A stretch of 46,649 nt of DNA from an uncultured euryarchaeote (GTDB taxonomy: Archaea; Thermoplasmatota; Poseidoniia; Poseidoniales; Poseidoniaceae): contig CALDPP010000034.1 of the NCBI GenBank assembly GCA_937911345.1, positions 1 through 46,649 of the forward strand, written 5' to 3'. The notes beneath the pieces are model-generated. The model had not been told where the DNA came from. It did not search any database and saw nothing but the letters and a program-made list of their open reading frames with translations. The stretch's first letter is position 1; every line of letters starts with the position of its first letter. Positions 1 through 46,649 of the stretch are shown here, one piece after another. The translations under genes were made by a program, and so were the position numbers.

Positions 1-302
1 CCATCTAGAAATCCTATGTCAGCCTTGCCGTATTCTAGGGCAGCAATAGTTGCAGCGGGTCCAGAGACTGTGTAAATTTCCACTTCCATATCCATTAATT
101 CTTCTAACCTGTCCGCAAGTAACTGTGGATTCTCATCTGAGTTACGATATTCTTCCTTAGTTTCAAATGCAATGGTGAGACAGTTATCTTCGTCTTCGCA
201 CTTATCGAATTCTACGGGATCAAATATGCATCCAGGTATACTTGCTAACATGATTAATAGTGTTGTAAAAATTGCGATTTTGGGCGCCCTCAAAATATCC
301 AC
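1..302 (-). CDS. PhnD-like phosphate/phosphonate-type ABC transporter substrate-binding lipoprotein, truncated by the left edge
   Basis: Not in the ORF track because it is cut by the window edge. Minus-strand reading gives (V/M)DILRAPKIAIFTTLLIMLASIPGCIFDPVEFDKCEDEDNCLTIAFETKEEYRNSDENPQLLADRLEELMDMEVEIYTVSGPAATIAALEYGKADIGFLD: basic N-terminus, hydrophobic core, lipobox-like Cys, then a PhnD-like 'xxAALxxGKADIGFLD' pattern. Start assumed GTG at 302; ATG at 251 is an alternative. Confidence 0.6.
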   Translation of the reverse strand, partial: MDILRAPKIAIFTTLLIMLASIPGCIFDPVEFDKCEDEDNCLTIAFETKEEYRNSDENPQLLADRLEELMDMEVEIYTVSGPAATIAALEYGKADIGFLD

Positions 303-303
303 C

Positions 304-351
304 TTAGGGTGCCCTAAAACTTTCCCTAATTATAGTTTAGGCTGTCCTAAA
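304..351. promoter_or_regulatory. Putative promoter/operator region: two palindromes flanking a TATA-like element
   Basis: TTAGGGTGCCCTAA at 304-317 (6-bp arms, 2-nt spacer) and TTTAGGCTGTCCTAAA at 336-351 (6-bp arms, 4-nt spacer). On the minus strand TATAAT occupies 334..329, about 29 nt upstream of GTG at 302. Confidence 0.5.
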
Positions 352-391
352 TTTTCAATATTAGTCCTGATTTAGAACAAGTAAGCAAAAA

Positions 392-607
392 TCACTCTGC
401 TGCAATATGTACTGCGCCAGATTTGTAGAATACTTGGATCCTGTCGGGAACTTTCCTCGTTAAACCAGCAACAGCCTCGTAAATTTCATCCTTCTTGACT
501 TTGAAGGCTTTTGCAGCATTTGCGGTTGACCATGGAACGGTTTCAAAGTCAGACTGTCGAATCCACTCAAACAGTCTCGCTTCTAGTTCACTCAAATCCT
601 CCGCCAT
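392..607 (-). CDS. Small hypothetical protein, possibly winged-helix
   Basis: ORF 392..634; internal Met (MAEDLSELEARLFEWIRQ...) at 607 is the more natural start. Helical, HTH-like pattern. Confidence 0.5.
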   Translation of the reverse strand: MAEDLSELEARLFEWIRQSDFETVPWSTANAAKAFKVKKDEIYEAVAGLTRKVPDRIQVFYKSGAVHIAAE

Positions 608-658
608 GAGAATCCCTAGACGAATGTCATACAAAACAACACCGACGAATTAATTCAA

Positions 659-1657
659 TCAATTAAGGCCGACAATTCGCCTACAACATTCCTCTGCATC
701 GATGTCTCCATCAAGAAGTGCATTGATTGCTTTGGTGAATGGAACATTGATTCCCTCATCTTCTGCTCTGGTGATAAACATCCTAGCGGCTCTAACACCT
801 TCTGCTACCATCGTCATTTCAGCAAGTGCTTCATCCACAGATAGTCCGGTTCCTAATTTCTCGCCCATACTACGATTACGGCCGTATGGCGAGGTAGCAG
901 TTACGTACAAATCACCTAATCCAGCAGGTCCGAAAGCGACCTCGGCTTTGGCTCCAAGTTGTGGAAGAAGTAGACAGCCTTCTTTGAAGCCAGCCATGAA
1001 AATTGCCGCTTTTAGATTGTCCCCACCAAGTGTGCCTACCTTCTTCAATCCATCAACTAGTCCGCAGGTAAGCGCAATTACGTTCTTGAATGCACCCCAT
1101 AACTCGGCGCCAACAGGGTCCGAAGCAGCGTGTAGAATAAATGTCTGAGTGGTCAACGTATCAGATAAACGCTTAGCGACGGATTCGTCTTCACTTGCCA
1201 CAAGCGCAGTTGTAATTACTCCGCCGGCAGCCTCAGGAGCAATTGTTGGACCTGTGACAACGGCGAGAGGGTTAGTTTTTTGTGCGGCTTTCAATTTTTC
1301 ATGAATCGCTTGTGATATCAATCGTTTGCCTGGAGCTAAGCCTTTTGCTAGATCAATTAGAACATGACCCGGCCTCAAGTGAGGAATTATGTCATCAACT
1401 ACATCTAGAATTACCGAGGAGGGAATTGCCAGTACGACAATTTCTACTCCATCTAATGCTTCATCAATACGCATAGTAGCTTCTAGCCCCTCAATTGAGT
1501 GGTCTGGCAGATACTTTCTGTTGATTCCATCCATAACAACGGATTCATAGACTTCTTGTTCGATTGTCCATCCTTTGACCTTGTGGCCATCTAATAACCA
1601 CATTCTAGCGACCGCAGTGCCCCAGTTTCCCAAACCTAGAATTGCAATATGTGCCAT
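659..1657 (-). CDS. gpsA: NAD(P)-dependent glycerol-3-phosphate dehydrogenase
   Basis: Rossmann GLGNWGTAVA, VTGPTIAPEAA, GAELWGAFKNVIALTCGLVDGL and GPAGLGDLYVTATSPYGRNRSMGEKLG match the GpsA family. Confidence 0.9.
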   Translation of the reverse strand: MAHIAILGLGNWGTAVARMWLLDGHKVKGWTIEQEVYESVVMDGINRKYLPDHSIEGLEATMRIDEALDGVEIVVLAIPSSVILDVVDDIIPHLRPGHVLIDLAKGLAPGKRLISQAIHEKLKAAQKTNPLAVVTGPTIAPEAAGGVITTALVASEDESVAKRLSDTLTTQTFILHAASDPVGAELWGAFKNVIALTCGLVDGLKKVGTLGGDNLKAAIFMAGFKEGCLLLPQLGAKAEVAFGPAGLGDLYVTATSPYGRNRSMGEKLGTGLSVDEALAEMTMVAEGVRAARMFITRAEDEGINVPFTKAINALLDGDIDAEECCRRIVGLN

Positions 1658-1751
1658 CTTGACCGTATCTGCGATTTGTATTGTGCTTATGTTAATTGCC
1701 GCTATATCAAAGCGAAATTATTGATTTTGTGAGTTTACTCGTCTAATGCGG

Positions 1752-2951
1752 TCAGAATAAATCCTCATCTTCCTCGTCGAAATCAAATACATCGTCATTA
1801 TCTTTCTCTTCAGCCTTCTTTGCTTTAGCAGGCTTAGCCTTAGCCTTTGGTTCAGCCTTTGGCTCTTCTGGTGGAGATTTTTCCTCAGTCTTTTTTGCTT
1901 CTGCAGCCTTTTCTGCTGCAGCCTTCTCTTTCATTTCAGCGGTTGCTGCTTTGTTTCTTGCGCTAGCAATTTCAAGTTCTCTAGCCTTGATTTCTTCTGC
2001 TGATCTGCCAGTTTGCGCCGCTAAAGTTCTTCTTCTGTCCTCTCTTGCTTTGCGTTCGAGTTGCTTGTGTCGAGCTTTCTCGATATTCTGCAACATATAC
2101 ATTGCATCGTGTTCCAACAATGGTGAATCTGAGATTAGAGTAATATCAAGCCAACCGCCTTCTTCAACGATAAATTCAGCGAGTGGTTCAAAGTTTAGGT
2201 CTGATTTCTTGATTTGAGTGTAGTGCATGGCATTTCCAGTTCTATGCTCTACTCCGGAGAAGTGGCAGTAAAACTCCTTAGTTCCAATGGTTTCTCTTAC
2301 TAGATCGAACATTTCGCCATAGTCTTCGGAGGTTCTCATACTTCCATGCCCTCTAGAGTGTATGTGAGCAATATTCAACACAGGGACGGTTCCTTCGACA
2401 TGATTTACAACTTCTAGGACTTCTTCTAGGCTACCCCACAATTCTTGACGGCCAGATGTTTCAATACCAATTTTTGAAGGAGTTCCGTCTTTTAACCACG
2501 GAAACACCGGGTAAATATCTTCATCGTCATGCCAGATTTCATGAACCCTGTCCACTATTCCAGCAAAGACGTTAGCTAATTGCTCATTAGCCGCTCTACC
2601 TCTGCCCATATCTCCGTAGTGACCTGCGTGTAGAGTGATGTGTCTAGCATTGATTGTTTTGGCTGCTTGAAGAGTTGATTCAATCTTTGTCAGCGATCTT
2701 CCTCTCTCAACTCTATCGCCAAGTAATTCTGAGTAGTATGGGCCGTGAATGTTCATCTCAAACTCAGTCTTATTGGCTAACACTCCAGCCTGCCAATATT
2801 GTTCAAAGTGCTGAGGAGCAATCATTCTAACAGTTTGAACTTCCATCGTCTCTAATCCAAGCGAAATGATATCATCCATACCTTCAACGATGGTACGGCC
2901 TTTGCACGATAATGGAATTCCCGCTGGACCTAATCTAACTGGCAACATCAT
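1752..2951 (-). CDS. Endonuclease IV-like / xylose isomerase-like TIM-barrel protein with charged C-terminal tail
   Basis: Metal-ligand-like motifs in order: NIHGPYY, TLHAGHYG, GIETSG, NIAHIHSRG, YCHFSGVE, ISDSPLLEHDA; K/E/A-rich tail ending DDVFDFDEEDEDLF. Confidence 0.75.
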   Translation of the reverse strand: MMLPVRLGPAGIPLSCKGRTIVEGMDDIISLGLETMEVQTVRMIAPQHFEQYWQAGVLANKTEFEMNIHGPYYSELLGDRVERGRSLTKIESTLQAAKTINARHITLHAGHYGDMGRGRAANEQLANVFAGIVDRVHEIWHDDEDIYPVFPWLKDGTPSKIGIETSGRQELWGSLEEVLEVVNHVEGTVPVLNIAHIHSRGHGSMRTSEDYGEMFDLVRETIGTKEFYCHFSGVEHRTGNAMHYTQIKKSDLNFEPLAEFIVEEGGWLDITLISDSPLLEHDAMYMLQNIEKARHKQLERKAREDRRRTLAAQTGRSAEEIKARELEIASARNKAATAEMKEKAAAEKAAEAKKTEEKSPPEEPKAEPKAKAKPAKAKKAEEKDNDDVFDFDEEDEDLF

Positions 2952-3008
2952 CCCCCCGCAGGTTCAAGCCAATGGTCACCTAATGATAAGACCTTTCCGT
3001 TATTAGGA

Positions 3009-3038
3009 CAAAAAAACCCGGAAAAAGGGAGTTTTTTG
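3009..3038. other. Imperfect inverted repeat in a divergent intergenic region
   Basis: CAAAAAAACCC (3009-3019) / GGGAGTTTTTTG (3027-3038), loop GGAAAAA, between divergent nuclease-like gene and ribB. Confidence 0.4.
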
Positions 3039-3088
3039 TGTTATGATGATATGCGACACTTCATGAATGAGAGGTTCAACCCGTAGGC

Positions 3089-3796
3089 ATGAGCAATTCA
3101 GTTGAAGAGGCTGTAGCAGCGTTTTCGAACGGTTTACCAGTGTGCCTTTTTGATTCTGAGAAAAGGGAAGGAGAGACCGATTTACTATTCTCTGCAGAGC
3201 ACGCCACTCCAGCAACAATGAGGCAACTACGTCAAGACTGTGGTGGATTACTGTTCTTAGCGATTGGTCACGAAGTAGGCGAAAGATTTGGCCTTCCGTT
3301 CCTGCAAGATTTACATACACACAAAGAACTTGTGAAGCAGTTCGATGTCTTACAAGAATTGGTAACTAATGATTTACGATACGACTCACGCTCTGCATTC
3401 ACTTTGTCACTAAATCATCGAGATACTTATACGGGAATTACCGACAAAGATCGCTGCTTAACAACCAAGAGATTTGCTGAATTGACCAACGAGGTCTTCG
3501 ACCAAAATCTTAACGAAAAAGAGGCAAAAAAACTACTTGGCCAAGAATTTAGAACTCCAGGCCATATACCAGTATGTCGAGAGACAGAAGGTGGTCTATC
3601 ACGAAGACAAGGTCACACCGAACTTGCGGTTGGTTTGGCTAGACTATCAAAAGTCACGCCTGTCGTGATTGGGGCAGAGATGCTTCAGCCCGATGGTGAC
3701 CTAGCACTATCAGTCGAAGATGCTAGAAAGTGGGCCATTGAACGAGGAATACCATTCCTTGAAGGTGTAGATATTGTTCAGGCATTAAGCAACTAA
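3089..3796 (+). CDS. ribB: 3,4-dihydroxy-2-butanone 4-phosphate synthase
   Basis: DSEKREGETDLLFSAEHATP, LNHRDTYTGITDKDR, TPGHIPVCRETEGGLSRRQGHTELAVGLARL: characteristic DHBP synthase motifs. Confidence 0.92.
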   Translation: MSNSVEEAVAAFSNGLPVCLFDSEKREGETDLLFSAEHATPATMRQLRQDCGGLLFLAIGHEVGERFGLPFLQDLHTHKELVKQFDVLQELVTNDLRYDSRSAFTLSLNHRDTYTGITDKDRCLTTKRFAELTNEVFDQNLNEKEAKKLLGQEFRTPGHIPVCRETEGGLSRRQGHTELAVGLARLSKVTPVVIGAEMLQPDGDLALSVEDARKWAIERGIPFLEGVDIVQALSN

Positions 3797-3852
3797 AATA
3801 AATCGGTAGTATCATCAATATTATGTTACAGCACCAATATGGAGAGGATTTC

Positions 3853-4287
3853 ATGAAGGTCATGGCGGTAGGGGTTTTTGACTTACTTCATGCAGGACAT
3901 CTGCACTACCTTGAACAAGCAAAATCTCTAGGAAATCACCTAACAGTTGTGGTTGCTCACGATGATACAGTTAGAATAAGGAAGCATGAGCCTGTGACGA
4001 ACCATGACCTTAGGAGGCGTATGGTAGAGGGGCTAAAACCTGTTGACGAAGCAATAATCGGCAATTCACCAAATGTTTCAATTTTTGAAATCCTACCAGT
4101 GGTTAATCCTGATATAATCGCTTTAGGCTACGATCAGGAACATGCAGAAGATTCAATACGCATCAAATTAGCAGAATTAGGTTTTGATGAGATAACCGTT
4201 ACACGGGTTGAAGGATTAACAGATGATTTAGACGGGACAAGAAAGATAATTGCTAGAATTCTTGAACTAGCAAGGAACAACGACTGA
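3853..4287 (+). CDS. ribL: Archaeal-type FAD synthase / cytidylyltransferase (RibL family)
   Basis: MKVMAVGVFDLLHAGHLHYLEQAKSLGNHLTVVVAHD nucleotidyltransferase HxGH motif; ORF opens at 3823 but ATG 3853 follows a GGAGAGG-like RBS; lies in a rib cluster. Confidence 0.8.
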   Translation: MKVMAVGVFDLLHAGHLHYLEQAKSLGNHLTVVVAHDDTVRIRKHEPVTNHDLRRRMVEGLKPVDEAIIGNSPNVSIFEILPVVNPDIIALGYDQEHAEDSIRIKLAELGFDEITVTRVEGLTDDLDGTRKIIARILELARNND

Positions 4288-4296
4288 GGTGAAAGA

Positions 4297-4908
4297 ATGT
4301 TTACCGGAATCGTACAAGGAGTTGGCGAAGTTATCACCAAAACCTCCCATAATACGGTTACATCAATGACAATTAAATTACCAAATGTCAAGAGCTTAGC
4401 CATTGGTGCTAGCGTATCAATTAACGGAGTCTGCCTTACGGTGGTGTCTCTTGATTCAAATATTGTCCAGTTTGATATAATTGATGAAACCCTAAAAAGA
4501 ACGAACTTAGGAGATATATCAGTTGGTGATTTTGTCAATATTGAGAGGTCTTTGAAATTTGGCGACGAAGTCGGCGGTCATGTTTTATCAGGGCACATCT
4601 TTGATACAGGAATAATTAATTCTAAAGCAAAAAAAGGAGACCAAATGTCTCTAAGTATACTTGCTCCACCCTCAATCCAGAAATATTTAACCGAGAAAGG
4701 TTACATTGCCATAGACGGTATTTCTCTAACAGTTGGGGAAATCAAAGATGGCTGTTTTGATTTGCATATAATTCCTGAGACAATGCGCTTAACCATACTA
4801 GATTCTAAAGAAGTTGGTGACATAGTAAACATAGAGATTGATAGTAACACTCAATTAATTGTTGAGACTATTGAGAGATTGTTGGAAGAGAGAGGTGTAA
4901 CAAAATGA
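4297..4908 (+). CDS. ribE: Riboflavin synthase, bacterial two-lumazine-domain (alpha-subunit) type
   Basis: MFTGIVQGVGEV start, SINGVCLTV, GGHVLSGHIFDTG, then second repeat IDGISLTVGEI...IPETMRLT. Confidence 0.9.
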   Translation: MFTGIVQGVGEVITKTSHNTVTSMTIKLPNVKSLAIGASVSINGVCLTVVSLDSNIVQFDIIDETLKRTNLGDISVGDFVNIERSLKFGDEVGGHVLSGHIFDTGIINSKAKKGDQMSLSILAPPSIQKYLTEKGYIAIDGISLTVGEIKDGCFDLHIIPETMRLTILDSKEVGDIVNIEIDSNTQLIVETIERLLEERGVTK

Positions 4909-5291
4909 AGATTGCAGCAGTATGTGGTTCATTTCACAAGAAAGAGATTGAAGCCATGCTTGAATATGCCATAGATGAAGCAAAGAAGCACTCTATAGAA
5001 ATTTCAGAGGTAGTATGGGTTCCAGGATCTATGGAAGTTCCTCTAGCATTGAATCGTGTCATTGTAAATTATGATGCAGCAATATGTCTTGGAATTATTG
5101 AGAAAGGAGAAACACTACATGGCTCGGCAATGGGGAATGCAGTCATTAAGTCGGTTATCGACTTACAATTAGCACACAACAAACCAATTGGCCTAGGCAT
5201 TATTGGACCAGGGGCTGAACCTCACCACATAGAACCCAGATTAGAACCACATGCAAGGGCTGCAGTAAGTGCTGTACATACAATGAGTTAG
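4905..5291 (+). CDS. ribH: 6,7-dimethyl-8-ribityllumazine synthase
   Basis: VVWVPGSMEVPLAL, CLGIIEKGETLHGSAMGNAVIKSVIDLQLAHNKPIGLGII; ATGA overlap with ribE. Confidence 0.88.
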   Translation: MKIAAVCGSFHKKEIEAMLEYAIDEAKKHSIEISEVVWVPGSMEVPLALNRVIVNYDAAICLGIIEKGETLHGSAMGNAVIKSVIDLQLAHNKPIGLGIIGPGAEPHHIEPRLEPHARAAVSAVHTMS

Positions 5292-5333
5292 TGTAGGGAT
5301 ATTGTTCAATTAGTCGAACGCAATCGCAGAGTC

Positions 5334-7046
5334 ATGAACAAGTTGTCATATTTTTCTAAACCTAATGAGAAAAACCTGTCCACTTCGGAAGAACTGAGTA
5401 ATATATGGCAACAAGTAACTAAACTACGTTATGATGTATTTGCTGAAGAGTTACAGCAATACTCAACAAACGTCGAGAAGAAACTCGATGAGCCCGGGCA
5501 GCATTTTGTCACACTAAGTATCGGTGAGGAACTAATTGGTTATGTTAGTATAAACTCACCTAGCGATAGAAAATATCGATTAGAGAAGTATTTTGGTCGG
5601 GAAATTTTAGATGATATAACGAAAAAAGTAAGTAACAAAGCAGTAATTCACGAAGTAAGAGGTTTGACCATAAACCGCGCTTTTAGAAATCAAGGCTACG
5701 CTAGGCTATTGATGATGGCTGCGTTAAAGTTCTCTCATGAAAATGGTGCAGACAATATTATTGCGATGGGACATACTGAGGTATTGCCCATGTATCGAGC
5801 GATTGGTATGCATGTGTTTGAGGAACATCATGTCTCAGCAGGTGATGTTGTTTTCTTTCCGATGATTGTTGCTGTTGATCAATTGATGAAGCTTGCAGGT
5901 GATGACATTACTAATTTACAAATGCAGCATTTGGTTGAAAATGACGATGCTTGTTACCATGGTGGCGCATCATGGGATGAGAGTGGCTTCGATTTCACTC
6001 GCAGAAAAGAATTAGTTGTGGCAGATGTTCTAGATAGTCCATTTCCTCCTTGTCCTGAAGTAATGGAATTAATCACTGAAAATATAATCAGCAGTTGCCA
6101 TGAATCTCCACCGACTCAATGTGAACCACTAATTGAAAAGATTTCACAAGTTCGTGGCATACCTGAAAGTCATATTCTAGTTTCATCAGGTTCCTCATCA
6201 TTGATGTTTTCCTTAATGCCAAACCTGCTAAATAATGATTCAAGGGTCTTGATTTTATCGCCTATGTATGGTGAATATTTACACATTCTTACCCATTTAA
6301 TTGGATGTCATGTCACCCATTTTCCACTCCATCCAGAGGAAGGCTTTGTTATTGATTTTGCAAGTTTCGTTGAGGTTGCTAGAGACCATGATGCAGTGAT
6401 TATAGTCAATCCTAACAGCCCGACTGGAGTCTATGACTCTAATGTTAGTGAAATGATAACACATATTTTATCACAAAAAGAGAATAAAACAAATTGCAAA
6501 ATGATTTGGGTTGATGAGACATATATTGAATATGTCGAAGATGCAGTCTCACTCGAATCTCTAACCTCTCAACATGAAGAATTGATTGTTTGCAAAAGCA
6601 TGAGCAAGTGTTACGCGCTATCAGGTCTAAGAGTTGCTTATGCAGTTACTGCTAATGCCGCATTTTTACGTAGATTTATTCCACCTTGGTCGGTAAGTTT
6701 GCCAGCCCAAATAGGTGCTATTGCAGCACTTTCAAATGAGGAATACTATGCAGAACAATATTCAATTGTACATGAAAATAGAACCGAATTAAATAAACAA
6801 CTGGTTCAACTTGGTTTCAAAACATATCCTAGTGTGGCAAATTATATCCTAACCAAATTACCTGATTCAGTCGCTCATTCTTCGAATCAGTTTATCGCTC
6901 TGTGTCGCGAAAGAGATGTATTTGTCCGGGATGCAGAAAATATGGGCGTGACTCTAGATTCAAGATATGTCCGATTCGCCGTGAAAAGCAAGATTGAAAA
7001 CCAAAGAATCATTGATTGCCTTACAGATTTGCTAGGCAATAATTAG
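5334..7046 (+). CDS. Fusion: N-terminal GNAT/autoinducer-synthase-like acyltransferase + C-terminal PLP fold-type I aminotransferase (HisC/CobD-like)
   Basis: N-terminus WQQVTKLRYDVFAEELQQY...IHEVRGLTINRAFRNQGYARLLMMAALKFSHENGADNIIAMGHTEVLPMYRAIGMH; C-terminus VNPNSPTGVY, IWVDETYIEY, SMSKCYALSGLRVAYA (PLP Lys). Confidence 0.85.
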   Translation: MNKLSYFSKPNEKNLSTSEELSNIWQQVTKLRYDVFAEELQQYSTNVEKKLDEPGQHFVTLSIGEELIGYVSINSPSDRKYRLEKYFGREILDDITKKVSNKAVIHEVRGLTINRAFRNQGYARLLMMAALKFSHENGADNIIAMGHTEVLPMYRAIGMHVFEEHHVSAGDVVFFPMIVAVDQLMKLAGDDITNLQMQHLVENDDACYHGGASWDESGFDFTRRKELVVADVLDSPFPPCPEVMELITENIISSCHESPPTQCEPLIEKISQVRGIPESHILVSSGSSSLMFSLMPNLLNNDSRVLILSPMYGEYLHILTHLIGCHVTHFPLHPEEGFVIDFASFVEVARDHDAVIIVNPNSPTGVYDSNVSEMITHILSQKENKTNCKMIWVDETYIEYVEDAVSLESLTSQHEELIVCKSMSKCYALSGLRVAYAVTANAAFLRRFIPPWSVSLPAQIGAIAALSNEEYYAEQYSIVHENRTELNKQLVQLGFKTYPSVANYILTKLPDSVAHSSNQFIALCRERDVFVRDAENMGVTLDSRYVRFAVKSKIENQRIIDCLTDLLGNN

Positions 7047-7062
7047 AAGAATCAATGTAAAG

Positions 7063-7092
7063 ATTCAATAGGCGAGTTCTCCCTATTTGAAT
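7063..7092. other. Inverted repeat upstream of trxB
   Basis: ATTCAATAGG (7063-7072) / CCTATTTGAAT (7082-7092), 10-bp stem with one bulged T and 9-nt loop. Confidence 0.5.
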
Positions 7093-7105
7093 TGCAGGCG
7101 ATTGA

Positions 7106-8035
7106 ATGAGTGATGTTAGAGACGTAGTAATTATTGGTTCAGGGCCTGCAGGATATACTGCTGGATTATATACCGCAAGAGCAATGTTGGATCCACTAAT
7201 GTTTGCAGGATACATGTCCGGCGGTCAGCTAATGCTTACTTCAGACATAGAGAATTTCCCAGGCTATCCTCAAGGCATCGGTGGGCCAGAGATGATGATG
7301 CAACTGCGCGAACAAGCAGAGAGGTTCGGGCTAGAGGTGCAGGACAGAAATGTCGAATCGGTAGACCTATCGCAACGCCCATACAAAGTCACAGTGGAAG
7401 GAGAAGAATTCCTCGCAAATGCGATTATCATTTCGACGGGTGCTGAGTCAATTTGGCTAAATGCTCCCGGAGAGGCGGAACAAAAGGGCCGAGGTATTTC
7501 CACCTGTGCAACTTGTGATGGAGCCTTCTTCAAAGAGGAGGAAGTCTTGGTTATTGGTGGCGGTGATTCTGCCTGCGAAGAGGCAACTTTCTTGACTAGA
7601 TTCGCCTCAAAAGTCACCCTAATCCATCGAAGAGATGTTTTCAAGGCTAGTACGATAATGTATGAGCGTGCAGCAAATAATGACAAAATCGAGATTAGAA
7701 CTTTTAGACAAGTGAAAGAATGGTTATCTGATGATAATGGTTTGACTGGAGCAATTTTAGAGGATCCTAGAGATGGCTCAACAGAAGAAATCTCGGCAAC
7801 TGGTGCATTTATTGCTATAGGTCATAAGCCAATTACAGGGTTCCTCAATGGACAAGTTGAAACAGATGAGAATGGCTACATTATTCACAAACAACACACC
7901 ATGACCTCTGTTGAAGGAGTATTCGCTGCTGGAGACGTGGTAGATACTAGGTACAAACAAGCTATTACGGCTGCTGGAATGGGATGTCAAGCAGCAATTG
8001 ATGCTGAAAAATGGTTAGAAGAAAACCTCCACTGA
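7106..8035 (+). CDS. trxB: Thioredoxin reductase
   Basis: GSGPAGYTAGLYTARA, redox CATCDG, VIGGGDSACEEATFL, GVFAAGDVVDTRYKQAITAAGMG. Confidence 0.93.
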   Translation: MSDVRDVVIIGSGPAGYTAGLYTARAMLDPLMFAGYMSGGQLMLTSDIENFPGYPQGIGGPEMMMQLREQAERFGLEVQDRNVESVDLSQRPYKVTVEGEEFLANAIIISTGAESIWLNAPGEAEQKGRGISTCATCDGAFFKEEEVLVIGGGDSACEEATFLTRFASKVTLIHRRDVFKASTIMYERAANNDKIEIRTFRQVKEWLSDDNGLTGAILEDPRDGSTEEISATGAFIAIGHKPITGFLNGQVETDENGYIIHKQHTMTSVEGVFAAGDVVDTRYKQAITAAGMGCQAAIDAEKWLEENLH

Positions 8036-8075
8036 CAACCTGTTAATTCATCAATTAGCATACTCTCGCCGGTTC

Positions 8076-9227
8076 ATGGTCGACATGAATAGGTATGCAA
8101 GGCATGTCTCTTTGCCGGATGTTGGCCGTGAAGGACAAGAATTAATCAACAATTCGAGAATACTAGTCGTTGGCGCAGGGGGACTGGGCAGTCCTGTTTT
8201 ACTTTACCTTGCTGCCGCAGGAGTCGGAGAAATCGGCGTCATCGATGATGATTTAGTCGATTTATCTAATTTGCAAAGACAAATCATTCATGCGGAATCC
8301 GATGTCGGGTCATCAAAAGTAGAATCAGCAAAAGCTCAACTTTTGTCGATCAATTCAACAATAAAAGTAACCACATGGAATACAAGATTATCTCCTGACA
8401 ATGCTCAAGAGATTCTCAAAGATTGGGATGTAGTGGTCGATGGGACTGATAATATTCCAACTAGGTATCTTGTGGATGATATATGTAAAATAAATGGAAT
8501 TCCATGGATATATGGGTCAATCTATAGATTTGAAGGCCAAGCGAGTGTGTTCAATTATCAAGGTGGCCCCTGCTACCGGGATTTGTTCCCTGAACCTCCT
8601 CCAAGTAATGCGATTCCATCTTGTGCAGAGGGCGGTGTATTCGGAGTTCTCCCCGGAGTAATTGGATCTATACAAGCCACAGAAGCCATCAAGTTAATTC
8701 TCAATAGAGGTCAAAACCTGTCCGGTAGATTATTGATTTATGATGCCGAATCAATGGATTTCAAATCATTAACTTTTTCCAAAAATGAGGAGTCAAGTCC
8801 TAACCTTGAACAAGTAAGAAAGATGTTTGAGGACAACGGTTGGTGTGAAAAAATACCCAATAGCGATGGTGAAATTGAAGAACCGGCGAGTACTGGAAAT
8901 GGTATGTTCCACCACCTTTCCGTCGCACAATATCAGGAAAAGAAGGCAAATGGTTGGCAGCCTTTTTTGATAGATGTGAGGTCGGATTTAGAATACCAGC
9001 AAAAGCGCATATCATTTACTGACTTGCAAGTGCCACACGAAGAAATCTTGTCAAGGGTGAATGAGATACCAAAGGACCGCGATATTATTCTGTTGTGCAG
9101 AAGTGGTATGCGTTCGCAAATGGCTGCAATGTATTTGTCTCAAAGCGGATATGACAGTCAGAGTCTATACAATTTTGATGGTGGAATAATGGCTTGGAGT
9201 AAGGAAATTCCAAGTGATGTGGCTTGA
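8076..9227 (+). CDS. MoeB/ThiF-family E1-like adenylyltransferase with C-terminal rhodanese domain
   Basis: GAGGLGSPVLLYLAAAGVGEIGVIDDDLVDLSNLQRQIIH; SCAEGGVFGVLPGVIGS; rhodanese loop CRSGMRS. Confidence 0.88.
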   Translation: MVDMNRYARHVSLPDVGREGQELINNSRILVVGAGGLGSPVLLYLAAAGVGEIGVIDDDLVDLSNLQRQIIHAESDVGSSKVESAKAQLLSINSTIKVTTWNTRLSPDNAQEILKDWDVVVDGTDNIPTRYLVDDICKINGIPWIYGSIYRFEGQASVFNYQGGPCYRDLFPEPPPSNAIPSCAEGGVFGVLPGVIGSIQATEAIKLILNRGQNLSGRLLIYDAESMDFKSLTFSKNEESSPNLEQVRKMFEDNGWCEKIPNSDGEIEEPASTGNGMFHHLSVAQYQEKKANGWQPFLIDVRSDLEYQQKRISFTDLQVPHEEILSRVNEIPKDRDIILLCRSGMRSQMAAMYLSQSGYDSQSLYNFDGGIMAWSKEIPSDVA

Positions 9228-9372
9228 AGAACATCAATTAGGTAAGATATTGCTAGTCAAATTCTAGTAATTCGCTTGGTAATATGGTGTCGAAATATGA
9301 CCTACTTTCATGGATTTACGGGATGAGGTTCAAATGTTGGAGTTAGTTTTGGCGATTTAGGGGAGGGTTCGT

Positions 9373-10470
9373 GTGGCAAAGGTAATCGTTGCAGATGAAA
9401 ACGAAGGTCGAAGAACTCTGCTAGCAAATACACTCGAAAGAGAGGGCTTTGACATAACAAGAGCTGGAACTTTAAGACAAGCAGAAGGTACTGCTCTGGT
9501 CACAATGCCTGAAATAGTCCTGCTTGAGGGTGATTGGAAAAATGGCGATGCTATCGATGCCGCTCAAAGGTTAATGGGCGACCCTGAATTTGCTTTCAAG
9601 TGCCGAATTGTAGTACTCTCAAGAAATACTAGCCAAGAATATCTTGTATCTGCAGCTAAGGCAGGGATTTCTGAAGTTATTGCAAAACCAATTGACATGA
9701 AGGTCTTGATTGAACAACTAAACAAGCATGCCAGAAAGCAATTTGTTCCTCCACCAGCAGATGTTGAAGGCCCTAATTCTGGTGGTGGAAGTTTCGATGT
9801 ATCAATGCTAATGGGTGATTCAACATGGGCTCTGCCAATGTTGAAAGGTTTGGTAGGGCCAGAAAAAATCAATCCAGGATTTATTGATGAGATTCTTGTT
9901 CAGATGGATGAAGAAGGCCTTGAAGTCAATGAGATGTTTGATTCTTCAACGATGGCAGCGATGCTAAGAATTGCGTTGAATCATTTGGTTCAAGATGTCG
10001 ACCCTGAACAGCTTCAAGATAATCAAAACGCTAGTGAGGATGGTGAAGAATTACAAGATGCGCCATCATATAATGAAATTGGCAAAGGACAAAAATTAGG
10101 TTCGGGAAAGGCGGGCTCATCCAAACTAAAAGGTGGCATGACTACGATGGAAGATATTCTTGAGCAGCAAGCATCCTCTATTCAGTCTGAGGTAGAATCT
10201 GTGATGGATGAGGTCTTAGATGAGAAGCCTGATTTGGTCGCTTTACGGCCAGAGGACGACTTGTTTGGTGTAGACCCAGAGGTATTGAAATTAACTAGGC
10301 TTACGAATGAATTGGTCTATGAGTTAATGTGGAGTTTGGGTCGACCCGGAACCGTTGAAGACATCACCCTTATTACCCAAATTGAGGATGTAACTGAAAT
10401 GGTTGGTGATGTATTATCCTCATTTCCTACAATAAGTACAATCGATGGTGTGACTGAAGAGGAGGAGTAA
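9373..10470 (+). CDS. CheY-like pseudo-receiver domain protein with uncharacterised C-terminal region
   Basis: VIVADENEGRRTLLANTLEREGF...MPEIVLLEGDW...VIAKPIDMKVLIEQL receiver-like fold; GTG start. Confidence 0.7.
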   Translation: MAKVIVADENEGRRTLLANTLEREGFDITRAGTLRQAEGTALVTMPEIVLLEGDWKNGDAIDAAQRLMGDPEFAFKCRIVVLSRNTSQEYLVSAAKAGISEVIAKPIDMKVLIEQLNKHARKQFVPPPADVEGPNSGGGSFDVSMLMGDSTWALPMLKGLVGPEKINPGFIDEILVQMDEEGLEVNEMFDSSTMAAMLRIALNHLVQDVDPEQLQDNQNASEDGEELQDAPSYNEIGKGQKLGSGKAGSSKLKGGMTTMEDILEQQASSIQSEVESVMDEVLDEKPDLVALRPEDDLFGVDPEVLKLTRLTNELVYELMWSLGRPGTVEDITLITQIEDVTEMVGDVLSSFPTISTIDGVTEEEE

Positions 10471-11198
10471 TGTTGATCTCCGATTCAAAAATCAAAATAA
10501 AAGAGGAAAAGGCTAGTCGGTTAAGGTTATATCTATCTCTGGGTGTAATTTCAATCTGGCTTGTCGTTGGATTTTTCTTTTTCCAAGATGTTGGCGGGTT
10601 TATCGAATGGTTTGAGGAACTCGGGCCATTGTCTTCTGTAGTCTACTGTTTGATGGTCGCCTTGGCAATAGTGTTGATTCTTCCAACACCTATACTAAAA
10701 GTTGGAGCAGGTGCATTATTTCCATATTGGTTAGCGGTACTGGTCAATTTTATTGCTTCTTTAATTGGGGGTCTTATCGCGTTTTTACTTGGCAGGTGGC
10801 TATTCAGAGATTATATCGCTGAGATAGTGGCTAAAGATGAGAGATTAGTAAAATTAGAATCGGCAATAAATGAGGAGGCCATGCAGATTTCAGTATTGGT
10901 TAGACTTTCACCCATACTACCCGATGAACTGTTGAATTATGTATTGTCTAGTAGTCCAGTTTCTATTCGTGTGTTCTTTTTATCCAATCTTTCGAGTATC
11001 GTATATTCACTCGCTTATGCTTACTTTGGGCTTGCAGCAGGTAAGTTAGTGTTTAGTGGAGAAGGTATGGACGGCTTTGCAAAATCTCCCGTTGGAACAA
11101 TCCTCTTGTTAGTTGGCGTAATTGCATCAATCTTAGTAACCATAGTGATTGCTAGAATAACCAAGAATGCGGTAAATAACAGGGTTGAGTCGGTATAA
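10470..11198 (+). CDS. DedA/VTT-domain (TVP38/TMEM64-like) membrane protein
   Basis: Several TM segments, GRWLFRDYI and LVRLSPILPDELLNYVLSSSPVS; start overlaps upstream stop. Confidence 0.75.
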   Translation: MLISDSKIKIKEEKASRLRLYLSLGVISIWLVVGFFFFQDVGGFIEWFEELGPLSSVVYCLMVALAIVLILPTPILKVGAGALFPYWLAVLVNFIASLIGGLIAFLLGRWLFRDYIAEIVAKDERLVKLESAINEEAMQISVLVRLSPILPDELLNYVLSSSPVSIRVFFLSNLSSIVYSLAYAYFGLAAGKLVFSGEGMDGFAKSPVGTILLLVGVIASILVTIVIARITKNAVNNRVESV

Positions 11199-11230
11199 TC
11201 TAAATCGTTCAATTTGTATGGGAGTTTCCT

Positions 11231-13840
11231 GTGGCTAGGCACATGGCGCAGGGTGACCTTCCGGAAATTTTTGGCTCAGATTGGTCGCCCAAGGCAAAGT
11301 TGGAATTTACTCAACCATTACTTGTCGATGCAGCAAAGCGAGAGATTCTGCTATTTGTTGCTCAGCAACATGATGGCCGAATTGCGTTGGTTTCGGATAT
11401 TTGGGACCATGTTATTGGGTCAGAAATCAAACAATTTGAAGGGCCATCTTGGGCAAAATTCTGCCAACGATTTCTTGCATCATTAGAAACTGCTCTTGTT
11501 GCGCAGGTTGAAGCAAAAATGGCCGATGAGAAAGATGCTGAAGTAATTCCACGAAGAACGCTAGGCACATTTGTCGGTAGGAGAAATACCCATTTTCTTA
11601 TCGATATGAAATTGATGTTGAGGAGACTTGCCCACTACATGTCAGTTACTATTGAACAGAGATTAGAATGGCAGCGCAATATGTCTCGTACACGTTTCAT
11701 GGACGAGGCACTAAAAGAGATCTTCACCGATGGAATTACCACTCCAGATGGAAGCAGGTTTGGAGGTAAGGGTTTCCGTTCCACTTGGCAGGAAGCGGTG
11801 GTAGCTGCTGCAACTGCACTCAAGAGGAATGAGGATGCTGGTTTAGACTCCAAACCTGGACAGGGCTATGATGGTGATTTGGTTGCTCCAATGATTAGGG
11901 ACGTGGGTTTATCCCTAGCAATGGGAGACACTCCACTAGCAGTGATGGCGGCAAATCTAGGTAAGGTTGGCTCCAATCAAAATGGCGGATGGAATGATGC
12001 AGGCGGTAGAGATTTGCACATTGGTGCTTGGCATGTAGGTGTTCTACCGCCTACTGCTCCTCTACCAATTGCCAGTGCAACCATGACAGGATTAGCATTC
12101 GCTGCTTGGCAGAAGAAAATCGAACGGTTCCACGTTGCTTGCATTGGTGAAGGGGCATCATCCTCCGGTGAATTTTGGGAGGCACTAAATTTGGCAGGAA
12201 CTCGTGGCCTGCCAATAACTTACATTCTTCAAAATAATCAAATTGCTTTAGATACCGCTACAATTAACCAGTCAGGTGTTGAAATTTGGGCGGACAAAGC
12301 AAAAGCAATGGGTTTCCCAAGTTGGACAATTGATGGATCAGATCCCGCTTCATGGTATGCAAGTGTAGCATGTGCTAGAGAATTCGCACTCGAGGGCGGA
12401 GGGCCAACCCTAATCCACGTTGAAACTATGCGTGGTTGCGGACATGCTCACCATCACGACGATCTGTATTTGGGAAGTGAGTCAGGGACTCCTCCGGGAT
12501 ATGTTGATAGAGGACTCTTGGATTATTGGTCTGCCAAAGACCCAATTTCTACCCATAAACAGTTAATGTTGGATTTAGGAGTGTCGCCAGAATCTATTGA
12601 GTTAATCGAAGAAGAGGAGAAAATATTGGTTGAAAATGATCGATCGAAACTCTTGGAAATGGATTGGCCAAAGCCCGAGACAGTCACTAAGGGTGTGACA
12701 AGCATAACTGATGCAGATACACACAGTGATCATCTCTCTAGGCTGCAAATTGCATCAACAGAATATCCATCCCCCAGATTAGAGGTTGGAGAATCCACTT
12801 TGAAATATGCAGAAAAAGGTGGTTGGACTTATGCCAGAGCGATACAACAAGCTATGGTAGATATCGCCAATCGTTATGGTGATGATTGCGTATTTATCGG
12901 CGAGGACATGGAGGTCGCTGGTGCTTTCGGCATGAATATCGCCTTGAAAAACGCTGGACACAGTGATAAATTGGTAGACATGCCTTTGTGTGAAGCCATA
13001 ATTGTTCACACTGGGACGGGTGCAGCACTATCTGGAATGCGCCCAATGGTTGAGATACAATTTGGCGGTTTTGCTGCTCTTGGATTTAATGCGCTAATCA
13101 ATAATGCTGCAATGCTTAGATGGCGCTGGGGTGCCGATTGTCCAATGACAATTAGAATTCCTCTAGGTGCCAAAACAAGGTCTGGGCCATTCCATGCAAA
13201 TATGATTGAATCATGGTTTGCCAATGACCCAGGAATTATTGTGTTAGCACCGGGTACCCCTCAAGATGCTTACGACTTACTTGTAGAAGCGGCAGAAATC
13301 AACGACCCGGTAATTATGCTAGAGCACATTGGGTTGTACGGATTGAGAGGTGGTCTTACTGGTTGGGGTCAAAACATAAACCAGAAAGTTGACACTAAAA
13401 GCGTCAATCAAGCTGTTGCAGAAAACCAATCTTACAAGATTGGTAAGGCAGAAGTTGTTAGAGGCGGCAGGGATGTTACACTTGTCACTTGGGGGGCGAT
13501 GTTACATGTCGCAAAGCAGGCTGCTGAGTTGTTAGCAAATGAAAACATCGAGGTAGAAATTATTGATTTAAGAACAATTATTCCATTCGATGCTCAAACC
13601 TGTATAGATTCAGTTATGCGAACAGGCAGATTAGTTGTTCTACAAGAAGGACAGTGGAGTGGCGGTTTAGGTCATACAATTCAAAGTCGTATTCTGGAAT
13701 CTTGCTTCTACGCCCTAGAATCGGCCCCTTGCGTGATAGGAGCACTCGACACACCAGTGCCATTTTCCCCACCACTGGAAAATCATACAATCCCTTCAGT
13801 TGAGCACGTTGTCGAGATTTTGAGAACCTCCTGCAACTAG
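11231..13840 (+). CDS. 2-oxoacid dehydrogenase E1, fused alpha+beta subunits
   Basis: Alpha: CIGEGASSSGEFWEALNLAGTRGLPITYILQNNQIAL, THVETMRGCGHAHHHDD-type region; beta: VFIGEDMEVAGAF...VDMPLCEAIIVHTGTGAALSGMRPMVEIQF...RTIIPFDAQTCIDSVMRTGRLVVLQEG. GTG start. Confidence 0.85.
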   Translation: MARHMAQGDLPEIFGSDWSPKAKLEFTQPLLVDAAKREILLFVAQQHDGRIALVSDIWDHVIGSEIKQFEGPSWAKFCQRFLASLETALVAQVEAKMADEKDAEVIPRRTLGTFVGRRNTHFLIDMKLMLRRLAHYMSVTIEQRLEWQRNMSRTRFMDEALKEIFTDGITTPDGSRFGGKGFRSTWQEAVVAAATALKRNEDAGLDSKPGQGYDGDLVAPMIRDVGLSLAMGDTPLAVMAANLGKVGSNQNGGWNDAGGRDLHIGAWHVGVLPPTAPLPIASATMTGLAFAAWQKKIERFHVACIGEGASSSGEFWEALNLAGTRGLPITYILQNNQIALDTATINQSGVEIWADKAKAMGFPSWTIDGSDPASWYASVACAREFALEGGGPTLIHVETMRGCGHAHHHDDLYLGSESGTPPGYVDRGLLDYWSAKDPISTHKQLMLDLGVSPESIELIEEEEKILVENDRSKLLEMDWPKPETVTKGVTSITDADTHSDHLSRLQIASTEYPSPRLEVGESTLKYAEKGGWTYARAIQQAMVDIANRYGDDCVFIGEDMEVAGAFGMNIALKNAGHSDKLVDMPLCEAIIVHTGTGAALSGMRPMVEIQFGGFAALGFNALINNAAMLRWRWGADCPMTIRIPLGAKTRSGPFHANMIESWFANDPGIIVLAPGTPQDAYDLLVEAAEINDPVIMLEHIGLYGLRGGLTGWGQNINQKVDTKSVNQAVAENQSYKIGKAEVVRGGRDVTLVTWGAMLHVAKQAAELLANENIEVEIIDLRTIIPFDAQTCIDSVMRTGRLVVLQEGQWSGGLGHTIQSRILESCFYALESAPCVIGALDTPVPFSPPLENHTIPSVEHVVEILRTSCN

Positions 13841-13924
13841 ATTTTGTGGTACTTTATAAATCAGCGAATTTGTCCCTTAAAAACGGACAGTTTCGTTCAT
13901 TTACCAGTTGCTAGTGGAGCAATC

Positions 13925-15106
13925 ATGAGCGACTTCCGCATTGCGATACTACCCGGCGACGGAACAGGGCGAGAAGTCGCTCTGGAAGCGCAAAAAATTC
14001 TCGAAACAATCAGTCAAAATACCAACATAGGCTTTGATATGACTGAGATTGCATGCGGTGGACAGAACTATCAAGAAACTGGTGAAGAGTGGGCCGAGGG
14101 TTCGTTTGAATTTTGTCGTGACGAGGCAGATGCAATATTCCTTGGAGCTATTGGACATCCAGGGGCTTATTTGCCAAACGGTGATTTAGCTGGTGGTTCG
14201 GTAATATTGGGGTTAAGATCTGGATTAGACTTGTATGCTAATGTCCGACCTGTCAAGTTATTCGATGGAGTAATGCACAAAGTCCACGGAAAATTTAGAC
14301 AAATATGGGAGCCTGAAATGGTTGACATGACCATTCTAAGAGAGAATACTGAAGGTTTGTATCATTCATTATTGAAGCGAGCCTCGAATCGTGCTCAAGG
14401 TCTAGATGAGTATGTTATTCCAGAGGTTGAATTTCCCGACCTTCATGGTGAAGTAGTTTACGACCCTAGACCGATTTCATCACATGGCACTGAGCGTTTA
14501 GTCAGAATGGGATTTGAGATTTCAAAGACCAGGAACGGTGCTCCTTTGGATGGAGTTAGTAGAGTATCTTGTATTGACAAGAGTAACGTAACAAGAGGTT
14601 GTCAATTATTCAGAAGGACATTCGACAAAGTAGCAGAAAAATATCCAGATGTTTCTACCGATTATGGCTACATTGACGCATTTACTCAATGGTTGACTAG
14701 GACTCCAGAACACTACGATGTAGTTGTTACATCTAACATGTTTGGCGATATTGCAACAGACTTGGCTTCGGTTCTGCAAGGTGGGATGGGTATGGCTGGT
14801 TCCGGAAATATCGGTGACCATCACGCATTTTTCGAACCGGTTCATGGTTCTGCTCCAAAGTATGCAGGAATGAATAAAGTAAACCCTATTGCGTCAATTA
14901 ATTCCATTCAAATGATGATGGATTGGTTGGGAAGGAAAAATAACAATCAAGAGATTTTACATGTTGCGTCGGCAATCGAATCAAGCGTATCTGCTCACTT
15001 AGCTGAAGGTAAGCATCTGACGTACGATCTAGGTGGGGACTCAACCTGTAGCATGGTTGGTGATTTGATATCACAACGGTTGGCGAATATTCTGAGCGAA
15101 AACTGA
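13925..15106 (+). CDS. 3-isopropylmalate / isocitrate-type beta-decarboxylating dehydrogenase
   Basis: MSDFRIAILPGDGTGREV, RENTEGLYHS, DVVVTSNMFGDIATDLASVLQGGMGMAGSGNIG, FEPVHGSAPKYAGMNKVNPIASI; ORF opens at 13844 but ATG 13925 fits the conserved N-terminus. Confidence 0.85.
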   Translation: MSDFRIAILPGDGTGREVALEAQKILETISQNTNIGFDMTEIACGGQNYQETGEEWAEGSFEFCRDEADAIFLGAIGHPGAYLPNGDLAGGSVILGLRSGLDLYANVRPVKLFDGVMHKVHGKFRQIWEPEMVDMTILRENTEGLYHSLLKRASNRAQGLDEYVIPEVEFPDLHGEVVYDPRPISSHGTERLVRMGFEISKTRNGAPLDGVSRVSCIDKSNVTRGCQLFRRTFDKVAEKYPDVSTDYGYIDAFTQWLTRTPEHYDVVVTSNMFGDIATDLASVLQGGMGMAGSGNIGDHHAFFEPVHGSAPKYAGMNKVNPIASINSIQMMMDWLGRKNNNQEILHVASAIESSVSAHLAEGKHLTYDLGGDSTCSMVGDLISQRLANILSEN

Positions 15107-15367
15107 TTAGAATTTCCTCGGGACTCCAACAGCACTTGTGTTCTCTAAATCGATATCATCCTCTTCGGCGTCATCTTCGAGTATTACTGTAACTTCGTCA
15201 GTGCTAGTTGTTGTTTGTCTAGCTTGTCCTTCTAACTTAGCGATGTGTTGTTGAAGTAGTTCAAACTCAATCTCAAGGTCATCCATCTCGTCTCTAACCG
15301 ATTCAATTTTACTATTTATCCTCGAAGCGAGTTTCTTCAATTTGCGGATAATGCGCTTCTCGGTCAT
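15107..15367 (-). CDS. Small predicted coiled-coil hypothetical protein with acidic C-terminal region
   Basis: MTEKRIIRKLKKLASRINSKIESVRDEMDDLEIEFELLQQHIAKLEGQ heptad-like pattern; fits gap between neighbours. Confidence 0.55.
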   Translation of the reverse strand: MTEKRIIRKLKKLASRINSKIESVRDEMDDLEIEFELLQQHIAKLEGQARQTTTSTDEVTVILEDDAEEDDIDLENTSAVGVPRKF

Positions 15368-15407
15368 GATTGTCCCAATTGGTAAGGCTTTTTGAATTAA
15401 ATCCCTG

Positions 15408-16019
15408 TCAAGACTGATACGAATTGTTTACTTTTTTGGCTAAAATTGCCGCAATTAAAGCACCAATTACCGTACAAATGAGATATATCGGTATCTGATT
15501 AATGGCACTTGACACAACGTTTGGACCAAATGTTCTTGCAGGATTCATCGATGCTCCAGTATATTGGCCAAAGTAGAATGCTAACAGGCCAACAATAGAA
15601 CCTACAGACATTGCTACAAATGCATCACTATCAGTTTGCCAAATGGTAAGATAAATTCCAAACATAAGTAAAAACGTGATTATAACTTCAATAATTACGC
15701 CATTGCTGTAACTCGTTGAGAATTCTGTTGCGCCATATTCGCCAATAATTAGTGCTGCACAAAAACCTCCACCTAATTGAGCAATAACATAGACAGGTAG
15801 TAACCGGCGTTCAAGATGACCTGTTATAGTAAAAGCAATGGAAACTGCAGGATTAATGTGTGCTCCACTAAATCGCCGGGATAACAAAATTACCAAAAAT
15901 ACAGCAAAACCAAAAGCAAAAGAGACAACAGGTCCTGAATAATCCATCTTAATTGCCAAACAACCGATGAACACCATCGAAAAAGTTCCAAAGAATTCCG
16001 ACAAGAATTCCTTTCGCAT
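15408..16019 (-). CDS. Aquaporin (MIP family)
   Basis: Two NPA boxes: GAHINPAVSIAF and GASMNPARTFGP; multiple TM segments. Confidence 0.9.
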   Translation of the reverse strand: MRKEFLSEFFGTFSMVFIGCLAIKMDYSGPVVSFAFGFAVFLVILLSRRFSGAHINPAVSIAFTITGHLERRLLPVYVIAQLGGGFCAALIIGEYGATEFSTSYSNGVIIEVIITFLLMFGIYLTIWQTDSDAFVAMSVGSIVGLLAFYFGQYTGASMNPARTFGPNVVSSAINQIPIYLICTVIGALIAAILAKKVNNSYQS

Positions 16020-16085
16020 GAGTTTCCCAAAGCAATCAAGTTAATCCATTTATCCTACATAGATATTCAACATAATTGTGAATAA

Positions 16086-17231
16086 GTGAAACACACACGC
16101 ACCGCTATGGCGCAGGAGGGTAAGTTGATGGGAATCCCCCAACTGCTTCAATTCAACACCCTGCTTATCCTTGCAACACTGTTTCTGGCAATAGTTGCTA
16201 GTCAAATTCTATCGGCAAATTTAGGTGGAAACAACATACTCTACTCGATTATCATCCTAATGCTAGCGCTCGGGTTACTGGTTGTTTCTGCTGATTTTTT
16301 CATAGAAGGGGCAAAAGGTCTGGCTAGAAGAGGTGGAATTCCAGAGGTAGTTATTGGATTGACTATTGTTTCAATTGGGACCTCGCTTCCTGAAATATTA
16401 GTCACTTCTACCTCTGCGCTGAATGTAGAAGATAACCCGGAGGTGGCAGACTTTGCTATTGGCGGAATACTTGGTTCAGTGTTAGTTCAAATCACCTTGA
16501 TTCTTGGGTTTGTCGCACTTGCTAAAGGCCTCAAAATTAGGCCATCATGGCTCAATCGAGATGGTTTGATTATGATGTTGTCTTTGCTATTGATGACCTT
16601 ATTTCTGATTACAGATGAGGGGATCACAAGGATTGAAGGTATAATTCTATCAAGCCTCTATGTTGCTTACATTAGTTGGCTGTTGTACAATAGGAAGGAG
16701 ATAATGGACGAGGAATCTAGCGGTGAGGCAGAATCAATTGAATTACGTAGTTTGTCATGGTCTGGAGCGGCATATTTCGTAATGGTGCTAATAGGACTAG
16801 CATTGGCTGTTTTTGCTGCACATCATTTGGTAGTTAATGCTAGTGATTTAGCTTATGAAATGAATATTCCCCATTCAATTATTGGGACAGTAGTCTCTGG
16901 ATTAGGTACGTCATTACCCGAATTAACAATCGCATTCATGGCTGCCAAGCGTTCTCAAGGAGTTGCTATTGGGACATTGATCGGCTCGAATATTACAGAC
17001 CCGTTGTTATCTATTGGCATTGCATCAACAGTCCACCCGCTATACCTTACCGATGCCGGGGCTGACATGATTATGCTAATAATACTCCCAGCATCGATTA
17101 TCAGTACGGCAGTGGCATTATTACTCATGAGGACTTCATACGAATTTAAGAAATGGGAAGGGATAATTTTGATTGTGTTATACTTCATTTTCCTTGCCGT
17201 TTGTGAATACTTCAGACGTGTCGGATTCTAA
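16086..17231 (+). CDS. CaCA-family (Na+/Ca2+-type) cation exchanger
   Basis: Two inverted alpha repeats: GTSLPEILVTS...GGILGSVLVQ and GTSLPELTIAF...GTLIGSNITDP; ~10 TM. Downstream ATGs are possible starts. Confidence 0.82.
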   Translation: MKHTRTAMAQEGKLMGIPQLLQFNTLLILATLFLAIVASQILSANLGGNNILYSIIILMLALGLLVVSADFFIEGAKGLARRGGIPEVVIGLTIVSIGTSLPEILVTSTSALNVEDNPEVADFAIGGILGSVLVQITLILGFVALAKGLKIRPSWLNRDGLIMMLSLLLMTLFLITDEGITRIEGIILSSLYVAYISWLLYNRKEIMDEESSGEAESIELRSLSWSGAAYFVMVLIGLALAVFAAHHLVVNASDLAYEMNIPHSIIGTVVSGLGTSLPELTIAFMAAKRSQGVAIGTLIGSNITDPLLSIGIASTVHPLYLTDAGADMIMLIILPASIISTAVALLLMRTSYEFKKWEGIILIVLYFIFLAVCEYFRRVGF

Positions 17232-17268
17232 ACCATGAAATCTTAACCCTCCACCATATCGGATTGTC

Positions 17269-18417
17269 ATGGTCAACTTCAAACTGGACGATATGCAAGA
17301 GGGACTTAGAGACCTAGCTCGTGAATTTGCCCTTGATGAGGTTCGCCCAAATGCCGAGCACTGGGATGAAAATTCACAATATCCAAAGGAAGCTATTTCG
17401 GCTGCTCATGATATGGGAATTCTTAATCTGCATATCCCGGAGAAATATGGCGGAATGGGTTTAGGATGTATTGAGGAAGTTCTTGTTAATGAAGAACTTG
17501 CGTGGGGCGACCCTGGATTTGCTACTGCGGCTTATGCCACCGCACTTGCTTGTGCCCCTCTGATTACTGGTGCCACAGAAGAACAGAAAGAAATCTGGCT
17601 TAGAAAAGTTGCTGAAGAAGGCCAACTAGCCTCATATGCGGTTACTGAACCAGGTGCAGGATCAGATGTTGCAGCATGTAAGACCACTGCAGTTCTAGAC
17701 GGCGATGAATATGTCATCAATGGCGAGAAAATGTGGATTACAGGTGCGGGTTATTCTGATTTCTTTTTTGTTCTTGCCAAAACAGACCCTGATGCAGGGT
17801 ACCGGGGTATGTCTGGGTTCATAGTTGAAAAAGATGCAGAAGGGTTTTCATTGGGTAAAAAAGAGACAAATATGGGCCAAAGATGCTCAGACACAAGGTC
17901 AATTGTTTTTGATAATGTTAGAGTCAATAAGAACCAATTGATTGGGGAAAGCGAATCCGGAGGCTGGATGAATGCAATGAAGGCATTTGATCTGAGTCGT
18001 CCAAACATTGCTGCACATGCAACAGGATTGGCAAGGGCTTCTTACGAACATGCCTTGCAATATTCAAACGAAAGGATGACTTTTGGTAAGCCTCTACACA
18101 AGCATCAAGCAATTCAATTTATGCTGGCTGACATGAAAACTAAAATTGAAGCGTCAAGGATGTTAACTTGGAAATCTGCATTTGAATCAGATCAAGGAAT
18201 TCGTAATACTGAATCAGCCGCACATGCTAAGCGATTTGCCGCTGATACTGCAATGGAAGTTTCTACAGATGCGGTACAGGTTTTTGGTGGCTATGGCTAC
18301 TCCGAAGAATATCCAGTAGCTAGATTGATGAGAGCTGCTAAGGTCATGCAAATTTATGAGGGTTCTTCACAAGTTCAACGAATGATAATTGGACGTGAAA
18401 TAACCAAAGATTTCTGA
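17269..18417 (+). CDS. Acyl-CoA dehydrogenase
   Basis: SYAVTEPGAGSDVAACKTTA, GEKMWITGA, VQVFGGYGYSEEYPVARLMRAAKVMQIYEGSSQVQRMIIGREI. Confidence 0.92.
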   Translation: MVNFKLDDMQEGLRDLAREFALDEVRPNAEHWDENSQYPKEAISAAHDMGILNLHIPEKYGGMGLGCIEEVLVNEELAWGDPGFATAAYATALACAPLITGATEEQKEIWLRKVAEEGQLASYAVTEPGAGSDVAACKTTAVLDGDEYVINGEKMWITGAGYSDFFFVLAKTDPDAGYRGMSGFIVEKDAEGFSLGKKETNMGQRCSDTRSIVFDNVRVNKNQLIGESESGGWMNAMKAFDLSRPNIAAHATGLARASYEHALQYSNERMTFGKPLHKHQAIQFMLADMKTKIEASRMLTWKSAFESDQGIRNTESAAHAKRFAADTAMEVSTDAVQVFGGYGYSEEYPVARLMRAAKVMQIYEGSSQVQRMIIGREITKDF

Positions 18418-18433
18418 AAGCATTGAAGTCGAG

Positions 18434-19033
18434 GTGTTGTCTTTGTCAAAAGCTACGCCAGCAATCATTCTCAGTAGTGGCTTCAGTACACGCCTTGGAG
18501 AACCAAAATCATTGGTTCAAGTCAGTGGTAAGACTCTATTGTCTCATGCAGTAGAAAAGTTGCTATTCGCTGGCTGTAATCCAGTTGTAGTCGTTGTCAA
18601 CAAGGAACTCCAATTCGACTCAGTGTTGAATTCTAAAGGAGCCAACGTTGTGGTAAATAATAATCCAGAGAATGGTAGAACTGGTAGTCTAAAAGTGGCA
18701 TTGAATTCAATACTTGCTGATTTAGGAAGAATGCCACACTCAGTAATAATGTCTCCAATCGATAGGCCTGGTTGGAAAGCATCTCATGTCACACAATTAA
18801 TTGAGTCAGAGAGTTCCTCCTGTTTATATCAAGATGGGCGTAATGGGCATCCTGTAAAGTTAGTAAAGGATGACTTACTTGGCATAATGAATGCATCAGA
18901 TGATACTCCACTAAGAGATTTAGTCAAATTTGACAAGACTGAAGTTTTTGATGCTTTATTGTCTTTGAATGTCGATACGCCAGATGATTTAGTGGAACTC
19001 GACAAATATTCGGAATTCTTTGTTGAACTTTGA
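18434..19033 (+). CDS. MobA/MocA-like NTP transferase (candidate molybdopterin cytidylyltransferase)
   Basis: AIILSSGFSTRLGEPKSLVQVSGKTLLSHAVEKLL and MSPIDRPGW; adjacent to an XdhC-like gene; GTG/TTG start. Confidence 0.75.
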   Translation: MLSLSKATPAIILSSGFSTRLGEPKSLVQVSGKTLLSHAVEKLLFAGCNPVVVVVNKELQFDSVLNSKGANVVVNNNPENGRTGSLKVALNSILADLGRMPHSVIMSPIDRPGWKASHVTQLIESESSSCLYQDGRNGHPVKLVKDDLLGIMNASDDTPLRDLVKFDKTEVFDALLSLNVDTPDDLVELDKYSEFFVEL

Positions 19034-19071
19034 AACACAAAAAGTATGTGTAAAGAGTATTAGCACCGAAC

Positions 19072-19947
19072 ATGACGAAGCAGACGCTGGCTTGGGCGTT
19101 AGACAAGTTAGCTCTTAGGCGGAAAGTCGTTATCGCTAGCGTAGTCCAAACCTCTGGGAGTGTACCTGGTAAAGTCGGGGCAAGACTTGCAATCGCTGAA
19201 TCAATCGACGATTTTCACGGAACAGTTGGCGGTGCAGGATTGGAGATGAAAGTAATAGATAGGTGCAGAGAAATACTCGCAAATTTCGTTGAACCATATG
19301 GTGAAATTCAAACCTTCGGGCTAAATAAAGGTGCGAAGGGCTATGAAGTACAACCATTAGATTCACTTTGCGGGGGTAGAGTGACAGTGTCCATAGAAAT
19401 GATAGTTCCACCACCACATGTACTGATGATGGGCGGTGGCCACTGTGCTAACTCGCTGGCAAAAACCATAACTTCGCTTAATTGGAATCACTCAGTGACT
19501 GATTCAAGGCAAGAATATTGTGATGAGATTTCCTTCCCTAAAGCCACTGAGTTGCTGCATTCATCAGTTAATGGATTTCTCAATGGTGAAACATACGACT
19601 CAATTAAGCGATTTTCTGATATCTTATTACTTGGTCATGATTGGTCAGAAGACCAAGAAAGATTACTTGGATTACTACGACTATGTCAGGAAAATAAATC
19701 GGATCTTGATGGTATTAATTTTCCAAGAATTGGAGTTATCGGTAGTCGCAGCAAGTGGCAAGCATTTTCTAAAGCAGCAGAGCATGAGGGAATTGAAAGC
19801 AAACTCTTAGATCAAGTAATTTGTCCAATTGGCATTAATATTGGTGCAGAATCGCCGGAGGAGATTGCTATTGCGGTAACTGCTCAGATACTCTCACTGT
19901 CGAAAGGGGTATCTCCAGAGGATAAAAACTGGCGAGACTCAGATTGA
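19072..19947 (+). CDS. XdhC/CoxI-family molybdenum hydroxylase maturation factor
   Basis: VVQTSGSVPGKVGARLAI, VGGAGLEMKVI, HVLMMGGGHCANSLAKTITSLNWNHSVTDSRQEYCDE. Confidence 0.8.
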   Translation: MTKQTLAWALDKLALRRKVVIASVVQTSGSVPGKVGARLAIAESIDDFHGTVGGAGLEMKVIDRCREILANFVEPYGEIQTFGLNKGAKGYEVQPLDSLCGGRVTVSIEMIVPPPHVLMMGGGHCANSLAKTITSLNWNHSVTDSRQEYCDEISFPKATELLHSSVNGFLNGETYDSIKRFSDILLLGHDWSEDQERLLGLLRLCQENKSDLDGINFPRIGVIGSRSKWQAFSKAAEHEGIESKLLDQVICPIGINIGAESPEEIAIAVTAQILSLSKGVSPEDKNWRDSD

Positions 19948-20487
19948 GTTTTGAAATACTTTTTCTCTAAAATACTGTAATTCTTCTATTGATTCTAATA
20001 TATCATCTAATGCTAGGTGAGATAATTTCTTTGGGTATTTCTCAACATCTGGATACCATCTTCGTGCAAGTTCCTTAACCGTAGAAACATCAACCATCCT
20101 GTAATGTAAATAATCTGCTACTAGAGGCATTTCTTTGTCTAGGAATCTTCGATCGTTCCAAACACTATTGCCACATAACGGTGCAGAATTTGGGTTAACC
20201 CATTGTTTGAGAAATTCAAGAGTTTGTTGCTGTGCTTCGGATATTGATACTCCCTCATTTCTTATTCTCTCAACCAGACCACTTTGGTGATGGTGAGTAG
20301 TATTCCATTCATCCATGCCGGCTAGTAATTCCTCTGGAACGGTGACAGCCAAATTTGGGCCTTGTGCAATAATATTCAACTGACTATCAGTTATTACAGT
20401 TGCAATTTCAATTATCGATTCTCTTTCAATATCAAGTCCAGTCATCTCTAAGTCTATCCAAACCATACGCTGACTCTTGTCGTCCAT
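19939..20487 (-). CDS. orn: Oligoribonuclease (DEDDh 3'-5' exonuclease)
   Basis: MVWIDLEMTGLDIERESIIEIATVITD, MDEWNTTHHHQSGLVERI, LCGNSVWNDRRFLDKEMP, VDVSTVKELARRWYP, ALDDILESIEELQYFRE. Confidence 0.92.
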   Translation of the reverse strand: MDDKSQRMVWIDLEMTGLDIERESIIEIATVITDSQLNIIAQGPNLAVTVPEELLAGMDEWNTTHHHQSGLVERIRNEGVSISEAQQQTLEFLKQWVNPNSAPLCGNSVWNDRRFLDKEMPLVADYLHYRMVDVSTVKELARRWYPDVEKYPKKLSHLALDDILESIEELQYFREKVFQNSI

Positions 20488-20551
20488 ACATACCCCTACA
20501 GAGAATCACATTTCAAAACGGCGGCGTAATCAATGCAAGACTTGCGCTTAA

Positions 20552-21703
20552 TCAGTCAATCCTAAATGAACAAACCTGTGGACGTTTGAAGATTTTATGT
20601 CTGAATCTAGCAACAATATTGTAAGCGATATTCCTCAAAGGTAGAGGTACAATCCAGCAGAACGGATACAGTACTCTATAGTGCCATTTCATATACAGTA
20701 GACATCTTATCGCAGCGCTAGATTTCATATACGGTTTTCCATTTCTAATCAAGTACACTGTATCAGATTTGATGTAACTCGATGGCATCGATGCAATAAC
20801 TCGTTTTGCGTCATCAGAACTATTTGGTCGATATCCAATATTGGCACTTTTTTTCATTCTCTTATCCATGAATGTAGCAAGTCTGTGACACAAACCACAA
20901 TCCCCATCCAAGAATAAGAAATCTCGATTTATATCAGTACCAATACGTTCAGCAATTTCTATAGAATAAGTTCTTACTCGTACTCCAGGTGAAAAATGAA
21001 CGAAATCTGGCTCCAACAGATTCTTGATTCCTAAATCAAAACTTTTCGTTAGCGAGTTTTCAGTCACGGTTACTTTTGCGTCTTGAAAATCCCATTTTTT
21101 GTGATGGGTGTAACCTCTCATAACTTTGCCATTTTTGTTAGTATACAAACTATATCTTTCAAACAGAAACTCTTCCAGGGTGCCCGATTTTGCTTGAGTC
21201 TGCTCTCCAGTGATTTCAGTACTGCCGACTAGGTTCAACTTCCCGTTGTCTCTTGAACTGTTCCAATGGATATTATTTCCGTGTTTTCTTACCTTGCCTT
21301 TTGCATACCGGTAAGGTAGGCCGTATGCTTTTGGTGCATAACTACAGGTTACCATACTTTTTGCTTCCAGAGTTAGAAAATAGACTCCAGGAATACCATC
21401 TTTTGTGACATATGTTCGTATGTTAAACTCGGGAAATGTAGATACAAATGGAGTGCTGAAAAACCAAGTAGGTCTTACATTTTTCATGACAAAAGGTACG
21501 ATGCCAACGTACGCTTTTCCATCATAGGTATCAACTTCCAGACCTGCTGGAAGGTGGGCTTGAAGTTTGACAATGTCAACCTCCCAATGCATGAAAGTAA
21601 GATTCCGCCATTCCTGAGAAAGCGTATGTTTTCTGGAAGGCATGGGGAAAGGAAGATGGTCGATAGGAAAATCACCCTCCATGGCTGATGCAAGATACTC
21701 CAT
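20552..21703 (-). CDS. Fusion: DUF2071-like domain + C-terminal DUF393/DCC thiol-oxidoreductase-like domain
   Basis: N-term LTFMHWEVDIVKLQAHLPAGLEVDTYDGKAYVGIVPF; C-term FLFLDGDCGLCHRLATFMDKR...AIRCLLYM. Confidence 0.78.
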   Translation of the reverse strand: MEYLASAMEGDFPIDHLPFPMPSRKHTLSQEWRNLTFMHWEVDIVKLQAHLPAGLEVDTYDGKAYVGIVPFVMKNVRPTWFFSTPFVSTFPEFNIRTYVTKDGIPGVYFLTLEAKSMVTCSYAPKAYGLPYRYAKGKVRKHGNNIHWNSSRDNGKLNLVGSTEITGEQTQAKSGTLEEFLFERYSLYTNKNGKVMRGYTHHKKWDFQDAKVTVTENSLTKSFDLGIKNLLEPDFVHFSPGVRVRTYSIEIAERIGTDINRDFLFLDGDCGLCHRLATFMDKRMKKSANIGYRPNSSDDAKRVIASMPSSYIKSDTVYLIRNGKPYMKSSAAIRCLLYMKWHYRVLYPFCWIVPLPLRNIAYNIVARFRHKIFKRPQVCSFRID

Positions 21704-21785
21704 TGCTTGAATATAACCAATTTGAGCTGTAAAGTATTGTCCATTGTTTAGTTATATTGATTTAACAAGGATGCGACAGTCAAAC

Positions 21786-23120
21786 ATGGCGGAGGTGTTG
21801 GAGGCTGAATTAGTCAGTGGAGATTCAACTACCAATGTTTTTGCAGGTCTTCTCATCGCCTCGATTTTAATCAGCGCTCTTTTCTTGGCTATTGCTTATT
21901 CTCCAGATGAAGCTAGTGTTTCGGAGTCCATCTCAAATACCGATTCAGGAGATTGGAGAGCATTTTCAGTCATTGCACCCATAGATACTGGTATCAATGT
22001 TTATCATGATCATTTCCGCACTAACGAAACCTATCCTCAATGGCTGCTTGATGAACTTGGAGTCAATAAGGTCTGCGAGTTAACATTCAATGGAACATGG
22101 CAGGAGAGATATGACGCAGACAGAACAGATTGTTGGGATAATCTAACTACTTCTGACATCGTATATTTCCCTGGGACAAAAATCATCGGTACTTCACCAG
22201 ATGGTGATGGCGGTATTCTAATTTTAGACGACCCATCTGATGGTCATGGAACTGCAGTTACCGGATCAGTAATCGATGCGAACCCCGAAGCTGTAATTTT
22301 CTTTGTTGAGGGCTTTTCTGACACTGCTGTACTAGCTGCAGCAAATCAACCATTGGTTGATGTTATTTCGACTTCATTCGGTGCTATCGGTTCAATACCA
22401 GTTCCCGGAATAGAGGATGCAACAAAGGTTGCTGTCGTTGAAAAGAATAAGTTACACACAGGTGCAGCAGACAATTCGCCTTCACCAGCAATACAAGATG
22501 CAACTGCAGGGCCTCCTTGGTCAATCGGCATCGCTGGATATGCAGAAGAAGGCGACGACCAAAAAGAGATAATGTCGGGATCTTACCCTGACATCTCAGC
22601 AGATTGGACACAATATTTGCCCAATCATGATGACATAGACGGTTATCATGAGACGTCAGGAACTTCTTTCGCAACTCCTAGAACTGCTGGAATTATTTCC
22701 TTCGTGCTCCAAAGTCTGAGGGCAGAGTTTGGCGATAATGGCTCAGGTGCCTCTGAAGAACGACAAGGAATGCTAGTATCAGGTGACAATTTTACCATCT
22801 CTAACGCTCAAATCAGAGAAGCAATAAATCTCTCTGCTTGGTATCCCGATTTTGGTTGGGATCCGACCTCAGGAACCATGCCAATTTCACCAGTGTTACC
22901 ATGCACACAAACTGGTTGGGGATTAGTCAACTTATCCAATATTGAGCCAATAATCGGGCATCTAAATCAAAGCTCAACTCTTGGAGACAGGCCTTCTGAT
23001 GTTGAAGCGTGCATGTCAGCAAACCAAGAAATGCGGGAGTCTTATTGGGGTGCGTACCCTAGTGCTGAATCTTCAAATGAAGCGATTCTTGATGAAGAAT
23101 ATGTTACTTGGCGAGATTAG
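21786..23120 (+). CDS. Membrane-anchored divergent subtilase (S8 peptidase)
   Basis: N-terminal TM VFAGLLIASILISALFLAIAY; IAPIDTGIN, DGHGTAVTG, GTSFATPRTAG give an Asp/His/Ser-like triad; ATG 21786 preferred over the track start 21744. Confidence 0.78.
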   Translation: MAEVLEAELVSGDSTTNVFAGLLIASILISALFLAIAYSPDEASVSESISNTDSGDWRAFSVIAPIDTGINVYHDHFRTNETYPQWLLDELGVNKVCELTFNGTWQERYDADRTDCWDNLTTSDIVYFPGTKIIGTSPDGDGGILILDDPSDGHGTAVTGSVIDANPEAVIFFVEGFSDTAVLAAANQPLVDVISTSFGAIGSIPVPGIEDATKVAVVEKNKLHTGAADNSPSPAIQDATAGPPWSIGIAGYAEEGDDQKEIMSGSYPDISADWTQYLPNHDDIDGYHETSGTSFATPRTAGIISFVLQSLRAEFGDNGSGASEERQGMLVSGDNFTISNAQIREAINLSAWYPDFGWDPTSGTMPISPVLPCTQTGWGLVNLSNIEPIIGHLNQSSTLGDRPSDVEACMSANQEMRESYWGAYPSAESSNEAILDEEYVTWRD

Positions 23121-23185
23121 TGCATTGGCAAACCATGTACTAAGAGACCAATTATTGATTAATCAGTGATTATTGGGTTATCTGT

Positions 23186-25099
23186 ATGACAAAGATGAGT
23201 AACGTGATTTCGATTGCTTTGATTACGCTATTGCTCCTACCTTCTCTCGGTGCTATAGTTCCAGCAGATGCTGAAAATTCAACTGTTGAAGAAGAAGGTT
23301 GGTGGGTCGATACGACAGTTGACCGAAACAAAAACGGAATTGGAGATATGATTGAACGTCATATCGACAATCCGATTCTACTGAAAGAGGGCACTCTACC
23401 TATCATCGTCGATTTTGACCACACTCCCGACTTTGAAGATGTTCAAATGCTTTCAGAATTTGTTGATTATGAGCATGAATGGTACCTCCCAGGTATCGAT
23501 GCGGTAGCCGGTCGAATACCTGTTTCATTGTTGGAAGAAACTACCAAACTTCCCGGAGTAGTTATGTTAGAATTAGATGGTATAATGACAGTTCAAAACG
23601 GTGATGCAGTCGCATTACACGGCGTAGACACTGCATGGGCTAATACTGGATACGATGGTTCTGGAACTACTGTGGCAATTATTGATACAGGAATAGATGG
23701 GGCTCATGCAAGTTTGGACGATCAAGACGACGATCCAGAGACAAACGATCCAAAAGTTATAGCATTCTATGACCCAGTGAATAATCCAAGTTTAACCAAT
23801 GGCAGTGAAGTATTCCCATATGATGACCAAGGTCATGGCTCCCACTGTGCAGGTACCACTGCCGGGACAGGTGCTCCAACATATGAGAATCCAGGAATGG
23901 CTCCACAAGCAAAATTGGTTGGAGTTAAGGTTCTAGATTCAGGTGGTTCAGGCTCCTTTGCTGTTGTTATGGCCGGAATGCAGTGGACGATTGACAACCG
24001 CTATCAGTACAACATCAGAGTAGCCTCAATGTCACTTGGAGCGTTTGGAATTATCGAATGGCAATCATCAGAAGAAGATAGTGTCAATAGAATGGCTAAC
24101 GAGATGGTCTACAACGACATCACGCTATTCATTGCAGCAGGAAATTCGGCAGGTAGAGGAACAATAGGAACTCCGGGTAGTGCAGAGGATGCAATTACCG
24201 TCGGGGCTCTTGACAAGGATTCGTCAATAGCAGCTTACTCAAGTCAAGGTCCAACAGAAGAAAACAGAGTCAAACCAAATATTGCTTATGTTGGTTCTGA
24301 CGTAATGTCTGTAGCCCACAACACAGGTGACGGTTACACTGCCTTTTCTGGAACCTCAATGGCCACTCCAGGAGCAGCAGGAGTTGCAGCTTTGATGTTA
24401 CAAGCAAATCCAGCGTTGAGCCCATTTGAGGTTAGAAACTTCATGCAAGAGACAGCAGAATACCGAGCATGCACATACATGGGAGATCCTGCAGGTATTG
24501 ATGGATGTGATGATAACGATGTCCAAAATATTGTAACCAAGAATCGGCAAAACAATGTCTATGGCCACGGCGAAGTGCGCGCTCCTGAATCGGTCTTAGC
24601 AGCTGCCGAGAAGTACTACCTGTTTGATACTTCTATGTCTATCACAATAGAAACTGACCCTACCCATGATAACTTTCACGCACACATGACTCCTAAGGAC
24701 TCAATTAAATTCACTACAACAGGTGGCATAGAAACAATCCAATGGCGCAGTAATCACATAGTTGATGATTGGACAAACCTACACACCTACGAAAGGACTG
24801 ATACTGATGGACAGATAACTGGAATTGATATTATACATCAACTTGAACATCTCCCAGGAATAGACTTAGATGGCAACCACACAATCTCAATCCGTGGTTT
24901 ACAATCCAACGACTCTGGAGGTCACTCCTCCTCGCCATTAGTCACAATTGACATAATGATGATGGACAGTGGGTCAGCATTTGTTGTTGAAGCAGAAGAA
25001 ACACCGGGATTCACTTTCCTTACTATCTCAGTTGCCTCTGCTATTGCGATTTTTGTAAATCAGAGAAAAACAGATGCAGAACAAAATCTCGATGAGTGA
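23186..25099 (+). CDS. Secreted/anchored subtilisin-like serine protease (S8)
   Basis: Signal peptide ISIALITLLLLPSLGAIVPADA; VAIIDTGIDGAHASL, GHGSHCAGT, FIAAGNSAG, GTSMATPGAAG; C-terminal hydrophobic segment. Confidence 0.92.
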   Translation: MTKMSNVISIALITLLLLPSLGAIVPADAENSTVEEEGWWVDTTVDRNKNGIGDMIERHIDNPILLKEGTLPIIVDFDHTPDFEDVQMLSEFVDYEHEWYLPGIDAVAGRIPVSLLEETTKLPGVVMLELDGIMTVQNGDAVALHGVDTAWANTGYDGSGTTVAIIDTGIDGAHASLDDQDDDPETNDPKVIAFYDPVNNPSLTNGSEVFPYDDQGHGSHCAGTTAGTGAPTYENPGMAPQAKLVGVKVLDSGGSGSFAVVMAGMQWTIDNRYQYNIRVASMSLGAFGIIEWQSSEEDSVNRMANEMVYNDITLFIAAGNSAGRGTIGTPGSAEDAITVGALDKDSSIAAYSSQGPTEENRVKPNIAYVGSDVMSVAHNTGDGYTAFSGTSMATPGAAGVAALMLQANPALSPFEVRNFMQETAEYRACTYMGDPAGIDGCDDNDVQNIVTKNRQNNVYGHGEVRAPESVLAAAEKYYLFDTSMSITIETDPTHDNFHAHMTPKDSIKFTTTGGIETIQWRSNHIVDDWTNLHTYERTDTDGQITGIDIIHQLEHLPGIDLDGNHTISIRGLQSNDSGGHSSSPLVTIDIMMMDSGSAFVVEAEETPGFTFLTISVASAIAIFVNQRKTDAEQNLDE

Positions 25100-25170
25100 T
25101 GCTGAAAAAGCAACATTTTCTGCTACTTGCAGGCGGTGGTGTAATGAATGGTATGTTGTGACAAGTCACT

Positions 25171-26760
25171 ATGGCGTGGCTCAAAGACCCCGAGGGTCCA
25201 GGTCATCCAAAATTGGGTATAACGTACAGATTATTACGTAAATTCAACCGCTCACTAATGTCAACATGGTTTAGGGAATTAGATATTGTTGATAATGAAA
25301 ACATGCCTCATGACGGGGGTATAATGTTCGTTGCTTGGCATCCTAGCGGTTTAATAGATCCCGTATTATTACATGCTTCTTTGCCAGGCAAATTATCAAT
25401 ATTGGCTAAGCATACACTATTCAAAATGCCAATTCTAGGTCGATTGTTTTCTGCTGCAGGTGCATTACCAATTTATCGTGCAGTAGATACAGAAGATGTT
25501 GAAAAGGCGAAGGAAAAGAATGCAATTATGTTGGAGAATGTCGGTAACGAGATATCCAATGGCGGCAGATTACTATTATTCCCGGAAGGAAAAACCCACT
25601 CGGAATCGAATGTTCATAAGGCAAAAACAGGTGCTGCAAGGATTATGTTAATGGCATTACGAAACGCTGAATTGAATGGTAAACCAAGACCAAATCTAAT
25701 ACCTGTCGGATTGCATTATTCGAACTCGCAAAAATTTAGAGAACGAGGTGCGGTAATTCTCGAAAGGCCAATGCAACTGCCAGAAATTCCACCTATCACG
25801 GAGGACGAAGAACAACAAATTTCTGATGATAAAGAATGGGTAATTTCGGTAACACAATCAATAGAATCTGAGTTGAAACGAGCAAGTTTGTCAAAGACAT
25901 CATGGGAAGAGCGACGATTGATATGGCTGGCTAGAAGTGTCGTACACGCAGAAAGAGCGGTACAAAGCGGAGAAAAAATACAACGGCCAAGTTTTTCTGA
26001 ATCGGTTATTGGAGCGCGTAGAATGAGGGCAGGATGGGAATATTATAATGCAACAGACCCTGAAAAAATTAGCCCTTTGGTTGAGAAATCGAAAGACCAT
26101 TTTTCCGAGTTGGAATCTATCGAAGCAACCCCTTATGATGTTGCAGCAAAACCTGAGAAGCCTAGCTTCTTTGGCTATCTAGGCGCATTAATCTCATGGA
26201 TTTGGGTAGCAGCGTGGATGTTAGGTTTGGTGACATGGAGCGCAATTTTAGGCAATGTTCCGCCTTACCAAGCAAATTATCTAACAATGTGGCAAATGAA
26301 GAAACGGGGAGTATCCGAATCTATCCACAGTACGCTAAAAATTGGTAGCGCAATGATAATCTTTCCAATTTGGTGGGTTTTTGTATCTCTTGCGGTGACG
26401 GTAATTTTTCTAGCGACTGAGAGCCCGGTCTATATTTTGTTAAACAAGCACTGGTTGTTGGCATTATTTACCCAAATTAATCCCATTTTGATGTTTTTTA
26501 TTCTGCTAATATGGTGGCCAACATCGGGAAGATTACATATGAAATTATACTCTAGATTAGTAAGAAACTGGCGTAATTTGAAACGTTGGAAAAACTGGAG
26601 AAAAAACGAGTTGCATTGGCAAGAATTACAATCCAGACAAAGGGAAATAGGTGGCCTATTGATTAAATTGGGCGATGGTTTGACCTTGCCGGGTGATGAT
26701 GATTGGAGCGAGCCATTTACTGGCGATGATGACTTCCAAAATGTCAAATCGCGAGTTTGA
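25171..26760 (+). CDS. 1-acyl-sn-glycerol-3-phosphate / glycerol-3-phosphate acyltransferase-like protein (PlsC superfamily, Gat-like)
   Basis: FVAWHPSGLIDPVLLHASLPGKLSILAKHTLFKMPILGRLFSAAGALPIYR and LLLFPEGKTHSES; HX5D spacing; C-terminal TM segments. Confidence 0.85.
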   Translation: MAWLKDPEGPGHPKLGITYRLLRKFNRSLMSTWFRELDIVDNENMPHDGGIMFVAWHPSGLIDPVLLHASLPGKLSILAKHTLFKMPILGRLFSAAGALPIYRAVDTEDVEKAKEKNAIMLENVGNEISNGGRLLLFPEGKTHSESNVHKAKTGAARIMLMALRNAELNGKPRPNLIPVGLHYSNSQKFRERGAVILERPMQLPEIPPITEDEEQQISDDKEWVISVTQSIESELKRASLSKTSWEERRLIWLARSVVHAERAVQSGEKIQRPSFSESVIGARRMRAGWEYYNATDPEKISPLVEKSKDHFSELESIEATPYDVAAKPEKPSFFGYLGALISWIWVAAWMLGLVTWSAILGNVPPYQANYLTMWQMKKRGVSESIHSTLKIGSAMIIFPIWWVFVSLAVTVIFLATESPVYILLNKHWLLALFTQINPILMFFILLIWWPTSGRLHMKLYSRLVRNWRNLKRWKNWRKNELHWQELQSRQREIGGLLIKLGDGLTLPGDDDWSEPFTGDDDFQNVKSRV

Positions 26761-26809
26761 AAACCTTCAATTCATCCCTATATTGATATGCATCCATTGG
26801 TAGGAGCGA

Positions 26810-27424
26810 ATGGGTGAGCAGTTGGTAGGTTCGGAATATGTCAAAATGACACCTGCTGCCGATAAATCCATTTGGAGTGCATCGGTCAACAAGAAGGAAT
26901 TTGAATTGCTAATTAATTCCAACGCAGTCTTATTAGATGTCTTGCGAGATCAGGTCGGTACTTTAGGTGTCAAGCGAGGTTGTGATTTAGGTACATGCGG
27001 ATGCTGTACAGTAATGATTGATGGTGAGCCTAGGTTGTCCTGTTTATGTTTAGCTGGACAAGTATCTGGCTCTGACATAATTACCGTTGAAGGACTAGCA
27101 GATGGTGCTCACCTTGCACCAATACAAGCCTGCTTTGCCAAATATGGTGGCTCACAGTGTGGTTTCTGTACGCCAGGCTTCTTAATTGCCTCACAGGCTC
27201 TACTCGAGGCAAATCCGTCGCCAACAGATGATGAGGTTGCCGAGGCAATTGAGGGCAACCTTTGTCGATGCACAGGATATCAACAAATTATTGAATCTAT
27301 CCAAGAAGCCGCAAAAATACATCGTGGAGAAAGCGCTGCACCACAACCAGCATCATCACCTCACCCGGATCCTCACCCTGATGGTCCGGGCGAGCCATCT
27401 ATGCCACCTGGCCATGCGAAGTGA
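26810..27424 (+). CDS. Molybdenum hydroxylase small subunit, 2x[2Fe-2S] (XdhC/CoxS/HcrC type)
   Basis: RGCDLGTCGCCTVMIDGEPRLSCL and QCGFCTPGFLIASQALL...GNLCRCTGYQQI; His/Pro-rich C-terminal tail. Confidence 0.93.
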   Translation: MGEQLVGSEYVKMTPAADKSIWSASVNKKEFELLINSNAVLLDVLRDQVGTLGVKRGCDLGTCGCCTVMIDGEPRLSCLCLAGQVSGSDIITVEGLADGAHLAPIQACFAKYGGSQCGFCTPGFLIASQALLEANPSPTDDEVAEAIEGNLCRCTGYQQIIESIQEAAKIHRGESAAPQPASSPHPDPHPDGPGEPSMPPGHAK

Positions 27425-30231
27425 GAATTATGTCAGCAGGATATCGTCAACAACCCGGTAATTCTTCCTCAAAAAGGAAGGACGGCAAGAGGGTTGCTGG
27501 CAAGCAAGTCTTTCCGCCGCCTGGTTCTGGTGGCTCTAGGCCTGTTATGGAGCCAAGAGATTTGAATTTCATTCCAGAATCAGTTGGTGGCAAAGAACCA
27601 CAACCTGCAGGGTCACACATTCATGATCGAATTAGAACAGGAACAGTTGTTGGAAAATCTCTACAATTAGTTGACTCAAATGCAAAAGTAACCGGACAGG
27701 CTTGGTATGGTGATGATGTTAGATTGCCAAACGAGACCATTGGTAAAATACTCCGGTCACCCCATCATTATGCAAAAATAAAATCAATTGACACCTCAAA
27801 AGTTGAGGCTCTGCCGGGAGTGATATCAGTCGCAACGGGGAAAGATGCACCTCATCATTTCGGAGTTCTTCCAGTGACAAAGGATGAACATGCAATGGCA
27901 GTGGAAAAAGTTAGGCACATGGGTGATTTAGTGGCATGCGTTTGTGCGGAAACTGAAGCAATTGCGATTGAGGCTTTGTCATTATTTGAGATAGAATGGG
28001 AACTTTTGGAACCAGTATTTGACCGCAAAAAAGGGCTAGAAGATGTCGATGAGCCAATACACTGGAGAGGAAAGTATCACCTATCAAAAACCAATGTTCA
28101 AAAGAGAGTGTTCCAAGAATTCGGTGACCGTTCTCTGGTTGATAATCCACATGCTTCATCTCACGGTAAGTGGAGTATGGAAGGAGTACATCATGGTTTT
28201 ACTGAACCGCATGCGGTAGTTGCACACTGGGATGCAAATGGCAGACTCCAACTGTACACCCCTCAACAAGTGCCACATTACACTCACAGAGCTCTATCAA
28301 CCGTCCTAGATGTTCCAATGCATCAAATAAACGTAGTAAGAACCTTCGTTGGAGGTGGATTTGGGGGCAAATCAGACCCATTCCCGCATGAAATGTGTGC
28401 AGCAATACTTGCTAGAAAATCGGGTAGGCCAGTGAGAATTACCTTTGACAGAGAGGAAGTTTACTGGATTAACCGTGGCAGACATCCAAGTGATATCGAA
28501 GTGAAAATGACGGCCGATGATGTTGGAAGAATTTCAGGATTTGATATTGATGCTCTAATCGATGGCGGCGGATTTGCATCATTCGGTCACGTCACTTCAT
28601 ACTACAATGGAGTACTCGCAACCGCCCCTTACGAATTAGGATCATTTCACTATACTGGTGCGAGAGTTTGGACTAACAAACCGGCTTCTGGTGCAATGCG
28701 TGGACATGGTGCAGTAAACACTAGATGCGCAGTAGAAGTTGGCCTTGATGAAATGGCAGAACAGATGAATGTCGATCCCATTGATTTGAGATTGGCAAAT
28801 TTATTGCCACCTCACAGCCGAACGATTACTGGTTTTAGGATAACTTCCAACGGAATGAGAGATGCACTTGAAAAGGTCAGAGAAGGGTCAAACTGGGACG
28901 AAAAGTTCCGTCAAATGCCGCTCGGCAAAGGAATCGGAGTAGGTTGTGGATTCTTTATCTCTGGATCTGGTCTACCTATTCATTGGGATCCTAATCGATT
29001 CCCGCATGCTACAGTGCACATCCAAGTTGATATGGATGGTGGAGTTACTGTCCACACCGGGGCTGCAGATATTGGACAAGGTTCTACTACTGCTGTTGCT
29101 CAAGTAGTCGCAGAAGTGCTCGCTCTACCGATAGAAATGATTCACGTGAGAAGCCATGAAAGTGATACTTCTCCAGTAGACTTGGGCTCATACTCCAGTA
29201 GAGTTACATTCATGAACGCAAATGCAGCAATAAGAGCTGCACTAGAGATAAGAGAGCAGATTCTAAAGGCTGCTTGGGATATTCTTGGCTATCATCCCAA
29301 CACACTAGTTTTGAATGACAGAAGAATTTACTACAAACATGACCCTTCAATTGGAGTATCATATCTAAAGGCGCTCCATAAAGCACAGGAAGACAAGGGC
29401 TCATTGATTGCAAGTGGTGCATACCGTTCACCCCCAATGGGTGGGGTTCACAAAGGTGCTGCAGCAGGACTTGCTCCTGCCTATTCTTTCTCAGCATATG
29501 TCGCCGAAGTTGATGTTGATGTAGAACTCGGCTTGGTTAAATGTACTAATGTTTGGGCTGCACATGACTGTGGCAAGGCGCTTAACCCACTTGCGGTAAA
29601 GGGCCAGATTATTGGTTCATGTCACATGGGGCTTGGTCAGGTTTTATCAGAAAAAATGGTCTACGGGAGAACAGGCCATTTACAAAATGCTAATTTATTG
29701 GAATACAAAATACCATCAGTCCACGAAATGCCTCACGTTGAGCCAATCATCATTGAATCATGTGACCCTGAAGGTCCGTTTGGGGCTAAAGAAGCAGGCG
29801 AGGGGCCTCTGCTACCAATTCTTCCTGCAGTCGTTAATGCCGTTTATGATGCAATAGGTGTTAGATATAGAGATTTACCACTTACCCCAGACATCGTATA
29901 CAAAGGGATTGAGCGAAAGCGTAAATCTATGAAATTAGATGATTGTCTAGAACTACCAAGCCCTAAATTACAACATGGGCCCATGCAAGCAGAGTTAGTT
30001 GCTAGAGCTGCTGAGCACAAATTACGTGACAAGGCGCGTCAAAGAACTGAAGACACATCTCATTATGTCAATGGCGTACTGTTTGGATTTGACCCAAACA
30101 TGCCGCTTGAGGATCAAGTAGATGGATGGAGAATGGCTACTGAGCCAGACCCAGAACAATTAGCAGAATTAGGCTTAGCTGGCCGAGCCTGGCTCAAGAA
30201 AACTCAACGAGAGATGGGAGATGATTCATGA
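27421..30231 (+). CDS. Molybdenum hydroxylase large (Mo-pterin) subunit
   Basis: VTGQAWYGDDVRLPN, GGGFGGKSDPFPHEM, PASGAMRGHGAVNTRCAVEVGLDEMA, GAADIGQGS, GPFGAKEAGEGP (putative catalytic Glu); GTGA overlap with small subunit. Confidence 0.92.
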   Translation: MRIMSAGYRQQPGNSSSKRKDGKRVAGKQVFPPPGSGGSRPVMEPRDLNFIPESVGGKEPQPAGSHIHDRIRTGTVVGKSLQLVDSNAKVTGQAWYGDDVRLPNETIGKILRSPHHYAKIKSIDTSKVEALPGVISVATGKDAPHHFGVLPVTKDEHAMAVEKVRHMGDLVACVCAETEAIAIEALSLFEIEWELLEPVFDRKKGLEDVDEPIHWRGKYHLSKTNVQKRVFQEFGDRSLVDNPHASSHGKWSMEGVHHGFTEPHAVVAHWDANGRLQLYTPQQVPHYTHRALSTVLDVPMHQINVVRTFVGGGFGGKSDPFPHEMCAAILARKSGRPVRITFDREEVYWINRGRHPSDIEVKMTADDVGRISGFDIDALIDGGGFASFGHVTSYYNGVLATAPYELGSFHYTGARVWTNKPASGAMRGHGAVNTRCAVEVGLDEMAEQMNVDPIDLRLANLLPPHSRTITGFRITSNGMRDALEKVREGSNWDEKFRQMPLGKGIGVGCGFFISGSGLPIHWDPNRFPHATVHIQVDMDGGVTVHTGAADIGQGSTTAVAQVVAEVLALPIEMIHVRSHESDTSPVDLGSYSSRVTFMNANAAIRAALEIREQILKAAWDILGYHPNTLVLNDRRIYYKHDPSIGVSYLKALHKAQEDKGSLIASGAYRSPPMGGVHKGAAAGLAPAYSFSAYVAEVDVDVELGLVKCTNVWAAHDCGKALNPLAVKGQIIGSCHMGLGQVLSEKMVYGRTGHLQNANLLEYKIPSVHEMPHVEPIIIESCDPEGPFGAKEAGEGPLLPILPAVVNAVYDAIGVRYRDLPLTPDIVYKGIERKRKSMKLDDCLELPSPKLQHGPMQAELVARAAEHKLRDKARQRTEDTSHYVNGVLFGFDPNMPLEDQVDGWRMATEPDPEQLAELGLAGRAWLKKTQREMGDDS

Positions 30232-31205
30232 TGCTAATGCCACCATTTACTCTTCATCATCCAGGTAGCATTGAACAGGCAGTATCGATTGCGTCCGATT
30301 TAATGTCTAAAGGAGAAGAATTTGACTGGGTTGCAGGTGGGACTGATGTCCTGCCAAACTACAAATGGCGTATCAATCCTAAACCCCATGTTATCTCACT
30401 AGCTAAGATTCCTGAAGCAAACCAGGTCACTCCATACGAGATTGGCTGTATGACCAAATTATCAACGCTTAAAGAAGAAAATGGTATTCACCCACTGATT
30501 GCAGAGGCAGCATCAAAAATCGCCTCTTCACTTATTAGAAAAAGTGCAACAGTTGGTGGCAACCTCTGCCTAGACACCAGGTGTTTTTGGTATAATCAAA
30601 GTGAAGATTGGCGTCGCTCGATAGATTGGTGTCATAAAGCAGATTGCGGAACTGGGGCTGATTGCCGCGTAATACCAAATCAAAACACCTTGTGTGTAGC
30701 GACCTATCAAGGCGATTTGGCACCTAATTTCATGGCACTAGGGGCTCAAGTCACCTTAATTGGGCCAGAAGGGGAGAGAACTATTGCTTTGAGTGAATTT
30801 TACCAACTCGATGGAATGAAGAAGAATGTACTTCTGCCTGGCGAATTTATGCTGAAAGTAACATTGCCAAAAGACTCCTTCGATTACACAGGTAGTTATC
30901 AAAAGTTACGCGTTCGGGAATCTTGGGATTTTCCGGAGGCAGGAGTCTCTGCGGTATGGAAGAAAGGCGACTATTCAACGTTGAGGATCGCCTCAACTGC
31001 TTTGGAATCTATTCCTAAAACCCATGAAGAGCAAGTTTCACCTCTTGCTGCAGCATGGCAAAAAGGGACAAGTTTGAGCGAGTTATCCGATGCGGTGAGA
31101 AAGTCGGTTAAACCAGTAAACAATACTGCTCTTCCACCAAACTATCGTAAGTCAGTAGTTAGGATTTTGACCAAGAGAGCACTAAAAAACATCGGATGTG
31201 AGTAA
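30228..31205 (+). CDS. Molybdenum hydroxylase FAD-binding medium subunit with HcrB-like Cys-rich insertion
   Basis: WVAGGTDVLPN, SATVGGNLCLDTRCFWYNQSEDWRRSIDWCHKADCGTGADCRVIPNQNTLCVATYQGDLAPNFMALGAQ; ATGA overlap. Confidence 0.9.
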   Translation: MMLMPPFTLHHPGSIEQAVSIASDLMSKGEEFDWVAGGTDVLPNYKWRINPKPHVISLAKIPEANQVTPYEIGCMTKLSTLKEENGIHPLIAEAASKIASSLIRKSATVGGNLCLDTRCFWYNQSEDWRRSIDWCHKADCGTGADCRVIPNQNTLCVATYQGDLAPNFMALGAQVTLIGPEGERTIALSEFYQLDGMKKNVLLPGEFMLKVTLPKDSFDYTGSYQKLRVRESWDFPEAGVSAVWKKGDYSTLRIASTALESIPKTHEEQVSPLAAAWQKGTSLSELSDAVRKSVKPVNNTALPPNYRKSVVRILTKRALKNIGCE

Positions 31206-32162
31206 TTGAAATTACTGAACCAAGCCTTAGTATCGTTATTATTTGCCCTAGCGCTACTTTTTACTACAGTTCCACAAATAAGTGCCCAAGACCAAGTTGA
31301 ACTGCCTTCATGGGAGATTGGCTGGGAGACTGACATGGATGGAGTCTATGAACTCGAACTATCAGGAGAGGATGATATTCTAGATTCAATAGAATTCTTT
31401 GTCACAAACGACAGAATGAATGAACTTAATCTAGAAATCTCAGTCGAATGGTCTGATTCATCAGTTCCGATTGAATTGGAATATGATGAATCAGTTACTG
31501 TATCAGCGTCAGATAACCAAACCTTTACAATAGAAATTTCTGACATAACAGGGTACTCTTTCGAACGTTCACCAACCGATGCTATGACTCTTACCTTAAC
31601 CGCTGAAGAGGTAATGTTCGATCAGCCAACATCCTCACAAGAAATCGATGCTGAACTATCAGTTCCATCGGTGTTCGATTTGAAATTAGACTCCATGTCA
31701 AAAGGTGAGACATTATACTCCGGGTCTTCAGTAGAATACCAGCTTACAGTGACTAACGATGGTAATACAAAAGATGTAATTAAGATGCCAGATGCATCGA
31801 TAAAATCCTGTCCTAGTTTATCGGTCGAAGGTTTAGATGCATTGAAGGACGTGGAAATAGACAATTCTACAACAACAGACTTTGTCATTAGGGTTGCTGC
31901 TGCTGAATCACAACCAGAGAGATCATGCGAAGTTACTGTATCAATAAAGTCAGCAGGCAATGGCAAGATTGTCACTACAGTTTTTGATATAATGGTAACT
32001 TCTAACGCAGCAGACGATGACGAAAGTAGTAATGAAAATAACGACGATTCAACTTCACAAGAAGATAACGAGTTAGTTGAGAGTAATACTTTGGATTTCT
32101 TGGGGATATATGAGGTATTATTTATCCTAACTATGGCAATGGCTTTTCGCCATAGAAAGTAA
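31206..32162 (+). CDS. Secreted surface protein with Ig/CARDB-like region and C-terminal TM anchor
   Basis: TTG start; signal peptide LLNQALVSLLFALALLFTTVPQISAQ; VEYQLTVTNDGNTKDVIKM; acidic D/N/S/E-rich linker then LGIYEVLFILTMAMAFRHRK. Confidence 0.65.
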   Translation: MKLLNQALVSLLFALALLFTTVPQISAQDQVELPSWEIGWETDMDGVYELELSGEDDILDSIEFFVTNDRMNELNLEISVEWSDSSVPIELEYDESVTVSASDNQTFTIEISDITGYSFERSPTDAMTLTLTAEEVMFDQPTSSQEIDAELSVPSVFDLKLDSMSKGETLYSGSSVEYQLTVTNDGNTKDVIKMPDASIKSCPSLSVEGLDALKDVEIDNSTTTDFVIRVAAAESQPERSCEVTVSIKSAGNGKIVTTVFDIMVTSNAADDDESSNENNDDSTSQEDNELVESNTLDFLGIYEVLFILTMAMAFRHRK

Positions 32163-32166
32163 TGTT

Positions 32167-32194
32167 AAAAAATAGCACACAGCGTGTTATTTTT
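32167..32194 (+). terminator. Putative hairpin terminator
   Basis: AAAAATA-GC-ACAC-agc-GTGT-TATTTTT just after stop of the 31206 gene; stem with GC bulge and T-rich 3' arm. Confidence 0.4.
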
Positions 32195-32336
32195 GCTATA
32201 GAAATGGAATTGAACATTTACATCCATGCCGTTTAAATCATTGTATTAGTTTGCTCATCAATGAGCAAGCATTATGAGTGGAAAGAATTTCGAGGGGTTA
32301 GTAGTGCGTCACGCATTACCCAAAAGGGGGAATTAT

Positions 32337-33926
32337 ATGGCTGAAGAAGAGCGCAAAAAAATCAGCCTTGAGACATGGCTCAAGGTTGGATTCGCCGTCT
32401 CTCTTCTAATTTCTGTAGTTCTAATCAGTTTGGTTAGTTTAGACAAAGAAACTGTATTCTCGCCATATGAGCAGGATGCAGATTACTATAACATCCAGCT
32501 TACAGAAATGCGGGCAAACCTTGGAGATGATGGTACTGGCTATACAGTTGCAAACACCATGTCTACCCCAATGCTGGTCAATGATTGGAAGGACCCTCAT
32601 CGAACGCTGTTAGTAATCGCAGCTCCGGAAAAACCATTCGACTCTGCTGAAGCCTCAGCAATATATGATTTTGTCACCAAGAAAGGAGGCAAGGTGATAC
32701 TCGCCTCAAATTCTACCAATGCTCAATTGGTCGCAAGTGAGTTTGGTGTGAAATATTTTGATGCACCTGTTGTTGATCCTTTCCAATTCTATGAAGTAGC
32801 GGATGAAACAGGTGAAGCATTGAACCCTGATGAAAGAAAATTGTGGGCTGCTGCGAGTGTAACCAGAGACGTCACTCAAATGGGTGATGAAAAGCACGTT
32901 CCTTGTTCGGATACAGCAATTGCCAACGCCCAAGTTGACAATTGCAGGATGCCTGTGCTGTTTCACAGAGCAACTGCAATTCAAGTGTTAGAAGATGATG
33001 TTGATGACAACCGTGAAGTTATGGTTCTCGCTCATGCATCAACCCCAGCGTTTATTGCTCGCCAAGATACCAATATTGACAACTTGAATAATCCTACTCT
33101 TGGTGAAGGAAAAACAGGTTTGATAATACGAATGGACTTCCCAGGAATAGAGGTCTTAGAAGAACAACCTAACAATAACTTTGGTGAAGTAGATGTAACA
33201 GGTTCTATTGTGTTTATCTCAGACCACTCTGTCTTAGCTAACCACCTATGGAACCAAACTATCGGAGAAGAGACTGGAAAGCAACAATGTAAATCACCAT
33301 TGTATGTCTCAAATGCACTAGGAAACTCACATGCATGTTGGGACAGCGCATTGTTTTCCAGCGATGGCGGCGAAGTAGTTTGGAACGGCAATGGTCCATA
33401 TTTCCAAGCCTTGTTCTATGATATGATGGAGTTTGATAACGAAGAGATAACCACTAAAGTAACCAGAGATCCTTCGGAATTCAACTTAGTTTTCGATGAA
33501 AGTAGACACGTTTCGAGTGCTCTATCATCTCCATTCACGGAAGCAATTGGCGCAGTAGTTCTGCTCACCAGTGATAATGTACTAAAGTGGTTAATTATCC
33601 TAAACCTGTTTGCCTTACTGGCCATTGCTATTATGGTCGTTCCGGAAAAAGAGAACTGGAGGCATGTCTTTGATCTAACCAGATTTAGAGAAAGACCAAC
33701 AAAAATAGATTCATCTCAATATCAAATGCGAGTTAGAGAAGCATTTTTGTCTAAGGTAAGACAATTTAATGATCTCACAAGAGATGAATTTGCTCGCAAA
33801 TCACCAGCGGAAATAATGTACATGGTAAAAGATCCCCGCTTAGTAGAACTGATAAGTTCTAACCGTTCCTACTCCAACGAAGAATTAAGGGAAGTGATTC
33901 CCCAAATACGTCGTTGGGGTAAATGA
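32337..33926 (+). CDS. Membrane protein with DUF4350/GldG-like N-terminal region
   Basis: Two TM segments (VGFAVSLLISVVLISLV; LKWLIILNLFALLAIAIMVV) and a LLVIAAPEKPFDSAEASAIYDFVTKKGGKVILAS region; next to MoxR/DUF58. ATG 32337 follows a GGGGG RBS-like stretch; track start is 32274. Confidence 0.65.
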   Translation: MAEEERKKISLETWLKVGFAVSLLISVVLISLVSLDKETVFSPYEQDADYYNIQLTEMRANLGDDGTGYTVANTMSTPMLVNDWKDPHRTLLVIAAPEKPFDSAEASAIYDFVTKKGGKVILASNSTNAQLVASEFGVKYFDAPVVDPFQFYEVADETGEALNPDERKLWAAASVTRDVTQMGDEKHVPCSDTAIANAQVDNCRMPVLFHRATAIQVLEDDVDDNREVMVLAHASTPAFIARQDTNIDNLNNPTLGEGKTGLIIRMDFPGIEVLEEQPNNNFGEVDVTGSIVFISDHSVLANHLWNQTIGEETGKQQCKSPLYVSNALGNSHACWDSALFSSDGGEVVWNGNGPYFQALFYDMMEFDNEEITTKVTRDPSEFNLVFDESRHVSSALSSPFTEAIGAVVLLTSDNVLKWLIILNLFALLAIAIMVVPEKENWRHVFDLTRFRERPTKIDSSQYQMRVREAFLSKVRQFNDLTRDEFARKSPAEIMYMVKDPRLVELISSNRSYSNEELREVIPQIRRWGK

Positions 33927-33944
33927 AATTAGGAGGAAAAAGAC

Positions 33945-35108
33945 ATGCAACCAGCCCCCCCACCCCAGCCTGCGCCAGCGCAGCCAGGGATGCCAGCAGC
34001 ACCTGCACCAGCAGCGCCCATGCCAGCACCACCAATGCCAGCAGCACCAGCGCCAGCGGCTCCAATGCCCGCACCAATGCCAGCAGCACCTGCACCAGCA
34101 GCCCCAGCAGCCCCGGCCGCTCCGGCCCAGCCGAAGCACCAGAGTACCCCAGAAGTTCGTGAGAGACTATCTGCAGTCGGCGCTATCGCTCAAGCGATAA
34201 GTGCTGAAGTTCAGAAAGTAATTATCGGTAAAGCACATATTATTGATAATGTACTCATCAACATTCTTTCCAATGGAAACCTTCTGTTTGAAGATTATCC
34301 AGGTTTGGCAAAGACATTGATGACCAATACTTTTGCAGATGCGCTTGGATGTGACTTTAAGCGTGTACAATTTACACCTGACTTGCTACCTGCAGATATT
34401 ACAGGTACCAACATTTACGACGCAAAGAAGGGAGAATTTACTTTCAAGCCAGGACCTTTATTCTGCAATCTACTACTTGCTGACGAGATTAACCGTGCAC
34501 CACCAAAGACACAAGCTGCATTGCTAGAGGCTATGCAAGAAAAGCAAGTGACAATAGGTACTGTTACTCACAAATTACCAGCACCATTTATCGTTATGGC
34601 TACACAAAACCCAGTAGAACAAGAAGGTACATATCCGCTTCCTGAAGCACAACTTGACCGATTTATGTTCAAGATGTCTGTAGGTTACCCAGACCGCGCT
34701 GATGAAGATGAGATTCTATCTCGTCGTATCTCTCGTGGAAAGGATGCAGTAGATGTAGATGTCATTACAGATCCTCAAAGAGTTATTGCTATGCAGCAAG
34801 CCTGTGAAGATGTCTACGTCGATCCGGCACTTAGAATGTATATGGTAGAGATTGTGGCTCGAACAAGAGAAGATCCTAGAGTACTAGTTGGTTCATCTCC
34901 TCGTGGTTCACAAGCTTTACTCAAGACTTCGAGAGCTGCTGCTGCACTAAGAGGTCGAGACTTCGTCACTCCAGATGATGTCAAGGCTGTTTCTGAATTA
35001 GCAATTGCTCACAGAATTATTCTAAAACCTGAGCATCAAATCAAAGGACTTGAAGCAGGTGAAGTAATTCAAACAATCCTAAGAGAAGTACCAGTTCCTA
35101 CTGTTTGA
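33945..35108 (+). CDS. MoxR-family AAA+ ATPase with Pro/Ala-rich N-terminal extension
   Basis: VIIGKAHIIDNVLINILSNGNLLFEDYPGLAKTLM, ADEINRAPPKTQAALLEAMQEKQVTI, MATQNPVEQEGTYPLPEAQLDRFMFK. Confidence 0.92.
   Translation: MQPAPPPQPAPAQPGMPAAPAPAAPMPAPPMPAAPAPAAPMPAPMPAAPAPAAPAAPAAPAQPKHQSTPEVRERLSAVGAIAQAISAEVQKVIIGKAHIIDNVLINILSNGNLLFEDYPGLAKTLMTNTFADALGCDFKRVQFTPDLLPADITGTNIYDAKKGEFTFKPGPLFCNLLLADEINRAPPKTQAALLEAMQEKQVTIGTVTHKLPAPFIVMATQNPVEQEGTYPLPEAQLDRFMFKMSVGYPDRADEDEILSRRISRGKDAVDVDVITDPQRVIAMQQACEDVYVDPALRMYMVEIVARTREDPRVLVGSSPRGSQALLKTSRAAAALRGRDFVTPDDVKAVSELAIAHRIILKPEHQIKGLEAGEVIQTILREVPVPTV
33990..34102. repeat. In-frame Pro/Ala-coding direct repeat
   Basis: Exact 26-bp ATGCCAGCAGCACCTGCACCAGCAGC at 33990-34015 and 34077-34102 (87 bp = 29 codons apart) within a GC-rich low-complexity tract. 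Confidence 0.8.
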
Positions 35109-35120
35109 ATCTACTGAAAG

Positions 35121-36443
35121 GTGTTAATCATGTGGAGTCGCAAATCGGCAATGTTAGGTAGTCTAGCCATAGCAATGTATTTGCTAGGCTTGACCTTACG
35201 AAATGAACAATTAGTAACTATTGCAGTTGTTATTTTCGTTTTCCTAACTTGGGCTGCCTTATTTGGTGGCCATGCTGATGTTGCCTCTTCTGGTCGAAGA
35301 GCAGACGAGTGGTCCGGTGAAGAAGGAATCGCATTAGGCAGCGTAATAGCCATGCGAAAACTGTCCAGCGCTAGATTATTCGAAGATGGTGAATTGAATG
35401 TTACATTACGTATGCAAAATAACTCACCACTGCCTAAAATACTTGAAGTTAGAGACAGGGTTCCAGAAGTTATGAGAATAAAGGAAGGGTCAAATTACAT
35501 ATTAATGGAATTGGGCCCTAGAAGAGAGACTTTCATAGAATACACAATCGAATGTCCACTGAGAGGTTTTTACAGCATCGGCCCGGTTGCAGTTAGAATC
35601 CAGGATCCATTTGGTTTGTTTCACAAGGAAAAAGAAATGCATGTCTACGACGATTTCCTTGTGTTTCCAAAGATGGAAGATCTCAAAGAAACCTTTGTCA
35701 AATCACGAGTACCTAAGATTTTCACCGGTGCAGTCAATATTAGGCAACCAGGTCCAGGTTCAGAGTTCTACTCATTGAGAGAATACTTCGAGGGTGACTC
35801 TTTTAGAGCGATAAACTGGTCTGCATATGCACGTTCTGGTAAATTGATGGTCAACGAAAGAGAGAGAGATGCAGTATCAGATATCATAATCATTGTTGAC
35901 TCAAGAGCAGTATCTGAAACAGGACCCGTATCTAGAAATGCATTGGTTTATTCAACTAGAGCAGCAGCGTCTCTTGCAAAATATTTCTTGAGTAGAAGAG
36001 ATTCAGTTGGAGTGATAGTTTATGGTGACGAAGTTGTTAGTGTAGACCGTGATACTGGTAAAAAGCAATTGTATGTGATTCTAACTAAACTAGCGGGAGC
36101 AGTTGCCCGAGGTAATATTCCATTACAAGTAGTAGTGAATCGTATTATGCCTCACATTAACAAAGGCAGTCCGATAATATTCTTGTCCAATTTAGAAGAT
36201 GATCCTACCATAGTTAGTGCCCTTAGGGACTTTAGAGCAAGGAATTTCGATGTAACAGTCCTTTCACCTTCTTCTCTAGAGTTTGAGTTTGATGCTAAGA
36301 GAATTGACCGCACAGGCTATGAGGTTCTAAAGACAGAACGGGATGTTTTGATTGGAGAATTAAGAGGTTTAGGTGTCAATATTATGGATTGGGAGCCTGA
36401 TATGCTACTATCAACTGCACTAGCAGGTGCAAGAGGATTCTGA
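35121..36443 (+). CDS. DUF58-family protein (vWA-like)
   Basis: GPRRETFIEYTIECPLRGFYSIGPVAVRIQDPFGLF and GPGSEFYSLREYFEGDSFRAINWSAYARSGKLMVNERE; start may be ATG 35130. Confidence 0.9.
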   Translation: MLIMWSRKSAMLGSLAIAMYLLGLTLRNEQLVTIAVVIFVFLTWAALFGGHADVASSGRRADEWSGEEGIALGSVIAMRKLSSARLFEDGELNVTLRMQNNSPLPKILEVRDRVPEVMRIKEGSNYILMELGPRRETFIEYTIECPLRGFYSIGPVAVRIQDPFGLFHKEKEMHVYDDFLVFPKMEDLKETFVKSRVPKIFTGAVNIRQPGPGSEFYSLREYFEGDSFRAINWSAYARSGKLMVNERERDAVSDIIIIVDSRAVSETGPVSRNALVYSTRAAASLAKYFLSRRDSVGVIVYGDEVVSVDRDTGKKQLYVILTKLAGAVARGNIPLQVVVNRIMPHINKGSPIIFLSNLEDDPTIVSALRDFRARNFDVTVLSPSSLEFEFDAKRIDRTGYEVLKTERDVLIGELRGLGVNIMDWEPDMLLSTALAGARGF

Positions 36444-36452
36444 GGTGAATAA

Positions 36453-37376
36453 ATGACAATGAACAAACCATCAGGAGATACAAGAGTCCTCTATGAAGGC
36501 AAAACAGTAAGGTCGTCTGCACCATCTCGAAAGAAGCTAGCCGGTCAAGCAGGATCGGGTTCCGATATTCCAAAGGATGCCATACCAACAGTCGAAATGC
36601 CGACGTTTATTGAAAGCCTACTTGGTGGTCCTCTTGTTCCTAAGACAAAATTCCTACCGCCAGATCGGATGGTACAAAACCTCCAACTTGCGGTGTATGG
36701 TGTATTGGTTGCGCTTTCATTGCTAACATACATGGTATCGCCCCCTGAAGGAACTCTATGGTACATGATTACTGGAAGTTTGACAATTTCATTCATAATG
36801 CAGATTACCATAATTGTAATCGCTGCAGGAACAGGATTCTGGGGAACAATGCAAAGAGATGGCAGATTTACCCTAATCAGTAATCTAATGTTTATCCTTG
36901 CTATCATGAGATTTGCAGCATCAAAAGTTTCTCTAGCAAGTGATCCATTCGAATTACAAGATAGCCCAACTCTACTGAATATACTGGTAGTTAGTTATGC
37001 TGTTTTGTTGGTCATGTATTTTGAGTTAGCTAACGGGGTAATTAGATACTCAATGCTGGATACTAGTATCAGAACAAATGAGGTTTATGTGATGAATCCA
37101 AAGAAGATAGTTGGAAAATATCATCGCTCACTTATTATTAATCCAGTAACTGCTGCAATTTTAGCAATAATCGTTCTTTCTGCAAATACAATTCTTCCAT
37201 TTATCGTGGGTATTTTCTCATCTGATACGGCGACTAGGATGGAAGAATCTGTGGAGCTAATTTCAGTTTACGGAGTCGCTCTTGGCTCGTTCTTTGTTTT
37301 CTGCGTGGTTGGAGGGCTATTTGCGCTAAACCTGCCTAATCATCTTCAGAAATTTAGAGAAAAGCGAGCGGAATAA
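36453..37376 (+). CDS. Hypothetical polytopic membrane protein
   Basis: Multiple hydrophobic segments; co-directional with MoxR/DUF58 genes. Confidence 0.6.
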   Translation: MTMNKPSGDTRVLYEGKTVRSSAPSRKKLAGQAGSGSDIPKDAIPTVEMPTFIESLLGGPLVPKTKFLPPDRMVQNLQLAVYGVLVALSLLTYMVSPPEGTLWYMITGSLTISFIMQITIIVIAAGTGFWGTMQRDGRFTLISNLMFILAIMRFAASKVSLASDPFELQDSPTLLNILVVSYAVLLVMYFELANGVIRYSMLDTSIRTNEVYVMNPKKIVGKYHRSLIINPVTAAILAIIVLSANTILPFIVGIFSSDTATRMEESVELISVYGVALGSFFVFCVVGGLFALNLPNHLQKFREKRAE

Positions 37377-37377
37377 T

Positions 37378-38697
37378 CTACGCCTTAGATTTCTCAAAAA
37401 CAACCTTTGACAAAGAATTCATTAGATGTTTTATGTCATCAGTGTTACAGACATATTGGATTGAGAACTCCGTCGAATCTAGATATGATAATTCTGTGTC
37501 TATCGAATTCATTTTCGACATTCTATCATCAATAATTTCTCTCTTATTTGTTCCGATGAAGGAAATCAAGCAAGAATAATACTCGATATTCGCTATTGGT
37601 AGATTTTTTTCAATTACTCGTTCTGTAGAAGACAATTCTTGCTGGGAGACCACGAAATCAACCTTTGAGGGGCTAGATTTCACAGACCAACAAGTAATAT
37701 TTTCCTGATCTAATTGAATTAATATTTGTCCTAATACTTTAGTTTGATTTGCGATGTCACCAATCTCTGCGGTAATTTTTGCAACACTTCTCATACATCC
37801 GATTGCTTTTAGATGATTTGATTGCATAATATTTGGGCCAATAACAGTTGGCGCATTATCAACAGATGCAGAATGCAGATTTCTAATTTCTATAGGGATG
37901 CCATAATCTTTGACAGGAATCATGGTTGTATGATGAATTACTGGTGCATCAACTCTCGATAATTCTCTCGCCTCATCATAACCAAGGTAAGGTATCGGTT
38001 TTGAATCAACTCCCCATCTAGGATTTATCGATAAAACACCTTCAACATCTTTCCATAGAATCAGCTTTTTGGCGTCCAAAATTCGAGCGATTGCAGCAGC
38101 AGTATGGTCACTACCGCCCCTGCTAAGTAGAGCTAAATTCCCGTCTATCCCTTCACCGAACCAACCCGTAATTACTGGAATACCTCTAAATGCCGAATGA
38201 TCAAGTCTTTCAACTGATTTTTCAATATCAACATTGGTTGCTGTGTCTGTTCCATCCAGGCAAATTCCAACATCCTCGGATCCAACAGCATTGGCATCAA
38301 GACCTTGTTTTCTCAATTCATTAGCTACTACGAGTGCAGAAAGCCTTTCTCCAGCGGCCAGTAGCGTATTGACGTCAACAGAACTGTCAGGATCTTTAGA
38401 GAGATTGAATAGCGATTTATCTATGCCGTTTAGTACCTTATTGAATTTATCAGCAAATATAGATTGATCAATTTTTGGCGAAAATCTAAGATGTTGTTTT
38501 CGAAGGTCTGATACCAATTTTGTTGCGTATCTTGGTTCATTCGCAGCTCTAAGTAATCGGTCTGTAGTGCCCCAAAGCGCAGAGACAACAACAACGATCT
38601 TACTTGCTTGTGACTTAATTATTCTAGAGATGCTATCAAGATCGGATGAATCTCTTAGGCAGGAGCCGCCAAATTTGTGAATAACAACATCATTCAT
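37378..38697 (-). CDS. Aspartate kinase
   Basis: MNDVVIHKFGGSCLRDSSDLDSI, VVSALWGTTDRLL, LLAAGERLSALVVANEL, LLSRGGSDHTAAAIARIL; C-terminal ACT-like region. Track start is 38709; Met at 38697 preferred. Confidence 0.88.
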   Translation of the reverse strand: MNDVVIHKFGGSCLRDSSDLDSISRIIKSQASKIVVVVSALWGTTDRLLRAANEPRYATKLVSDLRKQHLRFSPKIDQSIFADKFNKVLNGIDKSLFNLSKDPDSSVDVNTLLAAGERLSALVVANELRKQGLDANAVGSEDVGICLDGTDTATNVDIEKSVERLDHSAFRGIPVITGWFGEGIDGNLALLSRGGSDHTAAAIARILDAKKLILWKDVEGVLSINPRWGVDSKPIPYLGYDEARELSRVDAPVIHHTTMIPVKDYGIPIEIRNLHSASVDNAPTVIGPNIMQSNHLKAIGCMRSVAKITAEIGDIANQTKVLGQILIQLDQENITCWSVKSSPSKVDFVVSQQELSSTERVIEKNLPIANIEYYSCLISFIGTNKREIIDDRMSKMNSIDTELSYLDSTEFSIQYVCNTDDIKHLMNSLSKVVFEKSKA

Positions 38698-39772
38698 TGT
38701 AAAATCCACCCCTAATTGCTAAATCAGTTATGACAAACTTGGCCATTGCTTCAACAACAGCCACGGCTCTTGGAGCAAGCACTGGATCGTGCCTACCCTT
38801 AACTCTCAATGGTTCTTGTTGGTTAGTCTCTAGGTTGAGTGTTACTTGCTCTTTTGGAATGCTTGATGGGGGCTTAAAAGCAATTTTACACAATAAATCC
38901 GAGCCTGTAGATAAACCAGCCAAAGCGCCATCCGGTTTTTCTCCAAGTAGTACAGGATTTTCCTTATTACCTCCCCATGGGCTATTGTGCTCACTTCCAG
39001 TCATCCCCACAACAGAGAAGCCCTTGCCAAACTCGACCCCTCTCGCAGCAGGGACTGACATCATGGCTCTTGCCAAATACGGTTCAATGCCATCAAACCA
39101 CGGCTCGCCAATTCCAATAGGCATTCCAGAGATTTGTAATTCGACTTCGCTGCCAATTGAGTCTTGATTCATCCTACTATTTTCGACAATTTTAATCATC
39201 TTTTCAGCCGATACAGGATCTCTACACCTAATCTCTCGACATGCATTATTTGCCCATTTCGGCGGACATTCGGATATTTGTGGTGAAGTGATTTCGCCAA
39301 TAGACGAAACATGAGCATTAACGCTAATTTTGAGTTCTTCAATAATTGGTGTAATTATCGCTGCTGCAGCCACAATTGGCGCAGTAAGTCTTGCACTTGA
39401 TGTGCCGCCACCACGCAAATCGGCTTTTCCATCAGTCTTTTTCATCATAACCATATCTTGATGTCCGGGCCTTGGTTGGTTTGGTAGGAATGAATAATCT
39501 TTTGACTTAGCGTCGCTATTTTGAATGGAGATTTCGATAACCTCACCAGTTGTAGTTGAATTTTCCACGCCAGAGAGCAATTCGACAACATCTGGCTCTT
39601 TGCGCTTACTAGCATACCTGCCTCCTGGTTTGCGTTGATTCATTGCCTCTTGGATTGCATCAGAATTTATTGTAATGCCTTTTGGTACGCCTTCAAGGAA
39701 TGCACCAACCCGGGGGCCATGGCTTGTACCAAACAAGGTAAGTCGGAGGACTCCACCTAGGCTCATCTGCAT
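38690..39772 (-). CDS. aroC: Chorismate synthase
   Basis: LTLFGTSHGPRVGAFLEGVP, MNQRKPGGRYASKRKEPD, RPGHQDMVMMKK, DLRGGGTSSARLTAPIVAAAAI, GRHDPVLAPRAVAVVEAM. Confidence 0.94.
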   Translation of the reverse strand: MQMSLGGVLRLTLFGTSHGPRVGAFLEGVPKGITINSDAIQEAMNQRKPGGRYASKRKEPDVVELLSGVENSTTTGEVIEISIQNSDAKSKDYSFLPNQPRPGHQDMVMMKKTDGKADLRGGGTSSARLTAPIVAAAAIITPIIEELKISVNAHVSSIGEITSPQISECPPKWANNACREIRCRDPVSAEKMIKIVENSRMNQDSIGSEVELQISGMPIGIGEPWFDGIEPYLARAMMSVPAARGVEFGKGFSVVGMTGSEHNSPWGGNKENPVLLGEKPDGALAGLSTGSDLLCKIAFKPPSSIPKEQVTLNLETNQQEPLRVKGRHDPVLAPRAVAVVEAMAKFVITDLAIRGGFYNE

Positions 39773-39822
39773 CAGTATCAGTAAATCCTACAGGCTTTAG
39801 TTCAAGAACCTGCGCAATGTAG

Positions 39823-40719
39823 TTACATTTCTAATTCATCAGAATCCATTGTAAGAAACCTTGTTTCAATGATTTGGTCTTCAGGCATCAATCTTTTCAG
39901 GGTCGATTTTATTCTTTCAGCAGAGGATGACACTAAGGATGGGACAACAATAATCACTGCAGGCCCAGAACCGGACATACCAGAAGACCGTGCACCGTTA
40001 ATGAACGCATCATTGGATATTTTTCTTCCTTGGATGTCGTTAGTGACTGAACACATTGCTCGACCATTGATAGTCAAACAATTTAGCAGTTCACCTTGTT
40101 GTAGAGCAATCAATGCTTTCTCAAATTCGTTAAACAAAGGACCAAAGTCTTCGAGTTGAGGTCTAACTTTTCTTGGTTCTCTTGCGGCAATCAAAACTAT
40201 CCAATCATCAGGATTTAGTCCAGGGCCTTCCATGACAACTCCTTCGCCAATATCTTCAGAATTAGCGTCAATAAGTTTCCAACCTTTAGTTAGACAGGCC
40301 CACGAGTCATCAATCGACCCTGTGATCGAAACTCCAGCAGCTACTTGTGCTTGCGAGGATAAACTGACAATTTCAGCATCACCTAATGTTGTTTGCGTCG
40401 CTTCACATAGTGCCTTAATTGCAGCTACTGAAGTAGCAGCACTAGATTTCAAACCTCTATTAGCGGGTATTTTTGAAGCAACAGCCCAATGAATGGCGTC
40501 TTTCTGCAAGCCATCAGGTAATGGTAATTGATTCTCAACCCATGTGTCGACAACCGAAGTAAGGAGATTGTCAGGATCCTTTAATTCTCTTTTACTTGGT
40601 CTATCGAGCGCTTTTACTATCACTGGCAAATCAAGGGAAATTGCGGCACCATATCCAGTACCGGCAGCATGCAACAAACTACATGCGCCATGAGCTTGTC
40701 CTGTGCCGATTACTGCCAT
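39823..40719 (-). CDS. Archaeal GHMP-type shikimate kinase
   Basis: GTGQAHGACSLLHAAGTGYGAAISLDL, SKIPANRGLKSSAATSVAAIKAL, GARSSGMSGSGPAVIIV; placed next to aroC and DHQ synthase II. Confidence 0.87.
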   Translation of the reverse strand: MAVIGTGQAHGACSLLHAAGTGYGAAISLDLPVIVKALDRPSKRELKDPDNLLTSVVDTWVENQLPLPDGLQKDAIHWAVASKIPANRGLKSSAATSVAAIKALCEATQTTLGDAEIVSLSSQAQVAAGVSITGSIDDSWACLTKGWKLIDANSEDIGEGVVMEGPGLNPDDWIVLIAAREPRKVRPQLEDFGPLFNEFEKALIALQQGELLNCLTINGRAMCSVTNDIQGRKISNDAFINGARSSGMSGSGPAVIIVVPSLVSSSAERIKSTLKRLMPEDQIIETRFLTMDSDELEM

Positions 40720-40720
40720 T

Positions 40721-41746
40721 TTAGACCTCCCTGGAGTTGATTGAGACCTTATTTCCTATGTGTCTAGAATGGTTTGATTCATGACATAGAATTGTATCAC
40801 CAATTTTTAGTTCAGTCACAGATTTCACCACGCCAACTCGAGATAGGATGCGGACCGTCTCGGCCTGTTGGAGGAATATGGAGTTTGATATTTGATAGTC
40901 ATTTTCCCAATAAATTCGCAAAAATGGGCGTTTTTCAATTTTTAATCGGCCAATAGTTGCACTTCTAGTACTACCATTTTCAGATACTAACATTACATTG
41001 TCACCGGATATTAATTCGGAAAGATATTTTGTCTTACCATCTGCCATCAAGATATACGAATGCGGTGGTCCTGCATTGACTCTAAATGGCCTTGCTGGGA
41101 CAAATTCTGAAACAATTACCTCTCCGTGGACCAAACTCAATGACGATGAACTGGAACCAATCAACATACCTTCTCCTTCGGAGATCAGGCAAACTAAGTC
41201 TATGCAATACCTTTCACCAACACCGCCAGATTCGATATTTGTTATTGTCAATTCAGATAAGTTCAGTTTTTCCAAGGACTCAGTCGTTTGAATACTGTCT
41301 AATGATGAATTCTCTAACCGTTGGGACTTTGCGATACTGCATGCTTGAATTAGATCCACTTCGTTCTCAATTACGATTGCATCTGCACCTTTTTCCAGAG
41401 CAAATGCAATTCCATTTACATCCTTCGCTAAGTTGACAATTACGGCAATTTTGGTACCAGTACCTTCACATTCCGCAATTATATTTTCAACCGGTATCAT
41501 CTTCCAGTTTGAAAAATCAAGTACTATCCATTCAGCCAATCCAATTTTGTTTCTAACTTTTTCATGACTCTTATGGTCATCAATCATGAATGCATATCCT
41601 ACTACGGAGTCATTATGGATTAATTTCTCGTCAATCAAATCGAAATCGCCAGTTAGGTCATTGGTTAGAGTGTAATCGAAGATTTCATTCAATTCCTTTG
41701 GTATGGAATCTACGCGACAATCACACCAAATTTGCAATGTTATCAC
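40721..41746 (-). CDS. 3-dehydroquinate synthase II (archaeal AroB')
   Basis: Internal motifs GVGERYCIDLVCLISEGEGMLIGSSSSSLSLVHGE and RPFRVNAGPPHSYILMADGKTKYLSEL. Confidence 0.87.
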   Translation of the reverse strand: MITLQIWCDCRVDSIPKELNEIFDYTLTNDLTGDFDLIDEKLIHNDSVVGYAFMIDDHKSHEKVRNKIGLAEWIVLDFSNWKMIPVENIIAECEGTGTKIAVIVNLAKDVNGIAFALEKGADAIVIENEVDLIQACSIAKSQRLENSSLDSIQTTESLEKLNLSELTITNIESGGVGERYCIDLVCLISEGEGMLIGSSSSSLSLVHGEVIVSEFVPARPFRVNAGPPHSYILMADGKTKYLSELISGDNVMLVSENGSTRSATIGRLKIEKRPFLRIYWENDYQISNSIFLQQAETVRILSRVGVVKSVTELKIGDTILCHESNHSRHIGNKVSINSREV

Positions 41747-42544
41747 CTACAGGGAGCATTTTTCAATCGCTTCTTTGACACTTACGTTATTATGAACGAT
41801 CATTCCAATCGCTTTACATATGGCAGTAACATCCTGATGGGCAAAAATTTGTCTTCCCATGCAGACTCCTGAACCACCAACTTCAATTGAATTCTTAACC
41901 ATTGTTAGTATCTCTTCACTATTGCCGGTTGAGGGGCCACCAGCGACCAGTAATGGTATCGGTGCAGCGCGACAAATGTTGGAGAAACTTTCTTTGTCAC
42001 CAGTCCATACTGTCTTCACCGCATCGCAGCCCAATTCGAAGGCGATTCTTGCTGCATGAGCGTATCCATTTGTCGAATCATTTTTCATCAAATTTACATT
42101 TTCTCCGCGAACATATATCATACCTAGAACTGGGACCTCATTTAGGTAGGCTTCGGTTGTCACATGCCCCATCCTTTCAAGCATTGCAGGCTCTTTTTTA
42201 CTACCGATGTTAACTTGGCATGATACGCCAACAGCACCTCTCATTATCGCTTCATCAACATCCCCAACAAGCACCTTGTTGCTATTATTTTTCCCGCCAT
42301 GTCTTGTTGAGGCAGAAAGATGAGCAATCATCCTTGTTTTTGTTCCTTGACATAGATGGTTAAACTTGTCAATGACTCCTTTGTGGGCAACTATTACGTT
42401 TACTTCCCCAGCAATTAGAGACCTGATTGTTTGCTCAATATCTCCTAAACCTTCACATGGAAAATCTGTGACTCCATGGTCAATAGGCACCCAAACACCT
42501 CTGCCGTTTGGTAGTATTTCAGCCATGATTTCCTGTTTTCCCAT
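41747..42544 (-). CDS. 2-amino-3,7-dideoxy-D-threo-hept-6-ulosonate synthase (class I aldolase-like AroA')
   Basis: GVWVPIDHGVTDFPCEGL, ELGCDAVKTVWTGD, LLVAGGPSTGNSEEILTMVKNSIEVGGSGVCMGRQIF; position in shikimate operon. Confidence 0.88.
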   Translation of the reverse strand: MGKQEIMAEILPNGRGVWVPIDHGVTDFPCEGLGDIEQTIRSLIAGEVNVIVAHKGVIDKFNHLCQGTKTRMIAHLSASTRHGGKNNSNKVLVGDVDEAIMRGAVGVSCQVNIGSKKEPAMLERMGHVTTEAYLNEVPVLGMIYVRGENVNLMKNDSTNGYAHAARIAFELGCDAVKTVWTGDKESFSNICRAAPIPLLVAGGPSTGNSEEILTMVKNSIEVGGSGVCMGRQIFAHQDVTAICKAIGMIVHNNVSVKEAIEKCSL

Positions 42545-42662
42545 GACTGGCCGATAATCTCCTATTTCTCAATACTTTGCATCATCACATAGTTATCAAA
42601 CAATCTCTTTGCGGTTACAAAAAAATTACTTTTCAACCGATGCTTCAAAAGACTAGTTCCAC

Positions 42663-44525
42663 ATGGGTGTCATGATGGAACCCGTAACCATGGTCGCAAT
42701 GGGCGCCCTTAGTGGCGGCTTTTTGTTTGGAATGTGGTATGTACTCGTTCGTAGCGACGCTAAACTAAACATGCGCCCGGGAATGTCCGCTGAAGGTCTC
42801 AGGCAGGATACTGGAGCGCCAAGTTTCGGAAAGACGAAACAAGAAATTGATCGCAAATTAGCAATTGTTGAGGCACGCCGAAGGAGAGCAGAATTAATAG
42901 AATCAAGGCTTGCAGTACAGGAAGCTGAACTACGGGCAGCCGAAAATGCGAGAAAATTAGCAGAGGAAGCAGAAAAAGAAAGGCTAAGGCGGCAGCAAGA
43001 GAGAATGAGGCTTGAGGAAGAAGAGCGTCAAAGGCGTGAGGCTGAAGAACAGCGAAGGAGAGAGCAAGAAGATTCTGAGCGACAAAGGCTTGAGGAAGAA
43101 GCTAGAATGTCTGAAATGCGTCTTCAAGAGGAAGCGAGGCTTGCTCAGGAACAGGAAGAATTGCGTCAAGCAGAGATGGCCGCTGCTGAAGAACAAAGGC
43201 TTGCTGAACTTGAAGCGGCTAGATTACAAGAGGAAATGGATTCAAGAGCTGCAGCTGAGGCAGCCATGTCTGAGTTGCAAGCAAGACTCTCAAGAGAAGG
43301 TGCGATGACCGGAGATGTGCAAATTTCCTTGATGTGGGAGAATTTCAACGACCTTGATCTTCATGTAGTCTGCCCATCCGGAGAAAGAATTCACGGTGGT
43401 AACAAAAAGTCTGAATGCGGTGGAGAGTTAGACGTAGACGCTAATGTAAGGCCAGAAACCAAGAAGCCTGTTGAAAATGTAGTATGGCCAGGAGTAACAG
43501 CTCCTCCAGGTACTTACCAGGTTTATGTTCATCATTACAAAAAGCACAAGAAGCGTCGAACCAAAGACCCTACAGGATTCCAAATTATAGTCAACAATGT
43601 TGGTGATTACCGAGAATATCATGGTGATTTAACCCATGGTGACCCAATAAAACTAGTCTGTCAGTTTGAAGTCCCTGATAGAGACGAACAGGCAGATTAT
43701 GCTAAGAAAAGTCTTGAGGAGCAGATGCGAATTGAGGCTGAAGAATCTGCTAGATTAGAAGATGAAAGAGAAGCAGAAGAAAGGCAAAGACAAGCCGAAT
43801 TTGCTGAAGCAGAACAGCAAAGACTAGCAGAATTAGAAGCGGCTAGACAACAAGAGGAATTAGAATCGAGACAGGCTGCAGAAACTGCAATGAAAGAACT
43901 TCAAGCAAGACTAGACAGAGAAGGCGCTCGCTCAGGAGATGTTCAAATCTCTCTGATGTGGGACAATTACAATGACCTCGACCTGCACGTTGTCTGTCCA
44001 TCTGGCGAGAGGATACACGGTGGTAACAAGATATCAGAGTGTGGGGGAGAGTTGGATGTTGATGCGAATGTTAGGCCAGAGACCAAGAAACCAGTCGAGA
44101 ACGTTGTATGGGATGATGGAACTGCTCAACCAGGTGAGTATCAAGTATATGTTCACCATTATAAAAAGCACAAGAAACGTCGAACAAAAGATCCAACTAA
44201 ATTCAAGGTTATCGTGAATAATGTCGGTGACTTGTTGGAATTTGATGGAAAACTATCTCACGGCGATCCAATACAGTTAGTCGCCCAATTTGATGTGCCA
44301 ACGATGGAGGAAAGGCAATCCAAGATTGATGCAATCCGTGCTGAGATGAATATATTATCTGGTCAAGAAGAAGTAGTTATTGAAGAAGAATCAGTAATTG
44401 AACCACAATCAGGTACTGAAGAAGACCTTGTCATTGAACAGGAATCAGTTATCGAAGAACAATCCGTCAATTATGAAGAGCCTGAGATAGAAATAAAAAT
44501 TGAAGACGACGAAATGGATATTTGA
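42663..44525 (+). CDS. Membrane-anchored coiled-coil protein with two DUF2135/YfaP-like domains
   Basis: N-terminal TM; E/R/Q-rich coiled coil; duplicated GDVQISLMW(E/D)N(F/Y)NDLDLHVVCPSGERIHGGNK...GELDVDANVRPETKKPVENVVW...YQVYVHHYKKHKKRRTKDPT. Confidence 0.8.
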   Translation: MGVMMEPVTMVAMGALSGGFLFGMWYVLVRSDAKLNMRPGMSAEGLRQDTGAPSFGKTKQEIDRKLAIVEARRRRAELIESRLAVQEAELRAAENARKLAEEAEKERLRRQQERMRLEEEERQRREAEEQRRREQEDSERQRLEEEARMSEMRLQEEARLAQEQEELRQAEMAAAEEQRLAELEAARLQEEMDSRAAAEAAMSELQARLSREGAMTGDVQISLMWENFNDLDLHVVCPSGERIHGGNKKSECGGELDVDANVRPETKKPVENVVWPGVTAPPGTYQVYVHHYKKHKKRRTKDPTGFQIIVNNVGDYREYHGDLTHGDPIKLVCQFEVPDRDEQADYAKKSLEEQMRIEAEESARLEDEREAEERQRQAEFAEAEQQRLAELEAARQQEELESRQAAETAMKELQARLDREGARSGDVQISLMWDNYNDLDLHVVCPSGERIHGGNKISECGGELDVDANVRPETKKPVENVVWDDGTAQPGEYQVYVHHYKKHKKRRTKDPTKFKVIVNNVGDLLEFDGKLSHGDPIQLVAQFDVPTMEERQSKIDAIRAEMNILSGQEEVVIEEESVIEPQSGTEEDLVIEQESVIEEQSVNYEEPEIEIKIEDDEMDI

Positions 44526-45677
44526 TTATGACAAAATGTCAGTTAATCTACCCTCTTGTTTTGCTTTGTTGATCGATCTAGCAATTCTTCTGCCAGTTGA
44601 CATTCTTTCTTCATTAATATCTGAGTAAGGCGATCCTCCAACAAATGGGTTTGAACCTGCTACTATTCTAGCACTTATTTCAAACACTTTGAATTCCAAC
44701 TGGTCAGTCACGATGGTTTCTAAGCAGAAAGGCCCAATCATACCTCTGCTTTCCTCTTCTAGAACAAACGATTCAGCGACTGTTCCTTCTGCCATTTCGA
44801 ATGCTTTTGGAAGTAGGGATTCTCTAATTACAACAGGCTGGTTACCAGTTACCACAAATGATGGTTCCAAACTCATCTCACGAAGGTCTCTTAGCGATCC
44901 TAGTTTGTAGAACTCATCAACATTAGATTCGTCTCTTCTATCCATTGAAAGTAGTTCAAGACGACCTAGATTTTTCCCCGCATGCTTTCCTTTCCCTTGA
45001 ACTTGATATCCATCTTCAGCGATTGGGTCAAAGAAAAAGTGTAGATAATAACGACATCCTAACACATATTCCTGAATTGTGAACTCTTCTTCAATGTCTA
45101 CATTTCTACGAAAATCACGATAGTCTCTAGCGATGAAGTAGCCTCTACCACCCTTAGCACCAGCATACTTTACGATAACTGGGCCGTCTATGTTGTGCGG
45201 GTCTTCGAGTACCTTTGGCATGTCACAGCCACCAGCTTCTAGCCATTCTCTTTGTCTTTGCCTGCTACTTTCCCAGTGTAATATGCCTCTGTTGCCGAAT
45301 GTGGGAACTTGAAGATTCTTGAAATTAGTCGACCCTAAGTACTCAACTAGAGAGCCGTGAGGTATAATTATTACATTGCGCTTTCTAAACCATTCTGCGT
45401 AATCAAGCATTTCTCTGTAGTCTTCTAGCATCAACCATTCATCTGGGTCAGCACCTGGAAATGCTTGGTAAAATTTTCTTCGATTTTCTCCTACAGCGAT
45501 TCCAAGAGTCCTAAAACCCTCTTTCCTTGCACCATGAAGAATCTGTAAAGATGAATGAGATGCGACAACTCCAATGGTTAGATTGTCTAGGTCGTAGTCA
45601 GAAAGCCATGATGCCAGTGTATCAGTGTCTACGCCCATGTCGAGGGGTTTAGTGTCCCCCCTATGAGCATTATGCAC
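44526..45677 (-). CDS. purP: 5-formaminoimidazole-4-carboxamide ribonucleotide synthetase (PurP family, archaeal)
   Basis: TIGVVASHSSLQILHGARKEGFRTLGI, VIIPHGSLVEYLG, VPTFGNRGILHWESSRQRQREWLEAGG, VKYAGAKGGRGYFIA, FEISARIVAGSNPFV. Confidence 0.9.
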   Translation of the reverse strand: MHNAHRGDTKPLDMGVDTDTLASWLSDYDLDNLTIGVVASHSSLQILHGARKEGFRTLGIAVGENRRKFYQAFPGADPDEWLMLEDYREMLDYAEWFRKRNVIIIPHGSLVEYLGSTNFKNLQVPTFGNRGILHWESSRQRQREWLEAGGCDMPKVLEDPHNIDGPVIVKYAGAKGGRGYFIARDYRDFRRNVDIEEEFTIQEYVLGCRYYLHFFFDPIAEDGYQVQGKGKHAGKNLGRLELLSMDRRDESNVDEFYKLGSLRDLREMSLEPSFVVTGNQPVVIRESLLPKAFEMAEGTVAESFVLEEESRGMIGPFCLETIVTDQLEFKVFEISARIVAGSNPFVGGSPYSDINEERMSTGRRIARSINKAKQEGRLTDILS

Positions 45678-45784
45678 CTATTTTAGTTATTGAGACCAAA
45701 ATCACCCAAGGAATAGATTCCAATGATTCATTTTTCCCTAGTATAACAGTGAAAGTTCAAGTCTTTAGTTACAGTCCGATTGGT

Positions 45785-46649
45785 ATGGAAGAGAAGGGTG
45801 ACTCGGGTAGAATGACCTATGGCAATTATCTTCGTTTAGAAGAAATGCTGAAATTGCAAGAGGGGCCTAATGGTTACTCTCCTGAGCCTTGTAATGATGA
45901 AAAACACTTCATTATCGTTCATCAAGCGTTTGAGTTATGGTTCAAACTTGTGATTTCGGAGTTGAAAGAAGTACACAAATTAATGGATAGCGAAAAAATA
46001 AGTGAGCAATCTATGCCAAAAATAGTTCGTCACCTCAATCGAGTTACAGAGGTGTTTGATTTAATGTCACAACAATGGAAAGTTATGGAAACTTTAAGCC
46101 CGCAGGATTTTTTATCATTTAGAGATAGGCTAGGGACATCTTCTGGCTTTGAATCTTGGCAGTTACGTCAAATTGAGATTATGTTAGGACTTGAAAAGCA
46201 GCAAAGGGATGCTGGAATGGATCCATTAAGTCACATGAAGCGCCTAGAAAGTGAAGGTAAAATATCCTCAAATGTATTGACTGAATTCGAGATTATGATA
46301 GAATCTCCATCACTCAACGACTTGCTGACAAATTGGCTTTCACGGACTCCGATAAATGGCTCACTACCAACAGAATCAAACGATAATGAGGTGGTTTCTA
46401 GTTATATTAACGGGCACTTAGATGCAATGAATGAACATTCAAAGATGGTAATTTCGCATTTCAAGTCGATTGGCCACGGTAATGAATCAACACTCGGAGA
46501 CCGTCTACAGAAGTCAATTCAAGGTGCTAGAGAGTTTCTAATTCCAAATGGTGAAATAAATCGTTCAAGAGCGGGACTATTGTTTATTGAATCCTATCGC
46601 AATCTCCCGTTGTTATCTTGGCCTAGAACACTAATAGATTCATTCGTCA
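45785..46649 (+). CDS. Tryptophan 2,3-dioxygenase, C-terminus truncated by right edge
   Basis: Absent from ORF track (no stop in window). MEEKGDSGRMTYGNYLRLEEMLKLQ...DEKHFIIVHQAFELWFKLVISELKEV...VMETLSPQDFLSFRDRLGTSSGFESWQLRQIEIMLG...SRAGLLFIESYRNLPLLSWPRTLID. In-frame GTG at 45749 is an alternative start. Confidence 0.88.
   Translation, partial: MEEKGDSGRMTYGNYLRLEEMLKLQEGPNGYSPEPCNDEKHFIIVHQAFELWFKLVISELKEVHKLMDSEKISEQSMPKIVRHLNRVTEVFDLMSQQWKVMETLSPQDFLSFRDRLGTSSGFESWQLRQIEIMLGLEKQQRDAGMDPLSHMKRLESEGKISSNVLTEFEIMIESPSLNDLLTNWLSRTPINGSLPTESNDNEVVSSYINGHLDAMNEHSKMVISHFKSIGHGNESTLGDRLQKSIQGAREFLIPNGEINRSRAGLLFIESYRNLPLLSWPRTLIDSFV

Follow-up and report, generated by a model that had tools for sequence, protein, structure and literature searches.

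A probable 4-hydroxybenzoyl-CoA reductase-type molybdenum enzyme with a predicted [4Fe-4S] loop in Poseidoniales (Marine Group II) archaea

Three genes on the 46,649-nt contig CALDPP010000034.1 of a Poseidoniales (Marine Group II, MGII) archaeon (the whole contig, designated here as the window, was analysed) are interpreted as the subunits of a ferredoxin-linked enzyme of the 4-hydroxybenzoyl-CoA reductase (4-HBCR) type, which acts on CoA thioesters and is neither a xanthine nor a CO dehydrogenase; the probability of this reading is estimated at about 60%. MGII archaea are abundant in surface seawater, and the gene of the FAD subunit belongs to the near-universal core of Poseidoniales: it is present in 142 of 146 genomes and in 33/33 of the best ones, with one copy in nearly all of them. 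As far as sequence can indicate, the enzyme has the ligand set of a [4Fe-4S] cluster, a place in the 4-HBCR-type clade, the conserved Tyr and Glu of the active site, and mocA-xdhC maturation genes.

All three genes lie on the + strand, and the 4-HBCR model is the top NCBIfam model for each product, with the equivalog cut-off missed in every case. The small subunit (26810..27424) was recognized by TIGR03193 (175.6 bits, cut-off 257.8), Pfam Fer2_2, and its motifs. The HcrA-like large subunit of 936 aa (27421..30231) scored 748.8 bits with TIGR03194 (cut-off 994.55) and matched best the Thauera aromatica HcrABC structure (PDB 1rm6_A, E 5e-170). The HcrB-like FAD subunit (30228..31205), translated as a single open frame of 325 aa, contains Pfam FAD_binding_5, matches CO_deh_flav_C under that model's cut-off, and has TIGR03195 as the top model (227.6 bits, cut-off 404.55), which none of the 146 Poseidoniales genomes exceeded; its top PDB match both by sequence (140.6 bits) and by predicted fold is 1rm6_B. 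The PaoC model did not reach its cut-off either (290 of 1180 bits).

In phylogenetic trees, which include one characterised Hcr on a long branch (Thauera) and few bacterial rows, the archaeal large subunits group with Thauera (100/98) apart from PaoABC and XdhABC, and the FAD subunits are joined to Thauera HcrB (97/87) and separated from the PaoB group. Matches to the FAD subunit in a plasmid collection were about 30% identical or less, and those fetched were PaoB-like, so the Hcr tree was not broadened by them. The original prediction had regarded a place in a characterised clade with known substrate as evidence against it; the large-subunit phylogeny that it called for put the proteins as sister to 4-HBCR, below the equivalog cut-offs. 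Membership in the 4-HBCR-type clade is considered highly probable. Similarity to Thauera HcrABC extends to the three subunit types, while the large subunits of the Poseidoniales compared are only about 40–45% identical to Thauera HcrA and carry long N- and C-terminal extensions (approximately 75 and 100 aa in the window). Closer relatives, with 52–57% identical large subunits, are found in other Thermoplasmatota, where HcrCAB-like operons (e.g., L137, L138, and L144) have the same subunit order and a four-Cys loop.

The large-subunit active site is of the same type. The motif SGAMRGHG, read in the original prediction in place of the CoxL AYxCSFR motif, is indeed present and corresponds to CGAMRGHG at the same place in Thauera HcrA; the lack of AYxCSFR, the model scores, and the tree together rule out a CO dehydrogenase. 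Tyr395 (codon 28603..28605, +) is the counterpart of the catalytic Thauera Tyr326; among the loci examined, Tyr occupies this position in 93/93 Poseidoniales and in 9/9 other Thermoplasmatota. Glu794 (29800..29802, +), which corresponds to Thauera Glu726 and is the catalytic Glu general to the xanthine oxidase family, is likewise kept in 93/93 Poseidoniales, and an SGxxxPxHW-type loop is common to Thauera and Poseidoniales large subunits and is not found in XdhA or PaoC.

The same architecture may work in the opposite direction, as an oxidative hydroxylase or dehydrogenase of an N-heteroaromatic, aldehyde, or acyl-CoA substrate with electrons passing from FAD via [4Fe-4S] to ferredoxin or another carrier, and such an enzyme is regarded as a rather unlikely but substantial alternative. 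The E. coli periplasmic aldehyde oxidoreductase PaoABC, an oxidative member of the xanthine oxidase family, carries a Cys-rich loop in its FAD subunit at the same alignment place, and electron exit via this cluster to ferredoxin or another carrier has been considered for it. However, PaoABC differs in loop pattern and active-site residues and forms a separate clade, both archaeal subunits cluster with Thauera Hcr and not with PaoBC, and XdhA, PaoC, and PaoC-like proteins from plasmids have Ala, Gly, or Trp in place of Tyr326. The 4-HBCR-type reading is supported by small ferredoxins found in the window's own genome (86% complete). A ferredoxin reductant of PFOR type was not found in that genome, which is in favor of oxidation, as is the description of MGII as obligate aerobes (PMC6336850). 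The window was also said to encode O2-using enzymes, and of the two named TDO is present (partial, from 45749), while the acyl-CoA dehydrogenase, although present, is not itself O2-using. TDO is near-universal in Poseidoniales while kynureninase is nearly absent from the order, and with it the kynureninase route that would follow TDO is essentially missing; a heteroaromatic compound is for this reason conceivable as the substrate.

Maturation genes of the molybdenum cofactor are located upstream on the same strand. The acyl-CoA dehydrogenase gene (17269..18417, +; Pfam), usually syntenic with mocA-xdhC in Poseidoniales, precedes a MocA-like molybdenum cofactor cytidylyltransferase for MCD synthesis (18434..19033, +), assigned by Pfam NTP_transf_3 and synteny with TIGR03310 at 72.7 bits under the cut-off of 186.45, and an XdhC-family Moco sulfuration/insertion chaperone (19072..19947, +; Pfam XdhC_C and XdhC_CoxI). 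A MoeB/ThiF-rhodanese protein (8076..9227, +; Pfam ThiF and Rhodanese, NCBIfam MoeB models) likely participates in molybdopterin synthase activation, and the cofactor of the large subunit is presumably molybdopterin as MCD. In most other Thermoplasmatota loci fetched mocA-xdhC adjoins hcrCAB in one cluster, and at those annotated no catabolic neighbours were recognised save one aldehyde dehydrogenase. The xdhC/yagS annotations in MGII literature (PMC9723583) imply a xanthine (purine) dehydrogenase, for which family-level similarity and the xanthine/uracil permease transcribed by MGIIb may be cited; this identity was rejected as very improbable on account of the motif, the tree, in which E. coli XdhA branches far away, the lack of the loop in E. 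coli XdhB, and the model scores, XdhA reaching 511 bits (cut-off 780) versus 749 for 4-HBCR and XdhB 97 (cut-off 310) versus 228.

The FAD subunit contains Cys at positions 74, 114, 119, 135, 140, 146, 156, and 324, including all six that had been claimed, and these six fall within 43 residues (114–156; 30567..30695, +), a clustering seen in 0.34% of residue-position shuffles. In the alignment with Thauera HcrB, Cys119 (30582..30584, +), Cys135 (30630..30632, +), Cys146 (30663..30665, +), and Cys156 (30693..30695, +) pair one-to-one with C122, C138, C146, and C155, which are reportedly the [4Fe-4S] ligands (Unciuleac 2004). The step of 16 between C119 and C135, noticed earlier as resembling HcrB, equals the C122–C138 step; the Thauera pattern is C-x15-C-x7-C-x8-C, and the Poseidoniales spacing is 15-10-9, that is, three residues longer between the second and third ligands and one longer between the third and fourth, in contrast to the Thauera-like loop length of other Thermoplasmatota. 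Loss of these residues in close orthologs had been named as contrary evidence; C119, C135, C140, C146, and C156 are kept in 99/99 aligned Poseidoniales homologues, C114 is kept wherever readable among them, and Cys119 is also found in 7/7 loop-bearing Thermoplasmatota of the alignment and in all further loops listed. C114 was dismissed as a ligand because it is Ala in the Poseidoniales locus L199 and Leu or Met in other Thermoplasmatota.

An extra thiol is specific to Poseidoniales: Cys at 138 and/or 140 (Cys140, 30645..30647, +) was found in 152/152 scanned Poseidoniales loci (127 distinct contexts) and in neither Thauera nor any other Thermoplasmatota loop examined. In this wider scan strict invariance of C140 was ruled out, as Ala or Glu stands there in one genus where position 138 is Cys. 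Alignment, family models, the top PDB match, Cys conservation, and trees agree on the HcrB-like loop proposed in the original prediction, and binding of a [4Fe-4S] cluster by the FAD subunit is predicted with high confidence. A structural (e.g., zinc) or degenerate site without a redox cluster has very little probability, since the four Cys in Thauera register are invariant in Poseidoniales and in other loop-bearing Thermoplasmatota, despite the 6-7 Cys per Poseidoniales loop, exceeding the need of one cluster, and an AlphaFold loop with pLDDT under 50 and no usable geometry.

According to the 4-HBCR-type reading, the three genes would form a heterotrimeric Mo-flavo-Fe-S enzyme, of which the large subunit would carry Mo-MCD, the small subunit two [2Fe-2S] clusters, and the FAD subunit FAD plus one [4Fe-4S] cluster bound by Cys119, 135, 146, and 156. 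Ferredoxin would dock at the [4Fe-4S] cluster and electrons would pass through FAD and two [2Fe-2S] clusters to Mo, as in Thauera, and the neighbouring Cys138/140 may serve to tune the [4Fe-4S] cluster or to protect it in oxic water. The substrate would be an acyl-CoA thioester, either aromatic or conjugated in another way, that is reductively dehydroxylated or deaminated; a CoA thioester is slightly favored, and the reductive direction is proposed tentatively, at a little under even odds. Reductive dehydroxylation by a member of the xanthine oxidase family has been reported a second time, for the Enterocloster urolithin C dehydroxylase Ucdh, with 4-HBCR as its closest characterised relative; its medium subunit is described only as binding FAD, with no mention of an extra cluster (PMC12771579).

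The genomic partners of Hcr are a 4-HBA-CoA ligase and benzoyl-CoA reductase; among 60 Poseidoniales genomes no benzoate-CoA ligase was found above cut-off (0/60), and BcrB was absent from 58, with a BcrB-like protein in 2, which counts against the 4-HBCR-type reading. Unexpectedly, benzoyl-CoA-reductase/had/oah clusters were observed in three Poseidoniales genomes and one class-mate, and one contig of this class-mate (G148) combines hcr-type genes with bcr-type subunits and with had and oah genes that exceed curated cut-offs. In the few Poseidoniales with a bcr-had-oah cluster the product could feed benzoyl-CoA dearomatisation; most hosts, unlike Thauera, lack benzoyl-CoA reductase, and therefore the product would have to go elsewhere there. 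The complete picture of a core ferredoxin-driven aryl-CoA dehydroxylase/deaminase in oxic surface water, with an O2-adapted loop with added Cys and a minority of hosts coupling it to dearomatisation, is speculative and unlikely to hold in every part.

In summary, this analysis adds to the original prediction a Poseidoniales core gene, a lineage-specific extra thiol, and gene contexts of aromatic-CoA type in other members of the class. The Moco pathway of Poseidoniales has been noted without an assigned enzyme (PMC6461757), and a near-universal 4-HBCR-type Mo enzyme gives it a concrete use and makes it doubtful that the annotation stands for xanthine catabolism (PMC9723583). As a natural variation the extra Cys is clean and testable, and it concerns a low-potential Fe-S site in an aerobe. 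The benzoyl-CoA-reductase clusters in a few Poseidoniales challenge the statement that signs of anaerobic metabolism are collectively missing from MGII (PMC6336850). These data suggest that a redox step on aromatic compounds or acyl-CoA has been overlooked in archaea thought to be strictly aerobic.

The FAD subunit of the hcr locus (30228-31205, + strand, 325 aa), which carries Pfam FAD_binding_5 and a CO_deh_flav_C match under the curated cut-off, and the HcrA-like molybdopterin large subunit (27421-30231, + strand, 936 aa) have their top PDB matches by sequence in chains B (140.6 bits) and A (E 5e-170) of 1rm6, the 4-hydroxybenzoyl-CoA reductase (HCR) of Thauera aromatica. In a structure search with the predicted fold of the FAD subunit 1rm6_B also ranks first; the cysteine loop of this model has pLDDT < 50, and thus the model is uninformative on cluster geometry. 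Long N- and C-terminal extensions of the large subunit (27421-27645 and 29926-30228) lie outside the region aligned with Thauera HcrA.

In the tree of 47 large subunits all Poseidoniales proteins form one clade (100/100) nested in a Thermoplasmatota clade, to which Thauera HcrA is sister (100/98), while XdhA and PaoC are placed outside this group; the exact sister relation to Thauera is provisional, since few bacterial Hcr proteins were sampled and the Thauera branches are long. The FAD-subunit tree is concordant, uniting Thauera and the archaeal loop-bearing proteins (97/87) and setting the PaoB group apart. Residues Y395 and E794, equivalents of Thauera Tyr326 and Glu726, are invariant in 93 of 93 Poseidoniales large subunits; Tyr326 of Thauera HcrA is presumably an active-site residue with a functional role, and at the position of Tyr395 E. 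coli XdhA and PaoC and the PaoC-like proteins from plasmids have Ala, Gly or Trp instead. The GAMRGHG loop and the SGxxxPxHW segment are common to Thauera HcrA and the window's large subunit, whereas XdhA and PaoC are without them. CO dehydrogenase, already thought unlikely in the original prediction, is excluded, as the motif of the aerobic enzyme was not found in the large subunit.

The loop cysteines, which had been read as evidence of an HcrB-like extra [4Fe-4S] cluster, were found where predicted, at 114, 119, 135, 140, 146 and 156 (six of the eight Cys of the FAD subunit), and the likeness to HcrB holds: in the phmmer alignment C119, C135, C146 and C156 pair with Thauera C122, C138, C146 and C155, which are reportedly the [4Fe-4S] ligands in Thauera (Unciuleac et al. 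2004). These four are kept in 99/99 aligned Poseidoniales homologues, in all seven loop-bearing FAD subunits that other Thermoplasmatota contribute to the alignment, and in the additional loops tabulated. The first 75 loci are mildly biased, because the one genome search that supplied them used a set of six peptide patterns that included one from the loop itself; the loci chosen by FAD-subunit HMM match are free of this bias, and all 40 fetched from that set match the loop pattern. C114 is not strictly conserved (Ala in one locus, L199) and is an unlikely cluster ligand.

Compared with Thauera and other Thermoplasmatota, the Poseidoniales loop is three residues longer from ligand 2 to ligand 3 and one residue longer from ligand 3 to ligand 4. 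Every Poseidoniales loop scanned has at least one additional Cys (138 and 140 in 56 of 127 distinct contexts, 140 alone in 66, 138 alone in 5), which is absent from all loops examined from Thauera and other Thermoplasmatota. The sole departure from Cys140 observed is genus g11 of family f2 (L133, L161-L165), with Cys at 138 and Ala or Glu at 140. The additional thiol may possibly serve in redox tuning, in protection or as an alternative ligand.

The FAD-subunit model was matched in 142 of 146 Poseidoniales genomes, including 33/33 with completeness of at least 90%, almost always in single copy, the rare exceptions being mostly split frames; any large-subunit relative was found in 126 of 293 genomes of the phylum sample. 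The hcrA product is the sole xanthine-oxidase-family large subunit found in the window's own genome; apart from it, a 778-aa FdhF/YdeP-like molybdopterin oxidoreductase of the DMSO-reductase family (PF00384; L151 7679-10015, G000:C70) is the one match found there to a family of large Moco proteins. In most fetched loci of other Thermoplasmatota the genes are adjacent in the order mocA-xdhC-hcrC-hcrA-hcrB; in Poseidoniales mocA and xdhC, usually accompanied by an acyl-CoA dehydrogenase gene (17269-19947 for the three in the window), lie up to ~13 kb upstream of hcr, with protease and other genes intervening. The mocA/xdhC arrangement fits an MCD- and XdhC-dependent enzyme. Further upstream, the window has genes for riboflavin biosynthesis, one for a thioredoxin-reductase-like protein and moeB (3089-9227); their order upstream of hcr recurs in several loci from the second Poseidoniales family (L123-L126, L133).

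The enzyme type is already known, and membership in 4-hydroxybenzoyl-CoA reductase proper is not claimed, since the equivalog cut-offs were missed and pathway partners are generally lacking. Among 60 Poseidoniales genomes none has a benzoate-CoA ligase over the cut-off and BcrB was not found in 58, so that the general role of the enzyme is not in the classic 4-hydroxybenzoate pathway. The MGIIb xdhC/yagS genes have been interpreted as xanthine catabolism (PMC9723583), which for this hcr locus is unlikely by the model scores obtained here. The most likely substrate would be a CoA thioester (probability about 0.55). Tryptophan 2,3-dioxygenase (TDO; 45749-46648 in the window) occurs in 58 of 60 sampled Poseidoniales and kynureninase over the cut-off in 1 of 60, making heteroaromatic substrates candidates.

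In the most likely mechanism a dicluster ferredoxin would exchange electrons with the [4Fe-4S] cluster, followed in the chain by FAD, two [2Fe-2S] clusters and Mo; small ferredoxins are encoded in the window's own genome. In Thauera HCR electrons flow inward, reductively. For Poseidoniales the reductive direction falls somewhat short of even odds: MGII have been characterised as obligately aerobic (PMC6336850), and a search of the window's own genome (86% complete) gave no PFOR-type enzyme.

The HCR-type enzyme is tied to aromatic-CoA chemistry in the class by an island in one genome and by gene clusters in three others. The former, G148, belongs to another family of the class, outside Poseidoniales, and has on one contig (G148:C5:46500-100013; L159, L135, L160) the C and A genes of an HCR-type enzyme (L135), a FAD-subunit gene of this type whose product has the 4-Cys loop (L160) and aromatic-degradation genes: 6-hydroxycyclohex-1-ene-1-carbonyl-CoA dehydrogenase (had; 437 bits vs cut-off 339), 6-oxocyclohex-1-ene-1-carbonyl-CoA hydrolase (oah; 578 bits vs 464), bcr-type subunits, hydantoinase A/B, family III CoA-transferase, and methylmalonyl-CoA-mutase-like, AFOR and indolepyruvate-oxidoreductase-like genes. 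This set presumably resembles anaerobic indoleacetate/benzoyl-CoA degradation, and the island looks like a putative archaeal route from tryptophan/indoleacetate to benzoyl-CoA. In three Poseidoniales genomes, each with the hcr FAD subunit, conserved bcrC-bcrB-two ATPases-dch-had-oah clusters were found (L201, G017:C5:30000-49900; L202, G046:C1:1-19900; L203, G094:C110:12000-31900), encoding BcrC/BcrB-like proteins, two BcrA/D-type ATPases, a dienoyl-CoA-hydratase-like protein, Had and Oah, adjoined by a tryptophanase/tyrosine-phenol-lyase-family gene. By tetranucleotide composition the G017 cluster is nearest to the hcr locus of G017 itself, evidence against misbinning in this genome.

Elsewhere in Thermoplasmatota, the Yaplasmales are reported to carry benzoyl-CoA reductase genes (PMC9239135). 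As far as the open literature was searched, it is new that almost all Poseidoniales have an HCR-type enzyme, that its loop bears extra Cys in this order and that some members carry benzoyl-CoA-reductase clusters; the clusters are unexpected in a group described as obligately aerobic.
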